Shown piece by piece: positions 1 to 64,000 of a DNA stretch of 64,000 nt (position 1 is the first letter of the stretch; each line of letters starts with the position of its first letter). The notes under the pieces are model-generated. The model saw nothing but the letters and a program-made list of their open reading frames with translations, was not told the DNA's origin and did no database searches. The translations under genes were made by a program, and so were the position numbers. This stretch comes from Verrucomicrobiota bacterium (GTDB lineage Bacteria; Verrucomicrobiota; Verrucomicrobiia; Limisphaerales; J093), in contig JAKLFY010000008.1 of assembly GCA_022710935.1 (NCBI GenBank), positions 1-64,000 of the forward strand, given 5' to 3'.

Positions 1-230
1 ATCGGTGCTGCAGGCCGCGTGCCCTCACGCGGCGCGAAGACAGACACCGGTGCAAACGCCGGGTCGGGGGACCCGGCCTACAAGGCAACAGACATCGGTG
101 CTGCAGGCCGCGTGCCCTCACGCGGCGCGAAGACAGACACCGGTGCAAACGCCGGGTCGGGGGACCCGGCCTACAAGGCAACAGACATCGGTGCTGCAGG
201 CCGCGTGCCCTCACGCGGCGGGACTTCTGA
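1..230. repeat. 93-bp tandem repeat, about 2.4 copies
   Basis: The phrase ATCGGTGCTGCAGGCCGCGT recurs at positions 1, 94 and 187, so the period is 93 bp; the two full units appear identical and the third is cut after its first hairpin. Each unit holds two perfect-stem hairpins: GCCGCGTG/CACGCGGC and CCGGGTC/GACCCGG. Reading frames through it are repeat artefacts. A diverged relative with a 90-bp period lies at 63168-63290. The array continues off the left edge of the window. Confidence 0.9.
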
Positions 231-257
231 CGCGGGGTGCACAATCGCTGTTTCCCT

Positions 258-2867
258 TCAGGCCACCTCCGGCCTTTGACAGAAGAGGAACCCGGAAAGC
301 GCCAGGCCGACAGCGATTGCCGCCAGGCTGATCCACAAGGGACGCGAGGGCACGTCGAAGCGGAACTCGACCTCGTGTTCCCCATCCGGCACGGACACGC
401 CGCGCATGAGATAGTTGCAGCGGAGCAGGGGCTGCGGCTGGCCATCGACTGCGACGGACCAATGGGGATCGTGCTTGTCATTCCAGAGAAGCACACTTGG
501 AATGGCCGCATGGGTCTTGAGCCGGATCCTCTTCGGGGCATAGCTGAGCACCTCGACTGTTCCGGGAGCGCTGTTTGTCGGACCCGGAGCCGGCAGCCCG
601 ATTGCCGGCTCGCTGATCACCACGCTCTCGGCGGGGTCGAATCCGGGATTCGTCAGCGTGCGCAGCACCTCATCATCGTTCGTGTTGACCTGCCATCGGG
701 AATAGAGCTTGCCGCGCGGCAGAGCGCCCGTGAACTCGATGAGGGCGAATGGCCCGGTTGTGTTGGTCTGCACCAGGATGGGCCCCCCCTCCCGCTCCTG
801 GAGCAGGACGAACGGCGTATGCACCCGAAACCGTTGCTGGGTCGGATCGAGCCTTTGATTGAGGAAATCGGCCATGCCGCCCATGACCCCGAAGAGGTAA
901 CGGGTGTTGGTGAGTTGCCATTGCCGCAGCAGGCCGGCCTCGCGCTGTGCGGCGAATGCGCCGCGGTACCTGGCGTTCTCGACCGAAGTGCGCGGTTCCT
1001 GGATCACGTCGAGCGACTGGACATTGTAGTACTGGAACTGATGCTGGAGCCACTCGGCGTGATAGAGCTGCTGCAAAAGGGCGTACGCCTCCCCGAGCTG
1101 CAAGGGCGGCATCGCCACCCGCTGCTCGTAGGGCCGGGCGCTCAAGAAATCGATGATCGCGTTGGTTGCGTACCTTTCCCGGTAATTCCAGTAGTAGACC
1201 CAGGGTGTGTTGGCCCGAACCAGATCCGCCAGCATGACCGCCCCCAAAGCAACGGCGCCCCACGACGCGCGCGATCCGCCCAGCACACCGCTCATGATCA
1301 GAATGAACACCAGCAAAGTCAGCGCCAGGAAAAGCACAGACCAGCCCACCTCCGTCAAGCTGAACGCCGCCAGTGCGGGCGCCAGATCGGGCGAAACCGC
1401 CGTGCGCAGGTGATTCTCGAGGTCATTGCGCGAGGCGAAGTAGAGCAGCCAGCCCAGCAAAGCCGATCCGAGCGCCACGGCCGAGAAGAAGCCCCACTTG
1501 CGATCGAAGCCGCGCGCTTGCAGCCACCAGCCCTTGAGGGGGACGCTTGCGGATCTGGCGGCCGCCGAGGTTTTCGCAAAGTAAAGCCGGGCCAGCGCCT
1601 CGAGGCCGTATCCCGAGAGGATGACGAGGCTCAGGCTGAATGGATGCAGAAACTTGATCGGATTGCGAATGGTCGAGAAATAGGGAAGGGCATACAGAAC
1701 TTGGTAGAAGGGCGCATGCTTGCCCCACGCGAAAGCAAGTGAGAGACACGCAGCGCCCGTCCAGAACCAGATCCACTTTCGCTCTTCGAGAGCGAAGGGG
1801 CCGGCGGTGCCGCGTCCCGCATTCGCCGCCCCCCAGAGCGCCAGCAAGGCGACGACCACACCTGCGTAAAAGCCCGAACCCGAGTGCCGCGCCAGAACAC
1901 CCGGTCGCTCCCCGACGCGCCCCCAGTAGTTCCCGCCTCCTGGCGTGTCGAGGCGATAGCCGAAGAGGCCCGGAACGACCGCCCGAAGCGTCTCGACTTT
2001 CGGCAGACTCCACTGGGTGGCGTCCTCCCATCGCTGCGCCTTGGTGCGGGTGTCCTGCTCCATCCCGACCACACCCTTGATCTGCGTCGACACCAGCATG
2101 CTCAACGCCGCGAAGGCGACCACCGCGGCGCACACGGCGACCACTCCGATACGCCCAAGGCCGTGAACCCAGGCCCGCCAGTGCGACGGGCTGCCATGCA
2201 CCGCCTGGAAGAGGACGAACGCGGCAACATAAAGACTGAGAATGGCGCCCGAATCGACCCCTTCCAGGATCGCCATCCCGACGGCAAACCCGCCAACAGA
2301 AGCCTTGAGCCAATCGCGCCCGGGGGTCGATCTGGCAAGGGCCGCGAGGGCGACGAAGATCCACGCCATGCAGATGGTGAGGGTGCCGAGCCCCCAGCAG
2401 GCATAGGAAAAGAAATCCGTGTTCAGCGCCGCGGCCAGAGCGCCCAAAAGACCGACCCAGGGCTTGAACCGCAACTGGCGGAACAACACCCACACGCTCA
2501 GACCAACCATCAGCACGCTGAGAGGGGCGTAAAACTTGGCGAACCCAAGCGGCCCCAGCAGCCAGAACCAGAGGTAGCTGACGTTCGGAGGCATGTTCCC
2601 GCCCCAACTCCCCACCCAGTTCAGATCCCGCCAGATGCAACGGAACCCCCCGGGCATGGACATGGCTTCCGAACTCGTCCCTCCGAGCGGTCCGTCGCTC
2701 GAGAAGAGTATCTTCTCTGGACTGAAGCTGCCGGCGAACAGGAATCCCAAAACCACCAGAAGACAGCCCAGGGTGACGAGCAGCCATGAAACGCCTCGGC
2801 CGGACGGTATTCGAGGCGGTGAATCGGATCGAGATCCTGATCTCGAGTTGTGGACCGTGGCGCGCAT
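258..2867 (-). CDS. YfhO-like multi-pass membrane protein
   Basis: About 869 residues. A short Arg/Ser-rich cytoplasmic start is followed by a hydrophobic helix, a periplasmic loop and then a long series of membrane helices over roughly the first 550 residues. The C-terminal third is a soluble periplasmic region, closed by a final helix just before the stop. The text near the end (LLWNDKHDPHWSVAVDG, then a GEHEVEFRF-like stretch) is typical of YfhO-family proteins, which are implicated in glycosyl transfer to cell-wall polymers in Firmicutes; the role here is inferred only. I chose the ATG at 2867 because the in-frame GTG at 2906 adds 13 residues unlike an N-terminus. It is divergent from the acylphosphatase gene, and its stop lies about 28 bp from the tandem repeats. 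Confidence 0.75.
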   Translation of the reverse strand: MRATVHNSRSGSRSDSPPRIPSGRGVSWLLVTLGCLLVVLGFLFAGSFSPEKILFSSDGPLGGTSSEAMSMPGGFRCIWRDLNWVGSWGGNMPPNVSYLWFWLLGPLGFAKFYAPLSVLMVGLSVWVLFRQLRFKPWVGLLGALAAALNTDFFSYACWGLGTLTICMAWIFVALAALARSTPGRDWLKASVGGFAVGMAILEGVDSGAILSLYVAAFVLFQAVHGSPSHWRAWVHGLGRIGVVAVCAAVVAFAALSMLVSTQIKGVVGMEQDTRTKAQRWEDATQWSLPKVETLRAVVPGLFGYRLDTPGGGNYWGRVGERPGVLARHSGSGFYAGVVVALLALWGAANAGRGTAGPFALEERKWIWFWTGAACLSLAFAWGKHAPFYQVLYALPYFSTIRNPIKFLHPFSLSLVILSGYGLEALARLYFAKTSAAARSASVPLKGWWLQARGFDRKWGFFSAVALGSALLGWLLYFASRNDLENHLRTAVSPDLAPALAAFSLTEVGWSVLFLALTLLVFILIMSGVLGGSRASWGAVALGAVMLADLVRANTPWVYYWNYRERYATNAIIDFLSARPYEQRVAMPPLQLGEAYALLQQLYHAEWLQHQFQYYNVQSLDVIQEPRTSVENARYRGAFAAQREAGLLRQWQLTNTRYLFGVMGGMADFLNQRLDPTQQRFRVHTPFVLLQEREGGPILVQTNTTGPFALIEFTGALPRGKLYSRWQVNTNDDEVLRTLTNPGFDPAESVVISEPAIGLPAPGPTNSAPGTVEVLSYAPKRIRLKTHAAIPSVLLWNDKHDPHWSVAVDGQPQPLLRCNYLMRGVSVPDGEHEVEFRFDVPSRPLWISLAAIAVGLALSGFLFCQRPEVA

Positions 2868-3051
2868 TGGGCGATAGGAATAATGCAGCCCGTCGGGAAA
2901 TTCCACAAAATCGTTGCAGCGCGGGTGTGGGTTGTGGCTTCATCCTGCTGTGCATTGTGGCGGGATGCCCGGATCGGGCGTTCGGGCCCGGCTCGGCCCT
3001 TTGCCGCCACGGGCCACCGACCGCCGCGATGGGCGTTGAGGGCGTCGGAAT

Positions 3052-3333
3052 ATGAATCGGTGCCGACTTCATATCTGGTATTCAGGGCACGTGCAGGGCG
3101 TCGGGTTCCGTTACAGCGTCAGGTCCGTCGCCCAGGGCTACGAGGTCGCAGGCTTGGTTCGTAACTTGCTAGATGGACGGGTGGAACTGGTGGCTGAAGG
3201 CACGCGGGACGAACTCGACGCGTTTCGCCTGGGCATATTGGACTCGGGCCTCAGCGGCCTGATACGAAATGAAGAGGTGGTTTGGGAGCGGGCGGAGGAA
3301 AACCTGCGCGGGTTTGTGATAAGCAATGAATAA
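3052..3333 (+). CDS. acyP: Acylphosphatase
   Basis: 93 residues, the normal size for this small cytosolic enzyme that hydrolyses acyl phosphates. The signature GHVQGVGFR is at residues 12-20, placing the phosphate-binding Arg at 20, and the catalytic Asn is at 38 in LVRNLLDGRVEL. The end has the usual hydrophobic strand (GFVIS). It starts 184 bp from the divergent YfhO-like gene and ends 18 bp before the metallophosphoesterase gene, so the two are probably cotranscribed. Confidence 0.93.
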   Translation: MNRCRLHIWYSGHVQGVGFRYSVRSVAQGYEVAGLVRNLLDGRVELVAEGTRDELDAFRLGILDSGLSGLIRNEEVVWERAEENLRGFVISNE

Positions 3334-3351
3334 CGGGGTTCGGAGTCTTTG

Positions 3352-4074
3352 ATGAAGTTTGCGATTCTAGCAGACATCCACGCCAATTTGGAGGCGCTGG
3401 AGGTTGTCTTGGCCGACGCCAAAGAGCAGCAGGCGACGCATTATGCGTGTCTGGGCGACGTGGTGGGCTACTGTGCCAACCCCAAACAGTGCCTGGATAT
3501 CATCCGCGGCATGGGGATGCCCTGCATCAAGGGCAATCACGACGAGTATTGCTCGATGGACGAGGCGCTCACCGGCTTCAACCCCCACGCGGCCCAGGCG
3601 GTCGAGTGGACCCGCAACCAGTTGACGGAGAATGACCGCAAGTGGCTGCGCGATCTCAAGTACATGCGGCTCGTCGCCAGTTTCTCCATCGTCCACGCCA
3701 CTCTCGACGGGCCCCAGCGCTGGGGGTATGTCTTCGACAAGCTCGCCGCCGCCGCCAGCTTCACCTACCAGAACACAGCCCTCTGTTTCTTCGGCCACAC
3801 GCACGTCCCCATCGCCTTCATCCGGGATAGCGTGGTCCGGGGAGGCACCTACTCCAAGTTCCGGATCGAGCCCGGCAAGAAGTACTTCGTGAACGTCGGC
3901 AGCGTCGGCCAATCGCGCGACGGCGTCCCCCGAGCGACCTACGTGATCTACGACATGGCCGAGGGGTCCATCGAGTTGCGTCGGTTGGAATACGACATGG
4001 CGAAGACGCAGGAGAAGATCCTCGCGGCCGGTCTGCCTCGGCGGTTGGCGGATCGCCTGAACGAGGGGCGTTGA
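3352..4074 (+). CDS. Metallophosphoesterase, YfcE/diadenosine-tetraphosphatase-like
   Basis: 240 residues. All calcineurin-like metal motifs are present: ADIHAN near residues 7-12, LGDVVGYCANP near 34-44, KGNHD near 62-66, and a C-terminal FGHTHVP. The VVGYCANP text is typical of bacterial homologues annotated as predicted phosphodiesterases; the substrate cannot be read from sequence. Start: a TTG at 3349 lies directly in front of the ATG at 3352, and ATG is preferred. It probably shares a transcript with acyP. The hairpin at 4116-4140 lies 42 bp after the stop. Confidence 0.85.
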   Translation: MKFAILADIHANLEALEVVLADAKEQQATHYACLGDVVGYCANPKQCLDIIRGMGMPCIKGNHDEYCSMDEALTGFNPHAAQAVEWTRNQLTENDRKWLRDLKYMRLVASFSIVHATLDGPQRWGYVFDKLAAAASFTYQNTALCFFGHTHVPIAFIRDSVVRGGTYSKFRIEPGKKYFVNVGSVGQSRDGVPRATYVIYDMAEGSIELRRLEYDMAKTQEKILAAGLPRRLADRLNEGR

Positions 4075-4115
4075 GACCGAGTTCCGCCCCGCCTTATTTC
4101 GGGACAGGCAAAAAA

Positions 4116-4140
4116 AAGACGGCGCGCAATGCGCCGTCTT
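4116..4140 (-). terminator. Intrinsic terminator of the Gfo/Idh/MocA gene
   Basis: A perfect 10-bp stem (AAGACGGCGC with GCGCCGTCTT) around a 5-nt loop. An A-tract directly on its left (4111-4117) becomes a U-tract when read on the minus strand, so the main direction is minus, ending the oxidoreductase transcript. On the plus strand only a weak T-rich stretch follows, so it may act partly in both directions. Confidence 0.85.
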
Positions 4141-4164
4141 GCTGTTTCTCGGCAAGGGTGCGAA

Positions 4165-5352
4165 TCAGATCGGTTTGGGCATCGTGGTCCAGGCGCCCTT
4201 CTTCTTGCTGCTCTTCACGCACGCGTCGATGAAGGCGATTCCCGTCCAGCCATCCTCGATGTTCGCGTACTTGGCGCCGTCGCACTTGAAAGCTGCGCCC
4301 GCCTGATACTTGCGCACGTCTTCCTCGAAACACCGGTGGAGCCGGGCGAATGCATCGTGGAACGCCTCCGGGTGGCCCGATGGAATCGTCGGCTCCGCCA
4401 TGAGGCTGGCAGGGACGTCCTTGGGCAGGAACCCGTCGCCCGGGGTGACCGCTCCGCGCCAGTAGACGCGATCCGGCTGATTGGAGAGGTGGATGGTCAG
4501 ACATTCGGGATCTTCCTGGCGCCACCGCAGCGTGCCTTTGGTGCCGTTGATCTCGATTCCCAGGTCGTTCTTGTGGCCGATGGCAATCTGGGTGGCACGC
4601 ACAAGGGCTTTGCTGCCGTTGCTCAGCTTGCAGTAGATCGTGAAGTGATCATCCAGCAGGCGGCCTTCGACAAACGTCTCCAACTGCGCGGAGACCTGGG
4701 CCACCTCGAGCCCGGTGACGTAGCGGAGTTGCATGAGGGCGTGCGTGCCGATGTCACCGCCGCACCCCGAACCGCCGGCCGTCTTCGGGTTGGTCCGCCA
4801 CACCGCGCCCTGGGCACCGGTGGCCTCGACCTTGGTCGCCAGCCAGCCTTGCAGGTAGTAGGAATCGACCCAGCGCACCTCCCCCAAAAGCCCGGCGCGC
4901 ACAATGTACCGGGAGAGCCGGCTGGTCCAGTGGCCCAGATACGTGTGGGCGACGCCGAAGGGGATATTCCTGGCCCGGACCGCTTTGACCAGCGCATTCG
5001 CCTCCTTGAGATTGACGGTCAATGGCTTTTCGCAGAAGACCGGTATGCCGGCCTTGATGGCCTTCATGGCCGGATCGAAATGGACGTGGTTGGGCGTGAC
5101 GATGAGGATGTAATCGAGCTTCTGGTCTTCAGGAAGGGCCTTCTGCGCCCCGATCATCTCGTCGTAGGACCCGTATCCCGTGATCGGGTACGGCCATTTC
5201 GCCGCTTCTTCGAGCGCAATCTTTGCGTCGGGAAACAGCGCGCCGGCAACGACCCGACGCGTGCCGTCGAAGTGAATGGCTTTCTGATGGGGTTGGGCGA
5301 TGAAGGCGCCACGGCCGCCGCCCACCAAACCGACATTGAGAGGTCTGGGCAT
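4165..5352 (-). CDS. Gfo/Idh/MocA family oxidoreductase
   Basis: 395 residues. An N-terminal Rossmann fold begins with NVGLVGGGRGAFI (residues 6-18), and the family's catalytic-lysine motif appears as CEKPLTVN in the second half of that domain, after ILIVTPNHVHFDPA. The C-terminal alpha/beta domain contains GCGGDIGTHALMQLRYVTG, with the His typical of sugar dehydrogenases. Such proteins oxidise sugars, sugar alcohols or sugar acids with NAD(P). The family is much expanded in Verrucomicrobiota and the substrate cannot be assigned. It is a single-gene unit closed by the terminator at 4116-4140. Confidence 0.88.
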   Translation of the reverse strand: MPRPLNVGLVGGGRGAFIAQPHQKAIHFDGTRRVVAGALFPDAKIALEEAAKWPYPITGYGSYDEMIGAQKALPEDQKLDYILIVTPNHVHFDPAMKAIKAGIPVFCEKPLTVNLKEANALVKAVRARNIPFGVAHTYLGHWTSRLSRYIVRAGLLGEVRWVDSYYLQGWLATKVEATGAQGAVWRTNPKTAGGSGCGGDIGTHALMQLRYVTGLEVAQVSAQLETFVEGRLLDDHFTIYCKLSNGSKALVRATQIAIGHKNDLGIEINGTKGTLRWRQEDPECLTIHLSNQPDRVYWRGAVTPGDGFLPKDVPASLMAEPTIPSGHPEAFHDAFARLHRCFEEDVRKYQAGAAFKCDGAKYANIEDGWTGIAFIDACVKSSKKKGAWTTMPKPI

Positions 5353-5578
5353 AAGGGTGTTCGATCTTTAGTGTTTTGCTTCTTCGGTTCAGCCGAAACC
5401 CCGGAACGGTCTGTAGAGTCTCGCTGAAGCTTGGTGCCCGAGAGTAGCCATCGGACGACGCCGTTCAAGCGTTTTGATTTGGCCTTAATGCGCGCCATGC
5501 CTGGCCTTGCCCCCGGCGACGTCTCCTGCAAGCGGTGCTGAAGCACACGCAGTCCAGACGCTGCACCGAAGCGACCCA

Positions 5579-8500
5579 TCACCTGAGGCGATAGAACTTC
5601 CGCGCGGCGACGGGCGTGATCGGGTACGGGCTGGTCGCCCCAGGAACAGAAGTCCAGGAGCCGAGGACGTCCTCCGCGACTTCCAGCGTCCCCACGCCCG
5701 ACCAGGAGATGGTCACCGCCCCCTCCTCGAATCCGATCGAGAGGCTTGTGGGCGTGGGCGCTTGTGCCCGCGGCGCGCCGACGCGGAAGTTGTCCATCCA
5801 GAACACCCCGCCGGCACCGCCCATGCCGACGGCGCCATTGGAGTACTCAGCATAGATTCCACCCGCGAAGGTGGACAGGTCCACGACGACTTTCCGAGTC
5901 CGGTCGACGTAGATCATCAGTTCGTGCGCCGGTTGGTTGAATTGGACGGCGAAATTGTGCCAGTCGTTGTCATCCACGCCGGTAAAGATGAGGTTCCCAT
6001 CCGCATCGGCCACGGCGGACTCTTTCGAGCCGTTGAAGAGCCCAATCGCCGGCAGGCCCGTATCGGGGAAAGCTGCGTGAGGCGTTCCCGCAACCGAATC
6101 TCGTCGGAAGAACACGCTCAGTGTGTTCGCGCCGAAGATGCCGCCACCCGGGGTCTCCAGGCTGGTGATGTCCAGCCGGTCGGTGGGCAGGATGGCATCG
6201 AACTGCACCAGATAGTTGGGGCGTGAAGCGTAGGCGAAACTGAGATCGCCGCCTCCCGACTGGGCCAGGCCCGTGGCGGCACCGGCGTTTCCCACCGCCG
6301 CATTGAGCAGAATCGGCGCGGTCGAACTGTCGGGCGTGTTGAAACTGAAGCTCGATGCAGGCGTCCAGGTTGCCGGCGGGTTGCCCTGGGTGTCCTCGAC
6401 GGTGTAGGCGCCGGTGCTGTTGTCGTTGTACAAGCCATCCCAACGCACCTCACCGAGGGTAAAGGTGTCGCTGTAATCGAGGGTGCCGATCAACTCGGGC
6501 GGCGGTCCGACCTGGAAATGATCGAGCCAGAAGACACCACCGGAGCCGCCGATTCCCACCGCCCCATTCGAGAAGGCCTGGTAGGCGCCGTCCGCGAAGG
6601 TGGCCAGGTTGACGGTCGTGACGAGCACGCCATCCACGTAAACCTTCAGCACGTGATTAGGTTGGTCGAAATGAACGGCGAAGTTGTGCCAGTTGTTGTC
6701 GTCCACGCCGGTCCGCACGAGAGCGCCGGCGGCATTGGTAACGCCCGTCTCGACGGCGCCGTTGAACAGGCCGATGCCCGGAAGCATTGTGGCCGAATCC
6801 CGTCGCAGGAACACGCTCAGGCTTTCCGCGGCAAAGATGCCGCCGCCAGCCGCGGGCAGGCTGGTGATGTCCAGCCGGTCGGTGGGCAAGATGGCACTGA
6901 CCTGGACGACATAGTTCGACCGCAGCCCGTAGGTGAAGCTCGAGTCGCCGCCACCCGATTGCGCCAAACCCGTGGTCGCACCGCTATTGCCGGTGGCCGC
7001 GCTCACCTTGGCCGGATCAGTGGAAGTGGCGGGGGTGTTGAAGCTGAAGCTGGACGCCGGGGTCCATGTGGCGGTGGGATTGCCGTGACTGTCTTCAACC
7101 GTGTAAGCCCCGTTGGCATTGTTGTTGTAGAGCCCGTCCGTGCGCACCCCCCCCAGGGTGAACGTGTCGCTGTAGTCCGCGGTTCCGATCAGGGCCACGT
7201 CTCGGGCAATGATCCGGATCGGCACCGCGGCGGAGGTGGACTGCGCGCCAAAGTTGTCGGTGGCCACGGCCGTCAGGTCCGCGGCACCCAGCGAGGTGAT
7301 GCCCACCTTCAACTGGTAGGGGCGAGCGGCAACCGCACCCAGCGAGCGGCTCCCAATAAAGAACTCGACGCTGACAATGCTGCCGTCGGTATCGGCTGCG
7401 GTTGCCTTGAGGGTGAATACCGCGGGCGCGTCGAAGACACCGCCTGCTGCCGGACTGTCCAGACTGACGATCGGCGCTTGGTTCAACGAGAAGAGGTCTT
7501 TCAGGTTGTACTTGAGTCGCAGGTAGTCCGTCACGTTCCCCCGATCGGCCTCGGGAAGGACCCGGCTATAGACCAGCAGCTCGGCGAGATCGAGGTTCGC
7601 CCGGCGTGAGTTCAAGGGGCCATCGACCTCACGGCCCAAGTAGATGTCGTTATACTGGTCGATCGCTGTGGTGGGCATCGTGCTCGCGACAATGTGATTG
7701 GTTCTGCCCGTGAGGTAGAACCGCGTGAGCGCCGCCGCCCGGTCCTCCTCGATCTGCCAAAGCTGGTAGGTCGCCTCAGAAAGCGGCGAAAGCGAGCAGA
7801 CGCCCACATCATGCCCGGCGTCGCCATCGGCGTAATGGCTGCCGATCCGACCGTCCTGTCCGAACGCGATCGCCCAGCCCTCATCCACCACCGTGCTCCA
7901 CGGACGCGACCCGATGATTTGTGGGAAATCGCCCTGTGATATCCCGGCACGTTTGCCGACGAATACAACCGTCCAATCGCCATCCAGCGGTTGCAGCGTG
8001 GGATTGTTGAAAATGGCCAGGTAATCATCCACCCCGTCGAATCGCACGACCGGCTTGCCGCCCCATGCATCGGGGACAAGCAGGGGCTGATGACTGTCCG
8101 GCGGGATGGCCCAGGCGTTGTCTTGGTAGGCGTCATTGGCGCTCATACTCTGGTCGTGCCAGACACTCACCGAGCCAGCGCCATCCGCATCGACGCCGCT
8201 GTCGGCCCGGAGCCACAATTGCAGACCATCGGTGGCGGTCAGGGCCGGAGGAACCACGGACCCCGTGGTGGTGACGGTCACCGCAGCGGAGGTGGTCGTG
8301 GCATTCCGATCGTCGGTGGCGACCGCCGTGAACGAAAACGTCCCGGTCGACTGCACACTCATCGGCACGCTGTAGGGAGGCGCAGTGGCCGTTGCCAAGA
8401 GGGTGCCCCCTTCGTAGAAATCCACGCGACGAACGGCACCGTCGGTGTCGTTCGCGTCCGCCGTGAGGGTGAAGGTTGCCGGCACGGCAACACTCTGTCC

Positions 8501-9433
8501 GGGTGCCGGACTGGTGAGCGCGATGGTGGGGGGCACGTTCACGCTTAGCCCCAGGGCATAGGAGGCGTTGAGATATGCCGCCACGCTGGCCCGCTCGGTC
8601 ACGGAGAGGACTCGACTGAAGACGAGGATTTCAGCCAACTCCATATTGGCCCGGCGATCGTCGCTCCCGCCGATCTCCCGGCCAAGGTAGATCGACTCCG
8701 TCTGATCGACGTCGTTCAGCGGCATACTGGTCGCAACCTGTCGGTCGAGATCGAAGTTCCGGTAGAACGACGTCGTGCCTCCCTCGCGGTCCTCTTCGAC
8801 CTGCCAGAGGTCGAAGGCCGCCTGGGAAAGGCCCGCTGCGGACTTCACCCCGGACACATCGTGGCCGGCACTGCCGTCCGCCAGATGACTGGCCACGGCA
8901 CCTGCGCCGTCATAGCAGACCGCCCATCCCTTGTCGTACCCGGCCGACCACGCGCGCGATCCGATGATCTGCGGGTAATCGCCCTGCGACGCACTGAGCC
9001 GCCTGGCGACGAAGATGACCGTCCAGCCCCCGCTCACCGGCTGGAGGCTGGGGCTATTGAGAATCTCAAGGACGTCATCCACGCCGTCGAACCGGATCAC
9101 TGGCTTCCCGCCCAACGCGTCCGAGATGAGCTGGGGGCGTTCGTCGGGCGTGCCGTCCGATCGCGGCGCGGCAACGTTGCCGTTGGGGCTTTGATCCAGC
9201 CAGGCCATGACGGCAGTCCCCTCGGTGGTCACGCCAGCGTCGGCCTTGAGCCAGAGCGCCAGGCCGTCTTGGACCGTCAACTGGGCCTGACCGGTCGCCG
9301 CCGCCAGCAGCAGGCCGAGCAGGACTCGGAGTCGCCCGATACCATGAGGGCGGGCAGCACGGCGTTCGGGTGTCAGGGCAATCGCCATGGAATCGTGTGT
9401 CAGGGTGGGCTGGGAAAGTGATTGGGAATTCAT
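5579..9433 (-). CDS. Large secreted LamG/Ig-like surface protein with two internal duplications
   Basis: 1284 residues. A signal peptide core is visible at residues 31-51 (RLRVLLGLLLAAATGQAQ). The true start may be the internal Met16 (9388), which would give a conventional leader. Domains, by eye: concanavalin/LamG-like module 1 (about 52-300), Ig-like domain (about 301-390), LamG-like module 2 (about 398-652), second Ig-like domain (about 655-745), then two further copies of a jelly-roll module (about 757-980 and 983-1215). It ends in a short domain finishing FYRLR, a frequent C-terminus of secreted verrucomicrobial proteins. Both module pairs are clearly related to each other. Likely secreted and carbohydrate-binding; no catalytic motif was seen. 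Confidence 0.8.
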   Translation of the reverse strand: MNSQSLSQPTLTHDSMAIALTPERRAARPHGIGRLRVLLGLLLAAATGQAQLTVQDGLALWLKADAGVTTEGTAVMAWLDQSPNGNVAAPRSDGTPDERPQLISDALGGKPVIRFDGVDDVLEILNSPSLQPVSGGWTVIFVARRLSASQGDYPQIIGSRAWSAGYDKGWAVCYDGAGAVASHLADGSAGHDVSGVKSAAGLSQAAFDLWQVEEDREGGTTSFYRNFDLDRQVATSMPLNDVDQTESIYLGREIGGSDDRRANMELAEILVFSRVLSVTERASVAAYLNASYALGLSVNVPPTIALTSPAPGQSVAVPATFTLTADANDTDGAVRRVDFYEGGTLLATATAPPYSVPMSVQSTGTFSFTAVATDDRNATTTSAAVTVTTTGSVVPPALTATDGLQLWLRADSGVDADGAGSVSVWHDQSMSANDAYQDNAWAIPPDSHQPLLVPDAWGGKPVVRFDGVDDYLAIFNNPTLQPLDGDWTVVFVGKRAGISQGDFPQIIGSRPWSTVVDEGWAIAFGQDGRIGSHYADGDAGHDVGVCSLSPLSEATYQLWQIEEDRAAALTRFYLTGRTNHIVASTMPTTAIDQYNDIYLGREVDGPLNSRRANLDLAELLVYSRVLPEADRGNVTDYLRLKYNLKDLFSLNQAPIVSLDSPAAGGVFDAPAVFTLKATAADTDGSIVSVEFFIGSRSLGAVAARPYQLKVGITSLGAADLTAVATDNFGAQSTSAAVPIRIIARDVALIGTADYSDTFTLGGVRTDGLYNNNANGAYTVEDSHGNPTATWTPASSFSFNTPATSTDPAKVSAATGNSGATTGLAQSGGGDSSFTYGLRSNYVVQVSAILPTDRLDITSLPAAGGGIFAAESLSVFLRRDSATMLPGIGLFNGAVETGVTNAAGALVRTGVDDNNWHNFAVHFDQPNHVLKVYVDGVLVTTVNLATFADGAYQAFSNGAVGIGGSGGVFWLDHFQVGPPPELIGTLDYSDTFTLGEVRWDGLYNDNSTGAYTVEDTQGNPPATWTPASSFSFNTPDSSTAPILLNAAVGNAGAATGLAQSGGGDLSFAYASRPNYLVQFDAILPTDRLDITSLETPGGGIFGANTLSVFFRRDSVAGTPHAAFPDTGLPAIGLFNGSKESAVADADGNLIFTGVDDNDWHNFAVQFNQPAHELMIYVDRTRKVVVDLSTFAGGIYAEYSNGAVGMGGAGGVFWMDNFRVGAPRAQAPTPTSLSIGFEEGAVTISWSGVGTLEVAEDVLGSWTSVPGATSPYPITPVAARKFYRLR

Positions 9434-9553
9434 GAGTCAGTATACAAATGACTCTGAAAGTGCATAAGCCGTTGTCAAGGCTGGAACTCGCAGCCCGTCA
9501 ATGCGTCAGTGCACAGGCAATCAGATTTCGCATGATGTCTGTTATGCAAGCTG

Positions 9554-9595
9554 GCCCGGTTGCGGTTCCTGGCCAAGCGCGTGAAACAACCGGGT
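9554..9595 (+). repeat. 42-nt REP-like palindrome, copy A
   Basis: It begins GCCCGGTTGCGGTTCCT and ends CAACCGGGT, giving an 8-bp terminal inverted repeat with one G:T-type pair at the outer end. The same element occurs at 47348-47389 and, inverted, at 52690-52731. All three are exactly 42 nt; this copy is the most diverged in the centre. Confidence 0.85.
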
Positions 9596-9707
9596 GGCTG
9601 ACACGCGCGGCGCTGCTCGAGTCGCGCGGCAAGAATGGTCCGAGCAGAGTCTCCTGCCCAGATTCCAACCGGTGATGATTGGCGCGCTGCTGCCGGCGTT
9701 GGTCGGC

Positions 9708-9740
9708 GTGCCGGTCGAGGTGCCGGTCGAGGTGCCGGTG
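9708..9740. repeat. 12-bp tandem repeat (GTGCCGGTCGAG), about 2.7 copies
   Basis: GTGCCGGTCGAG occurs at 9708 and 9720, followed by a partial third unit GTGCCGGTG at 9732. It is noncoding, between REP copy A and the 14-bp repeats. Confidence 0.8.
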
Positions 9741-9898
9741 ATGTTGTCGGTCTGCCCGGTTTGCAGCGAATCGGGGCATTGGTATGAGCGGAGGGTGGCC
9801 CCGGCAGTTGAGCGGAGCTTCCGTCCCGCAGGGATGACAACCCTCGAGGCGGGTCTGCCGAGGGTTCTCAGGCAGGTCGCCAGTCATCGCCCAGGCTC

Positions 9899-9954
9899 TC
9901 CGAACTCCCATCTCCGAACTCCCATCTCCGAACTCCCATCTCCGAACTCCCATC
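9899..9954. repeat. 14-bp tandem repeat, four exact copies
   Basis: The unit TCCGAACTCCCATC is repeated four times without change (9899, 9913, 9927, 9941), followed by a degenerate TTCC. It lies about 50 bp upstream of the cdsA start. Copy number in such a perfect short array is likely to vary between strains. Confidence 0.92.
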
Positions 9955-10004
9955 TTCCACCGCGCGCTCGACACAAACCGACGACATCGGTTATCCCTTG
10001 GCCG

Positions 10005-10919
10005 ATGTCCGCGGTCCCAGCATCGACTTCGTCGCCCTTGTCGAAAGGAGCCACGTTTGTGCGCCGGCTTTCGAGCACTGTTGTCCTGTGGGCCGTGGTC
10101 ATCGCCGCCCTGTTTGCGCCGCATCGGGTTGTGGCCGACGTCTGTTTTATCGGCCTGATCGTGCTGTTGGGAGGGGCGGGATTGGTCGAGTTTTACGGCT
10201 TGATCGAGAAGCGCGGGCTGGTCTGTTTCAAGCGTTGGGGGATTGCGGGGGGGGGGCTGCTGCTCGGAGGCACATTCGCTTGCCTCTCGGGCTGGTGGGG
10301 GCCGCAGAACGCCCTCGGGCAGGCGAACGACTTCGAGACCGGGTTCCTGGTCCTGTTTGTCCTGGGCCTGTGCGCGCGTCAGTTGGTGTCCAAATCCAAT
10401 CCGTCCGGACTGACGGCGATTTCGACGACACTTTTTGGCCTGATGTATGTGGCGTGGTTGCTGAATTTCGTCCAGAAGATCCACTTTTATCCGGAAGCGA
10501 ACGGGCGGCTTTTCCTGATCTATTTCGTGCTGGTTACCAAGTGCAGCGACACGGGAGCGTACGTGGTGGGGTCGTTGATCGGGCGCCACAAAATGATCCC
10601 CCGGATCAGCCCGGGAAAGACCTGGGAAGGTTTTGGCGGCGCCATCCTGGCCTCGACGGTGGCGAGCGTGGCCTTTGTCATGCTGGCGCAAGGGCGGTTG
10701 ATCGGCATGAACAGCGGGCACGCGGTCATTCTCGGCGTGCTTCTGGGCGTCTCGGCCGTCGTGGGCGATCTGATCGAGTCTCTGTTGAAGCGGGAGGCGG
10801 GGGTGAAGGACTCGGGCCGGCTCTTTCCCGGCATCGGGGGCATATTGGACCTGCTGGACAGCATCCTGTTCAACGCCCCGCTGATGTACCTGTACCTTCG
10901 GCATGTGCTTGGGATCTGA
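10005..10919 (+). CDS. cdsA: Phosphatidate cytidylyltransferase
   Basis: 304 residues. It makes CDP-diacylglycerol from phosphatidate and CTP at the inner membrane, the branch point of phospholipid synthesis. Several membrane helices precede the conserved C-terminal part: SDTGAYVVGSLIGRHKM, then SPGKTWEGF, then VGDLIESLLKREAGVKDSG and PGIGGILDLLDS. The usual PGHGGxxDRxDS block reads PGIGGILDLLDS, so the His and Arg are replaced by Ile and Leu, while the Asp pair is kept. The frame stays open upstream to 9594, but that part consists of repeats; I chose the ATG at 10005. It lies 60 bp upstream of dxr, as often seen for cdsA-dxr. Confidence 0.88.
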   Translation: MSAVPASTSSPLSKGATFVRRLSSTVVLWAVVIAALFAPHRVVADVCFIGLIVLLGGAGLVEFYGLIEKRGLVCFKRWGIAGGGLLLGGTFACLSGWWGPQNALGQANDFETGFLVLFVLGLCARQLVSKSNPSGLTAISTTLFGLMYVAWLLNFVQKIHFYPEANGRLFLIYFVLVTKCSDTGAYVVGSLIGRHKMIPRISPGKTWEGFGGAILASTVASVAFVMLAQGRLIGMNSGHAVILGVLLGVSAVVGDLIESLLKREAGVKDSGRLFPGIGGILDLLDSILFNAPLMYLYLRHVLGI

Positions 10920-10979
10920 GGAGGTTGGGCGGCTCTGGACTTGGCCAAGGGCGGGCTGTTACGATGAGCGACGCCATTC

Positions 10980-12113
10980 ATGAAGAACGTCGTTGTTTTG
11001 GGCAGCACCGGCTCGATCGGGACCAGCACCATCAAGGTGGCGGAAGACCTGCCGGACCGTGTCCGATTGGTCGGTCTGGCGGCGGGCAACAACACCGAAC
11101 TTCTCGTCGAGCAGAGCCGCAAGTTCCAGCCCGAGGCCGTCTCGATCGGCAATTCGGATCGGGCGCCCGCGCTGCGGGAGACGGTGGGCGCATCGAGCCG
11201 CGTCTGCGTCGGCGCGGAAGGGTTGATCGAACTGGCCACGCTGCCCTCGGCCGACATCGTGCTGATCGCGATCGTGGGCACGGCGGGGCTGCAGCCGGCG
11301 CTGGCGGCCATTCGGGCGGGCAAGGACATTGCGATTGCCTCGAAGGAAATCCTGGTGATGGCGGGCGAGATTGTGATGCGGGAGGCGCAGCGCTTCGGAG
11401 TCCGTGTGTTGGCCGTGGACAGCGAGCATTCGGCGATCGCCCAATGCCTTGGAGACAAGCCGATGAGCTCGGTCCGGCGTCTCTGGCTGACGGCCTCCGG
11501 CGGTCCGTTTCGAAACACGCCGCGCTCGGACTTCGATCGAATCACGATGGCGCAGGCGCTGCGGCATCCGTCCTGGGTGATGGGGACGAAGATCACCATC
11601 GACTCGGCGACGTTGTTCAACAAGGGGCTCGAGATGATTGAAGCGCGCTGGCTCTTCGGTCTCGAGATGGACCAGGTGCAGGTCGTTGTGCATCCCCAGA
11701 GCATCGTGCATTCGATGGTCGAGTTCGTCGACGGCTCGATCCTTGCCCAGCTCTCGACCCCGGACATGTGTCTGCCGATCCAGTACGCGCTGACGTATCC
11801 GGACCGCGTGCCCAGCGAGCGCGTGCGGACGAATCTGGCGAAGATCGGGAGCCTGACCTTCGAGGAGCCGGATCCGGACCGCTTCCCGGCCTTGTCGCTG
11901 GCGCGCCATGCCGGCGAGGTGGGCGGCACGTTGCCGGCGGTGCTCAACGCGGCCAATGAAGTCGCGGTGGCGCTGTTCTGCGATGGGCGTCTGACGTTCC
12001 CGCAGATCAGCGCGCACGTGGCGGCTGTGATGGACCGGCACGAGGTCGTGGCCCATCCGACCCTCGATCGGATTCTCGAGGCGGATGCCTGGGCGAGAGG
12101 ACAGACTGCCTGA
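10980..12113 (+). CDS. dxr: 1-deoxy-D-xylulose 5-phosphate reductoisomerase
   Basis: 377 residues. It catalyses the NADPH-dependent, first committed step of the MEP isoprenoid pathway. The N-terminal nucleotide motif is VVLGSTGSIGTSTIKV (residues 4-19). Further motifs are ASKEILVMAGEI, the metal-binding VLAVDSEHSAIAQCL, and a stretch reading TASGGPFRNTPR then MGTKITIDSATLFNKGLEMIEA. ispE, from the same pathway, is about 9 kb away. The rseP-type protease gene that often follows dxr is absent; a DUF502 gene follows after a 263-bp gap that contains a small hairpin (GGACA/TGTCC) shortly after the stop. Confidence 0.96.
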   Translation: MKNVVVLGSTGSIGTSTIKVAEDLPDRVRLVGLAAGNNTELLVEQSRKFQPEAVSIGNSDRAPALRETVGASSRVCVGAEGLIELATLPSADIVLIAIVGTAGLQPALAAIRAGKDIAIASKEILVMAGEIVMREAQRFGVRVLAVDSEHSAIAQCLGDKPMSSVRRLWLTASGGPFRNTPRSDFDRITMAQALRHPSWVMGTKITIDSATLFNKGLEMIEARWLFGLEMDQVQVVVHPQSIVHSMVEFVDGSILAQLSTPDMCLPIQYALTYPDRVPSERVRTNLAKIGSLTFEEPDPDRFPALSLARHAGEVGGTLPAVLNAANEVAVALFCDGRLTFPQISAHVAAVMDRHEVVAHPTLDRILEADAWARGQTA

Positions 12114-12376
12114 GTCTTGCCACAGCCCGGACATCCGTGTCCTTGTCCCCCGCATGAGATTGCGACTCAAAAACGCGGTCGCATGTGGTGGCAAAAGCAA
12201 TCCGGTCGCAGGCGCGGGACGGTAGATGAACGTCCAGCACGCACTCCACCGCGGCACGAACGCGCCCTCGAGAACCGAGCAGAAAGGTGTCTCTTCGTGA
12301 GCGCCGTGGTGATGGGAGATGGGGGCTTTCGCATTTCGTAGTTTCGAGGGACCGGCCTTCCGGCTAGATTCACCCC

Positions 12377-13051
12377 ATGCGCAAGACAATCCTGCGTTGG
12401 CGGGCCAATTTCTTCACCGGCCTGCTGGTGGTGATGCCCGTTGCGGTGTCACTCGCCATTGTCCTCTGGCTGTTCAGCACTGTGTCCGGGGTGACAAATT
12501 CGTTGCTCTTCTTTTTGCCCAAGACCCTGACGCACGCGGGAGAGGGACAGGGACAGATGAGCTGGTACTGGAGTGTCCTCGCCCTCCTCATGGGCTTCCT
12601 TTTGGTGGCGATCGTGGGCCGGGCCACCCGGAATTACGTCGGACGGCAGCTCATTCGGGGTGTCGACCGACTGATGTCGAGCGTCCCGCTGCTCAACAAG
12701 ATCTATGGCACGCTCAAACAGGTCAACGAGGCCTTCACCTCGACCCAGAAATCCTCGTTCAAGCAGGTCGTCCTCATCGAGTACCCGCGCAAGGGCATCC
12801 ATTCGATCGGCTTTCTCACCAACGACGAGATTCCCGAAGCGTCCGTTCGTCTGGGCCAGACCATGGTGGGCGTGTTTGTTCCCACGACGCCCAATCCCAC
12901 AAGCGGATTCCTCGTGGTGGTCCCCCACGACCAGATCACCCGGTTGGATATGACCGTGGCCGACGCGTTCAAGTACATCTTCAGCCTCGGGTCCGTCGTG
13001 CCGGAATTGCGCGCTCCTTCGGCTGTCGAGAGCCGCCAGATCGCAGAATGA
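12377..13051 (+). CDS. DUF502 family membrane protein
   Basis: 224 residues. A basic start (MRKTILRWRANF) leads into a first membrane helix (FFTGLLVVMPVAVSLAIVLW), and a second follows near residues 57-75. The soluble part has the DUF502 hallmarks: VPLLNKIYGTLKQV, then a VVLIEYPRKGIHSIGFLT stretch, and VFVPTTPNPTSGFLVVVP. The family is widespread in bacteria and plants, and its function is not firmly known. The stop overlaps the recO start (ATGA at 13048), so the two are translationally coupled. Confidence 0.88.
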   Translation: MRKTILRWRANFFTGLLVVMPVAVSLAIVLWLFSTVSGVTNSLLFFLPKTLTHAGEGQGQMSWYWSVLALLMGFLLVAIVGRATRNYVGRQLIRGVDRLMSSVPLLNKIYGTLKQVNEAFTSTQKSSFKQVVLIEYPRKGIHSIGFLTNDEIPEASVRLGQTMVGVFVPTTPNPTSGFLVVVPHDQITRLDMTVADAFKYIFSLGSVVPELRAPSAVESRQIAE

Positions 13052-13734
13052 CCATCGAGCGCGCCACAGGCCTCGTCCTCCGCACTCGGCCCCTGACCGA
13101 GACAAGCCTGATCGTGCACTGGATCACCCCGGATTGCGGGCGCCTGGCCACGGTCGCCAAGGGCGCACGCAGACCCACATCGCCGTTCCGCGGCAAATTG
13201 GACATCTTCTATCTCGCTGAGTTCTCGTTTCAGCGCAGCCGCCGCTCCGATCTGCATACGCTTCGCGAGGTCGGCTTGCGGCAAACTCATCCCCATCTCC
13301 GCGAGGACTACGCCCGGCTTCGGCAGGCGGCCTACGGCGCCCTGCTGGTCGAACAGGTGACCGAGGCCCAGACTCCCTTGCCGGTCGTTTACGATCTGCT
13401 GGTCCGACTGGTGGACTGCCTCGACTCCGACGGCGCCCGGCCCCAGTACGTGCTGGCCTTCGAACTCAAGCTGCTCGCCGAGGGCGGCCAAGCCCCCGAC
13501 TGGAGCGCCGCCCGACTTGCCTCCGCCACCCGGGATCTGGCCCAGCAGCTCGCGGCAATCGAACTGCGCGAGGCCGCGCAGCTCGAACCGCCGTCGAAAG
13601 CGCTGGCTGAGCTGGGGACATTTCTCGAGCGATTCCTCGTTTACCATCTGGATCGCGTCCCGCGGGGGCGCGATGAGGCGATCGCAGCGCGTTCGCCTAC
13701 TGAAAGCCCAGCAAACGTCCGCCCTGGCAGGTGA
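13048..13734 (+). CDS. recO: DNA repair protein RecO
   Basis: 228 residues. RecO loads RecA onto SSB-coated DNA together with RecR. The N-terminal OB-fold starts TIERATGLVLRTRPLTETSLIV and includes VAKGARRPTSPFRGKLD. The helical part has the family text YVLAFELKLLAEGGQAPDW. The Cys cluster that forms a zinc site in many RecO proteins is missing, as in some other lineages. The start is fixed by the 4-nt overlap with the DUF502 gene. The 3' end overlaps the convergent feoB by 38 bp. Confidence 0.85.
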   Translation: MTIERATGLVLRTRPLTETSLIVHWITPDCGRLATVAKGARRPTSPFRGKLDIFYLAEFSFQRSRRSDLHTLREVGLRQTHPHLREDYARLRQAAYGALLVEQVTEAQTPLPVVYDLLVRLVDCLDSDGARPQYVLAFELKLLAEGGQAPDWSAARLASATRDLAQQLAAIELREAAQLEPPSKALAELGTFLERFLVYHLDRVPRGRDEAIAARSPTESPANVRPGR

Positions 13735-15988
13735 TGAAGGCCGCAATCCACGCCAACGCTCCCAGATAGGCCCACTGGAACAACGGCCACTTCCAGCCGT
13801 TGGTCTCGCGCCGAACGATCACGACCGTGCTGGCGCACTGCAGTGCAAAGACATAGAAGACCATCAGCGAGATCCCCATCAGCATCGTGTACTGAGGCCG
13901 ACCGTCCGGGTGAACCTGGCGGCGGAGTGTCAGCGCCAGGCTCTCGCCCTTGGCCTCCTCGGCGCGGCCCACGTTGTACACAACCGACATTGTGCTCACG
14001 AAAACCTCGCGCGCCGCAAACGAGGTGACGATCCCGACGCCGATCTTCCAATCGAATCCCAGCGGGCGAATGATCGGTTCGATCCATCGGCCCATGCGTC
14101 CCGCAACACTGTTGCGGAGCCGCGCGCCGGCTTGCTCCCCGCCCAGCCGCTCGATCTGTTCGCGAAGGGCGCTGTGCTCCGTTTCCGAGCCGCTCTGGGC
14201 CAGACGGGCTTCGAGTGTGCGGCGCGCCTCGTCGTATGGTCTCTCGACGTCGGCGCTGCGCGGGTAACTGGCAAGGAACCAGAGCAAAATGTTGATTCCC
14301 AAAATGACCGTTCCCGCCTGTTGCAGGAACACTGCCGCGCGGTCCCACATGTGGCGCAGAACTGCCGCCAGCATGGGACGCCTGTAGGGCGGCAGCTCCA
14401 TGACGAGCATCGGCGTGCGGCCCTTGAGCAGAGTCCGCTTGAAGATCCAGGCCGCGGACAGCGCCGCCACGGTCCCGAGCGCATACATGCTCAGGAGAGT
14501 CAACCCCGGCCACTTGATGAAGCCCAGCGCCCGCGTGTCGGGAATGCAGGCGGCAATCAGCACCGTGTAGACCGGCAGCCGCGCCGAGCAACTCATCAGT
14601 GGCGCGATCAGGATCGTCACCAGCCGGTCCCGCGCATTCTCGATCGTCCGCGTCGCCATGATGCCCGGGATGGCACAGGCGAAGGAACTCAGAAGCGGGA
14701 TGAAGCTCTTGCCGTGGAGGCCCACCTTGTTCATGAGCCTGTCCATGATGAAGGCCGCCCGGGCCATGTAGCCCGTGTCCTCGAGCAGGCCGATAAACAG
14801 AAACAACAGGCAAATCTGCGGCAGAAAGACCACCACCGCTCCCACCCCGGCGATCACCCCGTCCACCAAAAGGCTCCGGAGGTCGCCGGGGGGCAGCATC
14901 TGGGCCACCCCGCTGCCCAGCCAGGTCACTCCGGCCTCGAGCGCGTCCATCGGCAGCTTCGCGAACGCGAAAATGCTCTGGAACATCAGCGCCATCAACG
15001 CCGCGAAAATGACAAGGCCCCAAACCCTGTGCGTCAGCACCCGGTCCAGACGATCGCTCGGCGTCTCTTCCGCCACAACGGAATCGGTGACCGCCGCATC
15101 GTAAATCGCAGACACCCGGGCGTACCGCGATTCGATCGGCAGCGTTCGCCAATCGAGTCCCGCCGCCTGCAATCGCCCGCGGGCCGCAATCACGGAATCG
15201 CGCACAGCCGGCCCGTAAAGGGCGGGAACGGACACCAGGCTTTTCTCGTCCGAGAGAATCAGGCGGGCCGCCGGGCGCGCGGATTGGGGGCGGTTGGCGA
15301 AGGCCTTCTCGGACAGGAGTTGAGCCAGGGCCGCCGCCTCTTGCTCGAAAGGCCCCGGCAGGTTCGCGAACAGGGGGACCGGGCCGACGGCGACCTCGCC
15401 TCGATGCGCCGAGAGAATGCGCGATCGCAGGGCGGTCACCCCCTTTCGCGTGCTGGCAACCGTTGGAAAGACCGGCACGCCAAGCTGTTTCTGCAGCTCC
15501 GCCGCGTCGACCAAATGCCCGTTGTCGCGGGCCACATCCATCATGTTCAGCGCCACCAGCGTGGGATAGCCCAACTCGATGACCTGGGTCGCGTAGTAGA
15601 GATTCCTCTCGAGGTTCGAAGCGTCCACCACAACCACAACCAGGTCCGGAGGCGGCACGTCCTGCACCCGGTGAAACAAAATGTCCCCCGCAATCTGCTC
15701 GTCCAGCGATTGCGGACAGAGGCTGTAGGCCCCCGGCAGATCGAGAACATTGACCGGCGACGCGGGGTCGGTTCCGGTTAAACGCCCCTCCTTCCGCTCC
15801 ACAGTCACCCCGGCGTAGTTGCCCACCTTCGCGCGCAATCCCGTCAGGGCATTGAACAACGTCGTCTTTCCGCAGTTCGGATTGCCCGTGAGAACCACCA
15901 GGAACGGGGCGCCGCCCTTGGCCGAAGCCTCGTTTGGGCCTGGTCTGAAATGGCGTATGATACGGCGCACGGCTTCGGAGGCGAACAT
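13697..15988 (-). CDS. feoB: Ferrous iron transport protein B (GTPase-permease)
   Basis: 763 residues, standard FeoB size. The N-terminal G domain has G1 GNPNCGKTT near residues 36-44, the G2/G3 region (NYAGVTVERKEG, then LDLPGAYSL), and a NMMD motif standing for NKxD. A helical insert follows, then the membrane domain with two Gate segments (for example SCSARLPVYTVLIAACIP and FAAREVFVSTMSVVYNVG). It imports Fe(II) across the inner membrane. feoA lies 94 bp upstream on the same strand. Its last 38 bp overlap the end of recO tail to tail. Confidence 0.95.
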   Translation of the reverse strand: MFASEAVRRIIRHFRPGPNEASAKGGAPFLVVLTGNPNCGKTTLFNALTGLRAKVGNYAGVTVERKEGRLTGTDPASPVNVLDLPGAYSLCPQSLDEQIAGDILFHRVQDVPPPDLVVVVVDASNLERNLYYATQVIELGYPTLVALNMMDVARDNGHLVDAAELQKQLGVPVFPTVASTRKGVTALRSRILSAHRGEVAVGPVPLFANLPGPFEQEAAALAQLLSEKAFANRPQSARPAARLILSDEKSLVSVPALYGPAVRDSVIAARGRLQAAGLDWRTLPIESRYARVSAIYDAAVTDSVVAEETPSDRLDRVLTHRVWGLVIFAALMALMFQSIFAFAKLPMDALEAGVTWLGSGVAQMLPPGDLRSLLVDGVIAGVGAVVVFLPQICLLFLFIGLLEDTGYMARAAFIMDRLMNKVGLHGKSFIPLLSSFACAIPGIMATRTIENARDRLVTILIAPLMSCSARLPVYTVLIAACIPDTRALGFIKWPGLTLLSMYALGTVAALSAAWIFKRTLLKGRTPMLVMELPPYRRPMLAAVLRHMWDRAAVFLQQAGTVILGINILLWFLASYPRSADVERPYDEARRTLEARLAQSGSETEHSALREQIERLGGEQAGARLRNSVAGRMGRWIEPIIRPLGFDWKIGVGIVTSFAAREVFVSTMSVVYNVGRAEEAKGESLALTLRRQVHPDGRPQYTMLMGISLMVFYVFALQCASTVVIVRRETNGWKWPLFQWAYLGALAWIAAFITCQGGRLLGFQ

Positions 15989-16082
15989 GGGGGGCGAGGC
16001 GGCCTCACCCGGACTTCGGGCACAGATGCATGCTGCCCCGCCGGCAGGCCGGTTGAGGGCAAGAGGATCCTCGCCGGGCGGT

Positions 16083-16325
16083 TCAGGCCGCTCTCCGCTC
16101 CGGTGGAAGCGGTTCGACCCAGATGCTGTCGGCCAGCCCGGCGCTCAGGCCGAAGCGGACGTTGCAGACCTGACACACCACGCTGCGACTTCGCAAGAGA
16201 AGGCGGATCTGCTGTTCCTCGCAGAAGCCCATCTCGCGCAGCCGCTGACACTGCGCCGGGTCACCAAGCAATCGCTTGATGCGGACGCATGTGCCCGCCC
16301 GCACCTTGCTGAGCGGACACGTCAT
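16083..16325 (-). CDS. feoA: FeoA domain protein
   Basis: 80 residues from the ATG at 16325; a TTG at 16403 would add 26 residues without obvious similarity. It is a small SH3-like FeoA fold: LSKVRAGTCVRIKRLLGD, REMGFCEEQQIRLLLRS, and a C-terminal segment ending in a hydrophobic strand (LADSIWVEPL). It carries two extra Cys (VVCQVCNV). FeoA supports Fe(II) uptake by FeoB. It is first in the feoAB pair. Confidence 0.85.
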   Translation of the reverse strand: MTCPLSKVRAGTCVRIKRLLGDPAQCQRLREMGFCEEQQIRLLLRSRSVVCQVCNVRFGLSAGLADSIWVEPLPPERRAA

Positions 16326-16519
16326 CCGGCTCGAGCAGGGAGGGACGGCTGCGGCATTTGTGCTCACGCGCGGCACCGTAGCGGAATTGAGACTTGGTTG
16401 CAAGAGGCTTCTCGGCCCGGCGCTTGAGCCAAGTCAATTCCCGCGTCTAAAGATGCCGCCGCCCACGCCGCCGCACCCCCGCCCGCGAACCCATCTTTGG
16501 GCTCGACCCCTCGTCTCCG

Positions 16520-19495
16520 ATGCCCATTCTGTCGGGGCGTATGAATCTCTGGATATGCCCGGCTTGCGAGCCTCTGTGCCGCATTGGCCCGCAAAAGCCT
16601 CTCCTCCTCCCCGTCCTGGTCGCAGCCTTCGCCGCGGTCACCGCCTTCTCGGAAACACACACCCCCATCCGAGCCAAATGGATCTGGTCGCGGGGCGGGG
16701 ACGTCCATGCCTATAACCAGACCGTTGTCGCGCGCAAGCTGGTCGACTTGCCCCCGTTGCGCCAGGCCACCCTGCGCATCACAGCCGACAGCTATTACCG
16801 AGTGTCGATCAACGGTGTCTGGGTGAACGACGGCCCCGCGCGAGCCTGGCCCGAACACTACCAGTACGACGTTTTGGACGCGACGCCGTTCCTGACTGAG
16901 GGGGCGAACGAAATCCGCGTGATCGCCAGACACTACGGGGTCGGCGACTTTCACCGCATCCCCCAGCAGGCCGGCCTCCTGGCTCAACTCGACATGGTCG
17001 ATCGCGACGGCGCCGAATCGACCGTCATCACGGATGGATCCTGGGAAATCGCCCCGGCAACAGCATGGATTTCGTCGACACCCAAGGTGAGCATCCAGAT
17101 GGCCCCGATGGAAATTTACGATGCGCGGCTGGAAGGCGACCTCGAGTTCGCCAAGGCCGCGGTGTTGTTCGACGCCGACCGGGGGCCGTGGGAGAACCTC
17201 GCGCCGCGCGAAACCAGGTTGTTGACGAAACAACCCTTTGCGTTGAAGGCGTTCCTCGATGCCAGAATCGTCAGGGCGGATGGCTGGAACTACCTCATGC
17301 CCGCCGCGCGTCTCGTGAACCCCGGCGTCATCGAGGCCAACCACACCGTCAGCCAGGCTTGCGGCATGGCCACTCTCATCGAGGCCCAGGAGACGCTGGC
17401 CCTCGAGATCGAGAGCGAAGGCATGGCCGTCGCCGTGGATGGACGGCGCAATGACAAGAATGCATTCTCGCTCGCGCCCGGACGCCACCTGGTCCTGGCC
17501 TTTGTGCGCGAGGTCTGCGACCACGAAAAACACAAAGGCGTGCGTTTCATGAATCCCCGCGGTTTCAGGCTCGAAAACCCGATGCAGTCCGAATCTTCGA
17601 ATCCGTGGGTCTTTCTGCGATTTCCCGAGTTCGCCTTCGCCACCAACGACCTGAACTGGATCGGGTTCCGACACGAGGACGCACGGGTCTCCGGAATCAT
17701 CGATCGCTACCGGAAAGAAACCGAGCAACTGCTTGGCGAAGTCAGGGATCCGGAGTCATTTCGCGACCGGCTTGGCCGCCGCGCGGAGTCGATGCAACAC
17801 GACGCCATGTTTGTCCAGGATCCGACCTGGCAGTTCCAGCGGCGCCGGGTCGTGGGTGACGCGCGCCCGCTCGTCGCCGAACCTGCCGGGCTCATGTATG
17901 ACCACGCCGAAGTCACGATCGTGGAGCCCAGTGCGGACGGTGACGTCGAGTTGCTCTACGACCTGGGCGAGCAGAGTTGCGGCTATTATTGCTTCGACCT
18001 GCGGGCCGAGGCCGGCGTCGTCGTCGATATCTTCGGAGTCGAGTACATTGCGCCCGACGGACGCATCCAGCATTCCTGGGGCAATCGCAACGGCTTGCGC
18101 TACATCACCAAGACCGGCGTCAACCGGTTCACCTCGCTGAAGCGGCGCTCGGGCCGCTACCTCTTCGTCACCCTGCGCAACCAGAAGGCCCCGGTCACAT
18201 TCCGAAACCTCGCGCTCATCGAGTCGACCTATCCGGTCCATTATGGCGGCACGTTCGCGTGCAGCGACTCGCGCCTGAACGAAATCTGGACCATCTCGAC
18301 CCGCACGCTGAACCTATGCATGGAAGACACCTACACCGATTGCCCGCTCTACGAACAGACCCATTGGGTCGGCGACGCCCGCAACGAGTCCCTGTTCGCT
18401 TACGGTGTCTTCGGTGCAACCGACCTCGCGCGCCGCTGCATCAACATCACAGCCCAATCCCTCGATCGCTACCCCATCGCCGGTTGCCAGACCCCGTCGG
18501 GCTGGGATGTGCTGCTCCCGGCCTGGAGCTTCCTCTGGGGGCTGTCCACCTGGGACTATTACTGGCACACGGGCGACCTTGAATTCCTGCGGGGCATCTA
18601 CCCGGCTGTGATCCGCAACCTCAGAGGGGCGGAGACTTTCGTGAACGATCGCAACCTGTTCAGCGCGCCCTTCTGGAACTTCTTCGACTGGGTCAACATC
18701 GATCAAAGCCCAAAGACCGTCCTCCACAACAGCATGTTCCTCGTCGGCGCCATCGATGCCGCGCTCAAGGAAGCCGAGATCCTCGATGACAGCTCGCACG
18801 TCTTGTGGCTCAAGGCGTTCCGCGCCCGGCTCGTCCAGGGCATCAACGCGCTCTGGGATCCCGCCCGGAAGGCATACCCCGACAGCATCCGCGACGACGG
18901 GTCGATCAGCCCGAGCACCTGCCAGCACACCAGTTTCCTGTCGCTCCTCTACGACATCGTCGAGCCCTCGAACGCCCCCGCCGCCCTGCGCAATCTCACC
19001 GCGCCGCCGGAGACGATGGTGCGGCCCGGGTCGCCCTTCGCCGTCCTTTACCTGTACGAAGCCTTCGAGAAGCTCGGCCGCGATGACGAGATCATCAAAG
19101 ACATCTACAGGAACTACCTGCCCATGATCGAGGCGGGCGCCACGACCGTCTGGGAGAGCTTCCCAAGCGGCACAACCGGCGGACGCGACTGGCCCACGCG
19201 AAGCCACTGCCATGCGTGGTCCTCAGCCCCGACCCGGTTCCTCAACCGCATCCTTCTCGGAGTCAGGGAAACATCCGCCGGTGGACGCAGTCTCCACATC
19301 AGCCCGCGCTTGAACGGGCTGACATGGGCGAAGGGAAGCGTCGTGACCCAGCAGGGCCTGGTGACAGTGTCGTGGAAACGAACAGGCGACACCCTCGATC
19401 TCCACTACTCCGCGCCGGCTGGCGTTGCCGTCGAGTTCAAGACCAACGAGACTCTCGCCGGCCTCACCCTCACGGTGAACGGGAAGAAGATCTAA
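16520..19495 (+). CDS. Secreted alpha-L-rhamnosidase-like glycoside hydrolase (GH78-type)
   Basis: 991 residues. The N-terminus has a Cys-containing lead-in and a hydrophobic segment (LLLPVLVAAFAAVTAF, about residues 28-43) read as a signal peptide; Met8 is an alternative start. A beta-sandwich domain of rhamnosidase type follows (KWIWSRG, then YYRVSINGVWVNDGPAR). The (alpha/alpha)6 catalytic domain has the GH78 text DTYTDCPLYEQTHWVGDAR around residues 603-622, then NFFDWVNI and CHAWSSAP. Such enzymes remove terminal L-rhamnose from polysaccharides or glycosides. Its stop overlaps the stop of the convergent CDF transporter. Confidence 0.85.
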   Translation: MPILSGRMNLWICPACEPLCRIGPQKPLLLPVLVAAFAAVTAFSETHTPIRAKWIWSRGGDVHAYNQTVVARKLVDLPPLRQATLRITADSYYRVSINGVWVNDGPARAWPEHYQYDVLDATPFLTEGANEIRVIARHYGVGDFHRIPQQAGLLAQLDMVDRDGAESTVITDGSWEIAPATAWISSTPKVSIQMAPMEIYDARLEGDLEFAKAAVLFDADRGPWENLAPRETRLLTKQPFALKAFLDARIVRADGWNYLMPAARLVNPGVIEANHTVSQACGMATLIEAQETLALEIESEGMAVAVDGRRNDKNAFSLAPGRHLVLAFVREVCDHEKHKGVRFMNPRGFRLENPMQSESSNPWVFLRFPEFAFATNDLNWIGFRHEDARVSGIIDRYRKETEQLLGEVRDPESFRDRLGRRAESMQHDAMFVQDPTWQFQRRRVVGDARPLVAEPAGLMYDHAEVTIVEPSADGDVELLYDLGEQSCGYYCFDLRAEAGVVVDIFGVEYIAPDGRIQHSWGNRNGLRYITKTGVNRFTSLKRRSGRYLFVTLRNQKAPVTFRNLALIESTYPVHYGGTFACSDSRLNEIWTISTRTLNLCMEDTYTDCPLYEQTHWVGDARNESLFAYGVFGATDLARRCINITAQSLDRYPIAGCQTPSGWDVLLPAWSFLWGLSTWDYYWHTGDLEFLRGIYPAVIRNLRGAETFVNDRNLFSAPFWNFFDWVNIDQSPKTVLHNSMFLVGAIDAALKEAEILDDSSHVLWLKAFRARLVQGINALWDPARKAYPDSIRDDGSISPSTCQHTSFLSLLYDIVEPSNAPAALRNLTAPPETMVRPGSPFAVLYLYEAFEKLGRDDEIIKDIYRNYLPMIEAGATTVWESFPSGTTGGRDWPTRSHCHAWSSAPTRFLNRILLGVRETSAGGRSLHISPRLNGLTWAKGSVVTQQGLVTVSWKRTGDTLDLHYSAPAGVAVEFKTNETLAGLTLTVNGKKI

Positions 19496-20493
19496 CCCGC
19501 GGAGCAGTCGACTCGCGTGTCGTGTCCGCCCGCCCGATCCGACAATCCGTCTGCATGCGGCGGATCCTGGATGCTGTGCCCATGCAGGTCGTCGTGATCG
19601 GTGACCGACTCGAGGTGCGTCGTCACGTGGGCGCGGGGTTCGATCGTCCGTTCGATGACCCGCTCGATGGCTGTCGCCTGCCGGTGCGCATCGACAAGCG
19701 AAGTCCCCGCCGGGAAAATCAGGTGCACTTCGACCGAATGCGCGTTCCCGATGTTCCGATGGCGGAGCTCGTGATAGATCAAACCCCGCTGGGCCGTCTC
19801 GCGGTCGAGGATTGCTTCGAGCTGCTTCTGCACCGCGGGATCGGCCTGGTCCATCAATCCCCCGAACGCGGAGCGGATGAGGCCGCCGCCCGCCCAAAGG
19901 ATGTTGATCGCCATGAGGATGCCGCAGATCGGATCCCACGGCTGCCAGCCGGTGAGCATGGTCAACGACAATCCCACCAGCACCGCGGCGCTGGTCCAGC
20001 AGTCGGTCAGCACATGCTTGCCGTTGGCTTCGAGTATCAGCGAGTTCTTCCGGCGCCCGATCCAGACCAGATAACCTCCGAGCAGACCGTTGATCACGGC
20101 AGCCGCCGCGGTCAGAAGCGTCCCCAGGCCCAGACGTTCGAGGGGCTGTCCGAGAATCCATTTGTGGATCGATTCATAGAGGATGTAAATCGCGGCCAGC
20201 GCGATCATTCCCCCCTCGAAGCCGGCAGAAAAGAACGAGATCTTGGCATGGCCGTAGAGGTGCGAATCGTCAGCCGGTTTGAACGACAGCCGCAGGCTCA
20301 CAAAAGCGAATGCCACCGCCGCCACATGCACCACCGACTCCGCGGCGTCGCTCAGAATCCCCGCCGAACCGGTCAGAAGATACGCGCTGACCTTGATGAC
20401 AAACATCAACACCCCGACCACGAGCGACAGGCTCATGGCCATCTGCAGCCCTTTGCGGTCGTGCGCCGAAACGATAGGGTGGTCCACGGGCAC
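19492..20493 (-). CDS. Cation diffusion facilitator (CDF) metal transporter
   Basis: 333 residues. Membrane helices carry the two CDF metal motifs: TGSAGILSDAAESVVH (helix 2) and ANGKHVLTDCWTSAAVLVG (helix 5), with HLYGHAK between. The cytoplasmic C-terminal domain includes HELRHRNIGNAHSVEVHLIFP. The last 40 residues hold extra His/Asp (TDHDDLHGHS, then PPHADG), a possible metal sensor. Such transporters export Zn, Fe, Mn or Co; the metal cannot be assigned. The first Met is a GTG; an ATG at 20442 is possible. The stop codons of this gene and the rhamnosidase gene share bases in CTAA (19492-19495). Confidence 0.9.
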   Translation of the reverse strand: MPVDHPIVSAHDRKGLQMAMSLSLVVGVLMFVIKVSAYLLTGSAGILSDAAESVVHVAAVAFAFVSLRLSFKPADDSHLYGHAKISFFSAGFEGGMIALAAIYILYESIHKWILGQPLERLGLGTLLTAAAAVINGLLGGYLVWIGRRKNSLILEANGKHVLTDCWTSAAVLVGLSLTMLTGWQPWDPICGILMAINILWAGGGLIRSAFGGLMDQADPAVQKQLEAILDRETAQRGLIYHELRHRNIGNAHSVEVHLIFPAGTSLVDAHRQATAIERVIERTIEPRAHVTTHLESVTDHDDLHGHSIQDPPHADGLSDRAGGHDTRVDCSAG

Positions 20494-20585
20494 GAAGCGT
20501 ACCGGTTTCCCCCCGTTCCGGAAGCCTGAAAAGCGCTTTACAAAGCCCGGCTGACGGATAACCTGACGCCCAACAAACGATCTTT

Positions 20586-21041
20586 ATGCGTAACAAGATT
20601 TTCCCCATGGTTGCGGGGCTCACGGTGCTCTTCGCGGCGGGCTGCGCCGGGCCGGAAAATAAACTCGGTCGCGGCATCAACAATCTCACCGAATTTGCCC
20701 GGCTGGGTGAAATCAACCGTTCGGTCGAGCAGACCTTCCTTTGGGATGGCCCCCAGAGCGCCTACACCACGGGTCTGATTCGCGGCATCAATCGAAGCCT
20801 GGTTCGAACCGGAGTTGGCCTGTACGAGGTGGTGACTTTCCCCATCCCCAGCTACGACCCCGTGCTCCGCCCCGGCGGCCCGATCCTGCACGATGCTTCG
20901 GTCGACCCGCCGCACGCCGCCAGCTACACGCCGCACATGATCTCCTCGACCACGTTCGAGCCCGATGCCGCCCTCGGCTTCAGCGGCGGCGACATCGCAC
21001 CGTTCGTCCCGGGCAGCCGGTTCCGCATTTTCGACTATTAG
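20586..21041 (+). CDS. Exosortase system-associated lipoprotein, TIGR04073-like
   Basis: 151 residues. A signal peptide with lipobox (LFAAGC, Cys20) marks it as a lipoprotein. The core KLGRGINNL, then GLIRGINRSLVRTGVGLYEVVTFPIPSY, matches the small family found in genomes with PEP-CTERM/exosortase protein sorting. The exact role is unknown. The 92-bp gap to the divergent CDF gene includes the perfect palindrome AAAGCGCTTT (20530-20539), which could be an operator. A strong terminator follows at 21059-21088. Confidence 0.72.
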   Translation: MRNKIFPMVAGLTVLFAAGCAGPENKLGRGINNLTEFARLGEINRSVEQTFLWDGPQSAYTTGLIRGINRSLVRTGVGLYEVVTFPIPSYDPVLRPGGPILHDASVDPPHAASYTPHMISSTTFEPDAALGFSGGDIAPFVPGSRFRIFDY

Positions 21042-21058
21042 TTCCAGCGTTTCCCCAG

Positions 21059-21088
21059 GGCGCCAACGCACCTGTTGGCGCCTTTTTT
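21059..21088 (+). terminator. Strong intrinsic terminator after the TIGR04073-like gene
   Basis: Stem GGCGCCAAC / GTTGGCGCC (9 bp, perfect), 6-nt loop, followed at once by six T. It ends 4 nt before the ispE start codon, so transcripts from upstream should stop just short of ispE. Confidence 0.93.
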
Positions 21089-21091
21089 GTT

Positions 21092-22003
21092 ATGCCCGTC
21101 GAGCGCCCCTCGCCCTGCAAGATCAACCTCTGCCTCAACGTTCTGGGGCCGCGTCCCGACGGTTACCACAACCTCGAGACCGTCATGCACCCGCTCGCCC
21201 TCTCCGACCGGCTCGAGTGCGAGCGGACCGGCACGCGCGTCGTTCTCACCTGCACACGCCCCGACTTGCCGGTTGACAGATCGAACCTCGTCGTTCGAGC
21301 AGCGAACGCGTTTCGTGCCGAGGCCGGCCTGACGGACGGAATTCGCATGCATCTCGACAAACAGGTGCCCATGGCGGCCGGCCTGGGGGGTGGCAGCGGC
21401 AACGCCGCCGCCGCTTTGCTGGCGCTGAACGAATTGTTCGATTTCCCGCTCGGCGGGCGAGAGTTGGCGCGCCTGGCTGCGCAACTGGGCTCCGACGTCC
21501 CCTTCTTCCTCCAGTCCAAACCAGCCCTCGCCACAGGACGCGGTGAGATCATTGAACCGCTCGATTGGTTTCCGGCTCTGCAGGGCGCGTGGATCCTGTT
21601 GGTCCATCCGGGCTTCGGCATCTCGACCGCTTGGGCCTATCAGAGCCTCAAACGATTCCCCGAGGCCCTCCACGGCCGGCCCGGACGCGCCCAACGGCTC
21701 GTCGAGAGCCTGCAATCGAGAACGCTCGACGAGGCGTCCGCCGGCTTCTACAACAGCTTCGAGGGACCGGCATTCGAAAAGCACCCGATCCTGGCCTTGT
21801 ACGTGGAATTCCTTCGTGAAAGCGGGGCGAACGCTGTCCTGATGTCGGGCAGCGGTTCCGCCGTGTTCGCTCTGGCCTCGAGCCAGGATGCGGCGAGGGC
21901 CCTGCGCGATCGCTTTCTCGCACGCTTCGGGACAAGCCCGTGGACCGAGGTGTTGCCTGTGGGGCCTTCATGCGCCTGCGGGCTCGGGCCCCGTTGTCCC
22001 TAA
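21092..22003 (+). CDS. ispE: 4-diphosphocytidyl-2-C-methyl-D-erythritol kinase
   Basis: 303 residues. It phosphorylates CDP-methylerythritol in the MEP isoprenoid pathway, shared with dxr in this window. It is a GHMP kinase: the substrate motif SPCKINLCLNVLGPRPDGYHNL is near the N-terminus, and the ATP loop PMAAGLGGGSGNAAAALLAL lies near residues 91-110. The third motif is VLMSGSGSAVFAL. The ATG at 21092 falls right after the T-tract of the preceding terminator and no Shine-Dalgarno sequence separates them, so this start or its promoter is unusual. tRNA-Gln follows 79 bp downstream. Confidence 0.93.
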   Translation: MPVERPSPCKINLCLNVLGPRPDGYHNLETVMHPLALSDRLECERTGTRVVLTCTRPDLPVDRSNLVVRAANAFRAEAGLTDGIRMHLDKQVPMAAGLGGGSGNAAAALLALNELFDFPLGGRELARLAAQLGSDVPFFLQSKPALATGRGEIIEPLDWFPALQGAWILLVHPGFGISTAWAYQSLKRFPEALHGRPGRAQRLVESLQSRTLDEASAGFYNSFEGPAFEKHPILALYVEFLRESGANAVLMSGSGSAVFALASSQDAARALRDRFLARFGTSPWTEVLPVGPSCACGLGPRCP

Positions 22004-22082
22004 GTTCACGACCGATACCCCCCGCACCCGCCCACTTTTGGCTTTGCGCACGCGTCAGATCGCCGGTAGCTTAACTGCGGAT

Positions 22083-22156
22083 TGTCCGATGGTGTAAAGG
22101 TAGCACAGAGGTCTTTGGAGCCTTTAGTCCAGGTTCGAATCCTGGTCGGACAGCCA
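22083..22156 (+). tRNA. tRNA-Gln (anticodon UUG), CCA encoded
   Basis: A full cloverleaf can be folded by hand. The acceptor TGTCCGA pairs perfectly with TCGGACA, the D-stem is GTG/CAC, and the anticodon stem GAGGT/GCCTT has two G:U pairs. The loop CTTTGGA gives anticodon TTG, and the T-arm is CCAGG-TTCGAAT-CCTGG. Discriminator G and CCA are encoded. The restriction-gene remnant begins about 118 bp further on. Confidence 0.95.
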
Positions 22157-22273
22157 AAAAAGCTGAGGAAAGCCTGCCCGCCAAGCCAAGCCCCGGCACG
22201 GCCCGATCACCAAAGATCGAGCCCGCCGCATTGCGGCGCGATACGACGCCACGTCACGCCTGGCGGAACTGTC

Positions 22274-23850
22274 TCACCGCTCGCTGGAAGCGCCCCCGCC
22301 GGCGTAGGTGTCGTAAACGTGTTGGTACACCGCCTCACACTTGGCTCGGTACAGGTCCGGCGTGTAGGCCCGTGGCAGCTTGTCCAGGGACTCCTCGATG
22401 CACAGCCGCACCGCTGCCCGTGATTGCTGGCGCTTGCGCCAATCCAGCACCAACCGCTTTGCCTTGAGCGTGTGCAGCATGTCCTGGGCGATCTTCTTCA
22501 CCGCCTTACGTTCCTTGGGTGTGATTTCCACGGGCGGCTTGGTCAGAATGTCGAACACGGTCAATTCCTCATCGCTCAACTGCTCGCGGACATGCCGTTG
22601 TTCTTCGTCGTTCAGGCTTTGGGCCAACCGCAGCAGTTGCTCGTACGTCTCCTCCACGTTGGCCGAACCCGCGTTGTATTCGTCAATGAGCGCCTGGAAT
22701 TTCTGCAAGAAGTCGGTCCGGCTCCGGTTTATGGCCATCATCGCCTGCAACTTGACCGCGATGGCTGCCCGCAACCGTTCGATCTCCGCCCGTTTGTGCG
22801 CCTTCTTGAAGAACTTCCGCAACGCGTCGAAGTCGATCTTGCTCAGGTCCAGCGGTTCGGCTCTCTCCGTGAACCTGTAGCCCGCCGTGGCAATCGACTT
22901 GTCCAGCACGCCCTCGATCTGGGTCATCACCCCGGAAATGTCCACCGGCGGGAGCAACGCCCGGATCATGTCGGCCAGGGTGGCAAACAACGCGCACACC
23001 GGGGCAAACTGGCTCGCGCTCGTGTCGGGCAGGATCGCTCGATAGACGACCGTCGTCCGAGCCGCCAGACCGAGGAATTGCCGCTTCGAGTCGTCGTTCA
23101 CCAGAATCGCATCCCGCACGTCCTTCAGCGCCTTCACCCGTTCCAGACCGCTCGTGAACAACACCGCGTCCACCTTCACGCCCCGCGCCGCACAGAACTC
23201 GACCGCCTCGGCAATGGCCTTCTTCAGCATCGCGATGAGTTCCTGTTTCGCTTCGACGGGCGTCCTGCCGCCAATACCGCCGCCCGCCCCGCCGCCGGCG
23301 TAGATCGACAGCGCCTTTTGCAGGTGGTGGAACACGCCCACGTAATCCACGATCAGGCCGTTGACCTTGTCGCGGAACACTCGATTGGCGCGGGCGATGG
23401 TCTGCATCAACGTGTGATTCCGCAGCGGCTTGTCGAGGTAGATGGTCGAGCAACTGGGCACGTCGAACCCCGTCATCCACATCGCGCACACGAACACCAG
23501 CCGGAACGGATCGTCCGGGTCCTTGAACTTCGTCCCCAGGTCCTCCTTCACCATCCGCTGCCGGTGTGGCGTGATGTCGAGGCCCTTGGCCTTGAAGTCA
23601 GCGGCTTCATTCTGGGCCTGTGACACCACCACCGCCATGTCGGTGGTCTTCATCCAGTTCAACGTGTCCAGGATGGCGTCGTGTTCCTCCGGCGTGGCCT
23701 TGGCCAACGACTCTTTCAGTGTGGCCTCGTGCTTGGTCCACTGCGCCTTCACCTTGTCGTACATCCGCACCGCCGTCAGCTTGTCGATGCAGACCACCAT
23801 CGCCTTCCCCTTGAAACCGCGTCCGGTGAAATGCGATTCCAGGTCTATCG
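22274..23850 (-). pseudogene. hsdR: 3' half of a type I restriction enzyme R subunit (hsdR remnant)
   Basis: About 525 residues of HsdR-like sequence starting abruptly at DLESHFTGRGFKGKAMVV. The second motor domain is present (GKAMVVCIDKLTAVRMYDKV, MWMTGFDVPSCSTIYLDKPL, and motif VI in LMQTIARANRVFRD). It is followed by the C-terminal helical region. The nuclease domain and first motor domain with Walker A and B, about 450-500 residues in a complete HsdR, are missing, and no hsdM or hsdS is nearby. The open frame runs a little further to 23875 (TTG), but the extra residues are antisense to the cupin-like fragment. It should be inactive as a restriction enzyme. Confidence 0.85.
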
Positions 23851-24275
23851 CCACCACGGCTTCTCGACGAAACAAATCGGTTCCTACGAGCCGCTGATGG
23901 AGGGCGACCAGATCGTCGCGTGCGCCCAGGAGGCGATTCCGGTGCGCGGCTGCTTCGAATGCCTGGCTCTATCGCCTGAACACCTGGGGCCGTTCGCCTT
24001 CGTTGCTCGTCTTCCCCGACCTGCGGGACCTCCGCCGTTACGAACAGCATCCCCTGGAGCCGGGCCTCTTCATCTATATCCCGCCAGGCACTGGCCACCG
24101 CGGCCTCGACGTGTTTGTCAACGTGCTGACCATCCCCGGTTTCAAGCCGCACAACGAGTACTACCTCGATCGCGATATCCGCGATGCCGCGGGCGGCGCG
24201 GCGCCGTTCAACGAGAACCTGATCGGCGCCAAAAACTACGAGCGGATCGAAGACCTGTTGCTGACAGACCTTTAA
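23831..24275 (+). pseudogene. Broken cupin-like gene (5' end lost, one-base frameshift)
   Basis: Two GC3-rich reading frames form one protein. Frame one gives HHGFSTKQIGSYEPLMEGDQ and onwards (from about 23850). Around 23943-23957 it must jump to the frame that reads NAWLYRLNTWGRSPSLLVFP and ends ERIEDLLLTDL at 24275. Removing one base near 23957 restores a single frame, so this is a +1 insertion (or an assembly error). The text LFIYIPPGTGHRGLDVFV looks like a cupin strand with a metal His, but I cannot name the family. The start is not found; the upstream DNA belongs to the hsdR remnant. Confidence 0.5.
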
Positions 24276-24285
24276 CCAGCCAAAG

Positions 24286-24415
24286 CCGCCAGGGCCAATT
24301 CATGAAGTGGAGCGGCGACGGCCCGTCGCCGAGAAACACCGTCTTCACTCGCGATGGCCGGGGGACGAGACGTCCCTCCTCCGGTCTTTTTGTATTCATG
24401 AATTGGCGCTGCCGG
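24286..24415. mobile_element. 130-bp MITE-like element with 21-bp imperfect inverted ends
   Basis: The left end (24286-24306, containing GCCAATTCATGAA) is the reverse complement of the right end (24395-24415, TTCATGAATTGGC) over 21 bp with two mismatches. Inside are an 8-bp hairpin CGGCGACG/CGTCGCCG (24313-24331) and a 6-bp hairpin GGGACG/CGTCCC (24362-24376). There is no open gene. A flanking target duplication is not evident. It ends about 60 bp before the GH2 gene and could supply its promoter. It could instead be a structured RNA. Confidence 0.55.
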
Positions 24416-24474
24416 GCGACAGCCCTTTTGCATCGGGGCTTGCAGGCGGGCCGCGCTTTTGGCGAACTGAGGAC

Positions 24475-27309
24475 ATGTCAAATCCATTCCTTCACCTGTG
24501 GGAGCAGGCGTTGCGGCCCGGTCGGGCGGCCATGTCTGCGGTCGGGTTGGCTCTGGTCCTGGCCGCCGCCGGGAAGGCGGCGAACGCGGCGGCAATACCG
24601 CTGCCCGAACATCCACGGCCCGACTTCGAGCGCGTCGAGTGGTTGAATCTAAACGGTTCGTGGCAGTTCCGGTTCGACAAGGACAACGCGGGCTTGGGGG
24701 GCGGTTGGGCCGCCGGACAGGAGGCGTTCCCGCTCAAGATCACCGTCCCATTTCCCTGGGGCTCAGCCTTGTCCGGGGTCGGAAACGAGGCAGACATCGG
24801 CTGGTATTCCCGGCAGATCCGTGTGCCGGCGGAATGGCGGGGCAAGCGTGTCTTCCTCGTGGTCGGGGCATCCGATTGGCTGACCCGCGGGTGGCTCGAT
24901 GGCCAGTCGATCGGGGAACACCGCGGCGGGTACACGCCGTTCGAGTGGGATCTGACGTCGGTCGTCAAGTGGGGCGAGGATCAGCGGTTGGTTCTGCGTG
25001 TCGATGACACGCCGCATGCCTTCAAGCTCGAAGGCAAACAGGGCTACGGCCCCGCCAAGGGCGTCTGGCAGACCCTTTACCTCGAGGCGCGTCCGGAGGC
25101 CCATCTGGCGTCCCTGCACTTTCAGCCGGATGTGGACGGGGCGAAAGTTGTTGTGAAGGCGGAATTCAACCGGCCACTGGCAGGCGAAGGGAAGCTGCAG
25201 TTGCGCGCGCGCGATCAGGGTTTTCCGGACATGACGGTGCCGGTGCCGGCGGGCGCGGGCGAGTTCGAGTTTGCGCTGCCGATTTCCCGGCCGCGCTTGT
25301 GGTCGGTCGAAGATCCGTTCCTGTACGAGGTGGAAGCGGTGCTGGCGGCCGGCGGGGCTCAGGACCGCGTGTCGACGTATTTCGGCATGCGCAAGATCAG
25401 TGTCATCGACCTGCCGGGCACCGATTTTCCGCACATAGCGCTCAACGACCGACCGGTGTATCTCCAGATGGCACTCGACCAGGCCTATCATCCGGATGGC
25501 TTTTACACCTATCCGAGTGACGAGTTCATGCGCGACGAGATCCTGCGGTCGCGCCGGATTGGCCTGAACGCGAACCGGCTGCACGTCAAGATCGACGTGC
25601 CCCGCAAGCTGTACTGGGCCGATCGCCTGGGCCTGCTGCTTATGTGCGACGTGCCCAACAGTTGGGGCGAGCCGGACGCCGAGATGCGTTGGGAGATCGA
25701 CCACGCGCTGCGAGGCATGATCCGGCGCGATTTCAATCACCCGTCCATCTTCTCCTGGGTGCCGTTCAACGAGACGTGGGGGCTGTTCACGAAGCAAGGC
25801 GACAAGCGGGTGTATCTGCCCGAAACCCAGGAGTGGGTGGCCTCGGTCTATCGCCTGGCCAAGGCGTTGGACCCGACCCGGCTGGTCGAGGACAATTCCC
25901 CTTGCAACTACGATCATGTCGAGACCGACATCAACAGTTGGCACGCCTACCTGCCCGGCTACGCCTGGCGTGAATCGCTGGCCCAAGTGACCAGAGACAC
26001 ATACCCCGGATCGGCCTGGAACTTCATCGGCGGACGCAAGCAAGGGCGCCAGCCCCTGCTCAACAGCGAGTGTGGGAACGTGTGGGGCTATGAGGGCAGC
26101 ACCGGCGATGTCGATTGGAGCTGGGACTATCATATCATGATGAATGAGTTTCGGCGTCACCCGAAGATTTGCGGCTGGCTCTACACGGAGCACCACGACG
26201 TCATCAACGAGTGGAACGGCTACTACCGCTATGATCGGTCCGAGAAGATCACCGGCCTCGAAGACCTGGTGCGCGGCATGAGCCTCAACGATCTTCATGG
26301 CCCGTTCTACATCTCGACCGGCAGCGATCTGTGCCGCGATGTCAAACCGGGCGAGGTGGTCGAGGTGCCTCTCTGGGCTTCGTTCATGACCGGTCACGCT
26401 CCGGGGCCGGCCCTGCAGATTAATGTCCAGACTTTTGGCTGGGACACCCTGGGCCAAACCTGGACCCTCGGACATGAGGTGCGGCCAGTCCCGTTCCGCC
26501 CCTGGATGTCCGAGGCCCTGGCCCCGCTCAAGTTGAACATGCCGCGCGCCGACGGGCTGCTGATCGTGGCGCTCCGGCTCGAAACACCGGCCGGCCTGCC
26601 GCTGCATCGCAACTTCACCACCTTCCGCGTTGCCAACGGCCCCGCGCCGCGCGATGAGACCCGCCAGGCCCAATCGGCGTCCGTCCGTGTCGTCCGGTTT
26701 GCCCCCCAGACCTTCAGCGCGGCGCAGTGGTCGCTCAAACAATGGAACGTCCTCGATGGCCTGAAGGCGAACGGCGCCGGACACGGCTTCTTCGAGTACC
26801 GGGTCGCGTGGCCGGCCGGGCTCGCACCCGCGAAGGTCGGCGGTGTGTCTCTGCTCCTCGAAGCCTCGGCCAAGCAGTTGTTCGGCAAGGACCGCGAGGG
26901 GAGCGGACAGCAGGACGGCGATTACATGCGTGGCAGAGGGACTCTCGACCCCAGCCTCAATCCGAACGCCTACCCAATGACCGACACGGCGCGGTTCCCG
27001 AGCGCCGTGCGGATCCGCGTCAACGGGGTCCCGGCCGGCCTGTTCGATTTGCCCGACGATCCCGCCGATCATCGGGGCATCCTCTCGTGGCACGCCCAGT
27101 TGCGAGACAGGAAACTGCGCGAGGCCGGGTCGTATGGATACCTCGTTCGCGCCGACCTGCCGGCGGAGAGCGTGCGCACCGCGGCGGAGAGCCGTGAGTT
27201 TGTGATTCGACTCGAAGTCGACGCCGGACTGCCGGGCGGGCTGGCCATTTATGGGGAGCGGTTTGGACGGTACCCGGTGGATCCGAGCCTGGTGTTCGAA
27301 TTGAAGTGA
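24475..27309 (+). CDS. Glycoside hydrolase family 2 enzyme (beta-galactosidase/glucuronidase-like), secreted
   Basis: 944 residues. Signal peptide (SAVGLALVLAAAGKAANA, about residues 20-37). The order is the GH2 one: sugar-binding jelly roll (LNGSWQFRFD; FPWGSALSG), immunoglobulin-like domain, then a TIM barrel. The acid/base Glu433 lies in SWVPFNETWG and the probable nucleophile Glu532 in LLNSECGNVWG. A C-terminal beta-rich extension of about 300 residues follows. The substrate is uncertain. I chose the ATG at 24475 because the frame upstream runs through the MITE-like element. The stop overlaps the GTG start of the GH84 gene. Confidence 0.85.
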   Translation: MSNPFLHLWEQALRPGRAAMSAVGLALVLAAAGKAANAAAIPLPEHPRPDFERVEWLNLNGSWQFRFDKDNAGLGGGWAAGQEAFPLKITVPFPWGSALSGVGNEADIGWYSRQIRVPAEWRGKRVFLVVGASDWLTRGWLDGQSIGEHRGGYTPFEWDLTSVVKWGEDQRLVLRVDDTPHAFKLEGKQGYGPAKGVWQTLYLEARPEAHLASLHFQPDVDGAKVVVKAEFNRPLAGEGKLQLRARDQGFPDMTVPVPAGAGEFEFALPISRPRLWSVEDPFLYEVEAVLAAGGAQDRVSTYFGMRKISVIDLPGTDFPHIALNDRPVYLQMALDQAYHPDGFYTYPSDEFMRDEILRSRRIGLNANRLHVKIDVPRKLYWADRLGLLLMCDVPNSWGEPDAEMRWEIDHALRGMIRRDFNHPSIFSWVPFNETWGLFTKQGDKRVYLPETQEWVASVYRLAKALDPTRLVEDNSPCNYDHVETDINSWHAYLPGYAWRESLAQVTRDTYPGSAWNFIGGRKQGRQPLLNSECGNVWGYEGSTGDVDWSWDYHIMMNEFRRHPKICGWLYTEHHDVINEWNGYYRYDRSEKITGLEDLVRGMSLNDLHGPFYISTGSDLCRDVKPGEVVEVPLWASFMTGHAPGPALQINVQTFGWDTLGQTWTLGHEVRPVPFRPWMSEALAPLKLNMPRADGLLIVALRLETPAGLPLHRNFTTFRVANGPAPRDETRQAQSASVRVVRFAPQTFSAAQWSLKQWNVLDGLKANGAGHGFFEYRVAWPAGLAPAKVGGVSLLLEASAKQLFGKDREGSGQQDGDYMRGRGTLDPSLNPNAYPMTDTARFPSAVRIRVNGVPAGLFDLPDDPADHRGILSWHAQLRDRKLREAGSYGYLVRADLPAESVRTAAESREFVIRLEVDAGLPGGLAIYGERFGRYPVDPSLVFELK

Positions 27310-28691
27310 GCCTTGCGCGCACAGAAGCCGGATCGCCCCTCAACGGCGTGGTCGAGGGCTTTTACGGGCGGCCCTGGACACTTCGCCAGCGGCGAGCCCT
27401 GATCGATTGGTTGCACGGGGCCGGCCTGAATGCCTATCTGTACGCGCCAAAAGATGATCTCAAGCACCGCGCGCTCTGGCGCGAGCCTTACACGCGATCG
27501 GAGGCAGCCGGGTTGCGCGCGGTCGCCGATGCCTGCCGCAAACGCGGGGTGCAGTCCATCTACGCGATCGCTCCGGGCTTGGATCTCGCCGCCGCCAGGC
27601 CAAAAGAGACCGCCACTCTCATCGCCAAACTCGATCAGGTCCGCCGGCTTGGCGCATCCCACTGCGCGATTCTCTGGGACGATCTGCCCGCCGGACTGTC
27701 CGAGGAAGACCGGCGGATGTACGGCACCGTGGCCGCCGCCCAATGCGCCGTGGCCAATCGCGTGGCCGACGCGCTCGAACGGGACTCCCCCGCATCCCGG
27801 CTGCTCTTCTGTCCCACCGTCTACTGCGGGCGCATGGCCGAGCCGTCCGTCCGCCAATCTCCTTACCTTCGGGAGGTGGGCGAGAAACTCCGACCGGGCA
27901 TCGAGTTCCTCTGGACCGGTCCGCACATTGTGTCCGAGGCGATTCCGGCGAGCTCGATTCGCGCGCTGCGTCAGGTCATTGGACGCAAACCGATTCTCTG
28001 GGACAATCTCCACGCCAACGATTACGACAGCCGAAGGCTCTATCTGGGTCCGTACACGGGGCGTGCCCCTGCACTGCGGCAGGAGATCGGCGGGGTGTTG
28101 CTGAATCCCAACTGCCAGCTCGAAACGAATTTCGTCCCCATCCACACCCTGGGTGCCTGGTGCCGGTGCGCGCGCCCGCCCGCCGCGCGCACCGCATTCC
28201 GCAAAGCGACGGCGGCCTGGCTGCCCGCCTTCACCTGTCGCGGAGGCGCGACTCTCGAGATCGACGAGATCGGCCTGCTCGCCGATTTCTTCTATCTCCC
28301 GAGCGAGTTGGGGAATCGTGCCAAGGCGTACGTGGCCGACCTGAAACGCTTGCTGGGCGCGGCCCCGGACCAGTGGGGCGCAGTCGGGAGGCGTTTCGAA
28401 AGAACGAGCCGGCGAATTCTGGCACTTTGCGACAAGCTGACCCAGCTCGACGATCGCGATTTGCTCTACGCGCTCTATCCGCGCGTGTGGGAACTCAAGG
28501 AGACCGTGCTGCTGCTGCTGGCCTGGATCGCCTGGCGCCCTCACGCACCGAACCCCAAGGCGCGGTTTCGCTCGCCCGACTACCGCCCCGGCATCTTTCG
28601 CGGCGGATTCGCGGCAAGTATCGAGCGGCTCCTGCCGATGGACGACGCGGGGTTCTTCACTCCGGGAGTCTGGGCGCAATCCGATGAATGA
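27306..28691 (+). CDS. GH84-type beta-N-acetylglucosaminidase (O-GlcNAcase-like)
   Basis: 461 residues from a GTG that overlaps the GH2 stop. The N-terminal signature GVVEGFYGRPWTL (residues 14-26) and the catalytic pair Asp125-Asp126 in CAILWDDLP are those of GH84, which uses substrate-assisted catalysis on N-acetylglucosaminides. PILWDNLHANDY matches the conserved substrate-binding block. No signal peptide is visible, so it may act in the cytoplasm, unlike its secreted GH2 neighbour. It overlaps the following GNAT gene by 8 nt, and that partner resembles the C-terminal domain of animal O-GlcNAcase. Confidence 0.88.
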   Translation: MSLARTEAGSPLNGVVEGFYGRPWTLRQRRALIDWLHGAGLNAYLYAPKDDLKHRALWREPYTRSEAAGLRAVADACRKRGVQSIYAIAPGLDLAAARPKETATLIAKLDQVRRLGASHCAILWDDLPAGLSEEDRRMYGTVAAAQCAVANRVADALERDSPASRLLFCPTVYCGRMAEPSVRQSPYLREVGEKLRPGIEFLWTGPHIVSEAIPASSIRALRQVIGRKPILWDNLHANDYDSRRLYLGPYTGRAPALRQEIGGVLLNPNCQLETNFVPIHTLGAWCRCARPPAARTAFRKATAAWLPAFTCRGGATLEIDEIGLLADFFYLPSELGNRAKAYVADLKRLLGAAPDQWGAVGRRFERTSRRILALCDKLTQLDDRDLLYALYPRVWELKETVLLLLAWIAWRPHAPNPKARFRSPDYRPGIFRGGFAASIERLLPMDDAGFFTPGVWAQSDE

Positions 28692-29334
28692 CACGCAATT
28701 CGAATCGGGTTTTCACATCCGCCCATGTCTTCCGGCCGATCTCGAGGCCGCTTACGACGTCTGTCTGAAGACGGGCGATTCCGGGGCTGATGGCACGCAT
28801 TTGTACCGGGACGATCCTTCGGCTTTGGGGGATCTCTACGTGGGGCCGTACGTCGCCTTCGAGCCCGATCTGGCGTTTGTCCTCGAGGACGGCGCGGGCG
28901 TCTGCGGTTATGTGCTGGCGGCGCTGGATTCGGCGCGCTTTTACGAGCGTCTGCGGGCCGAATGGCTGCCGCCACTGTGCTCGAGGCATCCCGATCCCGA
29001 GGGCGACCCGGCGACATGGACCCCGTCGCAAAGGCTCTACCACGAATACCACCACTATCAGGTCTATTATCCGGCCTCTTTTCGCCCCTACCCCTCCCAC
29101 CTTCACATCGACCTGGCGCCGCGGGCGCAGGGCCGGGGTCAGGGGATCCGGATGATGCGCCACCAACTGGAGACGTTGGAGCGGCGCGGTTCGGCCGGCG
29201 TCCACCTGTGCATGAGCGCCGTGAATCACCGCGCGTACCGGTTCTATCGCAAGCTGGATTTCGACGAGCTTGCCCGGATTGGGGCTGGAGGCGACGAAGT
29301 GGTTTATTTGGGCAAACGCATCGAGAAACGGTGA
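28684..29334 (+). CDS. GNAT acetyltransferase resembling the HAT-like domain of animal O-GlcNAcase
   Basis: 216 residues. GNAT fold: IRPCLPADLEAAYDVCLKTG at the start, VCGYVLAALD on the central strands, the acetyl-CoA loop RAQGRGQGIRM near residues 151-161, and HRAYRFYRKLDFDELARI at the end. The blocks YVGPYVAFEP...FVLED...VCGYVLAALD...FYERL recall the C-terminal acetyltransferase-like domain of animal O-GlcNAcase (recalled, not aligned). The acetyl-CoA loop looks intact, so this one may be active. The start codon lies inside the GH84 gene, so the two are made together. Substrate unknown; free amino sugars or GlcNAc-derived products are a guess. Confidence 0.85.
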   Translation: MNDTQFESGFHIRPCLPADLEAAYDVCLKTGDSGADGTHLYRDDPSALGDLYVGPYVAFEPDLAFVLEDGAGVCGYVLAALDSARFYERLRAEWLPPLCSRHPDPEGDPATWTPSQRLYHEYHHYQVYYPASFRPYPSHLHIDLAPRAQGRGQGIRMMRHQLETLERRGSAGVHLCMSAVNHRAYRFYRKLDFDELARIGAGGDEVVYLGKRIEKR

Positions 29335-29616
29335 GTCACCAGGCCGGCTGCCCACCCCTCCGATCCCGTTTGTCACCGGGCGCGGCACATCGGCGGCCCC
29401 AGCGGATGACGCACTTGAATTTCGTTGACGCTCGGAGCCGCGGCCTTGAAACTCCGGGCAGTGATCCAAACCAGACCGACGCGAAAGCGGGAACCGCAAC
29501 GCGCCCGATGGCGCGTGAGGCTCCCCCTGGCCCGAGACCGCGGTCGCTTGGATGCTGCTGAAGCGCCGGATGCTCATTGAGAAACACAAACCAAGAACCC
29601 CCGCAGAAACGCGCCT

Positions 29617-32600
29617 ATGAAATCCCTGACACGCCTTTTGCCGAGCGGTGGCTCGGCCTTGTTCTGCCTCGTCGCCGGGTTGGTGTTCGCCCCGCCCGGC
29701 GCGGCTCGCATCCTCGATGACTTCAACGACAATACAAAGACCGGCTGGACCGATTTCACGTTTATCCCGGGCTTCGGCCTGCCCGTCGAACAGGCTGGCC
29801 AGTTCCATTTCGACCAACAGCCGGCCAATCAAGACATCTTCAGCGCGAGCCAGAAGACCAGCGAACTCTTCGAGCTCAAGGAAGGCCGGACCATCGAATT
29901 CCGCGTCGATCTCATCGAGTCCGCCGGTGAGGATGCGTTTGCGGTGTTGGCGTTCATTCCGAATACCGGGGGCAATAACCCGGGCACCCTGGCGGGATAC
30001 GGCCTTGCCAAGGATCCAACCGATGTGCTCATCACCAAGGGCATCCAGAAGTATTTCGTTGAGGACGACGGCGTCACCGCCGAGCTGAAGAACGACAACG
30101 TCACGCTGGTCCTGAGACTCGCCGCCAAGAACGGAAACGTCACCGTCACCGGCAAGATCCTGGACAAGGACGCCGGCGACGCCGTGCTGTGGGAACGGAC
30201 GGTCGTGGATACGCCGGCGGCTGACATCATGGAGGGCGGCACCGATTCGCCAGCCGCGCCTTTCCTGACCACCGGCTACTTCACCCTGTACTGCTATCAG
30301 CAATACAGCGGGGACAAGATCTACTCGGTCCATTACGACAACGCGGAGGTCTTCGTCACCGAAGAGACGTTGATTGACGATTTCAACGACAACACCAAGA
30401 CCGACTGGACGGATTTCACGTTTATTCCCGGTTTCGGGATTCCCACTGAGGAAAACCAGCAGTTCCATTTCGACTTGTTGCCGGCCAACCAGGACATCTT
30501 CACCGCCAGCCAGAAGACCAGCCGGGTGATCGAACTCAAGGATGGCGAGCAGGTGCGTCTGGAAGTCGACCTGGTGCAGGACTCCGGCGAAGATGCCTAC
30601 GCGGTGGTGGCGTTCATCCCGAACACCGGTGGCAACAGCCCCGGCACATTGGCAGGTTACGGCCTGGCTAAAGACCCAACGGACGTGCTCATCACCAAGG
30701 GAGTTCAGAAGTACTTCATCGCCGATGACGGCGTCACCGCCGAGCTGAAGAACCAAAACGTCACCCTGGCGCTCACCCTCACGGTCCACAACGGCAATGT
30801 CGAGGCCTGCGCGCAGATCCTGGACAAGGACGACAACAACGCCGTGCTCTGGTCACGGACCGTCCTGGACACGCCCGCGGCCGATCTGATGCAGGATGGC
30901 ACCGATTCTCCCGCCGCGCCCTTCATCACCACCGGCTACTTCACCTTGTACTGCTACCAGCAGTTCAGCGGCGAGAGGCTCTATTCGGTTCACTATGACA
31001 ATGCCGTCCTCCACGCGCCGCCCGCCGCCGGCAACACCGCGGCTATTCTCTCGGACATCGCCCCTGCCGAATACGCCAACTTCCTGCCTGCCTCGACACA
31101 GATCGCGTTCAAAGTGACCGACGATCAACCGCTCGAAAACGAGAAAATCTCGGTCACACTCAATGGCGCCACCTTCACCACCGCCAACGGTCTGAGTGTA
31201 ACCGGGACGGGCAACAGCCGCACCGTCACCCTCGGCGGCCTGGCCGCCAACGTGAACTACGCGGCTGTCCTCTCGGTCGAGGACAGCGGCGGCCTCCAGA
31301 CCTCACGAAATCTCTACTTCGACACCTTCGCGGTCAACAGCCTCACCATCGAAGTTGAGGATTACAATTTCGCCTACGGCCAGTTCATCGACAACCCCGT
31401 CGTCGTCGGGGAGGGAGGCTATGATCCGGATGGATATAGCTTGCAGGCGGGAGTTTCGACGGTCGATTTCAGCGACACCCGCACCTCACCCAATGCAGAG
31501 GACACCAAGTATCGGCCCGATGATCCCGTGCGCATGACGCATGCCCTCGATCACGAGCGGGCCAAGTACGAGGCCGCGGGCGGCACGACCATGGGCGTGT
31601 ATGACTACGCTGTCGGCGACATCGCCGCCGGCGAGTGGATGAACTACACGCGCACTTTCCCCGCGGGCAATTACGAGGTCTATCTCCGCCAGGGCCTGGC
31701 CAACATGGCCACCGGCGAAAGCGTCCTCGAAGAAGTCACCGGCGATCCCACTCAACCGGATGCCGCCGCCACGCCGCTCGGCTCGTTCCTGGGTGCGCGG
31801 ACCGGATTCCAGTTTCGCAACTTCCCGCTCACCGATGGCACGGGGCAGAACAAGATCGTCCTCACCCTCTCCGGCAAGAAGACCTTTCGGTTGCGCCAGG
31901 TCACGCCGGATCCCGGTGACGGAGCGCGTTACCTCAATTACATGGTCTTCATTCCCGCCAGCGGGCCATCTGTGGATCGGGCGTCCATCACCTCCCTTTC
32001 GCCGGCGCCCGGCTCGGAGCTGAACACCGCGCTCCCGGTGATTGACGCAGTGATTCAGAACCGGACGACTTCCGTCAACCTCGGCACAGTGACACTGGAA
32101 GTGAACGGCCAGGTCGTCCCCGCCACGGTGACACCGACGGCTGCGGGCGCGACGGTGCACTACCCCATCGCGCCTCCTCCTCCCTCAGGCGCGATCAACA
32201 ACGCCAAGATCGCGTTCAAGGACAGCGAGGGAGTCGATATTGCCGCGGAGTGGCAGTTCAGCATTAACTACCTGAGCCTCGATCCCGCCAATCGTCAGCC
32301 CGGCCCAGGCAAGGACCGCGGCTTCTACGTCCGGGTGGTCCAAGCCGACCCCGCGTATGGACCCTACGAAAGCAGCCTCGAACGGGCCGAACTCCAACTG
32401 GCGCCCAACTCGACGATCCCAGCCATCCTCGACAAGAGCGTCACCGAGCAGTTGATCGAGATGTCCCAGGACGGTGGAACCGCCGGCTTCTTCCAAAAGG
32501 AATACCTGGTGCCGGGTTTGGACGAGACCGGGCTGACAGACGACTTCGCCGTCGAGGCGAACGCCTGGCTCGAGTTGGCGGCCGGTTCCTACCGGTTCAC

Positions 32601-33087
32601 CGTGATCAGTGACGACGGCTTCAAAGTCTCGTCCGGCGCCAGTCTGAGCGCCAAGACCCCCATCCTCGGCGCCCGCAACGGCGGAACCGCCAACGAAGTG
32701 ACGGGCACGTTCGAGTTCTATGTGCCGGTCACGGGTTTCTATCCGTTCCGCCTGGTCTGGTACGAGCGCGGCGGAAGCGCGCATGTGGAATGGAGCTCTG
32801 TGAACATGGCCAGCGGGGTTCGCACGCTGATCAACGACACGGAGGCCCAGGGCGCCATCAAGGCCTACCTCGATATCGTCCCGGCCCCGGCAGTCAAGGT
32901 GCAGTCGTCGGCCACCGTCGCCGGGGGCTATGCCGACGATGCCACCGCTGTCATCGACACGAACGCGAAGCGCATCACCCTCCCCTTGAGCGGTGCGGCC
33001 CGATTCTATCGGCTCGCCGGCGCCTCTGCGTTGACAATCACCTCCGTGCAGGTGCAAGGGGCGAACCTGATCATGATATACCAATGA
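29617..33087 (+). CDS. Large secreted PA14-domain protein with duplicated N-terminal modules
   Basis: 1156 residues. Signal peptide (ALFCLVAGLVFAPPGAA, about residues 14-30). Two near-identical modules follow (about 32-250 and 252-470), each beginning DDFNDNTKT.WTDFTFIPGFG, apparently from a roughly 660-bp in-frame duplication. Next come a fibronectin/Ig-like segment, a carbohydrate-binding-like domain (IEVEDYNFAYGQF...AGEWMNYTRTFP, near 575-770), and a PA14-like domain (SYRFTVISDDGFKVSSGA...FYPFRLVWYERGG, near 985-1060). It ends in the FYRLAG region seen in other secreted verrucomicrobial proteins. Probably a sugar-binding extracellular protein; no catalytic residues were recognised. It lies 282 bp after the GNAT gene. 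Confidence 0.8.
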   Translation: MKSLTRLLPSGGSALFCLVAGLVFAPPGAARILDDFNDNTKTGWTDFTFIPGFGLPVEQAGQFHFDQQPANQDIFSASQKTSELFELKEGRTIEFRVDLIESAGEDAFAVLAFIPNTGGNNPGTLAGYGLAKDPTDVLITKGIQKYFVEDDGVTAELKNDNVTLVLRLAAKNGNVTVTGKILDKDAGDAVLWERTVVDTPAADIMEGGTDSPAAPFLTTGYFTLYCYQQYSGDKIYSVHYDNAEVFVTEETLIDDFNDNTKTDWTDFTFIPGFGIPTEENQQFHFDLLPANQDIFTASQKTSRVIELKDGEQVRLEVDLVQDSGEDAYAVVAFIPNTGGNSPGTLAGYGLAKDPTDVLITKGVQKYFIADDGVTAELKNQNVTLALTLTVHNGNVEACAQILDKDDNNAVLWSRTVLDTPAADLMQDGTDSPAAPFITTGYFTLYCYQQFSGERLYSVHYDNAVLHAPPAAGNTAAILSDIAPAEYANFLPASTQIAFKVTDDQPLENEKISVTLNGATFTTANGLSVTGTGNSRTVTLGGLAANVNYAAVLSVEDSGGLQTSRNLYFDTFAVNSLTIEVEDYNFAYGQFIDNPVVVGEGGYDPDGYSLQAGVSTVDFSDTRTSPNAEDTKYRPDDPVRMTHALDHERAKYEAAGGTTMGVYDYAVGDIAAGEWMNYTRTFPAGNYEVYLRQGLANMATGESVLEEVTGDPTQPDAAATPLGSFLGARTGFQFRNFPLTDGTGQNKIVLTLSGKKTFRLRQVTPDPGDGARYLNYMVFIPASGPSVDRASITSLSPAPGSELNTALPVIDAVIQNRTTSVNLGTVTLEVNGQVVPATVTPTAAGATVHYPIAPPPPSGAINNAKIAFKDSEGVDIAAEWQFSINYLSLDPANRQPGPGKDRGFYVRVVQADPAYGPYESSLERAELQLAPNSTIPAILDKSVTEQLIEMSQDGGTAGFFQKEYLVPGLDETGLTDDFAVEANAWLELAAGSYRFTVISDDGFKVSSGASLSAKTPILGARNGGTANEVTGTFEFYVPVTGFYPFRLVWYERGGSAHVEWSSVNMASGVRTLINDTEAQGAIKAYLDIVPAPAVKVQSSATVAGGYADDATAVIDTNAKRITLPLSGAARFYRLAGASALTITSVQVQGANLIMIYQ

Positions 33088-33279
33088 TCGATTGCCGCCG
33101 CGCGTTTCTTCCCCTGGAAATCAAAGGAACCCGGCGGCCAGCAGCGCACGATCATCGGCGCCGGACTCCCGGACGCGGCGGGCCCCATCCCGCCGCGTTC
33201 GCTCGCTTTGGAAAGCCAATCAGCCTCTCATGACAATACCCACCACCACGATCTCCGCGCCAACCCGGGAGCCACAGCA

Positions 33280-34407
33280 ATGAGCGAGGACAACTTGCTC
33301 CTGGTCGCCGACAGCGAGCGGGACGCAAACATGCTGTATGCGGTCAGGATGTTTATCCCGGATCCTTTCGTCTACCTTCGCCGCGATGGACGAAACTACA
33401 TCATCGCCAGCGATCTCGAACTGGATCGCGCCCGCCGCGAGGCAAACGGTTGCCGCGTCCTCTCCTTGAGCCGCTGTCAGCGCAAGTTAAAACGTCCCCG
33501 TGACGAAAGCCTCGCCCGCGTCGTGTGGCTGCTCGCGCACGAACGGGGGATCGACAAGTTCATCGTGCCGGAGAGCTTCCCGTATGGCCTGGCCCGCGAA
33601 CTGCGCCGGTTGAAGATCCGATTGAAGGTTCGGCGCGGACCGCTCTTCTTCCCCGAACGCGAGTTCAAGACCGCCGACGAGGTCAAGAAGGTCAGTGCGG
33701 CTCTCATGATGGCGGAGGTTGGGATGGCCGAGGCCATTCAGGCCCTCCGCAGCGCCCGGGTGGGCCCCGGCGGCAAACTCGCCTACCGGGGCGCGCCTCT
33801 GACCTCCGAACGTTTGCGCGCCATCGCCGAGGTCGCCATTATCCAGGCGGGCGGCAGCGCCAGCCACACTATCGTCGCCGGCGGACACAGAGCCTGCGAC
33901 CCCCACGACCCGGGCCACGGCCCCCTCCGCGCCAACCAACCCATCGTCATCGATGTCTTTCCCCGCTCCCAGAAGACCGGATACCACGGAGACATCACGC
34001 GCACTGTCGTCAAAGGCCGAGCCTCCGAAGGCCTCCGACAGCTTTATCATGCCGTCAAGAGCGCCCAGCAACTCGCCCTGCGGATGATGCGTCCCGGCCG
34101 CAAGTGCTGCGAGATTCACCGCGCGGTCGCGCGCCAGTTCGAGCGGGAGGGATACCGGACCGGCCGCCGCAATGGGCGGTTGGAGGGCTTCTTCCACGGG
34201 ACGGGTCATGGCGTCGGACTCGAGCTCCACGAGCCTCCGCAGGTCACTGAAGCCAGCAATGCCGTCCTCCGCCCCGGCCACGTCGTCACCGTCGAACCGG
34301 GGCTCTACTACGCTTCAATCGGAGGGGTTCGGCTCGAAGACATGGTCGTGATCACGGGCGCCGGCGCCCACAACCTCACCAAGTTCGAGAAGGTTCTCGA
34401 AGTCTGA
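33280..34407 (+). CDS. M24 family metallopeptidase (Xaa-Pro aminopeptidase-like)
   Basis: 375 residues. An N-terminal creatinase-like domain precedes the pita-bread domain, whose metal ligands are visible in order. Asp in IVIDVFPRS, Asp in GDITRTVVKG, His in FFHGTGHGVGLELHE, Glu in VVTVEPGLYY and Glu in GVRLEDMVVIT are all there. It should remove N-terminal residues next to proline; the substrate is not known. I chose the ATG at 33280 because the earlier in-frame ATG at 33208 adds 24 residues without family similarity. A HAGGSASHTIVAGG-like block (residues about 193-207) matches bacterial homologues. Confidence 0.88.
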   Translation: MSEDNLLLVADSERDANMLYAVRMFIPDPFVYLRRDGRNYIIASDLELDRARREANGCRVLSLSRCQRKLKRPRDESLARVVWLLAHERGIDKFIVPESFPYGLARELRRLKIRLKVRRGPLFFPEREFKTADEVKKVSAALMMAEVGMAEAIQALRSARVGPGGKLAYRGAPLTSERLRAIAEVAIIQAGGSASHTIVAGGHRACDPHDPGHGPLRANQPIVIDVFPRSQKTGYHGDITRTVVKGRASEGLRQLYHAVKSAQQLALRMMRPGRKCCEIHRAVARQFEREGYRTGRRNGRLEGFFHGTGHGVGLELHEPPQVTEASNAVLRPGHVVTVEPGLYYASIGGVRLEDMVVITGAGAHNLTKFEKVLEV

Positions 34408-34583
34408 AGCCTTCGGCCTTGCGCTTCGGCCTCTTTTGAGACATCTGTTACCACTGTGGCGTCTGGGGTGCCGCTGCATGAAAAGAAGGCTGCCCCTCTC
34501 TCAGCCTCAGGCGCGGGCAAGTGCAGGCGGGGCCTCTTTGCGGGGCCGCGCAGGGAGAGAGGCCGCGATCAGAAGGCACGATC

Positions 34584-35300
34584 ATGTTTTTTGGACCATA
34601 CGATTGGCTGATCATCCCGGGTTTGCTCCTGGGCCTCTATGCCCAGTTCAGACTCACCTCGACGTACAACCGGTATGTCCGTCAACCTCTCGATTCGGGC
34701 GTGACGGGGGCACAGGCCGCCCGGGTCATCCTCGACCGCGCCGGCCTTCAGGATGTCGACATTCATCCCGTGCAGGGACACTTGACCGACCATTACGATC
34801 CCCTCAAGCGCGCGCTCTTCCTTTCGGGGGAGAATTACCAGGGCAGCTCGATTGCGGCCGTGGGGGTGGCCGCCCACGAGGCAGGCCATGCCCTGCAGCA
34901 TCAAGCCGCCTATGCCCCGCTCCAGTTGCGCATGATGCTCGTGCCAGCCACCAATTTCGCGACAAAGGCCGCTTTCTTCATTCTGGGTGCCGGCATGCTG
35001 CTGACCTATATCGGCCTCATCAGCGTCAAGCTGTTTGCCGCGTTGCTCCCGTTCGCCATCGGGGCCTACGCGGTCGTCACGTTCTTTCAACTCATCACCC
35101 TGCCCGTCGAGTACGACGCGAGTCGGCGCGCAAAGGACCAGTTGTTGCGCCACGGGCTCGTCAGCGGACGCGAACGCGCCGCCGTGAGCCGTGTGCTCAA
35201 TGCGGCTGCCCTCACGTACGTCGCCGGCCTGATCACTGCTTTGCTCGAAATGTTGCGCATCATCCTGATCGCCCGCAGCCTGGGCGACGACCGGGGTTGA
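34584..35300 (+). CDS. Membrane zinc metallopeptidase, YugP-like
   Basis: 238 residues. The first membrane helix (YDWLIIPGLLLGLYAQF) is followed by the zinc motif AAHEAGHALQH near residues 96-106, then two or three helices. LPVEYDASRRAK near 174-185 probably supplies the third ligand. This matches the YugP family of neutral zinc peptidases; no substrate is established. The frame is open further upstream, but the ATG at 34584 starts the family's conserved N-terminus. Confidence 0.85.
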   Translation: MFFGPYDWLIIPGLLLGLYAQFRLTSTYNRYVRQPLDSGVTGAQAARVILDRAGLQDVDIHPVQGHLTDHYDPLKRALFLSGENYQGSSIAAVGVAAHEAGHALQHQAAYAPLQLRMMLVPATNFATKAAFFILGAGMLLTYIGLISVKLFAALLPFAIGAYAVVTFFQLITLPVEYDASRRAKDQLLRHGLVSGRERAAVSRVLNAAALTYVAGLITALLEMLRIILIARSLGDDRG

Positions 35301-35337
35301 CGGACGCGTCGAGACCTGCGCGGGGCGGGCTTGCGGA

Positions 35338-36798
35338 GTGAACGACATTGCGACCACGTCTTCATTGTTGGTTCGGGCCCGTGCCTGCCGTCGGGGAGTG
35401 ACAGGCGCCCTCGCCGGACTGCTGGTCTGGATCGCCGCCGCGGCGGACAGCCGGGTGGTCATCATCTCGCCCCACAACACGTCCATCTGCTCCGAATTCG
35501 CCCAGGCGTTCGAGGCCTGGCACCGCGAAACCTATGGCGAGCCTGCCACCGTCGAGTGGCGGAACCTGGGCGGCACCGCCGACGCCCTCAAGTTCGTGCA
35601 ATCCGAGTTTGCCGCCAAGCCCGACGGGATCGGCATCGACTGCTTCTTTGGGGGCGGACCCGAACCGTATTTGCTTCTGGCCGACAAGGGACTCGCGACG
35701 GCCTACCGCGTCCCAGACGAGATTCTGTCGGCCATTCCCCAGAGTGCGAATGGCGTGGAACTCTACGATGCCGCGCACCGCTGGTACGGCGTCGCTCTGT
35801 CCAGCTTTGGCATTCTGCAGAACACACGTGTCCAGCGGCGCCTGGGCTTGCCGCTGGCCAGGCGCTGGGCGGACCTGGCCAATCCGGAGTTGCGCGGCTG
35901 GGTTGGCATTGCCGACCCGCGAAACAGCGGGACGATGAACAACATGTTCGAGGCGTTCCTTCAGGCCTACGGCTGGCGACAGGGATGGCAGTTGCTGACT
36001 GAGATTGCCGGAAACACATCCAAGTTCGACCGCCTCTCGTCGAGCACCGCCAAAGACGTCACGCTGGGCGAGATCGCCTACGGCTTTGCCATCGATTTCT
36101 ACGGCTTCACGCAGATCGCCGTCGCCGGCCGCACCAACATGACCTTCGTGCTTCCCGACGATTTCACTGCGAGCAGCCCCGACGGGCTCTGCATCCTCAA
36201 AGGCGCACCGCACCTCGCTGCCGCCCAGCGTTTCCTCGATTTCTGCCTCGGCGAACCGGGCCAGCGCCTCTGGTTCCTGCCGCGCGGCCACCCCGAGGGG
36301 CCGCGTCACCACTCGATCGAACGCATGGCCGTGCGCCCCGATTTCTACAGGCGCTATCGCGATCTCAGCAACATCGCCTTCTCCCCGTTCGACCTCCCCC
36401 ATACCTTTCGCTATGACGCCCGACTCGCCCGAGAACGCCGGGAGGTTGTCGCCGCTCTCGCCGGCGCGCTGCTGGTGGACACCCACGCCGAGCTCCAGGC
36501 GGCATGGCGCGCGATGATCCGCCGCGGCCAAATCGAGGCCGAACGCGCGGAGTTGGGCCGCATGCCGATCAGCGAGGCGGCAGGACGCGATCTGTCCCAA
36601 GGGCCATGGAAAGACGCCTCCATTCGCAACCGAACGAAACTGCAATGGCAGGCGTGGGCGCAAGGCAAGTATCGCGCGCTGGCAGAGCGGGCGCCGACAA
36701 CAGTCCCGGCCTCCGCCGGCCTCGGACAGCCGGCGGCGCCGGAAGCGCACACCGGTTACCCCGGGCAGAACTCGAGCGGAACGACTCGGCCCCCATGA
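35338..36798 (+). CDS. ABC transporter substrate-binding protein, iron(III)-type
   Basis: 486 residues from a GTG. A hydrophobic leader (GVTGALAGLLVWIAAAADS) is followed by VVIISPHNTSICSEFAQAF and GIDCFFGGGPEPYLLLADKG, the pattern of Fe(III)/thiamine-type binding proteins (FbpA class). It is longer than usual: after about residue 350 there is an extension rich in Arg/Ala that ends Pro/Gly-rich. The stop overlaps the ATPase start by ATGA. No permease gene is present on either side. Confidence 0.8.
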   Translation: MNDIATTSSLLVRARACRRGVTGALAGLLVWIAAAADSRVVIISPHNTSICSEFAQAFEAWHRETYGEPATVEWRNLGGTADALKFVQSEFAAKPDGIGIDCFFGGGPEPYLLLADKGLATAYRVPDEILSAIPQSANGVELYDAAHRWYGVALSSFGILQNTRVQRRLGLPLARRWADLANPELRGWVGIADPRNSGTMNNMFEAFLQAYGWRQGWQLLTEIAGNTSKFDRLSSSTAKDVTLGEIAYGFAIDFYGFTQIAVAGRTNMTFVLPDDFTASSPDGLCILKGAPHLAAAQRFLDFCLGEPGQRLWFLPRGHPEGPRHHSIERMAVRPDFYRRYRDLSNIAFSPFDLPHTFRYDARLARERREVVAALAGALLVDTHAELQAAWRAMIRRGQIEAERAELGRMPISEAAGRDLSQGPWKDASIRNRTKLQWQAWAQGKYRALAERAPTTVPASAGLGQPAAPEAHTGYPGQNSSGTTRPP

Positions 36799-37859
36799 CT
36801 TTCCCCATGCGCGTCTCGATACGAAATCTCACCAAGCGGTTTGGCTCCGCCGTGGTTCTGCGGGATGTCTCGATCGAGGTCCATGACCGCGAGTTGTTCT
36901 TTCTGCTGGGGCCCTCCGGTTGCGGGAAGACCACCTTGCTCCGGATCATCGCCGGATTCTATCAACCCGACGCCGGGGAACTTTTCTTTGCAGACCGTCC
37001 GATGATGGGCGTGCCACCCCAGCACCGCAACACCGGGATGGTCTTTCAGAACTACGCCCTCTGGCCGCATCTGACGGTTGCGCAGAATGTCGCGTATGGG
37101 CTCGAAGCCCGCGGCGTCCCGGCTCGGGCAAGGGAACACCAAGTCCGCGAGGCGCTCGAGACGGTTCAGATGACGGCCTTCTCCCATCGTTCGCCCGCCG
37201 AACTGTCGGGAGGCCAACAGCAACGGGTGGCTCTGGCCCGCGCCCTCGTCGTTCGTCCGGATGTGTTGCTGCTCGATGAGCCGCTCTCCAACCTCGACGC
37301 CAAGCTGCGCCTCGAAATGCGCGAGGAAATCCGGCGCATTCATGACGCATCGCACGTCACGACAATCTACGTCACCCACGACCAGAAGGAATCGCTGTCG
37401 ATGGCCGACCGGATCGCCGTCCTCAGAGACGGAACGATCGAGCAGATTGGCACACCCCGCCAGGTCTACTGCGCTCCAGCCAGCCGATTCGTCGCGGACT
37501 TCATCGGCGAAGCCAACTGGATCGAGGCGCATGTCGTGGCGGCGTCGCACACCGGACTCGAGCTCCGCGCCGATTGCGGTCTGTTTACGGCGTCGCCGCG
37601 AAAGGGGATTCTGCCCGGACAGCCGGTCTGGCTCGGTTTCCGCCCCGAAGCGGTCCGGTTCGGGGCCCAGTCGAGCAACATGTTGGGGACAGTCGTTGCC
37701 CGGACCCACTACCTGGGCGAGATCGAACAATACCTCCTGGGGCTGCCCAACGGGGGCACAATCAAAGCCTTGGAGCAGAATCCCATGCAAACTCGAGCCC
37801 CCGGAACTCCGCTCACCGTCCACATCCACCCCGACAACCTGTTCGTCATGCCCCGCTAG
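36795..37859 (+). CDS. ABC transporter ATP-binding protein (FbpC/PotA-like)
   Basis: 354 residues. Walker A GPSGCGKTT (near residues 38-46), Q-loop MVFQNYALWPHLTV, signature LSGGQQQRVALARAL, Walker B VLLLDEPLSNLDAKLR, and the switch His in IYVTHDQKE. The C-terminal TOBE region (about 240-354) is typical of iron, thiamine, polyamine and sugar importers. It is translationally coupled to the binding protein upstream. The membrane subunit needed for transport is not encoded in the window. A long inverted repeat follows at 37889-37995. Confidence 0.92.
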   Translation: MTFPMRVSIRNLTKRFGSAVVLRDVSIEVHDRELFFLLGPSGCGKTTLLRIIAGFYQPDAGELFFADRPMMGVPPQHRNTGMVFQNYALWPHLTVAQNVAYGLEARGVPARAREHQVREALETVQMTAFSHRSPAELSGGQQQRVALARALVVRPDVLLLDEPLSNLDAKLRLEMREEIRRIHDASHVTTIYVTHDQKESLSMADRIAVLRDGTIEQIGTPRQVYCAPASRFVADFIGEANWIEAHVVAASHTGLELRADCGLFTASPRKGILPGQPVWLGFRPEAVRFGAQSSNMLGTVVARTHYLGEIEQYLLGLPNGGTIKALEQNPMQTRAPGTPLTVHIHPDNLFVMPR

Positions 37860-37888
37860 TGTGGTGTCTCACAATGGGCTGGTGTTTC

Positions 37889-37995
37889 GTTGTGCCCAAA
37901 ACGGCCTGGAGCGAGGCGCGAGGAAGGAGCATCCCCGTCCCGCGACTGCGGGATGACTGACGAGCAACGAAGCTCCAGGCCGTTTTCGGCACAAC
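37889..37995. repeat. 107-bp inverted-repeat element with inner hairpin
   Basis: The left arm 37889-37912 (beginning GTTGTGCCCAAAACGG) is the reverse complement of the right arm 37972-37995 over 24 bp with a single mismatch. Between them is a second hairpin (GTCCCGC/GCGGGAT, around 37937-37954). It could fold into a branched structure and end transcription of the ABC genes. The flank to 38060 repeats a CGTTGCTCG motif and ends in ATGCGGGCTAG, similar to the inverted repeat at 52731-52804. Confidence 0.8.
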
Positions 37996-38060
37996 CCTAC
38001 GGGCCGCAGTCCTTTCCGCCTCCCGCGTCGTTGCTCGCTCCTTACCATGAGACATGCGGG

Positions 38061-38609
38061 CTAGCGCGCTGCCAGAGCCGCCTCAATCGCCTTCGTCACT
38101 TGTTCCGAATCCGGCTCATCCGCCGACTGAAATCTCGCCAGGATCCGGCCATCCCGACCGATCAGGAACTTCGTGAAGTTCCATTTCACGTCACCGGGGA
38201 AGGGCGAGTCTTTGCCGGTGAAATACGCATAAAGAGGATGTTGCCCCGCCCCGCTTCTGACCTGGACTTTCTCCATCAGCGGAAATGTCACCTCGAACCG
38301 CGACTTGCAGAAGGCCTTGATCTCGTCCGCCGTCCCCGGCTCCTGGCCGCCAAAGTCGTTGCTCGGAATCCCAATGACCACCAACCCCCGATCCTTGGAC
38401 TTGCGGTAGATGGTTTCGAGCGGCTTGTACTGGCGCGTGTAGCCGCATTGCGACGCCACATTGACCACCAGCAGCACCTTGCCCCGATACGCGCCGAGAT
38501 TCGTGTCTTTCCCTTCGATGTCTTTGAGCGGGATGCTCTCGAGCGAAGCGCCGGAGACCATCGCCGCCAATGCCAAAGAGGCGGCAAGAGATGCAGTGAG
38601 AATCGTCAT
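38061..38609 (-). CDS. Glutathione peroxidase family protein
   Basis: 182 residues from the ATG at 38609, with a signal-like leader (ILTASLAASLALAAMVSGAS), so probably periplasmic. It is a Cys-type enzyme: catalytic Cys in VNVASQCGYT, then the tetrad Gln in SNDFGGQEPG and Trp-Asn in VKWNFTKFLIG. It reduces peroxides, more likely with thioredoxin-type donors than glutathione (inference). Its stop codon overlaps the ATGCGGGCTAG motif. It is last in the minus-strand run that begins with the exopolysaccharide genes. Confidence 0.9.
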   Translation of the reverse strand: MTILTASLAASLALAAMVSGASLESIPLKDIEGKDTNLGAYRGKVLLVVNVASQCGYTRQYKPLETIYRKSKDRGLVVIGIPSNDFGGQEPGTADEIKAFCKSRFEVTFPLMEKVQVRSGAGQHPLYAYFTGKDSPFPGDVKWNFTKFLIGRDGRILARFQSADEPDSEQVTKAIEAALAAR

Positions 38610-38722
38610 AGATACGGTCGCGAATGTGTCCGCAAAGCCGGAATTGTCAAATCCAGACCTTCCGGCACGACATGCCCTCCATTGACCCGGCCTCGCGGGT
38701 AGGGGGGCCGCACACAGGGATG

Positions 38723-39880
38723 TCACCGCACAAAGGACTTCGTGAAATCCTCGCCGTTCACTGCCGCGACCTTCTTCTCGAACTTGGACTGTGCGATCAA
38801 ACCCCCGAGCGTCCGCTCGTACGCGGCGCCGTCCAGCGGGAGTTCGACGGTCTGGCCCAGAATCGAGGAATAGAGCATTGCGTTGGCAAGTTCGACCGAG
38901 CGCAGGCCGTCTTCGCCGGGAGCCACCAGGGGCGCGCCGTCGAGAATGGCGTCGACGAAGTTCTGCATCAGCGTCGCATGCTGGGCGGGGGCGTTGTCGA
39001 ACGGGATGTCGACATTCCAGACATCGGGTCGCGCAAAACCCGCCTTCGCCGACCGGCTGAACTCGATCATATCGGCCTCGTTGCGTGTGAACCTGAGGCG
39101 GTTGTCTTCGAGGACGAGTCGGCCTCGAGTGCCGCAGATCTCGAGCCGGTTGGTGCCGGGCGCTTCACCGGTCGAGGTCACAAACACCCCCGTCGCGCCG
39201 TTTGCCCAGGCCCAGTACGCCGTGACATTGTCCTCGACCTCGATGGCGTGATACCGCCCCAGTTGACAGAAACCGCGCACCGATTGCGGCATGCCGCACA
39301 GCCACTGGAGAATGTCCAGGTTGTGCGGGCATTGGTTGAGAAGCACCCCGCCGCCCTCTCCCTTCCACGTGGCGCGCCAGCCGCCGCTCGCGTAATACGC
39401 CTCCGTCCGATACCAATCGGTCATGATCCAGCTTGTCCGCACCAGAGTCCCCAGATCCCCCGCTTCGATCAAACGCTTGATCTTCATGTATCGCGGCTCG
39501 GTCCGAAGCTGGAACATGGCGGCAAACACCCGGTCTGGCCGCGCCCGGTGCGCCGCAATCAAACGCTCGGCGTCGGCTTTGTGCACCGAAATCGGCTTCT
39601 CGACCATCACATGCAGCCCCGCCTCGATTGCGGAAATCCCCAGTGTGGTGTGCTGGTAGTGGGGTGTCGCAATCACAACCGCATCGACCAAGCCGGACCG
39701 AATCAGCGCCTCTCCGTCCGTAAAGGTCTTCAACGATTCCTGCGCGTAGCGATCCAGCGGGGTAAAGGCATCAGCCACAGCGGTCAGCGCGCACCGCGTC
39801 ACCTTCCGATTGAGCAGGTATTCGGCGTGGTACTTTCCGATGTTGCCGAGTCCGATGATCCCGAGTCGCACCGTGTTCAT
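38723..39880 (-). CDS. Gfo/Idh/MocA family oxidoreductase
   Basis: 385 residues. The nucleotide-binding start is VRLGIIGLGNIGKYHAEYLL, the catalytic-lysine motif is VMVEKPISVH, and the C-terminal domain contains GGGVLLNQCPHNLDILQWLCG. This last text is common in verrucomicrobial and planctomycete sugar dehydrogenases. The ATG at 39880 fixes the glycine-rich motif at residues 9-14. It sits between the exopolysaccharide genes and the glutathione peroxidase; a link to nucleotide-sugar chemistry is possible but unproven. Confidence 0.9.
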   Translation of the reverse strand: MNTVRLGIIGLGNIGKYHAEYLLNRKVTRCALTAVADAFTPLDRYAQESLKTFTDGEALIRSGLVDAVVIATPHYQHTTLGISAIEAGLHVMVEKPISVHKADAERLIAAHRARPDRVFAAMFQLRTEPRYMKIKRLIEAGDLGTLVRTSWIMTDWYRTEAYYASGGWRATWKGEGGGVLLNQCPHNLDILQWLCGMPQSVRGFCQLGRYHAIEVEDNVTAYWAWANGATGVFVTSTGEAPGTNRLEICGTRGRLVLEDNRLRFTRNEADMIEFSRSAKAGFARPDVWNVDIPFDNAPAQHATLMQNFVDAILDGAPLVAPGEDGLRSVELANAMLYSSILGQTVELPLDGAAYERTLGGLIAQSKFEKKVAAVNGEDFTKSFVR

Positions 39881-39958
39881 GGAACAAGAGCGTAGCGGGG
39901 GCGGGCGCGAAAGGCGAGCAAAGACCCGCATCGGTCGGCGCGCGCGGCGGGGCCGAGA

Positions 39959-40348
39959 TTACCGGGTCAACCACCAGACGAGATACGCTTGAACGGCCGC
40001 CAGACCGGCCAGAGCCACCCACGTGGCCGTTTCCCGCGCTCGCAGTCCGCGCTGGCGGGCAGGGCTAAGCCAGAACTGGATGCGCAGGTCGCCGCACTCG
40101 ATGTGATCGCCATTCCTGAGGAGGACCTGCGACACGCGCTCGCCGTTGACACATGTGAGGGTCGCCGCATTTGCGGAGAGGAGAAACCCACCCGCCTGAG
40201 AAAGGAGGATCTCGAACTGCTCGTCCCAGACGCCCGGGGCTTCGATTCGCCAATCCGCGCTCGAAGCTCGCCCCACTCGAAACGGGAAACGCCGCGCCTG
40301 CGTGACCGTCCCTGCCTGGCTCCCCGTCAGGACGCGCAGAAGGACCAT
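39959..40348 (-). CDS. FHA-like domain protein with C-terminal membrane anchor
   Basis: 129 residues. LRVLTGSQAGTV, FPFRVGRASSADWRI, LLSANAATLTCVNGERVSQVLLRNGDHIECGDLRIQF give the beta-sandwich pattern of FHA domains, with the RVGR strand and an NG turn. A single membrane helix (ATWVALAGLAAVQAYLVWWL) ends the protein. FHA domains bind phosphothreonine. Located 25 bp after the export lipoprotein gene and near a tyrosine autokinase, it may sense or recruit phosphorylated partners; this is inference. Confidence 0.65.
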   Translation of the reverse strand: MVLLRVLTGSQAGTVTQARRFPFRVGRASSADWRIEAPGVWDEQFEILLSQAGGFLLSANAATLTCVNGERVSQVLLRNGDHIECGDLRIQFWLSPARQRGLRARETATWVALAGLAAVQAYLVWWLTR

Positions 40349-40373
40349 TGCGTCAGAATCCCCACACGAAACG

Positions 40374-41015
40374 CTATTCCCAAAGCACGCGACGGGGGAC
40401 GTCGATCTTGTCGCCCGGGAAGACGGGCAAATCGTACTTCGAGTTCTTCAGAGCTTTCTTGCAGTCAACTTTGATCTCGGTGCCATCGGCACGCGTGACC
40501 TTGACAGCGGTGCGCTTGGCGAATTCCGTGAAATCGCCCGCAACTTTGATTGCCCCCAAAACCGTCATCTCGCCCAGGAAGACGTAGCGATTCGGCGCTC
40601 GCACCTGCCCGCCGACGTAGAAAACGCGCTCCTCGAGCCGCACCGCCACGCTCAGTCGCTTGAAGTATTTGGGCACATAGGCGTTGACGATCGCATCCTG
40701 CAGCTCAGTCGCCTTCTTGCCGGCCGCCTCGACCCTCACGCCCAGCGGCAACGTGATGCTCCCGTCCTCCCGGACCCGCTGGACCATGATCGGGTAGACT
40801 TCCGGTATGTCCGAGAACGTGATTTCAACCTTGTCCCCGATCCGTACCGCATCCGCGCTCAATGGCGACGTCTCGGCGGCGCCAGTGCCTTGCAGCGGCG
40901 CAACGGAACCGCCCCGCTGATTCGGACTCTCGCACCCGCAGCTTAGTGTCGCGAGCAGCGCCGCCAGCGCGCACCACCATGCCCCTCTAACCAGTTGGAC
41001 CATCGTCGTCATCAT
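40374..41015 (-). CDS. Polysaccharide export outer-membrane lipoprotein (Wza/BexD-like)
   Basis: About 213 residues. A lipobox is present (LLATLSCGC). The poly_export domain reads IGDKVEITFSDIPEVYP and SITLPLGVRVEAAGKKATELQDAI, followed by an SLBB-like segment: FYVGGQVRAPNRYVFLGEMTVLGAIKVAGDF. It is shorter than E. coli Wza (about 380), with one SLBB unit. It forms the outer-membrane side of a Wzx/Wzy-type export channel together with the autokinase encoded just upstream. The start is uncertain: several ATG/GTG/TTG codons lie between 41045 and 41003. Confidence 0.85.
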   Translation of the reverse strand: MMTTMVQLVRGAWWCALAALLATLSCGCESPNQRGGSVAPLQGTGAAETSPLSADAVRIGDKVEITFSDIPEVYPIMVQRVREDGSITLPLGVRVEAAGKKATELQDAIVNAYVPKYFKRLSVAVRLEERVFYVGGQVRAPNRYVFLGEMTVLGAIKVAGDFTEFAKRTAVKVTRADGTEIKVDCKKALKNSKYDLPVFPGDKIDVPRRVLWE

Positions 41016-41050
41016 CGCCACATTCTTCAACTCCGCCCGAGCCAAGGCAA

Positions 41051-43225
41051 TCAGTATTTCGTCTTCAACTCCGCTTCCGCCGGCTTCTCGGGGGCTGCCT
41101 TGGGAGACTCGCCGTCCCCACTCGATTTGGATTCACCGTACTCGCCCTTCGAGTAGTAATCGTAGTAATAGCCGCTGTAGTAGTAGTAGTACGAGTCCTG
41201 CGAGATGTTGATGTTGTTGAGCACAACACCGAGCATCGTTCCGCCGACCTTCTCCACCATCTGCTTGGCCCGCAAGGTCATCGCCTGCGGATACTTGCGG
41301 TATTGGACCACCAGGACCGACAGATCCACCTCGCTCGCCAGAATCGAGGCGTCGCTCACACCCATGATCGGAGGAGAATCGAAGAACACGAAGTCGTATC
41401 GCTGCTGGACATCCTTGATGAACTCCTTCATCCGCGTCGAGTTCAGAATCCCCAGGGAACTGCTGGGCAGCTTGCCGCTCGCCAGGAAGTCCATCATCGG
41501 CAACTTGGTCGTCTGGATCACTTCCTCGAGCGTGTTCTGCTTCATGAGGTAGTTTGTCAGCCCGATGCTGTTGGTCACCGCCAGGAACTTGTGCAGGCTG
41601 GGACGCCTCAGGTCCGAATCCACCACGAGCACGCGCTGGCCGTTCTGCGCAAAGACGGTCGCCAGATTGAGAATCGTGGTCGACTTGCCCTCGCCCGCCC
41701 CGCCGCTCACCACCGTCAGCGTGTTCGCACCAGGCTCCTTGCGCGAGAAGAGGATGTTGGTGCGCAACACGCGGTAAGCCTCTCCGTGCGGACTGTCAGG
41801 CCCTTCATTGGCCAGGATGCCCACGTTCTGCGGAATCACACCCAGGACCGGCGCGCCCAGCGATCGCTCGACGTCGTCGATGGTCTTGACGCTCGTATCG
41901 AGGTACTCGATGAAGAACGCCAGGCCGACGCCCATGACCAGGCCCACCACAATGCCCAGGGCGATGTTCAACGGGATATTGGGCCGAACAGGCCGCAGCG
42001 CGGGCTCGGCGGGATCGACGATCCGCACCATCGATTCCTTCGGCAGCTCGGCATCCACTTCCTCCTGGAGCATGCGCATCAGAATGGCGTCTCTGATCTT
42101 CTGCTTGTTCTCGAGCTCGCGCTTGAGACTCCAATACTCGCGGGAACGCTTGGCTTCCTCGACCACCATCTTCTTGCCTTCGTCCACGGCCTTCTGGATC
42201 TCGTCGCGACGCGCCTTGAGCGAGACCACCTGGTTCTCCAGACCAGTCAGGATGCCCGTCAGACGCGCCTCGACCTGCTGATCGATTTGCTCGACAAGCG
42301 CGAGCTTGCGCTTCATCTCGGGATAGTCGTTCGAGAAATCCTCCCGCAGTCGGGCCACTTCCTGCTGGGCCAGGGAGAGCGCCCCCAGGAGCTCGCCCAA
42401 CCGCGCCTCTGTGGGCATGGTAACCAGCACCGCCTCCCTCATGGATGTCCGATCGAGCGTCTTCAGATCATCCAGTTTCGTCTGAAAATAAACGTATTCC
42501 GAGTGGGCGCGCGTCAGTTCCTGCGCCATGGCGCTGACTTTCTCGCGTTCGAGCGAGGTCTGGTAGACCGAGGCGTCGCTGATCGCGTCGGGAATATTCA
42601 ACTCGGCCCGCAGTTGATCTACGTTGTCCTGCAACTGCGCGACGACCGCCGCCTGCTCATCGAGCTTGGCCTTGAGCTTGGAAATGCCGGCGCTCGTTTG
42701 CCGCTGCTTCTCCTCGACCCGCGACTCCTTGTACACATCGGCGACTTCGTTCGCGATCGCCGAGGCCTCGTCGCGGTTCTCGCTGTAGGCGCGGATCTCG
42801 ATGAGGCTGGTGTTTCTCGATTGACGCACATCGAGGTTCCGACGCAGGAGCAAATACGCCTCCGGCTCGCTCACGGCGCTCTTGAGTCGCTCTCCCCAGG
42901 CCTTCCGCAAGCCCAGCGACTCGATCACCTTGTAGAGAATCGGCTTCGACTGAATCTTCTCGAACTCGGTCTGGATGAAGTAGGGGTCGAACTGATTCTG
43001 AACCTGCGGACGCAGGAAAGGATCGAAATCCGTCGGCTGCTTCTCGACCTCGATGCGGGCTGTGCTCATGAACGTGGGCTTGAGCACGAACGTCACCGCC
43101 GTGGTCGTCAGGACGACCAGCAGAAAGACGGCCAAAATGACGGTCTTGCGGATGCGTATAATCCGCCAGTAATCGAGGAAATGCAGTTGGCTGTCAGGAA
43201 CCGGATTTGGCTTGGTTGCGTCCAT
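41051..43225 (-). CDS. Polysaccharide co-polymerase / tyrosine autokinase (Wzc-like BY-kinase)
   Basis: 724 residues. A Wzz domain with a first membrane helix (near 30-50) and a long periplasmic coiled-coil (about 160-400) is followed by a second helix (ALGIVVGLVMGVGLAFFIEY). The cytoplasmic kinase has Walker A GGAGEGKSTT, Walker A' VLVVDSDLRRP and Walker B FVFFDSPPIMG. The tail carries 12 tyrosines in its last 48 residues, mostly at 679-691, the autophosphorylation cluster. It controls chain length and export of a surface polysaccharide. A terminator lies directly in front of its ATG. Confidence 0.95.
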   Translation of the reverse strand: MDATKPNPVPDSQLHFLDYWRIIRIRKTVILAVFLLVVLTTTAVTFVLKPTFMSTARIEVEKQPTDFDPFLRPQVQNQFDPYFIQTEFEKIQSKPILYKVIESLGLRKAWGERLKSAVSEPEAYLLLRRNLDVRQSRNTSLIEIRAYSENRDEASAIANEVADVYKESRVEEKQRQTSAGISKLKAKLDEQAAVVAQLQDNVDQLRAELNIPDAISDASVYQTSLEREKVSAMAQELTRAHSEYVYFQTKLDDLKTLDRTSMREAVLVTMPTEARLGELLGALSLAQQEVARLREDFSNDYPEMKRKLALVEQIDQQVEARLTGILTGLENQVVSLKARRDEIQKAVDEGKKMVVEEAKRSREYWSLKRELENKQKIRDAILMRMLQEEVDAELPKESMVRIVDPAEPALRPVRPNIPLNIALGIVVGLVMGVGLAFFIEYLDTSVKTIDDVERSLGAPVLGVIPQNVGILANEGPDSPHGEAYRVLRTNILFSRKEPGANTLTVVSGGAGEGKSTTILNLATVFAQNGQRVLVVDSDLRRPSLHKFLAVTNSIGLTNYLMKQNTLEEVIQTTKLPMMDFLASGKLPSSSLGILNSTRMKEFIKDVQQRYDFVFFDSPPIMGVSDASILASEVDLSVLVVQYRKYPQAMTLRAKQMVEKVGGTMLGVVLNNINISQDSYYYYYSGYYYDYYSKGEYGESKSSGDGESPKAAPEKPAEAELKTKY

Positions 43226-43230
43226 GTGTC

Positions 43231-43267
43231 AAAAAAAAGGAGGCCAGAATCAATGCTCCAGCCTCCC
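43231..43267 (-). terminator. Terminator/attenuator between the barrel gene and the autokinase gene
   Basis: Read on the minus strand: GGAGGC, a 16-nt loop, GCCTCC, then eight T ending at 43231. The autokinase ATG starts 6 nt later at 43225. The only GGAGG nearby is inside the stem, so the structure may both end the barrel mRNA and limit translation of the kinase. Confidence 0.75.
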
Positions 43268-43299
43268 ACGTTGTGTCAAATCTGGGGGTGGTCAGGACC

Positions 43300-44592
43300 T
43301 TAATAGGTGGCTTTCACGCCCACGTAGAACCGGTTGCGATCGTACTCGCGGAGGGGGATGTCGGAGTCGAGCTTGTCATAGGCGTAGCCGGCCTCGGCCG
43401 CGAAGTTGGCCGTGATCTCGTACGCCAGATTCACGTCAACAGTGTAGAAGTTGTCGCTGTCGCCGTCGTACATGCCCTCATTATAAGTCCCGTTCTGCCA
43501 GGAACCCCGCAGGGTGCCGACCAGCTTCGGGAAGATCCGATGGGCGATAAAGGCGTAGACGGTTGTCGCTTCCTGGGAAACGGTGAATGAACTCATGTCG
43601 TCCGATGCAGCGATGGCAACATCGGTCGGACGGAGGTCGTGTTTGACCCCCGCGGACACCTTGCTGCCCTCCATGTACTCGTACGCCAGCGCCGCATCCA
43701 CAAACGGCGCCGTCACATTGTCCACATCCGCATTCGGATACCGGGCGTAATTCACACCAGCCCGGATCTGCGCGGTCAGACCCGGCAGGGCCGTGTAGTC
43801 AACCCCCAGGAATCCGTAGTGCGACTCCTGATTTCGAGCATCGCTCTCCGGCACTGTCGGATCCGGAGTCTCGGTGTACCAAAGCTGGTCGCCGCTCGTA
43901 TAATCGAAATAGCCGTATTGATAGCCGACCAAGCCGATGATCGCCGGCTGGAACTGCCACCGCAGGTCGGCAGTCGCCAAGTGCTCCATGCGATCCAACA
44001 GGGCCGAGATGCTCGCCGGACCGTCGTCACGGTAGTTGTAGTAGGTGTTCGAGTAGCCCAGACGCGATCCCAGTTGCTCCGTCAAACCGGTGGTCAGCCC
44101 GATGCCGGCGTAATTGCGCCATGCGTTGCCATCGGTGCGGACGTAGCTGGCCTGACCGCCGTTGGGCTCGAGTATGCTCGGCTCCTCGGAGTAAACGGGC
44201 GATTCGAAGAAATCCAACCGGAACCGCTCCGAAAACGCATGCGAGGCGGCGATCTCCGCACGCACGGTGTGGTCAAATTCCTTGCTGCTCGGCTGGGCCT
44301 CGTACCAGCGCATGTCGTAATCCAAGCTGGCCGTCAGCGTGGTCTGGTCCCGCAGCAGCACATACTTGATGCCCGGGGCGAAATTGATCCCCCAGCTCTC
44401 TTCATCGACGTCCCCGAGATATTCCCTCGCCTCGGGCGTCAGATCGGAGGGCGTGGTTCGGTAGTTGTCGTCGTAAAAGCCGCGCAACTTGGCCGATACA
44501 CTCCACGGCCGCCCGGACCCGTCGACTGCCTGACCCTGCAGGCTGAGTGCACCCACTGCCGCTAAGCTGGCAAACGTGATCAGTTTATTCAT
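43300..44592 (-). CDS. Outer-membrane beta-barrel protein of the exopolysaccharide locus
   Basis: 430 residues. Signal peptide (LITFASLAAVGALSLQGQA). The rest is alternating-hydrophobic strands rich in Tyr, Trp and Gly (LRGFYDDNYRT; GYQYGYFDYTSGD; YAYDKLDSDIPL) and ends in an aromatic residue (YVGVKATY), the usual signal for barrel insertion. Such proteins often precede polysaccharide export genes in this phylum, and one idea is an outer-membrane pore or adhesin for the polymer. The start is the ATG at 44592. It is the first gene of the exopolysaccharide operon. Confidence 0.8.
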   Translation of the reverse strand: MNKLITFASLAAVGALSLQGQAVDGSGRPWSVSAKLRGFYDDNYRTTPSDLTPEAREYLGDVDEESWGINFAPGIKYVLLRDQTTLTASLDYDMRWYEAQPSSKEFDHTVRAEIAASHAFSERFRLDFFESPVYSEEPSILEPNGGQASYVRTDGNAWRNYAGIGLTTGLTEQLGSRLGYSNTYYNYRDDGPASISALLDRMEHLATADLRWQFQPAIIGLVGYQYGYFDYTSGDQLWYTETPDPTVPESDARNQESHYGFLGVDYTALPGLTAQIRAGVNYARYPNADVDNVTAPFVDAALAYEYMEGSKVSAGVKHDLRPTDVAIAASDDMSSFTVSQEATTVYAFIAHRIFPKLVGTLRGSWQNGTYNEGMYDGDSDNFYTVDVNLAYEITANFAAEAGYAYDKLDSDIPLREYDRNRFYVGVKATY

Positions 44593-44745
44593 AAAGCATC
44601 TTGCCCTGATTTGGATAGCGCTGCCTCGATCCAGTTCAAATTTAGCTTGAAAGGTTGACGGCTTTTTAAGGTCTCGATTGAGGGTTGTCAAACATAAATC
44701 TCTGACATTCTTCGTTTCCAGTGCTTTTCAGCGTGCCCACAGGCC

Positions 44746-45636
44746 TCATGACGCCCCCAGTGTCGAGCGATGCGCAGCGCGGCTCGCCAACCAATAAACA
44801 GCCAGCGCGAGCCAGATAATCCCGAAACCCAGGGCGCGCGCGCGTGGGAACGGTTCCCCGTACACCGCCACCCCCAGAATCAACCCGCAGGTGGGCGACA
44901 CGTACTGGAGCAAGCCCAGCGTGGAGAGTTTCACCAGGCGAGCAGCCGACGCAAAGAGCAGCAGGGGCAGGGCGGTCACAACGCCCGTGAGGATCAACAG
45001 GCTGTCGCCCCAACCGCCGCTTTGTCCGAAACGGCCGACGCCCTGGGACTCGAGCGCGCCGAGATACCCGGCAGCCGGAAGCCAGAGCAGCGCAGTCTCG
45101 ATCGTCAGCCCCGGCAGAGCGGGCAGGGGAGCGGTTTTCTTGATCAATCCGTAACATGCGAAGCTCAGCGCCAAAACAACCGCAATCCAGGGGAACGCCC
45201 CGTACTGCCAGGTGAGGAACAGCACCCCCAAGGCCGCGATCCCAACCGCCATCCACTGGATCGCCCCCAGCCTCTCCCGCAGCACCACCACGCCCAACGC
45301 CACGCTTACGAGCGGATTGATGTAGTACCCGAGACTCGTCTCCACGATCCGATCGTGGTTTACCGCCCAAATGTAGACGAACCAGTTCAGTCCCAGGAGC
45401 AGCGCCGCGCCGAGGTAAATCGCCAGGGTCCGTCGCTGCGTTGCCGCCGCAAGCAGCGTCCGCCCCTGTCTCGACAGGATGACAAGCAGGGCGAGAAAGC
45501 CAAACGACCAGACGATGCGGTGCGCGAGGATCTCCGGAGCCGGCACCGTCCGCAGCGCCTTCCAGTACACCGGCAGCAGCCCCCAGAGCAAATAGGCGCC
45601 CAGCCCCAGCCAGATTCCTTTGCGCGCGGACGACAT
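44746..45636 (-). CDS. rarD: RarD-type EamA-family transporter
   Basis: 296 residues with about ten membrane helices. The text RKGIWLGLGAYLLWGLLPVYWK, EILAHRIVWS, GLNWFVYIWAVNHDRIVETSLGYYINPLV and LLQYVSPTCGLILGVAVYGEPF is characteristic of RarD. The family name comes from chloramphenicol sensitivity, but the natural substrate is not settled. It lies 65 bp downstream of purH on the same strand and may be read from the purine transcript. Confidence 0.9.
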   Translation of the reverse strand: MSSARKGIWLGLGAYLLWGLLPVYWKALRTVPAPEILAHRIVWSFGFLALLVILSRQGRTLLAAATQRRTLAIYLGAALLLGLNWFVYIWAVNHDRIVETSLGYYINPLVSVALGVVVLRERLGAIQWMAVGIAALGVLFLTWQYGAFPWIAVVLALSFACYGLIKKTAPLPALPGLTIETALLWLPAAGYLGALESQGVGRFGQSGGWGDSLLILTGVVTALPLLLFASAARLVKLSTLGLLQYVSPTCGLILGVAVYGEPFPRARALGFGIIWLALAVYWLASRAAHRSTLGAS

Positions 45637-45701
45637 CGTGGGGTGCGCCCTTCAGGGCGTGGACAGGATCCGATTCACACCTCGCGGGCGATTTGCCTGT
45701 G

Positions 45702-47291
45702 TCAGTGACGAAAATGCCGGATCCCGGTGAAGACCATCGCCACGCCCCGCGCATCAGCCGCCTCAATGACCTCGGCGTCGCGCTTCGATCCGCCCGGCTG
45801 AATCGCCGCCGTCGCTCCCGCCTCCGCGGCCGCAACCAGTCCGTCGGGGAACGGAAAGAACGCATCGCTGCAGACCACGCTGCCCCGCAGAGATAACCCG
45901 GCCTCGCCCGCCTTCCAGACCGCGATCCGACTGGCATCCACCCGGCTCATCTGGCCCGCCCCGATCCCGAGCGTGCGATCCGCCGCGGCATACACGATCG
46001 CGTTCGACTTGACATGCTTCACCACCCGCCACCCGAACAGCAAGGCCTGATACTCATCCTCGCTGGGCGCCCGCTTCGTCACGACCTTGACCTGATCCCG
46101 CGCCCGCACTGTCGCGCGGTCCGGCTGCTGCCAAAGAAGCGACTCGAAGCCAACGCCCCGAATCTCTCCCCCCGCGGCGGTGTGGGAGTCCATCGACACC
46201 TCGATCAGCCGCAGATTCTTCTTCTGCTGCAGCACCGCCCGCGCCTCCGGCGTAAAGGAGGGGGCCACCACCACCTCGCTGAAAATCTCGGCGATGGCCG
46301 TCGCGCACGGGCCGTCCATCGGTTGATTCACGGCGATGATGCCGCCGAAGGGCGCCTGCCGATCCGTGGCCAGGGCCTTCTCCCACGCCTCGCACAGCGA
46401 CGCTCCCCGGCCGACCCCGCACGGATTGGTGTGCTTGAGAATGGCCAGCGTCGGAGCCTCGCCCCGGAACTCCGAGATCAAGGTCGCCGCCGACGTCAGA
46501 TCGAGAATGTTGTTGTAGGAAAGCTCCTTGCCATGGATCTGCCGGAAATGCTCGGCAAACCGCCCATAGAGAGCCGCCGGCTGGTGCGGATTCTCTCCGT
46601 ATCGCAGCGCCTGCACCCGCGGCGCGTCCACGATCAACCGATCCGGCGGCGCGCCGCCGCCCAGCCGGTCGTCCGCCGCCAGATCCGCTCCGCCTCCCGC
46701 CCCGAGCCAGCGCGGCAAGTGGGCCGCAATCGCCCCGTCGTACGCCGCGGTGCGCGCATACACCTTCACGGCGAGCCGTCGACGCAACTCCAACGTGGTG
46801 GCGCCCTGCGCTTGAATCTGGGCCGCAACCTCCTCGTAGTCCGCGGGATCGACGATCGCCGTGACGTGTTCGTGGTTCTTGGCCGCGCTCCGCAGCATGG
46901 CCGGGCCGCCGATGTCGATGTTCTCAACCACGTCCGCCCGAGTCGCATCCGGGCGTGCGACAGTCTCCTCGAACGGGTAGAGGTTCACCGCCACCAGGTC
47001 GATCGGGCGGATGCCGTGGCGCTCCGCCGTCGCCTCGTGCTCCGCGTGGCCGCGCAGATAGAGCAATCCGCCATGAACCTTGGGATGAAGGGTCTTGACG
47101 CGCCCATCGAGCATCTCCGGAAAGCCGGTGAACTCGACCAGGTCGACCACCGGCAACCCCGCCTCCCGGAGCGCCCGGGCCGTGCCGCCGGTCGACAACA
47201 ATTCGATGCCGGCCTGGGCCAGCACCCGCGCAAAGGGCACCAGGCCGGTCTTGTCGTACACGGAGAGAAGCGCGCGTCGGATCGGTTGCAT
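45702..47291 (-). CDS. purH: Bifunctional AICAR formyltransferase / IMP cyclohydrolase
   Basis: 529 residues, normal size. It catalyses the last two steps of de novo IMP synthesis. The N-terminal IMP cyclohydrolase part starts [18 protein letters not shown] and includes [15 protein letters not shown] and [17 protein letters not shown]. The C-terminal AICAR transformylase part has [27 protein letters not shown] and [21 protein letters not shown]. The ATG at 47291 gives the canonical N-terminus. purF lies 97 bp upstream, with a REP-like palindrome between. Confidence 0.96.
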
Positions 47292-47347
47292 AGGCAAACG
47301 GCAAAATGCCGTCCCTGCCAAACCCGAGTCAATGGACAAATCAACTG

Positions 47348-47389
47348 GCCCGGTTACGGTTCCTCGCGACGCGTGCCGAATAACCGGGC
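47348..47389 (+). repeat. 42-nt REP-like palindrome, copy B (purF/purH gap)
   Basis: It starts GCCCGGTTACGGTTCCTCGC and ends TAACCGGGC, giving a perfect 9-bp outer stem and an additional partial inner stem. It lies between purF and purH, and its last base is also the final base of the purF stop codon. Same family as 9554-9595 and 52690-52731. Confidence 0.9.
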
Positions 47390-48849
47390 TAAAGCAGCCG
47401 GGGCTGCAAATCCTCGCGCGCAAGAACCTCCCCGAGGCTCTGCACGCGGGCGCGTCGTCGCTCGATGATCTGCTTGTCCAGCGCCAGGTCGTAGCGGACC
47501 GGGTAATCGCCGTCATAGCAGGCCAGGCAGAAGGCCGAGGCCGGCAGGCCGGTCGCCCGCACCATGCCCGCCTGCGAGAGATAGGCCAGCGAGTCGGCCT
47601 TCAAGTACCGGCGGATCTCGTCGACGCTGTGGTTGGCGGCCATCAGCTTGCTGCGATCGGGAAAGTCGATCCCGTACACACACGGGTTGACGTGCGGCGG
47701 ACAACTCACCATCACATGCACTTCCCGCGCCCCGGCCTCCTTCAGGTTGGCGACGCGCTGCCGGCAGGTCGTGCCGCGCACGATCGAATCGTCGACGATG
47801 ATCACGCGCTTGCCGGCCACCACTTCGCGGATCAGGTTCAGCTTCACCCGCACATTGAAGTCGCGGATGAGCTGCGAAGGCTGGAGGAAACTCCGCCCCA
47901 CATAGTGGTTGCGGACGAACGCCATCTCGAAAGGAATCCCCGATTCGAGCGAATAGCCCAGCGCCGCGCAGTTGCCGCTGTCAGGCACCGGCACGACCAT
48001 GTCGGCCTGGCGCGGATGCTCGCGAGCCAATTCCCGGCCCATCGCCACGCGCACTCTGTGCACATTCTGTCCGGCGATCGTGCTGTCCGGCCGCGCGAAG
48101 TAAACGTACTCGAAAATACAGAAGGCGCGCCGCGCGTGATCGGGAAACGCCTGGAGGCTCCGCAGGCCATCCCTGTTGATCACCACAATCTCCCCCGGAG
48201 CGATGTCGCGGACAAACGCGGCGTGGATCAGATCGAACGCGCAGGTCTCGCTCGACAACACCCAGGCGTCCCCCAGCCGCCCGAGCGACAGAGGCCGGAA
48301 CCCATGCGGATCACGGACCCCGATCAGCTCCTGCTCCGTCTGCAGGATCAGCGAGTAAGCGCCCTCGATCCGACGCAACGTCTGGACCAGATTGCTGTCA
48401 GCCCCTCGCGGAGCGGGGCGAGCCATCAGGTGCAGGATGATCTCGCTGTCAACAGTGGTCTGGAAAAGCGTGCCTTGCGCTTCGAGTTCCTCGCGAAGCT
48501 GAACGGCGTTGGTCAGATTCCCGTTGTGCGCGATCGCGATCTGTCCGCGCGCGGAATCCGCGGTGAGGGGCTGCGCATTCCGAATATGGGACGAACCCAT
48601 CGTCGAGTAGCGGGTGTGCCCCACGGCCATGTCCCCCTCGAGATCGCGCAGAATGCGCCCGCTGAAGACCTGCGGCACGAGCCCCATCCCGCGGTGAACC
48701 CGGAACTGGCGTCCGTCGCACGAGACGATGCCGGCGCTCTCCTGCCCGCGGTGCTGCAAGGCGTAGAGGCCGTAGTACGTGAGCTCCGCGGCATTCGGAT
48801 GCCCATAGACACCGAACACACCGCAATGGTCTTTGGGATGCTGCTGCAT
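47389..48849 (-). CDS. purF: Amidophosphoribosyltransferase
   Basis: 486 residues. First committed step of purine synthesis (PRPP plus glutamine). The catalytic Cys is residue 9 in [11 protein letters not shown], preceded by a short propeptide as in the Bacillus-type enzyme. The PRPP loop is [14 protein letters not shown]. Two further Cys sites ([12 protein letters not shown] and [11 protein letters not shown]) suggest the Bacillus-type 4Fe-4S cluster. The start is the ATG at 48849, which places the Cys correctly. Divergent from scpA, with 204 bp between. Confidence 0.96.
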
Positions 48850-49053
48850 AGAAACAAACTGTCGATCCACAGGAGCGGCCATTCCAGCTCGCCGCACCCG
48901 TGGCTGCAAGCTTCAAGTGCGCCTCCAGAGCCGCATGCCTCAGAGCAGCATTGCCAAAGCCGCACCCGGTCGTTACTTTCCGCGTTCGCGTTGAGGTGAA
49001 GACCCGGCGGGGCGAGACTGCTGTCGGCCCGGTCCCCAACCTCCGGTGAGGCC

Positions 49054-49890
49054 ATGGCCGAATACAAAGTCCAGTTTGAAGTCTTCGAGGGACCGCTCGA
49101 CCTCCTGCTCTATCTCGTCAGGAAGGAGGAGGTCGACATCTACCAGGTGAACCTCACCCGCCTGGCCACCCAGTTTATCGAGTATGTCGACCTGATGCGC
49201 CAGCTCGACCTGGACATTGCGGGCGAGTTCCTGGTAATGGCGTCGACGCTCATGTATCTCAAGAGCCGCGAGCTCCTCCCCGTCGACCAGCAGGCCGTTT
49301 CCCCCGACGACGACGAGGACAGCGACGACCCGCGCTGGGAGCTCATCCGCAAGCTGGTCGAGTACAGGAAGTTCAAGGACGCCGCCTCCCAACTGCAGGC
49401 GCTCGAGCTGCAGCAGGAGCAGATCTACCCGCGCCAGCCCGCCAAACCGGAATTCGAACCCGTTCCCGTCCGCACCGAGGTCTCCCTCTTCGACCTCATC
49501 GGCGCGGTCAGCGCAATCATGAAGCGCGTTCAGGGACGCGAAGAGGCCCGCGACATCTTCGAGGACAAGTGGATCGTCAGCGAGAGAATCGACTTCATCC
49601 GCACGCTCCTGGGTTCCCGCCCCGCCTTTACCTTTGCCGATCTGTTCGGACAGGCGACCAGCCGTTCAGAGGTCGTCGCCACATTCCTCGCCCTCCTCGA
49701 GTTGATCCGCCTGCACCATGCCGTCGCCTTCCAGCGCGAACCCTTTGGCCAGATCGAAATTGCCGCCGCGCCGACTCCTCCGCCCAGCCCGGCCCCTGGC
49801 GCTTCGCCCGACCCCGACCCCGCTGCCGGCCTGTCGGACGCCCATCCGGCAGTCGGCCTCGACGACAGCGCGCCGCCCCCGTTCGCATGA
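49054..49890 (+). CDS. scpA: Segregation and condensation protein A (kleisin)
   Basis: 278 residues. The kleisin N-terminus VQFEVFEGPLDLLLYLVRKEEVDIYQV, followed by GEFLVMASTLMYLKSRELLP, is diagnostic. An acidic linker (DDDEDSDD) follows, and the C-terminal winged helix includes TFADLFGQATSRSEVVATFLALLELIRL. The last 40 residues are Pro/Ala-rich. It bridges SMC heads with ScpB for chromosome segregation. It overlaps scpB by 4 nt (ATGA at 49887). Confidence 0.95.
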   Translation: MAEYKVQFEVFEGPLDLLLYLVRKEEVDIYQVNLTRLATQFIEYVDLMRQLDLDIAGEFLVMASTLMYLKSRELLPVDQQAVSPDDDEDSDDPRWELIRKLVEYRKFKDAASQLQALELQQEQIYPRQPAKPEFEPVPVRTEVSLFDLIGAVSAIMKRVQGREEARDIFEDKWIVSERIDFIRTLLGSRPAFTFADLFGQATSRSEVVATFLALLELIRLHHAVAFQREPFGQIEIAAAPTPPPSPAPGASPDPDPAAGLSDAHPAVGLDDSAPPPFA

Positions 49891-50684
49891 TCGAGTTGAA
49901 ATCCATTCTCGAAGCTGTTCTCTTCTCCGCGCAAAAACCGCTGCGCGCCCTCGAGTTGAAGAACATCCTGACCGCCGCCGCCGAGCAGTCCGACGACGAG
50001 GCCGCCCGCGCCCACAAGCGCGTCAAGACCGCGGACATCGAATCCGCGCTCGAACAGCTTCGCGAAGAGCACGCGGCCGCCGACCGCAGCTTCAGCCTGG
50101 CCTGCATCGCCGACGGCTGGCAATTCGTCAGCAAGCCCGCCTATGCGCCCTGGCTCCGCGTGCTCGCCGGCGAACGCGCCCGCCCCGCCCGCCTCTCCGC
50201 GCCCGCGCTCGAGACCCTGACGATCATCGCCTATCGCCAGCCCGTCACCCGCGCCGAGATCGAGCAGATCCGCGGCGTCTCGATCGATGGCGTCATGCAG
50301 ACCCTCCTGGAACGGAACCTGATCGAGGCCGTGGGGCGCGCCGAAGTCGTCGGGCGGCCCATGCAGTACGGAACAACACGCCTGTTCCTCGAGTATTTCG
50401 GGCTCCGATCGCTCGATGACATGCCCACCGCCGATGAGCTGCGACGCATCCCCGTCGAACGTCCGCCCAACCTCCTCACCGTCGAACCCGGCCTGGCCAC
50501 GGCGCCTCCCGAGCAACTGACACTGCAACCCCAGGAGCAATCGGAGCCGTGCCCTCCCGCCGCGCCGGAAACCCCGGCCTCAGAGCCCTCGCCGGCCCCC
50601 GAACGCCAACCCGCGGACGACCCCCCATCCGCGCCCGATCCGGCGCCGGAAGGGGAGAATCCGCAGCCCCCGTCCCAGGAATGA
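49887..50684 (+). CDS. scpB: Segregation and condensation protein B
   Basis: 265 residues. Tandem winged-helix domains: ELKSILEAVLFSAQKPL, GWQFVSKPAYAPWL, then RLSAPALETLTIIAYRQPVTRAEIEQIRGV and GRPMQYGTTRLFLEYFGL. The last 65-70 residues are a Pro/Glu-rich disordered tail, longer than usual. It binds ScpA and SMC. The stop overlaps the pheA start (ATGA at 50681), so scpA, scpB and pheA form one translationally coupled unit. Confidence 0.95.
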   Translation: MIELKSILEAVLFSAQKPLRALELKNILTAAAEQSDDEAARAHKRVKTADIESALEQLREEHAAADRSFSLACIADGWQFVSKPAYAPWLRVLAGERARPARLSAPALETLTIIAYRQPVTRAEIEQIRGVSIDGVMQTLLERNLIEAVGRAEVVGRPMQYGTTRLFLEYFGLRSLDDMPTADELRRIPVERPPNLLTVEPGLATAPPEQLTLQPQEQSEPCPPAAPETPASEPSPAPERQPADDPPSAPDPAPEGENPQPPSQE

Positions 50685-51742
50685 GCATTCTCGAACACCG
50701 CACCGCCATCGACCGCACCGATCAACAGATTGTCCGGTTGCTCAACGAACGCACGCGCCACGTGCTGGCCATCGGCTCGATCAAACTCAAAAGCGGCCAG
50801 GAGATCTATGCGCCCCATCGCGAGCGGGCCGTGCTCGATCGGATCGCCAAAATGAACCGCGGCCCCTTGAGCCCGGATGCCATTCGCGCCATCTACCGCG
50901 AGATCATGTCCAGCGCCCTCGCCGTCGAGAAGCCGATGACGATCGCGTACCTGGGCCCGGAGGCAACATTCACCCACCAGGCGGCCATCCAACGGTTCGG
51001 GACAAGCCTGCGCTACGCAGCGCTCAAGACCATCGCCGACGTCTTCAGCGAAGTGGCCAAACGCCACGTGGATTTCGGCGTCGTCCCCGTCGAGAACTCG
51101 ACCGAAGGCGTGGTCACCCACACGCTCGACATGTTCATGGACAGCGACCTGAAGATCGTCGCCCAGATCGTCATTCCCATCCAGCACTGCCTCATGGGCC
51201 GTGCCCGCCGCCAGCAGATCCGCCGCCTTTTCGTCCACCCCCAGTCGCTCGCCCAGTGCCGCGGCTGGCTCCAGCGCAACTTCCCCAACGCCGAGATCAT
51301 CGAGACCTCCTCGAATGCGCGCTCGGCCGAGCTGGCCGCCGGCGCCAGGAACGCCGCCGCCATCGCCGGCCTGCTCGCCGCCGAGAAGTACGGCCTGCCC
51401 GTCATCGAACACAACATCCAGGACAACGCGGCCAACGCCACCCGCTTTCTCGTCCTCGGACGCCAATCCCCGCCTCGATCGGGACGCGATCGCACCAGCC
51501 TCATGTTCTGTATCGCCGACCGCGTCGGGGCCCTCCACGGCGCCATCGCCCCATTCCGCAAATACCGCATCAACATGACAAAAATCGAGTCCCGCCCCAG
51601 CAAACGCAAGGCGTGGGAGTACTATTTCTTCGTCGACTGCGACGGCCACATCGAGGATCCGCGCGTGGCCAAGATGCTCGAAGAACTTGGACGACACTGC
51701 GTCTTCGTCAAAGTGCTCGGTTCGTATCCGAACACCGATTAG
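50681..51742 (+). CDS. pheA: Bifunctional chorismate mutase / prephenate dehydratase
   Basis: 353 residues. An AroQ-type chorismate mutase (about 1-90: RTAIDRTDQQIVRLLNERT) is followed by prephenate dehydratase (IAYLGPEATFTHQAA; FGVVPVENSTEGVVTHTLD) and an ACT domain (about 275-353) with the phenylalanine-binding ESRP motif (MTKIESRPSKRKAWEYYFFVD). It turns chorismate into phenylpyruvate with feedback control by Phe. Its coupling to scpAB is a genomic arrangement without an obvious functional link. Confidence 0.95.
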   Translation: MSILEHRTAIDRTDQQIVRLLNERTRHVLAIGSIKLKSGQEIYAPHRERAVLDRIAKMNRGPLSPDAIRAIYREIMSSALAVEKPMTIAYLGPEATFTHQAAIQRFGTSLRYAALKTIADVFSEVAKRHVDFGVVPVENSTEGVVTHTLDMFMDSDLKIVAQIVIPIQHCLMGRARRQQIRRLFVHPQSLAQCRGWLQRNFPNAEIIETSSNARSAELAAGARNAAAIAGLLAAEKYGLPVIEHNIQDNAANATRFLVLGRQSPPRSGRDRTSLMFCIADRVGALHGAIAPFRKYRINMTKIESRPSKRKAWEYYFFVDCDGHIEDPRVAKMLEELGRHCVFVKVLGSYPNTD

Positions 51743-51841
51743 TCCGGGGCCAAAACGCCTGGCCCCGGTCGATTGCCGCCTCGACTCGATCTCCCGAACC
51801 TTGAATGTCACAGCCAAAACAACCCGCGCAACCTGAGTCCT

Positions 51842-52621
51842 ATGCAATCCTCCCTCCTTGCCGTATCGCTCCTGCTGGCGTCCCTAACAGCTTCCACCCT
51901 CATCGGCCAAGACGTGAAACCTGATTCCCTCCAACAAGCGCGCAGCTTCCAACGGTCCGTCACACGCACCGTCGGGGCGGACTACCTGCTGTTTCTTCCC
52001 CGCGAGTATGCCGAGTCCGCGGACAAGAGATGGCCGCTGATCCTGTTCCTCCACGGGGCCGGCGAGCGCGGCACCAACATCTGGCTCGTCGCCAAGCACG
52101 GCCCTCCCAAGCTCGTGACCGCCAAGCCGGACATGCCATTCGTCATCGCCTCGCCCCAGTGTCCGTCGGGCCAGACATGGTCGAACGACACCGTGCTGGC
52201 ACTGCTTGACGAATTGCTGGCCAAGCATCGTGTCGATCCCGAGCGCGTCTACCTCACGGGCTTGAGCATGGGCGGGTATGGAACCTGGAGCCTGGCGCTG
52301 GCCGCCCCGGAGCGTTTCGCCGCGGTCGCCCCCATCTGCGGCGGAGGCGATCCGATCAAGCTGCTCCTGGCCGATCCCCGACGGGCCCAGGCCCTCAAGA
52401 GCCTGCCGGTCTGGGCCTTTCATGGCGCCAAGGATCCGGTGGTCAAACTCGAGGAATCAGAGCGCATGGTGGACGCCCTCAAGCGATTCGGTTGCCGCGA
52501 GGTTCAACTGACGGTTTATCCGGAAACCGGCCACGATGCCTGGATCCAGGCCTATGAGAATCCCAAGCTCTATGACTGGCTCCTTGCCCATCGCCGCAAT
52601 ACTCCAGGCGCGCAGGATTGA
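51842..52621 (+). CDS. Secreted alpha/beta-hydrolase (esterase/phospholipase-like)
   Basis: 259 residues. Signal peptide (LLAVSLLLASLTASTLIG). It is an alpha/beta-hydrolase with oxyanion text LILFLHGAGERG, nucleophile Ser in TGLSMGGYGTWSLAL, the acid in AFHGAKDPVV and His in ETGHDAW. This resembles the predicted peptidase/phospholipase/carboxylesterase group common in Planctomycetes and Verrucomicrobia. Substrate unknown. The ATG at 51842 is chosen because it begins the signal peptide. It lies 99 bp after pheA. Confidence 0.87.
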   Translation: MQSSLLAVSLLLASLTASTLIGQDVKPDSLQQARSFQRSVTRTVGADYLLFLPREYAESADKRWPLILFLHGAGERGTNIWLVAKHGPPKLVTAKPDMPFVIASPQCPSGQTWSNDTVLALLDELLAKHRVDPERVYLTGLSMGGYGTWSLALAAPERFAAVAPICGGGDPIKLLLADPRRAQALKSLPVWAFHGAKDPVVKLEESERMVDALKRFGCREVQLTVYPETGHDAWIQAYENPKLYDWLLAHRRNTPGAQD

Positions 52622-52689
52622 GTCCTCTCTTCGATAATCCAACTGGTTGAACGCTGAGAGCAGCAGTCTTGTGCCTGTCCACGCTCTTT

Positions 52690-52731
52690 GCCCGGTTATT
52701 TCACACGCTTCGCGAGGAACCGTAACCGGGC
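52690..52731 (-). repeat. 42-nt REP-like palindrome, copy C (inverted)
   Basis: It reads GCCCGGTTATTTCACACGCT from the left and ends GTAACCGGGC, the reverse complement of copy B with few differences. The outer stem is perfect over 9 bp. It abuts a second inverted repeat that shares base 52731. Confidence 0.9.
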
Positions 52732-52804
52732 TAACCCGCATAGCAGTTCTCTCGCGAAGTCTGACCGCCATGTGCACCGACGGGGTGTGAAACATGCGGG
52801 TTAG
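52731..52804. repeat. 74-bp element with 11-bp perfect inverted ends
   Basis: CTAACCCGCAT (52731-52741) and ATGCGGGTTAG (52794-52804) are perfect reverse complements around a 52-nt centre. The centre contains TCGCGAAG and GTGTGAAA, words also found in the 42-nt REP, so the two families may be related. A half-site ATGCGGGCTAG is at 38054-38064. Confidence 0.8.
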
Positions 52805-52938
52805 GCCACTGTTCGTTGTGGGAGTCGCCCATGCTCAGCTTGGCGCCGAGGCCGCGATGGTGTGGGAGCGGGGACGCCCTCGTCCCCAAACAATGGGGTC
52901 GCAGAATGTCTTCGCGCGCGACGAGCATTGTCTCGAGA

Positions 52939-54942
52939 TCAGCCGGGCGGGAGCTGCGGCAACACAGCAATGCGACCCCGAATCGCCTGCACCAACTCTG
53001 CCGGATCGGCCTCGTCCAACCGCCGCAGCACACAGTCCCAACGATAGGAGAAATTGCCCTCGGGATCCGGCGGCATGTGCTTGAACAGCGCATCAAAGGC
53101 GCGCCGAGTGTCACGGTAATGCCGCTGGACGCGCCGGAACCATTCGTCGAATCCCTCCAAATAGGCCAACGCAAACTCGCGGGGATGGGCCAGCTTGTCG
53201 GACCGGTCGTTCACCGGCTTGGCATACGCGGGCGCAAGTTCCAGCAGCGTCTGCTGATAGCAGACAAATGACCCCGTGTGGTCGCACACAATCAACTCCT
53301 TGGGCATCCCCTCTTCGTCCTCGACCACGATCTCGTCGCCGACATCGAACACCACCTGCTGAGTCACAGGGTCGCCGCGTCCCACAATGAGGTTGGCGGC
53401 TGCCGCTTTCCCGAACAGGCGCGCGAACCGGTTTGCAAACTCGGGATTCTCGTAGCGCGACCGGGGGAGTTGGTTGGCGGGGAAACCCGGGATGAAATCG
53501 CGTTCGAAGTAGGTCACCGGGAGGCGCAGGCCCGGCGGCACCGCGGCGCTGCCGTCGTAGGGTTCCTGGAGGCGCCGCATGATCATGCACAAAGGCACGT
53601 TGACCCCCAAATACCAGCAGCCGAGCCGGCGATCCAGGATGTACTCGATGTACTCCTCGGTTTCCAACATGGCCTGGCTCAGGTCCTTCCCCTCGGCCAA
53701 TCGCTCCCGCACCCCGTACTTCTGCATCCGCATGAACCGGGTCCGGGGCCGGTCCTCGCTCAAACACTTGATCTGGGCCAGATACACGTCGCGCCGTCCG
53801 CCGCCGACGGGGTGGGCCTGGGCGCTGCGTTGCGTCTCTTGATGGGGGGGCAGGATGCGTCCCACGTTCACCCATTCGAGCAGGCCGAACTCACGAATCA
53901 GGTTGAACACGATGTCTTTGACCTTCTCATCGCACAGGCCGCGGTAGCACGGATCCTCCGGCGCCTGCCGCGCGCCATCGAACACCTCGTCAAACATCAA
54001 CTCCCCCTGCTCGAATCGCCCGCACGGCAGCCACCGGATGCGTTGCTTGAACTCGATGTTCAGGCCCGCCAAAACCACCTCGGTCTCCGTGTCGTCCCGC
54101 TGGCTCACCAATGCCGAGTACATCTCCGTCCGCCACAGGTCCAAATCCGGCTCATCGACCTGGTATTCCGGCGGCACGGCATCGAAGAACTGCGCCCGCA
54201 ACTCTTCGTGGCATGCCGCAAGTTCGTTCGGATTCATCTCGCCAAACACAAGCCCGTTGAATTGCTTCGCCCCAAAACGCCCCTGGGCTTTGAAAAAATC
54301 GACCTCCGGCCGGCCCAAACGGTTGCGGCGGGACGCGTAGAGGGCAATTTCCTGCAACTGGCGGGCGAGCGCGGTCGGATCGAGATCCTTGAGCCGCGCC
54401 AATTCGTGGTAGGTCAGATAGCGCGTGCCGCTATACAGGTTGAGGTAATAGATGGCCTGCTCGCTGATGCGGGTCTTGGCGTCGGCAATGTGCTGGCTGA
54501 TTTCGGCGCGGGTGCTCGGCAGGACGCTGATCCGCCAAAGCTCGCCCCGCTCCTTGATGGCCCGCTGCACTTCTGGCTGATCGACATCCAGAAACCGCCG
54601 TTGAGGCTTCGGGTAGAGTTCCCCAAGCAGATCGTCCGCCTCGAACGCCAAATCCATGTGGACCGGGTCGGGCCGGATCTGGACCAGACCCGGCTTCAGG
54701 AATAAATCGACAGACCGTCCGTAACGCGCGGCCTTCTGCTCCTCCGTCAGTGGCGGCAGACCCTGCTGCGCCCGCTCGAGGTTGAGCGCGTTGAGATACG
54801 CCGCGCGCTGCAAGGCGTGCACCGGCGGTTCCGCGGTCACCAGGACGCGACCGTCGAGGAACAGGGTGGCCGGCCACGCGTTCCCCGACAGCGCCGTCTT
54901 TGCGGCCTCATCCACCCCCGGTCCCTGGATGACGATTGCCAT
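52939..54942 (-). CDS. Unrecognised 667-residue protein
   Basis: I do not recognise this protein. It has no signal peptide and no membrane segment, so it should be cytosolic. The composition is rich in Arg, Glu, Leu and Tyr. Visible blocks: KQFNGLVFGEMNPNEL near 230, GGRRDVYLAQIKCLSEDRPR near 385, RMQKYGVRERLAEGKDLSQA near 410, ETEEYIEYILDRRLGCWYLG near 432, and an acidic stretch FDVGDEIVVEDEEG followed by LIVCDHTGSFVCY near 555. The strong GC3 bias and intact length argue for a real gene. It stands alone between hairpin repeats and the divergent livK operon. Confidence 0.75.
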   Translation of the reverse strand: MAIVIQGPGVDEAAKTALSGNAWPATLFLDGRVLVTAEPPVHALQRAAYLNALNLERAQQGLPPLTEEQKAARYGRSVDLFLKPGLVQIRPDPVHMDLAFEADDLLGELYPKPQRRFLDVDQPEVQRAIKERGELWRISVLPSTRAEISQHIADAKTRISEQAIYYLNLYSGTRYLTYHELARLKDLDPTALARQLQEIALYASRRNRLGRPEVDFFKAQGRFGAKQFNGLVFGEMNPNELAACHEELRAQFFDAVPPEYQVDEPDLDLWRTEMYSALVSQRDDTETEVVLAGLNIEFKQRIRWLPCGRFEQGELMFDEVFDGARQAPEDPCYRGLCDEKVKDIVFNLIREFGLLEWVNVGRILPPHQETQRSAQAHPVGGGRRDVYLAQIKCLSEDRPRTRFMRMQKYGVRERLAEGKDLSQAMLETEEYIEYILDRRLGCWYLGVNVPLCMIMRRLQEPYDGSAAVPPGLRLPVTYFERDFIPGFPANQLPRSRYENPEFANRFARLFGKAAAANLIVGRGDPVTQQVVFDVGDEIVVEDEEGMPKELIVCDHTGSFVCYQQTLLELAPAYAKPVNDRSDKLAHPREFALAYLEGFDEWFRRVQRHYRDTRRAFDALFKHMPPDPEGNFSYRWDCVLRRLDEADPAELVQAIRGRIAVLPQLPPG

Positions 54943-55121
54943 AATCCGGGCGTCATCATGCGCGCCCGCTCCGGTTTGTCCATCCCGCCGTGAACGGACC
55001 GCGGGCAGCGTTGCTTGACATGCGGAAAGCCTTTCTGGCAGCCTCGGCTCATCTTAGCCCGTGTGCTGTCATGGTCCGGTGATGCTCGGTTCACCATGGT
55101 TTGAATCCGGAGAATGAACTT

Positions 55122-56285
55122 ATGAAAAAAACCTACCTGCTTGCGGCAGGGATCTGCGCGCTCGGCTCGCAGTGCCTGACCCAGAACATCCACGCCGCCG
55201 CTGGCGGCGAACCCATCAAGATCGGCGCCATCTTCTCGGTCACCGGGCCAGCCTCTTTCCTTGGCGCACCGGAGGAGAAGACCGTCCGGATGTTTATGGA
55301 CAAGCTCAACGCGGCCGGCGGCATCAACGGACGCAGAGTCGCGTTGGTGCTCAAGGACAGTGGCGGCAGCCCGGAGAAAGCCGTGTCGTTCGCCAAGCAG
55401 TTGATCGAGGAGGAGAAGGTCCTGGCCATCATCGGCCCGTCGACCAGCGGCGAGACCATGCAGATCAAGGCGCTCTGCGAAGAGAACGAGATGATCCTGG
55501 TTTCCTGCGCCGCGGCGGAAGTGATCGTGAATCCGGTCGCCCGGTATGTGTTCAAGACACCGCAAAAAGACAGCCAGGCGGTCACCTGGATCTACCGGAC
55601 CATGAAGGACAAAGGCCTGCGCAAGATCGCCGTCGTGAGCAGCAACGACGGCTTTGGCGCCGCCGGAAAGAAGCAGCTCGAAGAAATGGCCCCGGCGGAG
55701 GGCATCGAGATCCTCGCCAACGAAGTCTATGACAAACAGGCCACCGACCTGACCGACATTCTCACAAAAATCAAAGGCACGCGCGGCGTCCAGGCGATCG
55801 TCAACTGGTCGATCGTCCCGGCGCAGTCCATCGTGGCGAAGAACATGAGGCAGCTCGGCATGGAGATGCCGCTCTTCCAAAGTCATGGCTTCGGCAATCG
55901 CAAGTATGTCGAGCAGGCGGGCGTCGCAGCCGAGGGCACGCTCTTCCCGGCCGGGCGCCTTCTCGTTGTGGACGAATTGCCCGACAGTCATCCGCAGAAG
56001 GCGCTGCTGGCGGCCTACAAGAAGGACTACGAGGAGACCTACAAGGAAGATGTCAGCACGTTTGGCGGACACGCCTATGACGCGATCCTGGTTGTGACCG
56101 AGGCCCTGAAGCGGGCGGGACGGCCCGACCGCGCCAGGGTCCGTGACGCCATCGAGAACCTCAAAGGCCTGGTGGGCACGGCGGGCGTGTTCAATTTCTC
56201 GCCGACCGATCACACTGGTCTCGATTTGACCTCGTTCGAGATGCTGACGGTGAAGGACGGCAAGTTCGCGATCTACCGGAAGTAG
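55122..56285 (+). CDS. livK: Branched-chain amino acid-type ABC substrate-binding protein
   Basis: 387 residues from the ATG at 55122; a TTG at 55101 would add seven. Signal peptide (YLLAAGICALGSQCLTQNIHA). It is a periplasmic binding fold of the Leu/Ile/Val type: IKIGAIFSVTGPASFLG, AAGGINGRRVALVLKDSGG, VLAIIGPSTSGETM and TFGGHAYDAILVVTEAL. Ligands of this class range from branched-chain amino acids to aromatic acids and urea. It is first of the livKHMGF-type operon, with 80 bp to the permease. Confidence 0.9.
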   Translation: MKKTYLLAAGICALGSQCLTQNIHAAAGGEPIKIGAIFSVTGPASFLGAPEEKTVRMFMDKLNAAGGINGRRVALVLKDSGGSPEKAVSFAKQLIEEEKVLAIIGPSTSGETMQIKALCEENEMILVSCAAAEVIVNPVARYVFKTPQKDSQAVTWIYRTMKDKGLRKIAVVSSNDGFGAAGKKQLEEMAPAEGIEILANEVYDKQATDLTDILTKIKGTRGVQAIVNWSIVPAQSIVAKNMRQLGMEMPLFQSHGFGNRKYVEQAGVAAEGTLFPAGRLLVVDELPDSHPQKALLAAYKKDYEETYKEDVSTFGGHAYDAILVVTEALKRAGRPDRARVRDAIENLKGLVGTAGVFNFSPTDHTGLDLTSFEMLTVKDGKFAIYRK

Positions 56286-56365
56286 CCGCCCTCGAAACCA
56301 TCAACCCTGACTTCCGGAGCCCCGCAAGCGCATTGGATCGGGGCTGTCTCCCGACGGGACGACCG

Positions 56366-57259
56366 ATGGAAAGCGGGAATCTGGAACTGCAATACTTCCT
56401 GTCCGGGATCACCAAGGGCAGCATCTACGCCGTGGTGGCGATCGGCTTTAACCTGATCTACAGCGCCACCGGCGTGTTGAATTTCGCGCAGGGCGAGTTT
56501 GTGATGCTGGGCGGGATGGTGGCCGTGACCCTGGCCCGCTTCGTGCCCTTGCCCGTGGCACTGGCCGGGGCGGTGGTGATCGTGGCGCTGGTCGGCTGCC
56601 TGCTCGAGATCCTCTTCTTCCGGCGTTTGCAGCGGCATTCCATCCTCCACCTCGTCATCATCACCATCGGCCTGTCGATCGTCCTTCAGGAGATCGCCCT
56701 GCACCTCTGGGACGAAAAGGTCCGCTCGCTCCCCTATTTCACCGGCAACGAGATCTCGACGCTGAAATTCCTCGGGGCCGCCATCTCGCCCCAGGTGCTC
56801 TGGGTGCTGGCGACCGTGGCGGTCATTGTGGTCCTCCTGCACATCTTCCTCAAATACACCTTGCCGGGCCGCGCGATGCGGGCCGGTTCCTCGAACCCGA
56901 GCGCCGCCATGCTGGCCGGGATCAACATCGCAAACATGCGCACCCTCGCGTTTGGTCTGAGCGCGGCCATCGGCGCCCTGGCGGGCTGCGTGATCTCGCC
57001 CATCACCATGACCCACTACGAGATGGGCGCGCCGCTGGCCATCAAGGGATTCGCAGCCGCCATTGTCGGCGGCCTGGGGAACCCGATGGCCGCGGTGCTC
57101 GGCGGGCTCATGGTCGGTGTGCTCGAAGCCTACAGCGTGAGCCGGCTCCCGGCCGCGTACAGCGATGTGACCGTTTTCGCCGTGTTGCTGCTGGTGTTGT
57201 TCGTGCGTCCGCATGGGTTCTGGGGCCGGCCGGGCGGTGAAAGCGTGAGGGAACATTGA
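56366..57259 (+). CDS. livH: Branched-chain amino acid-type ABC permease (LivH)
   Basis: 297 residues, about eight membrane helices. The family text GSIYAVVAIGFNLIYSATGVLNFAQGEFVMLGG is at the N-terminus, and RAMRAGSSNPSAAMLAGIN plus GFAAAIVGGLGNPMAAVLGGL mark the ATPase-coupling and C-terminal parts. The ATG at 56366 is preferred over an upstream start. The TGA overlaps the TTG start of livM. Confidence 0.92.
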   Translation: MESGNLELQYFLSGITKGSIYAVVAIGFNLIYSATGVLNFAQGEFVMLGGMVAVTLARFVPLPVALAGAVVIVALVGCLLEILFFRRLQRHSILHLVIITIGLSIVLQEIALHLWDEKVRSLPYFTGNEISTLKFLGAAISPQVLWVLATVAVIVVLLHIFLKYTLPGRAMRAGSSNPSAAMLAGINIANMRTLAFGLSAAIGALAGCVISPITMTHYEMGAPLAIKGFAAAIVGGLGNPMAAVLGGLMVGVLEAYSVSRLPAAYSDVTVFAVLLLVLFVRPHGFWGRPGGESVREH

Positions 57260-58395
57260 AGCCGAGACTTAAGCCAGGCCTCCCTTTCGTCTTGCTCGCG
57301 GCCGCGCTGGCCATCGTGCCCTGGATTCTGCGCAGGGCGGAGATGGAGTATTGCCTGACGCAGCTCACGATGTCGCTCTATTACGCCATCGTCGTTCTGG
57401 GGCTCTGTCTGGTCATGGGCTACGCCGGCCAGGTCTCGCTGGGTCACGGGGCGTTCTTTGCGATCGGTGGCTACACCTCGGCCGTGCTGACCACGTGCGA
57501 CGTCTCGAAATGGCAAACGGCGGCATGGCTCGGCTGGATCAAGCAGTCGCCCTTCTGCATCGCCAGGGAAGACCTTTTCGGCAACCCGATTCTGACTGTG
57601 TCGCCCTGGGCGGCGTTCTTCGCGGCGATGGCGCTGACCTTCGTCGTCGCCAACCTGATCGGCTACCCCGCGCTTCGGCTTCGAGGCCATTACCTCGCCA
57701 TGGCCACACTCGGCTTCGGCATGATCGTTCATAAGGTGATCCTCGGCACCGCTTTCACGGGGGCGGCCGACGGCATCAACGGGGTGCCGGAATGGAACCT
57801 GGGCCTGGGCCTGACCGTCTCGGGCAAGCGCCCCCTGCGCATCGAGAATTACTTCATCGCGGGCGGATTGTTGCTGCTGCTGCTCGTCCTCCTCCACAAC
57901 CTCGTCCGTTCCCGTGTCGGACGCGCCCTCCAGGCCATCCACGATCGCGAAACCGCCGCCAACGCGATGGGGATCAACACCGCGCTCTACAAGCTCAAGA
58001 CGTTCGTCCTCAGCGCGCTGATGGCCGCGATGGCCGGCGTGTTCTTCACCCATTACACGGCCGGAATCGGCCCCTCGGAGGCAGGAGCGTTCAAGTCGGT
58101 CCGCTATGTCGCGCTGGCCGCGGCGGGCGGCATGTCCAGTCTCTGGGGCGTCACCGGCATGAGCACCCTTCTGAATTACATGTCGCTGCGCGGCCTCTTC
58201 GGAAGCTACGACAACGCGGTGTTCGGCCTGCTGCTGATCGGCATCGTGTCGCTCGCTCCGGAGGGGCCGCTCAAACCGCTGGCCCGCCTGGTCCGGCGCC
58301 TCGCCGGCGCATGCCGTCCACCCAACGCCGCCCAGCCCGATGCGGCGCGACCAAACAACGGGCTCGAGGGGAGGCCGCGTCATGGCGCTGCTTGA
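57256..58395 (+). CDS. livM: Branched-chain amino acid-type ABC permease (LivM)
   Basis: 379 residues from a TTG start embedded in the livH stop (ATTGA). The LivM text is LCLVMGYAGQVSLGHGAFFAIGGYTSAVL, then LRLRGHYLAMATLGFGMIVH and GRALQAIHDRETAANAMGIN. The last 30 residues are a Pro/Ala-rich cytoplasmic tail that overlaps the start of livG by 14 bp. It pairs with LivH to form the membrane channel. Confidence 0.92.
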   Translation: MKPRLKPGLPFVLLAAALAIVPWILRRAEMEYCLTQLTMSLYYAIVVLGLCLVMGYAGQVSLGHGAFFAIGGYTSAVLTTCDVSKWQTAAWLGWIKQSPFCIAREDLFGNPILTVSPWAAFFAAMALTFVVANLIGYPALRLRGHYLAMATLGFGMIVHKVILGTAFTGAADGINGVPEWNLGLGLTVSGKRPLRIENYFIAGGLLLLLLVLLHNLVRSRVGRALQAIHDRETAANAMGINTALYKLKTFVLSALMAAMAGVFFTHYTAGIGPSEAGAFKSVRYVALAAAGGMSSLWGVTGMSTLLNYMSLRGLFGSYDNAVFGLLLIGIVSLAPEGPLKPLARLVRRLAGACRPPNAAQPDAARPNNGLEGRPRHGAA

Positions 58396-59161
58396 AGTCG
58401 ACAACGTCCGCCACAGCTTCGGCGGCCTCGTCGCAATCGACCGCGTCTCGTTCGAAGTCGCGCCAGGACAGATCAAGTCGGTCATCGGACCGAACGGGGC
58501 GGGCAAGACAACGTTGTTCAATATCGTATGCGGGCTTCTGCGCCCGGATTCGGGAAACATCCGGTTCGGGGACCGCGCCATCACCGGATTCAAACCTTAC
58601 CAAATCGCCCGCGCCGGCGTTTCGCGCACGTTTCAGAACCCAAGCCTGTTCCTGCAAATGAACGTGCTCGAGAATGTCATGGTGGGGCGGCACTGCCGGA
58701 CACGCTGGGAGTTCCTCGGCTGTGGCGTGCGCTGGCCCGGCCAACCCAAAGAGGAAGCCGCCATCCGTGAGGCCGCGCAGGCCCAACTCGAATACGTCGG
58801 CCTCGCGCACCTGGCGGAGTGCCCGGCAGGTGCGCTGGCCTTCGGGGAGCGTCGGATGGTCGAACTGGCCCGCGCCCTGGCCACCGAGCCGCAACTCCTG
58901 CTCCTGGACGAACCGGGCAGCGGGTTGAACACCCGCGAAAAGGCCGACCTGGGCCGAATGATCCGGCGCGTCCGCGAGCGCGGGGTCACGATTCTGCTTG
59001 TGGAACACGACATGACCTTGGTGATGGATCTGTCGGATGCCATCCTGGTGCTGCACAACGGGGCGCGCATCGCGGAGGGCACGCCGTCCGAGATCCAGAA
59101 CGACGCCAACGTCGTGAGGGTTTACCTGGGCGGAGAGATGAACCATGCTGCTGCAAGTTAA
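58382..59161 (+). CDS. livG: Branched-chain amino acid-type ABC ATPase (LivG)
   Basis: 259 residues. Walker A is GPNGAGKTTLFN (near residues 38-49), followed by the LivG-typical RTFQNPSLFLQMNVLENVMVG. The ABC signature is altered to AFGERRMVELARAL, as is common in LivG, Walker B is LLLLDEPGSGLN, and the switch is LLVEHDMTLVM. It overlaps livM by 14 bp and livF by 17 bp. Confidence 0.94.
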   Translation: MALLEVDNVRHSFGGLVAIDRVSFEVAPGQIKSVIGPNGAGKTTLFNIVCGLLRPDSGNIRFGDRAITGFKPYQIARAGVSRTFQNPSLFLQMNVLENVMVGRHCRTRWEFLGCGVRWPGQPKEEAAIREAAQAQLEYVGLAHLAECPAGALAFGERRMVELARALATEPQLLLLDEPGSGLNTREKADLGRMIRRVRERGVTILLVEHDMTLVMDLSDAILVLHNGARIAEGTPSEIQNDANVVRVYLGGEMNHAAAS

Positions 59162-59864
59162 AAACCTCCGCTGCGGCTACGGCAGCCTCGAAGTCGTGCA
59201 CGGCATCAGCCTGCACGTTTGCGCGGGGGAAATCGTCGGCCTCCTCGGCGCCAATGGCGCCGGCAAGACCTCTCTGCTCAAATCCGTCGTCGGCCTGCTC
59301 CAGCCGTGGCAGGGCGAGATTCATGTGGATGGCCGACCCACGCGCGGCCAGGCCGCCTGGCGCAGCATCAGCCACTCGATGGTCCTCGTGCCCGAGGGCA
59401 AGATGATCTTCGCCGACCTGACCGTGCGCGAGAACCTGCTCATCGGAGGCTACCGCAATCCCGACCGGGCCATGCAGATCGAGATCGTCTTCGACCGGTT
59501 CCCGTTGCTGCGCGAGCGCGCCAGCCAGTTGGGCGGCACCTTGTCCGGCGGGGAACAACAGATGCTCGCCTTGGGCCGCGCGCTCATGGCCCGCCCCAAA
59601 ATCCTCCTGCTCGACGAACCGTCGCTGGGACTCGCCCCGCTGATGGTCAAGGAGGTCTTTGACGAGATTGTCCGGATGCGCGACCAGGGTTTGACGGTGC
59701 TGCTTGTCGAGCAGAATGTGACCGCCACCCTGCAGGTTGCCGACCGGGCCTACGTCATGGAGACCGGCGACATCATCCTCGAAGGACAGGCGGCTGACCT
59801 TATGCACAACCCCGAAGTCAAACGCGCCTACCTGGGTAAAGGCGGCAAGGAGATCTGGGAATGA
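59145..59864 (+). CDS. livF: Branched-chain amino acid-type ABC ATPase (LivF)
   Basis: 239 residues. Walker A is GANGAGKTSLLKS (near residues 34-46), followed by the LivF hallmark LVPEGKMIFADLTVRENLLIGG. The signature is LSGGEQQMLALGRALM, Walker B is ILLLDEPSLGLAPLMV, and the switch region is LLVEQNV. It overlaps the PaaK-like gene by 4 nt (ATGA at 59861), so all six genes should be on one mRNA. Confidence 0.94.
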   Translation: MLLQVKNLRCGYGSLEVVHGISLHVCAGEIVGLLGANGAGKTSLLKSVVGLLQPWQGEIHVDGRPTRGQAAWRSISHSMVLVPEGKMIFADLTVRENLLIGGYRNPDRAMQIEIVFDRFPLLRERASQLGGTLSGGEQQMLALGRALMARPKILLLDEPSLGLAPLMVKEVFDEIVRMRDQGLTVLLVEQNVTATLQVADRAYVMETGDIILEGQAADLMHNPEVKRAYLGKGGKEIWE

Positions 59865-61036
59865 GCGTTCTCGACCGACGCAACGAAATGATGCCCCGCG
59901 CCGAGCTCGAGCAATTGCAGCTCGAACGCCTCCAGGCATTGCTGGTTCGCCTCAAACGCAATGTGCGCCGCTGCCGCGAAAAGCTCGGCGAGGCCCGGGT
60001 CCAATCCATCGAGGAGATCGAACGCCTCCCGTTCACGACGCCCGAGGAGTTGGCGCAGTGCTTTCCGTATGGCATGTTTGCCTTCCCGCTCCGCGAAATC
60101 ATTCGCCTCCACACCGCGGTCGGGGCCGAAGGCAAACCGCTGGTCATTGGCCACACCCGCAACGATCTCCTCGAATGGGGGCGACTGGCCGGGCGCCAGC
60201 TTGTCGCCAGCGGCGTCACGGCCAATGACGTGGTTCAAATCGGCCTGGGCCCCAGCAGCTACCCCGGACTCTCGGGTTACGTTCTGGGCGCCGAACTCAT
60301 CGAGGCGTCCGTGATCGCTGAAGATCCGCTCCACCTCGATTATCAACTGGCCACCCTGCAAAGCTACCGCCCCACCATCCTCATCACCACCCCAACCAAC
60401 GCGCTCGAATTGACCCGCCTGCTCGAACAACGCCGCGTCGACCCCCAATCCCTCCACCTGCGCACGGTCCTGCTCTCCCGCCAGGCGGACAGCGAGACCC
60501 GCAATCTCATCGCCGCCGGGCTCTTCGCCGCCGTCAAATGCAACTTCGGCGTCCGCGAGGTCTCCGATCCCGGGCTCTGCGTCGAGTGTGAATCCGGGCG
60601 ATTCCACGTCAACGAGGACCAGTTCCTCGTCGAGGTCCAGGACGGCGAGTTGGTGGTCACGACCCTCTGCCGCGAGGCAATGCCCATGCTGCGCTACCGG
60701 ACACGCGTCGCCTGCGCAATCAGCCGCGAGAAATGCCCCTGTGGGCGAACCGGCGCCATGATCCATCCCGGACGCCGGCTGGATGGCCGGAGGTTGGTCA
60801 ACGAAACGCCGCTCTACGAACGCCAGGTCGCCGAAGTCCTGGCCCAAACCGAGGCGGCCGGTCACCCGTTCCAGATCGAGGTGTCGGACCGGCACATCGT
60901 GGTTCGGATGCAAATGTGCGAGGACCTCTTCTCGGATACAATCTGGGTGGTCGAACGCCTGACCCACGTCATCGAATCGGAATTTCTCGCCCGCCTTGGC
61001 ATCGAAGCCCGGGTCGTCTTCACCAGCCCGCGATAG
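59861..61036 (+). CDS. PaaK-like adenylate-forming (phenylacetate-CoA ligase family) protein
   Basis: 391 residues, against about 430-440 for PaaK. Family text: LPFTTPEELAQCFPYGMFA, GHTRNDLLEWGRLAGR, then FGVREVSDPGLCVECESG and HVNEDQFLVEV, and RYRTRVACAISREKCPCGRTG. The ATP loop, normally SSGTTGKP, reads TAVGAEGKP at residues 85-93, and the YGMTE-type motif reads FGVRE, so nucleotide binding may be altered. PaaK-type genes often sit beside liv-type importers, which suggests an aromatic acid ligand for the transporter. It may still activate an acid to its CoA ester, but the loop makes this uncertain. Confidence 0.8.
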   Translation: MSVLDRRNEMMPRAELEQLQLERLQALLVRLKRNVRRCREKLGEARVQSIEEIERLPFTTPEELAQCFPYGMFAFPLREIIRLHTAVGAEGKPLVIGHTRNDLLEWGRLAGRQLVASGVTANDVVQIGLGPSSYPGLSGYVLGAELIEASVIAEDPLHLDYQLATLQSYRPTILITTPTNALELTRLLEQRRVDPQSLHLRTVLLSRQADSETRNLIAAGLFAAVKCNFGVREVSDPGLCVECESGRFHVNEDQFLVEVQDGELVVTTLCREAMPMLRYRTRVACAISREKCPCGRTGAMIHPGRRLDGRRLVNETPLYERQVAEVLAQTEAAGHPFQIEVSDRHIVVRMQMCEDLFSDTIWVVERLTHVIESEFLARLGIEARVVFTSPR

Positions 61037-61085
61037 AAGCGCAAGCCCGAAGACGGTGCGGTGATCGGTCAAACGCCAGGCCTCA

Positions 61086-61454
61086 TTACCGGCGGACCTG
61101 CGCGGTGGCGTTCTCGATGAGCTCCCAGAAACGCGGGTTGTCCTGCAGCGCCTCGTCTTCCCCCAGAGGCAGATTGGATCGGAACTGAAAATCCTTGAGT
61201 GTGTTTCGGCTCAGGATGCGGTGGACCACAAGCCCCAGTTCGTGCCGCTCGAAATAGAGGCGGTAATCGCCCAGCCGAAAGCGATGCAGCGTCTTGCCCT
61301 CGCGCCGGAGTTTGCCGAAGCGTTCGAGGTCCGTGTGCAAAGCCTCCTGAGGCAGACCTCGAAACTCGCCGAGGATTTCCAGTTGCAGTTCCTTGGGCAT
61401 CCTGGCCAATTCCGCCGCGCTCGTCGGATTAAAGATGATCTGAAACGGCTGCAT
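61086..61454 (-). CDS. RelE/ParE-superfamily toxin-like protein
   Basis: 122 residues from the ATG at 61454. The core reads FQIIFNPTSAAELARMPKEL, EALHTDLERFGKLRREG and TLHRFRLGDYRLYFERHELGLVVHRI, the RelE/ParE fold with its Arg-rich beta-sheet (RFRLGDYRLYF). About 30 extra residues follow the usual end. No antitoxin-like gene is adjacent: upstream is tRNA-Glu (18 bp away) and downstream is the convergent PaaK-like gene. It is either an orphan toxin relative or a housekeeping RNA-binding protein; activity is unproven. Confidence 0.75.
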   Translation of the reverse strand: MQPFQIIFNPTSAAELARMPKELQLEILGEFRGLPQEALHTDLERFGKLRREGKTLHRFRLGDYRLYFERHELGLVVHRILSRNTLKDFQFRSNLPLGEDEALQDNPRFWELIENATAQVRR

Positions 61455-61471
61455 GCAAGGCGGCTCGGATC

Positions 61472-61546
61472 TGGTAGCGCGTATGGGAATCGCACCCATC
61501 TTTCGGCCTTGAGAGGGCCGCGTCCTAACTGATAGACGAACGCGCC
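61472..61546 (-). tRNA. tRNA-Glu (anticodon CUC), CCA encoded
   Basis: Read on the minus strand: acceptor GGCGCGT pairs with ACGCGCT (the outermost pair is G:U), the D-arm contains the CAGTTAGGAC region, anticodon stem CGGCC/GGCCG encloses loop CTCTCAA (anticodon CTC), and the T-arm is ATGGG-TGCGATT-CCCAT. Discriminator A and CCA are encoded. The RelE-like gene starts 18 bp after its 3' end in the same direction. Confidence 0.95.
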
Positions 61547-61601
61547 GTTAAAAAGCGGCCCATTCCATAATAGGGCTGCCCGCGATTGTCAACCCACAGT
61601 C

Positions 61602-61638
61602 AAAAAAAAGCGAAGGCCGCTCTCGCGAGCGGCCTTCG
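61602..61638 (-). terminator. Intrinsic terminator of the PEP-CTERM gene
   Basis: A perfect 12-bp stem (CGAAGGCCGCTC / GAGCGGCCTTCG) around a TCGC loop, with eight A on the left side (61602-61609) that become a U-tract on the minus strand. It lies 26 bp after the stop of the PEP-CTERM gene and upstream of tRNA-Glu. Confidence 0.95.
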
Positions 61639-61663
61639 TGGAAGAACTATGCCGTGAGCCAGG

Positions 61664-62215
61664 TTAGCTGCGGCGGCGGATCAGGAACGCGCCCATCCCG
61701 AGCAGGCCCAGAGCGAGCACGGAAGGCTCAGGAATGACAACCGTGAGGACCGGCGTGCCGCCAAAGGCGAGCTTGCCAGCAGGCACGGGCGGGGCCAATT
61801 GGTTGCCACCCAGCGTCGCTTCAAACGGTCCGGTGTTGCCCTTGAACTGAGCTGTCGCGTAGTCGGCGCCCTTGTATGCAGCCACGTAGAAGCTGTACTT
61901 CGAGCCCTGGTCAAAACCCGCCAGCGACCAGTCACCGCCTGCAGCGGCATATCCGCTGGTAGCCGTGAAGTTGACCACCACGGGAACCAGAGACCCAAGT
62001 GCTCCCCCCTTGGTGCCCATCACCTGAGTGCCGCTGGAATTCAGCAGGGTCAGATACCAGCCGTTCGCCGTCGAGATTTCCTGCCCGTCATCCGCCACGA
62101 CTTTCAGGTTGTTGGCGGCCGCGTAGTACGTGTTGAACGTGAGCAATCCGCCGTCCGCGGCCATTGCCACGCCAGCCGCCACCAAGCTCGCTAACGCAAG
62201 TAACGATTTCTTCAT
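61664..62215 (-). CDS. PEP-CTERM sorting-signal secreted protein
   Basis: 183 residues. Signal peptide (KKSLLALASLVAAGVAMAA). A beta-rich, Gly/Ala-rich body with no recognisable enzyme motif ends in the PEP-CTERM tripartite signal: VIPEP, a hydrophobic helix (SVLALGLLGMGAFLI) and basic RRRS. Proteins of this type are cleaved by exosortase and usually delivered to the extracellular matrix. No exosortase gene is in the window, but the TIGR04073-like lipoprotein at 20.6 kb belongs to the same system. It lies 51 bp after the next secreted protein gene. Confidence 0.92.
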   Translation of the reverse strand: MKKSLLALASLVAAGVAMAADGGLLTFNTYYAAANNLKVVADDGQEISTANGWYLTLLNSSGTQVMGTKGGALGSLVPVVVNFTATSGYAAAGGDWSLAGFDQGSKYSFYVAAYKGADYATAQFKGNTGPFEATLGGNQLAPPVPAGKLAFGGTPVLTVVIPEPSVLALGLLGMGAFLIRRRS

Positions 62216-62266
62216 AGTTTTGCCATTGATTTCCGTTTGGTTTCTTCAGCCTGTTTGGTTATTCCG

Positions 62267-62917
62267 CTATTGCACCGAGAAGGTCCGATTCCATGCGCCA
62301 GCCGCTTCCTTCTGGATCCAGAAGGCCTCGCCCACCCCAATCGTCGGCTCACCGCCACTCCAGCCGAACAGCCCGGTGAAGGTGTTGCCGTCCTTGTAGC
62401 CTGCGCCGCGATTGTGCTGGTACACCGTGTCGCCGTCGACCGCCACATAGCCCAAATCGGTCACCAACAGGCCCGCTTGAGGAACCTGTGACGACACCAT
62501 GTTGAACCCGGCAGCCAACGGAGTGGTCAGCGTGCCCTGCTTGACATCGCCAACGAACGTGATCGTTACGGCAGCGCTGCCCTCGACAAAGACGAATGCG
62601 CCCTCGCCGGGCACCAACGTCAAAGCAGGATCAGACCAACCGAACAACGAGGTGTAACTGACCGTGTCCAGATACTTGCCGTTCGCATTGTCGAACTTGT
62701 AGACCGCCGAGCCGTCAGGCAACGCGGTGCCGAACAGGACGCCGACGGTGTTTCCGTTAGCCGCTGTGTTGTCGAGCGGGTTGGCAATCAGATTCCAACC
62801 AGCCTTCAACTCGCTGTTGACGTAACCCACGACGTTGACCGAGTAGACCTGCGCGGACACCGTGGCGGCACCCACAAGGCCTAACGCAGCCGTCAGTAAT
62901 GCTGTTTTAGTTCTCAT
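62267..62917 (-). CDS. Secreted protein of unknown function (Verrucomicrobia-type repeat)
   Basis: 216 residues. Signal peptide (TALLTAALGLVGAATVSAQ) followed by VYSVNVVGYVNSELKAGWNLIANPL, a start common in secreted proteins of this phylum. Two related halves each contain an FGW turn: KYLDTVSYTSLFGWSD and GYKDGNTFTGLFGWSGG. No catalytic residues were recognised. The ATG at 62917 is chosen for the signal peptide; the frame stays open 70 codons upstream through repeats. There is no Shine-Dalgarno sequence, only an A-rich leader. It is probably cotranscribed with the PEP-CTERM gene. Confidence 0.75.
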   Translation of the reverse strand: MRTKTALLTAALGLVGAATVSAQVYSVNVVGYVNSELKAGWNLIANPLDNTAANGNTVGVLFGTALPDGSAVYKFDNANGKYLDTVSYTSLFGWSDPALTLVPGEGAFVFVEGSAAVTITFVGDVKQGTLTTPLAAGFNMVSSQVPQAGLLVTDLGYVAVDGDTVYQHNRGAGYKDGNTFTGLFGWSGGEPTIGVGEAFWIQKEAAGAWNRTFSVQ

Positions 62918-62949
62918 ATGTTGTTTTTTGTTGTTTCCGTGTGTGCGCG

Positions 62950-62978
62950 CAATCTCACAAGTCAACCAGCCCGTGTCA
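62950..62978 (-). promoter_or_regulatory. Possible sigma-70-type promoter of the secreted-protein gene
   Basis: On the minus strand TTGACA (63-base-rich side, 62973-62978) is followed after 17 nt by GAGATT (62950-62955), a poor -10 box with three of six consensus bases. It lies 33 bp from the ATG at 62917. The -35 match is perfect, but sigma-factor preferences of this phylum are uncertain. Confidence 0.3.
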
Positions 62979-63167
62979 ATGTTTTTTTGGCTTTTTTTGA
63001 ACGTTCCAGGGCCCCCCAGCAGCCCGTCACCCACAGATTCGGCCCACCAGGTCCAAAAACGACGTCGGACGCCCGAAGACTGATCCCCGATCGAGAGGTC
63101 GGACATATCTTCTCCCGAGGACCACATCTGACAGGACCCGAATCACCATAACTGTTTGCAAGCCAAT

Positions 63168-63290
63168 CTGTAGGCCGCGTGCCCCCACGCGGCGCAAGGA
63201 CAGAAATCGGTGCAGACGCCGGGTCAGGGGAAGGCCTACAAGCTGAGGATGCCAACTCTGTAGGCCGCGTGCCCCCACGCGGCGCAAACT
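63168..63290. repeat. 90-bp tandem hairpin repeat, about 1.4 copies
   Basis: CTGTAGGCCGCGTGCCC occurs at 63168 and 63258 (period 90 bp). Each carries the GCCGCGTG/CACGCGGC hairpin and the GGGTC...GGCCTACA text of the 93-bp repeats at 1-230, with several base changes and a 3-bp shorter unit. It is the same family at both ends of the window. Confidence 0.88.
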
Positions 63291-63384
63291 CGATCCCCAC
63301 CGGCAGCCTCGAGACATCCCGTGCCCCAACGGGGTATCACGCTTTTCTTTGTCTTGTGGACGACCCCCAGTTACGGTTGAGCCC

Positions 63385-64000
63385 GTGATCGGGGCTTTGA
63401 TCAACGCAGCCGGCATCGTGGTCGGCGGGCTCGCAGGTTCATGGAGCGATGGCCAGTTGTCGCCTCACCGTCAGCGTCAGTTGCAGGTGTTGCTCGGCGC
63501 TTTCACGGTCTTCTTCGGCCTCAGCATTGTCTGGAGCGGCCTGCGGGGGTCATGGACTCAGTTCCTGAGCAAGTTCGCCCTGATGCTCGTCGCCCTGATG
63601 CTTGGCAAACTGACCGGACACGTGCTGCGCATTCAGCGTTGCGTCAACAAGGCCGGCAGGTTCGCCAGCAACCAACTCAGTCCCGATCAGGCCGTGTCCA
63701 ACAGGAGTTTCAGTGACGTCTTTGTGGCGTGTGCCGCGGTCTATTGCCTCGCCCCCCTGGCTCTCCTGGGATCGTTGGCCGAGGGTCTGCACGGGGATCT
63801 TCGCCCGCTGATCATCAAAACGATCATGGACGGCTTGGCGGCCATGGCCTTTGCGCGGATCTTCCCCGGCGCCGTGCTGCTCAGCGCGGTTCCAGTGTTC
63901 GTCTGGCAGGGCACGCTGACGCTCGGGACGCGCTTTCTTCTGCCCACGCTCGAGCGGGGCCTGCTGGTCGACACCCTCACCGCCACCGCGGGCATGCTGA
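63385..64000 (+). CDS. DUF554 family membrane protein (cut by the window end)
   Basis: 205 residues are visible, starting at a GTG (VIGALINAAGIVVGGLAG), and the frame is open to the last base. The N-terminal glycine-rich helix, followed by LGAFTVFFGLSIVWSG, FALMLVALMLGKLTG and IMDGLAAMAFARIFPGAVLLSAVPVF, matches the DUF554 family of small multi-helix membrane proteins (about 220-240 residues), described only as possible transporters. Only the last 20-30 residues should be missing. Confidence 0.85.
   Translation, partial: MIGALINAAGIVVGGLAGSWSDGQLSPHRQRQLQVLLGAFTVFFGLSIVWSGLRGSWTQFLSKFALMLVALMLGKLTGHVLRIQRCVNKAGRFASNQLSPDQAVSNRSFSDVFVACAAVYCLAPLALLGSLAEGLHGDLRPLIIKTIMDGLAAMAFARIFPGAVLLSAVPVFVWQGTLTLGTRFLLPTLERGLLVDTLTATAGML

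Follow-up and report, generated by a model that had tools for sequence, protein, structure and literature searches.

A GH84 glycosidase, a GNAT related to the C-terminal domain of O-GlcNAcase, and a sugar permease form a widespread module in an order of Verrucomicrobiota

Introduction

What does a GNAT-family protein do beside a GH84 glycosidase, when the two proteins resemble two parts of animal O-GlcNAcase (OGA)? The question is raised by a pair of overlapping genes in the window analysed here, a stretch of 64,000 nucleotides, which an earlier note had read as a split OGA. The arrangement is ordinary in itself and already known from Oceanicola granulosus, where OgOGA has OgpAT immediately downstream (Rao et al. 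2013, PMC3814719). In that paper, the OgpAT structure was solved with acetyl-CoA and the human domain was shown not to bind acetyl-CoA. The further suggestion that such a pair could reveal the original role of the fused animal domain is plausible, and it is now testable.

Results

The gene pair in the window

The GH84 and GNAT genes occupy separate ORFs, not the one chain of animal O-GlcNAcase, and the 8-nt overlap between them was borne out (Table 1). Upstream, the stop of a GH2 gene and the start of the GH84 gene share 4 nt (27306-27309). Because the GH2 gene overlaps GH84 and GH84 overlaps the GNAT gene, cotranscription of all three is probable. As a neighbour of the pair, the GH2 gene was matched in the congener only. 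We rejected its identification as an exo-glucosaminidase, the nearest solved relative being a beta-glucuronidase, and also rejected a phage origin, as phage matches were absent. Elsewhere in the window, the ORF at 22274-23875 (minus strand) encodes the C-terminal portion of a type I restriction enzyme R subunit (T1RH-like_C, T1R_D3-like) and seems to have no N-terminal portion, and 29617-33087 encodes a probably secreted protein of 1156 aa that has a weak PA14 domain and, at its N-terminus, two repeats closely resembling each other.

Table 1. Positions in the window of the gene pair, its upstream neighbour and the protein features discussed in the text.
Feature	Position	Strand	Detail
GH2 gene, apparent signal peptide	24472..27309	+	upstream of GH84
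GH84 gene	27306..28691	+	GTG start, 461 aa ORF
Catalytic Asp125-Asp126 (human Asp174-Asp175)	27678..27683	+	alignment, 57/57 sequences
Stalk (dimerisation) domain, residues 317-453	28254..28664	+	second phmmer match segment, to the stalk of human OGA
Overlap of GH84 stop and GNAT start, 8 nt, ATGAATGA	28684..28691	+	
GNAT gene	28684..29334	+	ATG start, 216 aa ORF
Extra helices, residues 83-125 (acceptor tunnel in OgpAT)	28930..29058	+	model and alignment
His141, aligned with SsAT His187 (candidate catalytic base)	29104..29106	+	alignment
Acetyl-CoA P-loop, Q149-G-R-G-Q-G154	29128..29145	+	alignment

The GH84 protein

The GH84 protein matched the Pfam NAGidase model (E 2.4e-75). Its best PDB matches were human OGA, matched in the stalk as well as in the catalytic barrel, and OgOGA (2xsa) of Oceanicola granulosus, while the NagJ and BT_4395 types were far weaker matches in the PDB search. 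The stalk matched the stalk chain 5uhk_B with E 1.8e-14. Asp125-Asp126, which had been named as the catalytic pair, did align with the human aspartates. Nine residues that we take, from established knowledge of human OGA, to be catalytic or in contact with the sugar (Gly67, Lys98, Asp174, Asp175, Tyr219, Trp278, Asn280, Asp285 and Asn313) were all kept in the window protein and in essentially all of the 57 bacterial GH84 sequences aligned. The protein is a predicted beta-N-acetylglucosaminidase of the OGA type, with a TIM barrel and a stalk; it has no obvious signal peptide and would be cytoplasmic. The same genome carries a second, NagJ-like GH84 gene (G000:C212:15550-16443; L002, L084). An OGA-type GH84 (43% identity) was also seen on a Deinococcus psychrotolerans plasmid (L159), beside genes for a peptide-type ABC transporter and a GH3, with no annotated GNAT within 7 kb.

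The GNAT protein

Generic GNAT models gave only weak scores with the GNAT protein. Its PDB matches were OgpAT (3zj0, 2e-43), SsAT of Streptomyces sviceus (4bmh, 1e-38), the Trichoplax OGA pHAT (6r45, 8e-33) and human OGA (1e-22); after them came an unrelated GNAT at only 0.014, leaving OgpAT, SsAT and the pHATs as the sole strong relatives. Judged by these matches, kinship with OgpAT, SsAT and the OGA C-terminal domains is far beyond chance. Both proteins are thus homologous to animal OGA as had been claimed, the GNAT is nearer to the OGA C-terminal family than to unrelated GNATs, and all the sequence blocks quoted for it in the earlier note are present. A predicted structure (mean pLDDT 74, from a ten-sequence alignment) placed 6r45, 3zj0 and 4bmh ahead of all other GNATs in a fold search (TMq 0.78-0.81), leading the next GNAT by about ten orders of magnitude. 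Model helices 83-101 and 114-123 correspond to the alpha3-alpha4 insertion at OgpAT 78-125.

The acetyl-CoA loop, described beforehand as complete, is intact from Q149 to G154 and fits the pattern [Q/R]xxGx[G/A], and OgpAT has the same motif type. The human domain has lost this P-loop; with its own loop intact, the window GNAT is not a pseudo-HAT without an acetyl-CoA site. His141 is invariant in the order, with Glu or Lys at the position in animals, and in our alignment the P-loop and His141 were near-invariant among bacterial GNATs. The window protein is a putative acetyltransferase with its acetyl-CoA loop intact.

Co-occurrence of the two genes

In 40 relatives the GNAT was found in 22 and the OGA-type GH84 in 20, every GH84-positive genome also having the GNAT. 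A sample of 245 genomes of the order, counted with G039 (GH84 fragment at a contig end, under the search cut-off) and without G457 (NagJ-like match), held the GNAT in 107 and the OGA-type GH84 in 96. Both were observed in 94, GH84 alone in 2 and the GNAT alone in 13; the two GH84-only genomes gave partial matches, and in them the GNAT may be missed because of a contig end. Genomes within the order are not independent of each other, and a table using one genome per family (26 families) gave both genes in 8, the GNAT only in 1, GH84 only in 0 and neither in 17 (p 5.8e-6). The expected conservation of the pair in relatives was therefore confirmed, with the GNAT directly downstream of GH84 on the same contig and strand in 80 of the 94 genomes, usually at most 100 nt away. 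The remaining 14 kept both genes although no linkage was visible, a sign that the two are coupled in function and not just through cotranscription.

Outside the order, in 388 genomes of the phylum, the GNAT was matched only weakly and the GH84 matches were of the NagJ type. Divergent GNATs of the same broad family (L085-L095), about 26-40% identical over the matched parts, were observed elsewhere in the phylum; those placed in a tree branch apart, and OGA-type GH84 was not seen in the phylum sample. A contig scan with the GNAT as sole query found the congener and Actinomycetota only.

Among the bacteria surveyed, GH84 and GNAT are normally encoded by separate genes, and the word split, which implies a former fusion, was not supported. 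The lone fused case was in G026, of the same order (L068, G026:C2:21039-23426), a single frame of 795 codons that joins GH84, stalk, a linker of about 30 residues and GNAT, with an intact P-loop (QGRGWG). In three members of its genus the two genes are unfused, with stop codons between them. The fusion resembles animal OGA but its GNAT is apparently active, judged from the sequence; an assembly error is a possible cause.

A permease partner and other neighbours

The commonest neighbour of the pair was a PTS EIIC permease. It belongs to the lactose/cellobiose/chitobiose family (Pfam 6e-44, NCBIfam 8.5e-97) and matched Bacillus cereus ChbC (3qnq) with E 1.2e-67. It was present in 72 of the 245 genomes, 70 of them with the GNAT and 67 with both GNAT and GH84. 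In 51 genomes it lay at most 6 kb from the GNAT (same strand in 49), including 15 in which no GH84 was nearby. As a third partner the EIIC is new here, and the pair together with a sugar importer is a widespread module in the order. The genome of the window has one lone EIIC, on another contig (G000:C190:27919-29127; L164), adjoining an MFS-type transporter.

ChbC carries diacetylchitobiose, and its His250 and Glu334 matter. The EIICs of the order share its fold, aligning over residues 7-407, and keep Glu334, but have Asn in place of His250 in 26 of the 26 read. PTS_IIB (PF02302) was found in none of the 40 relatives, though control genomes gave matches. Given the replaced histidine and the missing IIB, the EIIC is probably a non-phosphorylating importer, and phosphorylating PTS uptake was rejected on the absence of IIB from those 40 genomes.

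NAGK-like kinase genes were near the pair in 9 loci and SIS sugar-isomerase genes in 7. Some lineages with no EIIC had ABC sugar permeases upstream of GH84. A DegT aminotransferase gene, closest to amino-sugar and AHBA-type enzymes, was near the GNAT in 11 loci. Plasmid-borne GNATs in sugar contexts were also observed with no GH84 nearby, adjoined in Falsirhodobacter by nagB, an amidohydrolase and a BadF-family ATPase, and in Duffyella by a sugar ABC transporter, a ROK regulator and a BadF-family ATPase. A Gfo/Idh/MocA gene overlaps the GNAT in Agrobacterium and is close to it in Duffyella. For some Streptomyces and Mesorhizobium copies of the GNAT, sugar context was absent.

Relation to the animal domain

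Positions at least 90% conserved in the order were compared between the N-terminal and tunnel part of the GNAT and its acetyl-CoA part. The Trichoplax pHAT kept 25 of 42 in the former and 5 of 25 in the latter (p 0.002), and the human domain 25 of 42 and 8 of 25 (p 0.04); the difference was not seen in OgpAT and SsAT. This uneven conservation agrees with the published retention of the acceptor cleft in the animal domain. In two trees the animal pHATs clustered with GH84-partnered GNATs and not with solo ones (support 96/92 and 97/91). Because the pHATs are long branches and an AU test leaves the alternative standing (p 0.36), descent of the animal pHAT from a GH84-partnered GNAT is suggestive only.

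Discussion

The nucleophile of GH84 is the 2-acetamido group of its own substrate (PMC4263850), and glucosaminides lacking the acetyl group should therefore resist the enzyme. We give a probability of about 0.5 to a reading in which the module serves cytoplasmic amino-sugar salvage and the GNAT N-acetylates glucosaminyl ends for GH84. We infer the GNAT acceptor, the EIIC cargo and the order of steps as follows. An amino-sugar saccharide or disaccharide would enter through the lone chitobiose/cellobiose-type EIIC, or in other lineages possibly through an ABC transporter. The GNAT would then transfer the acetyl group of acetyl-CoA to the amino group of glucosamine or of terminal glucosaminyl residues. 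Once it bears a 2-acetamido group, the product would undergo substrate-assisted cleavage by GH84, and the released GlcNAc would be phosphorylated by a NAGK-like kinase. This reading is favoured because of the co-occurrence of GH84 and GNAT, the linkage of the EIIC, the missing IIB and the kinase, SIS and ABC neighbours, together with the nagB, BadF and sugar ABC genes beside GNATs that have no GH84 nearby and the retention of the P-loop and His141. The occluded acceptor cavity of SsAT, which points to a small molecule, and the precedent of the fungal enzyme RmNag suggest the same. Against it, the EIIC and kinase candidates of the genome itself lie on other contigs, the DegT genes would equally suit another amino sugar, and some Streptomyces and Mesorhizobium GNATs stand apart from sugar genes.

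The Rhizomucor miehei protein RmNag is a GH3-GNAT enzyme whose GNAT region acetylates GlcN and (GlcN)2, and it cleaves (GlcN)2 only with acetyl-CoA present (PMC4680927). Like the pair studied here it couples a beta-N-acetylglucosaminidase to a GNAT, with GlcN oligomers acetylated and then hydrolysed; unlike it, the glycosidase is GH3 and not GH84. RmNag chains were absent among the phmmer matches of the window GNAT up to E 10; GNATs diverge strongly, and we treat RmNag as a functional parallel rather than as a member of the same group. Clostridium acetobutylicum GlmA is, by the description in PMC4680927, a GlcN/glucosaminide N-acetyltransferase (Reith and Mayer 2011), and the likeness lies in an N-acetyltransferase step ahead of a beta-N-acetylglucosaminidase. 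The accessible text of PMC4680927 names OGA as a similar architecture and does not propose a glucosaminide-acetylation role for it; a full-text literature search joining the two terms returned nothing else.

It is possible, at appreciably lower odds, that the GNAT acetylates another small amino compound of the same pathway, for example another amino sugar made or used by the DegT and Gfo/Idh/MocA enzymes, and that GH84 cuts a related N-acetylated product. The DegT genes in 11 loci, the Gfo/Idh/MocA genes at the GNATs of Agrobacterium and Duffyella, and an SsAT cavity that fits small polar molecules are consistent with this, but DegT is found in a minority of loci only, GH84 and the chitobiose/cellobiose-type permease are the partners found most consistently, and nagB adjoins the GNAT in Falsirhodobacter. 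We consider it improbable that the GNAT acetylates proteins, or that it acts on GH84 without catalysis as a regulator or scaffold, the role proposed for the animal pseudo-HAT. Its partnership with GH84 is near-obligate, the two are fused in G026, and the animal domain needs no acetyl-CoA for its action and influences how OGA is regulated (PMC12494797); however, a pseudoenzyme need not keep the P-loop and His141 that bacteria hold almost invariant, GH84 was undetected in 13 sampled genomes with the GNAT, and unlinked and solo GNAT copies occur in other phyla. Animal-like cycling of protein O-GlcNAc, to which the OGA-type GH84 with its stalk and the presence of both OGA and OGT in Thermobaculum terrenum (PMC4683255) might point, was rejected as very unlikely because a GT41 OGT (PF13844) gave no match in the genome of the window (about 96% complete), and the neighbours are carbohydrate-import and catabolic genes.

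Returning to amino-sugar salvage, the module can be set against its known relatives. It shares with OgOGA (2xsa) and OgpAT (3zj0) the gene order, a GH84 with stalk followed by a GNAT, and an intact acetyl-CoA site, but belongs to a different phylum, and the accessible text of PMC3814719 includes neither a permease partner nor a genome survey. Human and Trichoplax O-GlcNAcase are alike in the two homologous domains, their order, the catalytic residues and the stalk. Animals carry the two domains in a single polypeptide (the human one has a long disordered insert), whereas the window encodes two proteins, and the animal pseudo-HAT cannot bind acetyl-CoA, in contrast to the intact P-loop here. 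SsAT (4bmh) shares the GNAT family, the P-loop and the candidate His base, but was studied as a lone GNAT and lies outside the GH84-partnered group in the tree.

A further proposal, which we hold only tentatively, is that the GNAT is a glucosaminide N-acetyltransferase enabling GH84 and that the animal pseudo-HAT descends from such a GNAT, having kept the sugar-binding half and lost the acetyl-CoA half, perhaps as an amino-sugar sensor. If the bacterial relatives do acetylate glucosaminides for GH84, the origin of the second domain of human OGA would become clear, and a specific ligand could be proposed for its acceptor cleft. Built on GH84, the module would then correspond to the fungal GH3-GNAT strategy for using N-deacetylated amino sugars, and would include an EIIC apparently working without a PTS. 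The arrangement is known, yet the module is well supported, has a new partner and has a testable function that bears on the question of human OGA.
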